A DNA stretch of 11,016 nucleotides, taken from assembly GCA_016926475.1 (NCBI GenBank), contig JAFGON010000006.1:1-11016 (forward strand), read 5' to 3'. This DNA comes from a candidate division WOR-3 bacterium. GTDB lineage: Bacteria; SDB-A. Every line of letters starts with the position of its first letter. The stretch's first letter is position 1. The notes below the pieces were generated by a model. The model had not been told where the DNA came from and searched no databases. It worked only from the letters and a program-made list of their open reading frames with translations. The translations under genes were made by a program, and so were the position numbers. Below, one piece after another: positions 1 to 11,016 of this stretch.

Positions 1-153
1 AAATGAGTTGACGTTGAACCTGACTACCGTCTTGTTGCCGTCCGTCTGGATTGCCTGGGCTGTCACGGCCGGACCCTGTCCCAATTGGACCGTGTGCGCT
101 GAAAGCCCCGCCAAAGCGGAAAACAGCATTAGAAAACTGAAAAACACTTTCAT
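1..153 (-). CDS. Exported protein, N-terminal fragment (runs off left edge)
   Basis: The first 51 codons of a minus-strand gene whose remainder lies beyond position 1. The ATG at 153 follows a strong Shine-Dalgarno AGGAGG (plus-strand 161-166) with a seven-base spacer. The peptide starts MKVFFSFLMLFSALAGLSA, a classic signal peptide (basic residue, hydrophobic core, small residues before a likely cleavage after about residue 19). The mature start contains HTVQLGQGPAV and ends DGNKTVVRFNVNSF. The last part resembles the opening beta strand of pro-domains in secreted C25 (gingipain-type) peptidases, but 32 mature residues are too few to assign a family, so that is only a guess. It starts 22 bases after the stop of the M14 carboxypeptidase and is probably co-transcribed with it. 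Export is well supported; function is unknown. Confidence 0.72.
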   Translation of the reverse strand, partial: MKVFFSFLMLFSALAGLSAHTVQLGQGPAVTAQAIQTDGNKTVVRFNVNSF

Positions 154-175
154 AAGGAGTCCTCCTGTTTAAAAA

Positions 176-2752
176 TCAATTTATTACATTCATCCGGAAA
201 GATTCTTCGGTTGATCCATCCGGGCTGGAAATTATTACTCGAATAAAATAGACTCCCGCTGGCAACCCTGAAGTCTGTAAAATATGTGAACCTTTCGATA
301 GGTTAATTTCATTTTCATCTGCTATCCTACCGGTGACGTCGAAATACTTGATGTTTAAACTGCAGTCATAGGGTAAATCGAGATGAAATTTGTCGTTGCT
401 CACCTGGTATATGTTATAACCGTTGACAGACAAGGGAGTCTCTTCGACTGACGCGGATACTCCAAACATCCATTTTTCAGAAAGCAATGAACGGTAATGA
501 CCATTATCGGCATAACTGCGCCAATAGTATGTCCCCACCGGAAGGCTCGGCGTGACTTGCCATGAAGTCTGTCCCCCTGATCCCTGAGACACACCAAATA
601 CTTCCCTTACTACATTGACGCATAAACTGTCGGAATACACCTTGAAAGAATATGTCAGCGAGAGACCGTTGGGATCAGTTGAGTTGGCAACTGTGAGTTC
701 AGTATTGCCCGTGACGATTCCACCGTTAGCCGGCGAAACCGGGGTTGGCGCGGATGGGACAGAATCTCCGAATGATGAGTTCATGACAACCAAATCGTCT
801 ATATACCACCCGTTGTTGGTGATGTACACATCCGAATACAGCCGGAACCTGATTTTCACATTGTGTTGTGAAGAATAGTCGGACAAACTCAATTCTTTGT
901 GTTCCCATGTATAATGACCTTCGCCGTTGACTGTGAGAATATTCGTCCATGTCGGGTTTTCTGTCGAAGAAATTTCGACATAACCGTAATCGTAACCATC
1001 TTCAAGGTCGTATAATGTCCAAAAGCTCAACGAAACCGGGAAATCGACTCCGTTCGCCATAGTCGCTGAAATATTCTGATTGTTACCGTACGCTCCCGTT
1101 CCGAGGCTGTGTGATGGACTGTGGGAATAATTTGTCCTCAATTGCCAGATACCTTGAAGTGTCCAGTTAGAAGAACCGGATTCAAAATCTTCAAAAAAAC
1201 CGTTGGGAGGAGTTCCAACCATGAAGTTGAAAGGGCTTTCACTCAAATAATCGCCTTGAGCGGTGATTACAGCGTTCATGTTAGCTATCCATCCTTGGGG
1301 AGTTTCTGGCGTGACGTATACCAGCAATTCGTCGCTTCCGTTGTTTTTTTTCTGAACGGGTAAAATTTCTCCATAGGAAGAGACCGGGTCAATCAACTCT
1401 ACGTAGGGATCATCCGAATATATACATGAAGAGACAGCAAAACCGGTGTCGAATGCCGCATAGTTGAACAACTCAAGAGAAATCGAAACGGTGTCTCCCG
1501 GTTGAACAGCTTCATTGTGTTCCTTTTCCGTACTTGTCCCCACGTTCAGGGTTTTCAAGTATAGTCCCGCAGTCCAACAAGTTATAAGGTTGGCGAGATG
1601 ATTTTCCGAAATCTGTCCGTCAATCATATCGTCTTGCCAAAAAGCAGTCCCTACTTCGGGTGAAACATGGAATATTTTAGGTTTTAAAGTGTCTCCATAG
1701 CCGAAATCAAATGATCCTCCGTTTACGTCGTAGAGAAGCTGTCCCGGTCTTCCGCACTGATAACCGTTTGAGGAAGCCATCATTCTCGTCAAGCTATCAA
1801 ATTTCCAATTGTCTTCGGTCGGCTGGTTTATATAACCCCAGGGATAAAGATAAAACTGGGAGTAAGAGTGGTAGTCAATGCAGGATCTTATCTCATGACC
1901 GAGATAAAAATTTATCATAGATTGCACTTCGGGTTCACTCGCCCCCGAGGGACCTCTGTAAGTCTCGGAAGAAGGATCGTTGCTCGAACCGTTATTGTCA
2001 TAACCCCACATGTAGGAATAGTTTCTGTTGGGATCTACTCCGTAATTACCGCCGCCGCTGTTTCTACGATTTTTTCTCCACATGCCCCCATACCCTGAAG
2101 TTACTTCATTGTAGATATACCCGTCAGGGTTAACTATCGGAACAATCCAGACCTGTCTATTGTCCACGATCCAAGTGGCTTCAACATCCGTGCCGTAGTT
2201 GTCTGAAAGCCAATGCAAAAAATAGATTGCGATTGAAGTCCCTATCGGCTCCCTCGCGTGGTGCAGAGCGCAAATCATCACTTCTGGCTCATCCTCCTGA
2301 ACGCTGACATTGTCAGAGACTTTAACCGCCCAAACCTGGTTGCCGTCCCATGTGTTGTCGCCTGTATTGTTTGGTAGAATGAATCTTTGAGATACAATCT
2401 GAGGATGAGCCCCGCTTACAGAATCCATTGAAGTCAAAGCCTCTGAATAGGTCAAATAGTCTCCAAAAATTCCTTCACCCGCCATATTGGATTTGTAGTA
2501 ATTTTCCAAATCTTCTATGATTATCTGCGGGTAAAAACCCATAGCCCCTAAAGAAGCAAAATCTCTGTCCCTTAATACTGCTTCGGCGTAAAGCCCTGGT
2601 TTTAAACCTACGATATCAATTCCCAGAGAAGCCAAAATTTCTGTGTCAGAAGGACCAGCGATGTCTATTTTTGCGAGATTGTATTTCTCGCCGGCAAAAA
2701 CCAGATTCTGGGCTAGTATTAAACTAACCGTAAAAATTAAAAATTTGTTCAT
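176..2752 (-). CDS. Secreted M14 zinc carboxypeptidase with C-terminal sorting-like domain
   Basis: An 858-residue exported metallopeptidase predicted to remove C-terminal residues from peptides outside the cell. Residues 1-20 form a signal peptide ending VFA. About 21-95 look like a pro-region. The M14 domain (about 100-400) carries the zinc ligands H165 and E168 (HARE), and H295 (DYHSY). It also has substrate-binding NPDGY (208-212), WRKNRR (225-230) and DPNRN (240-244), and the catalytic glutamate E366 in SPEVGTAFW. All expected catalytic motifs are present. An Ig-like stretch follows (about 400-515), then a jelly-roll/MAM-like domain (about 520-657, ending WYIDDLVV) and an FN3-like domain (about 668-765). 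The last about 85 residues resemble a type IX secretion sorting domain (KYFDVTGRI, then LPAGVYFIRV), but lack the usual N-terminal PNP motif. The ATG at 2752 has an AGAGGG ribosome site. It lies 21 bases after birA on the same strand. The peptidase call is firm; the secretion route is inferred. Confidence 0.93.
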   Translation of the reverse strand: MNKFLIFTVSLILAQNLVFAGEKYNLAKIDIAGPSDTEILASLGIDIVGLKPGLYAEAVLRDRDFASLGAMGFYPQIIIEDLENYYKSNMAGEGIFGDYLTYSEALTSMDSVSGAHPQIVSQRFILPNNTGDNTWDGNQVWAVKVSDNVSVQEDEPEVMICALHHAREPIGTSIAIYFLHWLSDNYGTDVEATWIVDNRQVWIVPIVNPDGYIYNEVTSGYGGMWRKNRRNSGGGNYGVDPNRNYSYMWGYDNNGSSNDPSSETYRGPSGASEPEVQSMINFYLGHEIRSCIDYHSYSQFYLYPWGYINQPTEDNWKFDSLTRMMASSNGYQCGRPGQLLYDVNGGSFDFGYGDTLKPKIFHVSPEVGTAFWQDDMIDGQISENHLANLITCWTAGLYLKTLNVGTSTEKEHNEAVQPGDTVSISLELFNYAAFDTGFAVSSCIYSDDPYVELIDPVSSYGEILPVQKKNNGSDELLVYVTPETPQGWIANMNAVITAQGDYLSESPFNFMVGTPPNGFFEDFESGSSNWTLQGIWQLRTNYSHSPSHSLGTGAYGNNQNISATMANGVDFPVSLSFWTLYDLEDGYDYGYVEISSTENPTWTNILTVNGEGHYTWEHKELSLSDYSSQHNVKIRFRLYSDVYITNNGWYIDDLVVMNSSFGDSVPSAPTPVSPANGGIVTGNTELTVANSTDPNGLSLTYSFKVYSDSLCVNVVREVFGVSQGSGGQTSWQVTPSLPVGTYYWRSYADNGHYRSLLSEKWMFGVSASVEETPLSVNGYNIYQVSNDKFHLDLPYDCSLNIKYFDVTGRIADENEINLSKGSHILQTSGLPAGVYFIRVIISSPDGSTEESFRMNVIN

Positions 2753-2773
2753 AAGCCCTCTTTAAATAAAGGT

Positions 2774-3367
2774 TTAAAAATCTGCCCGAGAATTGAGCTT
2801 GAAGAACAGCTTCAAAAAATCGCTTCTCGATTCTTTTTTACCGGTTTCGATGTAAAGTGAAGTGGCAAAATCTCTTATTTCTTGAGAAAAGTCTTCGGTA
2901 CTGTTGTTAATGTTGACCCCTATTCCAGCAATTAAGGTTTTGCAGATATCTCCATAGATTTTGTTTTCTATAAGTATTCCTGCTATTTTTTTCCCTCCGA
3001 CCAAGACATCATTGGGTTCTTTTATTGAGGTCCTTATGTTGGCTATAGTCTCTATAGTGTTGGCGACCATTTTACCCCAAGTTCTTGGAATTGTCATCAA
3101 GGAATTTGCTTTGATGTGAGGATGCAGTAAAAGGGAAAAGTATAGACCCACCTCGGGAGGGCTTTCCCAGGTATTACCCTTTTGTCCCTTGCCGTAAGTC
3201 TGTCTGTCAGCTATAACGAGATATTCGTTTTCTTCGTCTTCAATTCTGTCGGAGGCGTATGTATTTGTTGAATCAACCGATTCGAGATAAACAATCTTAA
3301 GAGCTCTATCATTCCAATAAAGATCTTCAAATTGGAATTTGTTTAAGAAGATTTCCAAATCTTTCAT
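2774..3367 (-). CDS. birA: Biotin--[carboxyl carrier protein] ligase, short form without HTH
   Basis: A 197-residue cytoplasmic enzyme that activates biotin with ATP and attaches it to the lysine of biotin carrier domains. Visible family motifs are STNTYA (33-38), the biotin/adenylate loop RQTYGKGQKGNTW (55-67), KEPND (116-120), GGKKIAGILIE (124-134, containing the conserved lysine) and GIGVNIN (148-154). The loop is GKGQKGN rather than the E. coli GRGRRGR, and the usual KWPND is KEPND. There is no N-terminal helix-turn-helix, so it should not act as a repressor. The protein stops at NSRADF, where longer BirA proteins continue into a small SH3-like C-terminal domain; that domain seems absent. 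A natural client, the biotin carrier near 10700, is in the same window. No Shine-Dalgarno is visible before the ATG at 3367, but a good promoter sits immediately upstream. First gene of a likely three-gene transcript. Confidence 0.92.
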   Translation of the reverse strand: MKDLEIFLNKFQFEDLYWNDRALKIVYLESVDSTNTYASDRIEDEENEYLVIADRQTYGKGQKGNTWESPPEVGLYFSLLLHPHIKANSLMTIPRTWGKMVANTIETIANIRTSIKEPNDVLVGGKKIAGILIENKIYGDICKTLIAGIGVNINNSTEDFSQEIRDFATSLYIETGKKESRSDFLKLFFKLNSRADF

Positions 3368-3377
3368 TTAGTCAATA

Positions 3378-3406
3378 AATATATTTTAATATGTATAAAA
3401 TGGCAA
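3378..3406 (-). promoter_or_regulatory. Candidate sigma70-type promoter for birA operon
   Basis: Read on the minus strand, TTGCCA (plus 3401-3406) and TATATT (plus 3378-3383) match the -35 and -10 consensus at five of six positions each, with a 17-base spacer. Transcription would begin near 3371, only a few bases before the birA ATG at 3367. That fits the lack of a Shine-Dalgarno there and implies a nearly leaderless message. The -35 box lies inside the first codons of the opposing truncated crtI reading frame. The region is AT-rich, so chance matches are possible. Confidence 0.38.
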
Positions 3407-4422
3407 AAATATTTTTGTGGCGGAGGCTATACCGGAATTATGACCAATTCATAAAAAGCTCAATCAAAAATTCTGACCTGAGAAAACTCCTTATGTGGCA
3501 CACGGTTTTTCTGGGAGGAACACCAAAAAATGTCCCCGCGCTTTATATACTGATGCTACACGTCGATATGAACCTTGGCACTTTTTATCCTGAGGGAGGC
3601 ATGTTCGAAGTTGCGAAAGCTTTCGAAAACTTATCCCTTCAATTAGGCGTAAAATTTGTCTATGGAAAACAAGTAAAAAAAATCTCTGTTGAAAATTTCA
3701 AGGTAAAAGGCGTGGAAATTGAAGGAGAACTCATAAATGCCGATATAGTTGTCTGTAATGCCGATTACCATCATGTCCAGACCGAACTGCTTGAAAAACC
3801 ATTCAGAGATTACGATGAATTTTATTGGGAAAAGAGGGTGATGTCCCCGGGTACTTTTCTCTGCTATCTTGGAATAGAAAAAAAACTAGATCAAATACTT
3901 CACCACAATTATTTTTTCACCGACGACTGGGACGGGCATTTCGACAGTATTTCAAAGAAAAGGTCATGGCCGGAAAAATATTCCTACTACGTTTCTTGCA
4001 GATCCAAATCCGATGCTCTCAACGCCCCTGAAAATTCGGAAAACATAATGCTTCTCGTCCCGCTTGCCCCAGGTCTTCAAGACAACGATGAAACCAGAGA
4101 AGATTTCAAGGAAAAACTGCTCCAAAAATTTGAATTAGACCTGGGAGAAAAGATCAGGGACAAAGTATCCGTGGTCAGGATTTCGACTCACAGAGACCAA
4201 ATAAAAAGGTATAACGCCTACAAGGGCAACTCCTTCGGCCTTGCGAACACACTTTTTCAGACGGGACCTTTGAGGCCGTCCAACAAAAGCAAAAAAATTC
4301 AAAATCTCTATTACACCGGAACTGGAACGATTCCCGGAATCGGCGTACCCCTGACTGTCATTTCAGGTCAAGTGACCGCAGAGAAGATCATTAAAGAAAA
4401 TGCAAAACAAAGAACTCCTTAA
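3391..4422 (+). CDS. crtI: CrtI-type phytoene desaturase lacking N-terminal FAD domain (probable truncated gene)
   Basis: A 343-residue reading frame equivalent to roughly the last two-thirds of CrtI, which desaturates phytoene stepwise to lycopene at the membrane. Complete CrtI proteins have about 490 residues. The match begins at WRRLYRNYDQF (10-20) and includes LGGTPKNVPALY (41-52), FYPEGGM (65-71), ADIVVCNADYHH (117-128), the YNAYKGN region (274-280) and the C-terminal cofactor-binding segment YYTGTGTIPGIGVP (307-320). The first about 150 residues, including the GxGxxG dinucleotide fold that holds FAD, are missing. An in-frame stop at 3376-3378 closes off any upstream extension. Neither ATG at 3391 nor ATG at 3400 has a Shine-Dalgarno. 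The rest has no internal stop and reads well, so any truncation is recent, or this is an assembly join. It overlaps crtB by 23 bases. As it stands it is unlikely to bind FAD or be active. The family call is firm; the gene's status is not. Confidence 0.85.
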   Translation: MYKMAKIFLWRRLYRNYDQFIKSSIKNSDLRKLLMWHTVFLGGTPKNVPALYILMLHVDMNLGTFYPEGGMFEVAKAFENLSLQLGVKFVYGKQVKKISVENFKVKGVEIEGELINADIVVCNADYHHVQTELLEKPFRDYDEFYWEKRVMSPGTFLCYLGIEKKLDQILHHNYFFTDDWDGHFDSISKKRSWPEKYSYYVSCRSKSDALNAPENSENIMLLVPLAPGLQDNDETREDFKEKLLQKFELDLGEKIRDKVSVVRISTHRDQIKRYNAYKGNSFGLANTLFQTGPLRPSNKSKKIQNLYYTGTGTIPGIGVPLTVISGQVTAEKIIKENAKQRTP

Positions 4423-5230
4423 AATTTTCAAGGGAGGCAGCAAGACCTTTTTCAATTCAAGCCTTTTTTTCCCGGAAACTGTTTTAAATGACGTAATAAG
4501 ACTTTACGCTTTTGTCAGAACCGTTGACGATTTCGTGGATTCCGTACCGGTTAAGAAAGAAGAATACTTCAATTTCAAAAAAAAATATTTAAACCATATC
4601 AAGGGTGATGAGACCGACAATGTCGTCATCAAATCTTTCGTGGAGTTGAAAAACCAGAAAAATTTCGATGAATCTTGGGTTGAAGCTTTTTTCAACTCCA
4701 TGGAAATGGATATCCAAGGCAGAATATACTATAAATTCGAAGACATCGAAGATTATGTTTACGGATCAGCAGAGGTAATCGGACTTTTCATGTGTAAAAT
4801 TTTCGCTCTTTCCCACACCTCATACGATTCAGCTAAAATTTTCGGTAAAGCCCTTCAATACATAAATTTCGTCAGAGATGTCGTTGAGGATATTGACCTA
4901 AAAAGGGTCTATTTCCCAGAAAATGAACTCGAAAGATTCGGAATACTTCGCCCTGATTTTTTAACAACAAAATTCGATTTAGAACAATTTTCAAAATTCA
5001 TGAGATTTCAGGTTAAAAGGTGCTTTTATCTTTTGGAAAATGGAGAACGAGGCTTGCCATTGATACCCAGAAGGTTGAGGCTTCCCGTTAAAACTGCTTC
5101 AGACATGTATAAATGGACTTTAAGCGTGATAGATAAACGCCCGGAAGTCGTTCTGGAAAAAAAAATCCGGCCTTCGAGACCTTTTTTGTTCTACAGAGTT
5201 TTCAGCAACATTTTCAACTCAAATTTCTGA
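4400..5230 (+). CDS. crtB: Phytoene synthase
   Basis: A 276-residue squalene/phytoene synthase family enzyme that condenses two geranylgeranyl diphosphates into phytoene, the first committed carotenoid step. Both magnesium-binding aspartate motifs are present: D43-x-x-x-D47 (TVDDFVDS) and D160-x-x-x-D164 (NFVRDVVEDIDLKRVYFP). The N-terminal SKTF (14-17) matches the substrate-binding HSKSF-like motif. Length is normal for bacterial CrtB. The ATG at 4400 lies inside the end of crtI (23-base overlap), and the stop TGA shares its A with the start of the lycopene cyclase, so translation is probably coupled. Squalene or diapophytoene synthase are the main alternatives. Its neighbours, a CrtI-type desaturase and a lycopene cyclase, favour C40 phytoene synthesis. 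No geranylgeranyl diphosphate synthase (crtE) is in the window. Confidence 0.93.
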   Translation: MQNKELLKIFKGGSKTFFNSSLFFPETVLNDVIRLYAFVRTVDDFVDSVPVKKEEYFNFKKKYLNHIKGDETDNVVIKSFVELKNQKNFDESWVEAFFNSMEMDIQGRIYYKFEDIEDYVYGSAEVIGLFMCKIFALSHTSYDSAKIFGKALQYINFVRDVVEDIDLKRVYFPENELERFGILRPDFLTTKFDLEQFSKFMRFQVKRCFYLLENGERGLPLIPRRLRLPVKTASDMYKWTLSVIDKRPEVVLEKKIRPSRPFLFYRVFSNIFNSNF

Positions 5231-5934
5231 TGTATACCTATTCCATTTTACTGGTTTTAACCCTGGCATTCCCTCTGATGTTCAGTTTTGATAGTCGAAT
5301 AAAATACTACAAGAAATTTCACGCTCTTTTCCCGTCAATATTCATAATGGCGGTATTCATGATAGTGTGGGATTACTTCTTCACAAAAGCGGGAATATGG
5401 TCTTTCAACCATAAATACATCACTGGATACCACGTATTCAACCTTCCTACAGAAGAAGTCCTTTTCTTTTTTGTGGTTCCTTTTTCTTGCCTTTTCATAT
5501 ACGAATCTGTTAAATACTTCGTGAAAACCGAAATACCTCGAAAGACATCTACATTAATTTGCATTTTTCCAGCGTTGATTTTTCTTGTCATGTCCTTTGT
5601 ATTCAAAGATCTCACCTACACAATGGTTTGTTCGGCTTTTTTGTCTTTTTTGCTGTTTGTCAACGCTTTGATAATCAAACCTCCGTATATTGTAAAGTTC
5701 TTTCTTGCCTACTTTGTTTCGCTTGTCCCGTTTTTTGTCTTCAACGGAATTCTCACAAGCGGATTGAAAAGTATTGACGAGAATCCGGTAGTGATATATT
5801 CAACATCAGAAATTACTAATTTCAGAATAATCAGCATACCCGTAGAGGATTCTTTTTATCTTTTGTTTATGCTTCTTCTCGCAACAAATTTCTACGAATT
5901 TCTTTTGACGTATAGACGTGTAGAAAAACATTAA
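5230..5934 (+). CDS. crtYcd: Lycopene cyclase, fused CrtYc-CrtYd type membrane protein
   Basis: A 234-residue very hydrophobic protein that would cyclise the ends of lycopene. It holds two repeats of the lycopene cyclase domain found as separate CrtYc and CrtYd subunits in actinobacteria and fused in haloarchaea and some bacteria. The first repeat has NLPTEEVLFFFVVPF (71-85) followed by FIYES. The second has SIPVEDSFYLLFMLLL (202-217) followed by FYEFL. The paired PTEE and PVED acidic motifs are the family signature and are thought to be catalytic. Six or seven membrane segments are evident (about 4-20, 33-50, 77-93, 107-124, 130-148, 155-173, 205-225). Only one product end (YRRVEKH) is charged. 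The start codon overlaps the crtB stop by one base. It is unrelated to the FAD-dependent CrtY/CrtL cyclases. Whether it makes beta-carotene or a monocyclic product cannot be told from sequence. Confidence 0.88.
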   Translation: MYTYSILLVLTLAFPLMFSFDSRIKYYKKFHALFPSIFIMAVFMIVWDYFFTKAGIWSFNHKYITGYHVFNLPTEEVLFFFVVPFSCLFIYESVKYFVKTEIPRKTSTLICIFPALIFLVMSFVFKDLTYTMVCSAFLSFLLFVNALIIKPPYIVKFFLAYFVSLVPFFVFNGILTSGLKSIDENPVVIYSTSEITNFRIISIPVEDSFYLLFMLLLATNFYEFLLTYRRVEKH

Positions 5935-5938
5935 GAAC

Positions 5939-5967
5939 TTGAATAGCTAAAACTCTTGCCTTAAAAT
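5939..5967 (+). promoter_or_regulatory. Candidate promoter before the methylmalonyl-CoA mutase genes
   Basis: In the 55-base gap after the lycopene cyclase, TTGAAT (5939-5944) and TAAAAT (5962-5967) are separated by 17 bases, matching the sigma70 consensus at four and five of six positions. Transcription would start near 5974, with GGAGGG (5981-5986) just before the ATG at 5990. The gap shows no inverted repeat with a T-run, so I see no terminator for the carotenoid genes and read-through is possible. The gap is too short for a cobalamin riboswitch. Confidence 0.35.
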
Positions 5968-5989
5968 ATCGAAAAGAAATGGAGGGACA

Positions 5990-7663
5990 ATGTCTTCAAA
6001 CAGAGAGATAGAAGAAAAACATCAAAAATGGGAAAACAACTTAGTCGACAAAACAATAAAAAAGTTCCCTGAAAGACAAAAAGAATTTTTAAGCGGTTCT
6101 TCCGAAAGCATCGAGAGGCTTTATCTTCCGCCTGAAAATGAAACCGATAAATACGTCAAAGATCTCGGCTTCCCCGGAGAATTTCCTTTCACGAGAGGCA
6201 TTCAACCGACCATGTTCAGAGGGCGTCTCTGGACAATGAGGCAATACGCGGGTTTCGGAACAGCAGAAGAATCCAACAAAAGGTATAAATTTCTTCTCTC
6301 ACAGGGACAGACAGGGCTTTCTATCGCATTCGACCTGCCCACTCAGATAGGCTATGATTCTGACCATCCGATGAGTGAAGGTGAAGTCGGAAAAGTAGGT
6401 GTCGCGATTGACAGCCTGAAAGACATGGAAATTCTTTTTGACGGAATTCCCCTGGACAAAGTTTCAACTTCCATGACCATCAACGCCCCGGCCTCAGTTC
6501 TTTTGGCAATGTACATAGCGGTCGGCGAAAAGCAAGGAGTGTCAAGAGATAAACTTCAGGGCACAATTCAAAACGATATTCTTAAAGAATACGTCGCGAG
6601 GGGAACCTACATCTTCCCTCCGGAACCCTCAATGAGGCTCATCACGAATATTTTCAGATACTGTTCAAAAGAACTGACGAACTTCAACACCATAAGCATA
6701 TCAGGCTACCATATCCGCGAAGCAGGCTCCACAGCAGTTCAGGAAGTCGCGTTCACGCTAGCCAACGGAATTGAATACGTCAAAGCAGCCCTCAAAGCAG
6801 GTTTGGACGTCGACAGTTTCGCGGGAAGACTTTCCTTCTTTTTTAATTCTCACAATGATCTTTTCGAAGAAGTCGCAAAATTCAGGGCGGCGAGAAGGCT
6901 TTGGGCGAAAATAATGAGGGATAAATTTCACGCCAAGCAGAGCAAATCTCTTCTTCTGAGATTTCACACGCAGACCGGAGGTTCAACCCTCACAGCTCAA
7001 CAACCGGACAACAACATAGTCAGGGTCGCAATTCAGACATTGGCGGCTGTCCTTGGAGGAACTCAGAGTCTTCACACCAACTCAAAAGACGAAGCTCTTG
7101 CTCTTCCCACTGAAGAATCCGTGAGAATCGCCCTCCGAACCCAGCAAATAGTCGCGTACGAATCAGGCGTGACCAACACTATCGACCCTCTCGGAGGTTC
7201 ATTTTTCGTAGAAGCATTGACCGATTCAATTGAAAATAAAGCCAAAGAATACATAGATAAGATAGAAGCGCTCGGGGGGATGATATCTGCCATAGAGAAG
7301 GGATACATTCAAAAAGAGATACAGGATTCGGCTTATAAATATCAAAAAGACGTCGAGACGGACCAGAGAGTGGTCGTGGGAGTAAACAAGTTTGCTGTGG
7401 AAGAAGCTCCTCCAAAGGGACTTTTGAGAGTGGACCCAAAATTGAGGGAAATTCAGATCAAAAAGACCAATGAAGTAAAAAAGAACAGGGACAACGCGAA
7501 AGTCCAAAAATCTCTTGAAACCCTTGAAAATGCGGCCAAAAACGAAAATACCGACTTGATGCCTCCTATTGTCGACGCTGTTAAAGAATACGCGACTCTC
7601 GGTGAAATATGCCTCGTCCTCAGGAAAGTTTTTGGTGAATACAATGAAAATATTGTTCTCTAG
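5990..7663 (+). CDS. mcmA: Methylmalonyl-CoA mutase, catalytic (large) subunit
   Basis: A 557-residue TIM-barrel subunit of the B12-dependent mutase that interconverts succinyl-CoA and (R)-methylmalonyl-CoA. It covers the catalytic domain only; the cobalamin domain is encoded by the next gene. Landmarks are [11 protein letters not shown] (65-75), [13 protein letters not shown] (84-96), [19 protein letters not shown] (109-127), PPEPSMR (210-216), [11 protein letters not shown] (236-246) and [18 protein letters not shown] (358-375). By alignment to the Propionibacterium enzyme from memory, Y86, R204 and H241 correspond to active-site Y89, R207 and H244. That supports methylmalonyl-CoA rather than isobutyryl- or 2-hydroxyisobutyryl-CoA as substrate. 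The start at 5990 has GGAGGG four to five bases upstream; spacing is slightly short but no better start exists. The partner subunit begins 12 bases downstream. Confidence 0.96.
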
Positions 7664-7675
7664 GGGGAAAAGAAT

Positions 7676-8059
7676 ATGAAAAAAAGAATACTAATAGCAA
7701 AACCTGGACTTGACGGCCATGACAGGGGAGCGAAATACGTAGCCCGAGCGCTAAAAGACGCGGGTTACGAAGTAATTTACACCGGTATCAGGCAAACTCC
7801 AGAATCCATTGTCAATACTGCAATTCAAGAGGACGTAAACTTCATAGGGTTAAGTCTTCTTTCCGGAGCCCACAACGAGCTTTTCCCGTTGGTAGTTGAA
7901 ATTCTAAAGCAAAAAGGATCCGACGACATAATCGTTTTTGGAGGAGGCGTCATTCCCACCGAAGATTTCGATTTTCTCAAGTCAAAAGGCATAAAAGCCA
8001 TATTCACACCTGGCACCAAGATGCAGGAAATCATCGATTTCATAGAAAACGCTTCATAA
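7676..8059 (+). CDS. mcmB: Methylmalonyl-CoA mutase, cobalamin-binding (small) subunit
   Basis: A 127-residue Rossmann-like B12-binding domain matching the C-terminal domain of one-chain methylmalonyl-CoA mutases. The base-off cobalamin motif D13-x-H15-x-x-G18 ([10 protein letters not shown]) supplies the histidine ligand to cobalt. SLLSG (60-64) and the glycine-rich FGGGVIP (88-94) line the nucleotide tail pocket, and FTPGT (110-114) is the usual end motif. It should form a complex with the catalytic subunit encoded just upstream. The ribosome site AGGGGG lies about eight bases before the ATG. The stop TAA shares its last base with the ATG of the MeaB gene, so the two are probably translationally coupled. 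Split catalytic/B12 subunits are common in archaea and many anaerobic bacteria. The call is firm. Confidence 0.95.
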
Positions 8060-9018
8060 TGACCGCCATTACATCCACGGACACCAAAGCTCTTGCTCTT
8101 GGAGTTCAAAAAGGTTCTTTTCGATCAATAGCGCGAGCCCTGACGGTAATTGAGAATTTTTCCGAAATAGGAGAACAGCTCGTGGATTCTCTGCATTGCA
8201 AAACAGGTAACTGTTTGATCTTTGGAGTCACTGGACCTCCCGGATCAGGAAAAAGTTCTCTTGTCGATGGATTGATAAAAATGGAAAGAAACGAAGGCCG
8301 TAGAGTCGCTGTTGTCGCAGTGGACCCGAGCTCCCCGTTTTCAGGCGGAGCGCTTTTGGGGGACCGACTGAGAATGCAAAGTCACGCCAACGACCCGGGA
8401 GTTTTTATCCGATCAATGGCTTCAAGGGGGCATTTAGGGGGACTGTCAAACGCGACATTCGACGCCGTAAAAATATTCGACGCCGCGGGTTTTGAAACAG
8501 TGATAATCGAGACTGTGGGAGTAGGTCAAAGTGAAATTGAAGTTGTAGAAGTTTCGGACGCAGTCCTCCTCGTTCTCGCTCCAGGAATGGGAGACGATAT
8601 TCAGGCAATGAAGGCCGGAATTATGGAGATTGGCGATTTTTTTGTAGTCAACAAAAAGGACAAAGACGGCGCTGAGAAGTTGAAAACTGAAATCGAATAC
8701 GTTCTCCGGCTCAAAGAAGAAACCCATGAAAAATCATTTGAAAACGTGTTCATGGTTTCAGCAAAATTCGGCGAAGGAATAGACGTTCTCCATCGCGCAA
8801 TAAAAAATTTCATTGCTGATATGGTCAAATCGGGAAAGTTCCACGAAAGAAGAAAACAAAAAACAAGAAAAGAAATTGAGAGGATAATCCAAACCAAAAT
8901 AACCGAATCCATAACCAGAAAATCCGACCTTATCTTGAAGATAGAGAATGCTGTTCTCCGCATTCATGAAAGGGAGATATCACCATATGAATTCGTCAGA
9001 AATGAAATAAAAATATAA
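8059..9018 (+). CDS. meaB: MeaB/ArgK-family GTPase, methylmalonyl-CoA mutase chaperone
   Basis: A 319-residue G3E-family GTPase that gates adenosylcobalamin loading and protects or reactivates the mutase. The GTPase motifs are complete: Walker A GPPGSGKS (59-66), the DPSSPFSGGALLGDR segment (89-103), Walker B/switch ETVGVGQSE (151-159) and base-recognition NKKD (198-201). The C-terminal helical part (about 255-319) is the dimerisation arm of the family. Length is typical. Its older name ArgK (arginine/ornithine transport kinase) is a misassignment. Position directly after the two mutase subunits, overlapping the second by one base, supports the mutase role. The epimerase gene starts 14 bases after the stop. 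The call is firm. Confidence 0.95.
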   Translation: MTAITSTDTKALALGVQKGSFRSIARALTVIENFSEIGEQLVDSLHCKTGNCLIFGVTGPPGSGKSSLVDGLIKMERNEGRRVAVVAVDPSSPFSGGALLGDRLRMQSHANDPGVFIRSMASRGHLGGLSNATFDAVKIFDAAGFETVIIETVGVGQSEIEVVEVSDAVLLVLAPGMGDDIQAMKAGIMEIGDFFVVNKKDKDGAEKLKTEIEYVLRLKEETHEKSFENVFMVSAKFGEGIDVLHRAIKNFIADMVKSGKFHERRKQKTRKEIERIIQTKITESITRKSDLILKIENAVLRIHEREISPYEFVRNEIKI

Positions 9019-9032
9019 TAAAGGAGCAAAGG

Positions 9033-9440
9033 ATGATTACAAAAATAAACCATATCGCAATAGCCGTGAAATCACTCGAAGAACATGTCCCTTTTTATAG
9101 AGATTCGCTCGGTTTGGATTTTATGGGGTACGAAGAGGTGCCGGAACAAAAAGTTAAAGTCGCTATGTTCAGAACAGGGGACGTCAAGATCGAACTTCTT
9201 GAACCGGTTTCCGAGGACAGCCCAATAACCAAATTCCTTGAAAAATACGGGGACGGGATTCATCATATTTCATTTGAGACTGACGCTATCGAAAATCAGA
9301 TAGAAGACCTGATGCAAAAAAAAATAAGAATGATAGACGAAAAACCCCGTTCCGGCGCGCATGGAACTAAGATCGCTTTCGTCCATCCAAAATCATCCGG
9401 AAAAATTCTCATTGAACTAACTCAGCAACAACTCACTTAA
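9033..9440 (+). CDS. mce: Methylmalonyl-CoA epimerase
   Basis: A 135-residue VOC-superfamily metalloenzyme that interconverts (R)- and (S)-methylmalonyl-CoA, linking the mutase to biotin-dependent carboxylases or decarboxylases. Two beta-alpha-beta-beta-beta modules are visible. Expected metal ligands are H7 (NHIAIAV), Q39 (PEQKVKVA), H77 or H78 (GIHHISFE) and E128 (ILIEL). IELLEP (53-58), normally preceding the second module, and KPRSGAHGTKIAFVHPK (104-120) also match the family. AAGGAG lies six bases before the ATG. It is the last plus-strand gene, and its end overlaps the end of the convergent decarboxylase beta gene by eight bases. A generic glyoxalase-like protein is the only alternative, and the context makes it unlikely. 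Confidence 0.95.
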   Translation: MITKINHIAIAVKSLEEHVPFYRDSLGLDFMGYEEVPEQKVKVAMFRTGDVKIELLEPVSEDSPITKFLEKYGDGIHHISFETDAIENQIEDLMQKKIRMIDEKPRSGAHGTKIAFVHPKSSGKILIELTQQQLT

Positions 9441-10602
9441 TAAGCTGACTCCAGAGAATTCCCGCCGCAATAGCGCTTCCGATGACACCCGCGACATTTG
9501 GTCCCATGGCGTGCATCAGTAGATGGTTCGTAGGATCTTCCTTAAGTCCTACCGCCTGTGCGACTCTTGCGGAATCGGGAACAGCTGATACTCCCGCGGC
9601 TCCGACAAGGGGATTAATTTTATCTTCCGGTTTGAGAAAAATATTCATTATTTTCGCGAAAATGATGCCGCCTGCAGTGGCTACCGCAAAAGAAAAAGCT
9701 CCAAGGGCGAATATTTTAAGCGACTGGGGCGTGAGAAAATACTGGGCTTGAGTGCTTGCGCCGACCGAAAAACCTATAAGAATTACCGCTATATCGTTAA
9801 ACGATGTCCTCGCTGTCGATGCCAACCTTTCAGTGACACCGCATTCTTTTAATAAATTTCCAAAAAACAACATACCCAGAAGTGCTATCGCGCCGGGGGC
9901 GACGAAACAGGTAACGAGAAAAGCTATTATTGGAAACATAATTTTTTCGATTTTAGTCACCTTCCTGGAGGGCCTCATTCTTATCAGTCTTTCTTTTTTT
10001 GTCGTAAGCAGCTTCATTATCGGAGGCTGAATCACCGGAACCAAAGCCATGTATGAATAAGCTGAAATAGCTATTGCTCCGAGCAGGTGAGGCGCTAATT
10101 TAGAAGACAAAAAAATCGCCGTCGGCCCGTCAGCCCCGCCTATGATGCCTATGGCTCCGGATTCAGCCATAGTGAATCCCAACAATTTCGCCCCGAAAAG
10201 CGTTGTAAAAATTCCAACTTGAGCGGCCGCTCCGAGAAGTAGAAGTTTGGGGTTAGACAAAAGAGCAGAAAAATCCGTCATGGCGCCAATACCCAAAAAT
10301 ATGATGGGAGGATAAAGTCCGCTTTTTACGCCCCAATATATGATGTTTAAAAAAGAAGGTCCTGATGAAGAAACGTCCTGATAACCGAGAGCCATCGATG
10401 CTTCGTAAGGTATGTTCCCGACAATAATTCCAAATCCTATAGGGACGAGAAGAAGCGGTTCATAATTTTTCTTCACGGCGAGGTAGAGGAGTATGAGTCC
10501 GACAATAATCATTATAACGTTTCCCAGGACGAAATTTCCGAAACTTGATGTCGTCACCACGTACTTCAAAAAAGCTCTGTAAATGTCAATCAGTCCGTTC
10601 AT
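9433..10602 (-). CDS. mmdB: Sodium-translocating decarboxylase, beta (membrane) subunit
   Basis: A 389-residue inner-membrane protein of the OadB/MmdB/GcdB family. It removes CO2 from carboxybiotin and uses the energy to pump sodium ions outward. Key motifs are NIPYE (63-67), GADGPTAIF (156-164, containing D158, equivalent to the sodium-site aspartate D203 of Klebsiella OadB), AYSYMALVPVIQPP (181-194), PLVGAAGVSAVPDSARV (331-347) and GPNVAGVIGSAIAAG (367-381, with the conserved asparagine and serine). About nine hydrophobic segments are seen. Length matches the family. Sequence alone does not separate oxaloacetate, glutaconyl-CoA and methylmalonyl-CoA enzymes; I infer methylmalonyl-CoA from the convergent mutase and epimerase genes. 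It starts six bases after the carrier gene, in the same order (carrier, then beta) as the Veillonella mmd operon. Confidence 0.95.
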   Translation of the reverse strand: MNGLIDIYRAFLKYVVTTSSFGNFVLGNVIMIIVGLILLYLAVKKNYEPLLLVPIGFGIIVGNIPYEASMALGYQDVSSSGPSFLNIIYWGVKSGLYPPIIFLGIGAMTDFSALLSNPKLLLLGAAAQVGIFTTLFGAKLLGFTMAESGAIGIIGGADGPTAIFLSSKLAPHLLGAIAISAYSYMALVPVIQPPIMKLLTTKKERLIRMRPSRKVTKIEKIMFPIIAFLVTCFVAPGAIALLGMLFFGNLLKECGVTERLASTARTSFNDIAVILIGFSVGASTQAQYFLTPQSLKIFALGAFSFAVATAGGIIFAKIMNIFLKPEDKINPLVGAAGVSAVPDSARVAQAVGLKEDPTNHLLMHAMGPNVAGVIGSAIAAGILWSQLIK

Positions 10603-10608
10603 CGGGGC

Positions 10609-11016
10609 TTATCCTACTTTCAGAAGGGTATCACCTTCCAGGACGTTCTCCCCCTCTTTTACCGGAATTTCATTTACCGTGCCGGAGACAGTAGATTGTA
10701 TTTCATTTTCCATCTTCATGGCCTCCATAATCAAAACGACCTGCCCGGCTTTTACTTCATCCCCGTTTTTTACGAGAATCTTTTTTATAAGCCCCGGAAG
10801 AGGCGACTGAATGTTTCCGGGCAGCTTCAAATCGACTTGAGCCGGATGATCCGTAGTTCTCGCTTTGGTAGTGGCATCCATGACGAATTCTGATTTTTTT
10901 ATTGTCGGGGTTTTTGTTTCTTTCTGTTCTTTCTGCAGTAAAACTTTGTAAAGGATTCCATTGACTTCTACTTTCGCGAATGTGTCTGTGACATCCAAAA
11001 CATCGACATTGTATTG
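10609..11016 (-). CDS. mmdC: Biotin carboxyl carrier protein of the decarboxylase (5' end beyond window)
   Basis: The biotinyl subunit that carries CO2 from the carboxyltransferase to the membrane beta subunit. The C-terminal 70 residues form a biotinyl/lipoyl domain: SPLPGLIKKILVKNGDEV, then the biotinylation motif EAMKMEN with the modified lysine codon at 10714-10716, then a matching second half ending GDTLLKVG. A TTG at 10998 could be read as a start, but the frame stays open to the edge. The codons before it read YNVDV, which together with FAKVEVNGILYKVLL match the usual paired-strand N-terminus of such carriers, so the true start is past 11016. The middle (about codons 23-55 after the TTG) is a Thr/Lys/Ala-rich linker. 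It lies six bases before the beta subunit gene. Pyruvate or acetyl-CoA carboxylase carriers are alternatives; the neighbour argues for the sodium pump. Confidence 0.93.
   Translation of the reverse strand, partial: QYNVDVLDVTDTFAKVEVNGILYKVLLQKEQKETKTPTIKKSEFVMDATTKARTTDHPAQVDLKLPGNIQSPLPGLIKKILVKNGDEVKAGQVVLIMEAMKMENEIQSTVSGTVNEIPVKEGENVLEGDTLLKVG

Follow-up and report, generated by a model that had tools for sequence, protein, structure and literature searches.

How did the phytoene desaturase gene of a carotenoid (crt) cluster come to lack its beginning, and can it still serve the pathway? The question is raised by the crtI gene of a candidate division WOR-3 bacterium. The window, i.e. the whole stretch of DNA analysed, is an entire contig (C6, 11,016 bases). 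The genome to which it belongs measures 2.15 Mb, is assembled in 106 contigs and is rated 100% complete. The closest genomes compared were G001 and G002 from the same genus and G003 from the same family. G002 is the candidate division WOR-3 MAG Zod_Metabat.185, whose crtI lies on contig JAFGIG010000107.1, and G003 is deposited as Desulfuromonas sp. SDB. Searches of one literature collection found no paper on carotenoids in WOR-3 and nothing relevant on truncated crtI.

Extent of the crtI ORF

The features discussed below are collected in Table 1.

Table 1. Position of the crt genes, of birA and of the proposed junction in the window.
Feature	Position	Strand	Basis
birA-like biotin--protein ligase, short form, intact	2774..3367	-	ORF, family profiles, comparison with G002
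birA promoter-like element TTGCCA-17-TATATT, apparently spared by the deletion	3378..3406	-	consensus match only
Probable crtI remnant, CrtI-type phytoene desaturase, C-terminal ~340 residues	3391..4422	+	ORF, family profiles, alignment with G002
Proposed deletion junction ATGGCAAAAATATTTTT	3400..3416	+	local alignments with G002
crtB phytoene synthase, intact, overlapping the end of the crtI remnant by 23 bases	4400..5230	+	ORF, family match
Fused heterodimer-type (CrtYcd-like) lycopene cyclase, intact	5230..5934	+	ORF, family match

The crtI ORF encodes 343 aa. It matches the family model TIGR02734 from position 150 to 495 of 504 with 270 bits, above the family cut-off of 238.1. The other profiles likewise begin well inside the enzyme: Pfam Amino_oxidase matches only from 160 to 443, and NF058655 (CrtID), the best NCBIfam match, only from 159 to 478, scoring 400 bits where the cut-off is 640. 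The best match among solved structures, the gamma-carotene desaturase PDB 4rep (138 bits), is found only from position 174. Window residues 3-335 align with the full-length CrtI of G002 from residue 154 on (69.7% identical), and the first 154 codons of the G002 gene are without counterpart in the ORF. The second ATG of the ORF, at 3400, is the codon homologous to Met155 of G002 CrtI, and from there the crtI frame reads MAKIF... in the window and MANIL... in G002; the three codons before it (3391-3399) derive from the birA leader, not from crtI. The preliminary description had the ORF beginning about 150 residues into a complete CrtI, and both the family models and the G002 alignment agree, the latter placing the start at about codon 155. 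It was also right that the rest of the protein runs intact to the C-terminus, as the end of the TIGR02734 match indicates, that the region upstream offers no room for the missing part, birA starting at 3367 on the other strand, and that the downstream crtB and lycopene cyclase genes are intact, as judged by length and family match.

Compared with TIGR02734 and with the CrtI of Pantoea (PDB 4dgk), the window has the same C-terminal two thirds and the same gene order, crtI-crtB-cyclase, but lacks the first 154 residues, which include the FAD-binding Rossmann part, and a start region of its own. The missing N-terminal GxGxxG FAD-binding fold was found neither in the ORF, nor in the 23 bases upstream, nor in the rest of the genome. 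By inspection of the sequence, no Shine-Dalgarno is visible ahead of 3391 or of 3400. The C-terminal FAD-contact motif is kept (NLYYTGTGTIPGIGVPLTVISGQVTAEKI, aligned with G002 and G003). What is absent is thus the leader, the Shine-Dalgarno, the start and the N-terminal FAD domain, and everything downstream is intact.

In the alignment with Pantoea CrtI, window residue 3 falls opposite residue 156, so that the lost part corresponds to residues 1 to about 155. In the Pantoea enzyme FAD is the sole redox cofactor, its site includes G8, G10, E31 and G53, and D149, R152 and R148 are near the docked substrate and were proposed as activating residues (PMC3382138). All seven residues fall in the lost part. 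With the FAD-site residues gone and no Shine-Dalgarno in sight, the remnant is very likely without desaturase activity. The pathway is then probably broken at the CrtI step and would stop at phytoene.

Full-length crtI in relatives and the proposed deletion junction

G002 carries a complete crtI of 492 codons, with an ATG at L005 994 preceded by aacaggagccattgg, which contains a GGAG Shine-Dalgarno. This gene occupies the same site as that of the window, with crtB behind it and a divergent birA in front, and is about 69% identical to it over the shared part; unlike the window gene, it is complete. The crtI of G003 is also complete, but at another place. Among the phylum genomes compared, no relative has a truncated form or a natural start at the window position: in both relatives with the gene, the start lies about 154-158 residues earlier.

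Comparison with G002 also locates the break. The birA gene of the window belongs to the same length class as that of G002 (71% identity), and from its start codon outwards the window tracks the G002 birA leader ungapped over 3365-3416. The alignment of 3368-3416 with that leader scores 43, a value attained by a single one of 2000 dinucleotide-shuffled sequences. The promoter-like element in this leader has a G002 counterpart, TTGACA-17-TATATT (L005 870-842). In local alignments of the window DNA with G002 the two homologies overlap at ATGGCAAAAATATTTTT, the birA leader being followed up to 3416 and crtI from codon 155 onward from 3400. G002 has two near-copies of this motif, TTGTCAAAAACATTTTT at 864 in the birA leader and ATGGCAAATATTTT at 1456 at crtI codon 155. 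They are inexact repeats 592 bp apart, with 154 crtI codons preceding the second; the silent sites of G002 are too diverged to give exact breakpoints or the ancestral repeat length.

The simplest event that would account for all these observations is that about 590 bp were lost in a single deletion whose ends fell in two short AT-rich near-repeats, the first in the birA leader and the second at crtI codon 155. Such an event would have joined the birA promoter region to the interior of crtI, and the lost segment would have comprised the crtI leader with its Shine-Dalgarno, the start codon and the 154 codons in which the GxGxxG FAD-binding fold is encoded. The deletion appears to stop just past the birA promoter, sparing it, which would be understandable if birA is needed. 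We thus consider it probable, with some confidence, that what the window carries is a formerly normal crtI beheaded in this way. Among the possibilities raised by the preliminary description, recent decay is the one favoured, since G002 has a complete gene at this site, the breakpoints fall at near-repeats and no N-terminal half is found.

Constraint on the remnant

The remnant contains no stop. When the two genes are compared three ways, G003 serving as outgroup, 26 changes are unique to the remnant and 19 to G002 crtI (p = 0.30); this is similar to what is seen in crtB, the cyclase and the neighbouring genes, with no excess. Changes at invariant columns number 2 of 29 in the window and 0 in G002, too few to mean much. 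Relaxed selection or further decay, as judged by stops and excess amino-acid changes, was thus not detected. Evolving neutrally, a frame of this size and composition would still be open with a probability of 5% once about 0.06-0.08 substitutions per site had accumulated; between the window and G002, saturation is reached at synonymous sites. The absence of decay limits the age of the loss and is expected if it is very recent. A remnant still open and constrained therefore points to a loss that is recent, to one present in a sub-population only or, less likely, to an assembly error; if the gene is dead, the loss would be recent. Constraint of this kind would equally be expected in a part still in use.

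Alternative explanations

The deletion is read from a single metagenome-type assembly, and an artefact of assembly or of strain mixture has to be weighed: most cells would carry a complete crtI, and the contig would show either a false join or an allele with the deletion that is rare among the cells. The assembly is a draft in 106 contigs, the AT-rich junction shows similarity to both parent sequences, and the full constraint on the remaining coding sequence is what an intact gene in the population would produce. However, about 14-17 bases are shared at the junction, and G002 matches them imperfectly. The k-mers usually employed in assembly are longer than this, which makes a false join unlikely. 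The missing piece, moreover, is found on none of the genome's other contigs, although the binning may have left it out. On balance we regard an artefact as unlikely, while giving it some weight. That the C-terminal fragment is itself a working protein, complemented in trans by an N-terminal FAD half or serving another role such as carotenoid binding, would agree with an open and constrained ORF, with the retention of the C-terminal FAD motif TGTGTIPGIGVPL and with the overlap with crtB, through which translation could be coupled to that of crtB. But this form is seen in no relative, neither possible start is preceded by a visible Shine-Dalgarno, and the genome offers no such half. When the N-terminal 154 residues of G002 CrtI were searched against the assembly, no fragment was found, only general FAD motifs. 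A split gene, another of the options first considered, is accordingly disfavoured, and a working fragment of any kind seems highly improbable. We would give just as little credit to a C-terminal part kept by selection without a FAD fold of its own, e.g. because it binds carotenoid as a partner protein or because crtB needs it as a translated leader.

The best match of the N-terminal search (E 2.7e-5) lies within a complete CrtI-like gene of contig C86, and this enzyme could in principle have replaced CrtI, so that the pathway works and crtI was lost without cost. The C86 protein is full length, has an N-terminal FAD motif and reaches 134.9 bits with TIGR02734. This score is nevertheless below the family cut-off, the protein is only 21-24% identical to CrtI, and, being complete alone, it is a poor candidate for a partner in trans as well. 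Its orthologues occur in all three relatives (61-77% identical): in G002 and G003 they coexist with an intact crtI, and in G001, where no crtB is found, the gene lies near the same MATE-like transporter as it does in the genome of the window. As a member of another group, kept in G001 without crtB, C86 is unlikely to be a phytoene desaturase, and its replacing CrtI here is very doubtful. Besides this gene of a different group, the search for a second true crtI in the genome returned only C21, which is not CrtI-like.

On the preferred reading, a deletion reaching into crtI, a known pathway has lost one of its genes in an ordinary and probably recent event, and the breakpoints are clear. It would be a clear illustration of the death of a bacterial pathway gene by a single deletion whose ends lie in short near-repeats, stopping just past the promoter of the neighbour. 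Provided that the loss is real, colourless phytoene would be expected to build up in the organism, or no carotenoid to be made at all. The case is also a warning for annotation: this crtI passes the family cut-off, yet should not be counted as a working desaturase.

The crt locus and its surroundings

In the window (2774-7663) the crt cluster is flanked by birA on one side and by the methylmalonyl-CoA mutase genes on the other, and probably likewise in G002, where the region is on two contigs. In G003 (L057, C48) birA directly adjoins mutB and the crt genes are found at another locus; the cluster has therefore either entered this site or left it. G001, rated 100% complete, gave no match to the birA, mutB or crtB of the window and seems to be without all three genes. 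The match of the window's BirA-like protein to its model covers positions 1-161 of 235 only, and the G002 protein is similarly short; the C-terminal domain of BirA seems to be absent in this genus.

PF01036 and PF15461, which would link the pathway to retinal and rhodopsin, had no match in these genomes, but the controls gave none either, so that the result carries no weight. An Omnitrophota contig (L047, 2171-2329) matches only CrtI residues 9-61, possibly just a general FAD motif. Most of the other CrtI relatives returned by a pattern scan (L034-L046) belong to Patescibacteria (Dojkabacteria, Woesebacteria) and Woesearchaeota, a distribution suggestive of gene exchange among these groups.
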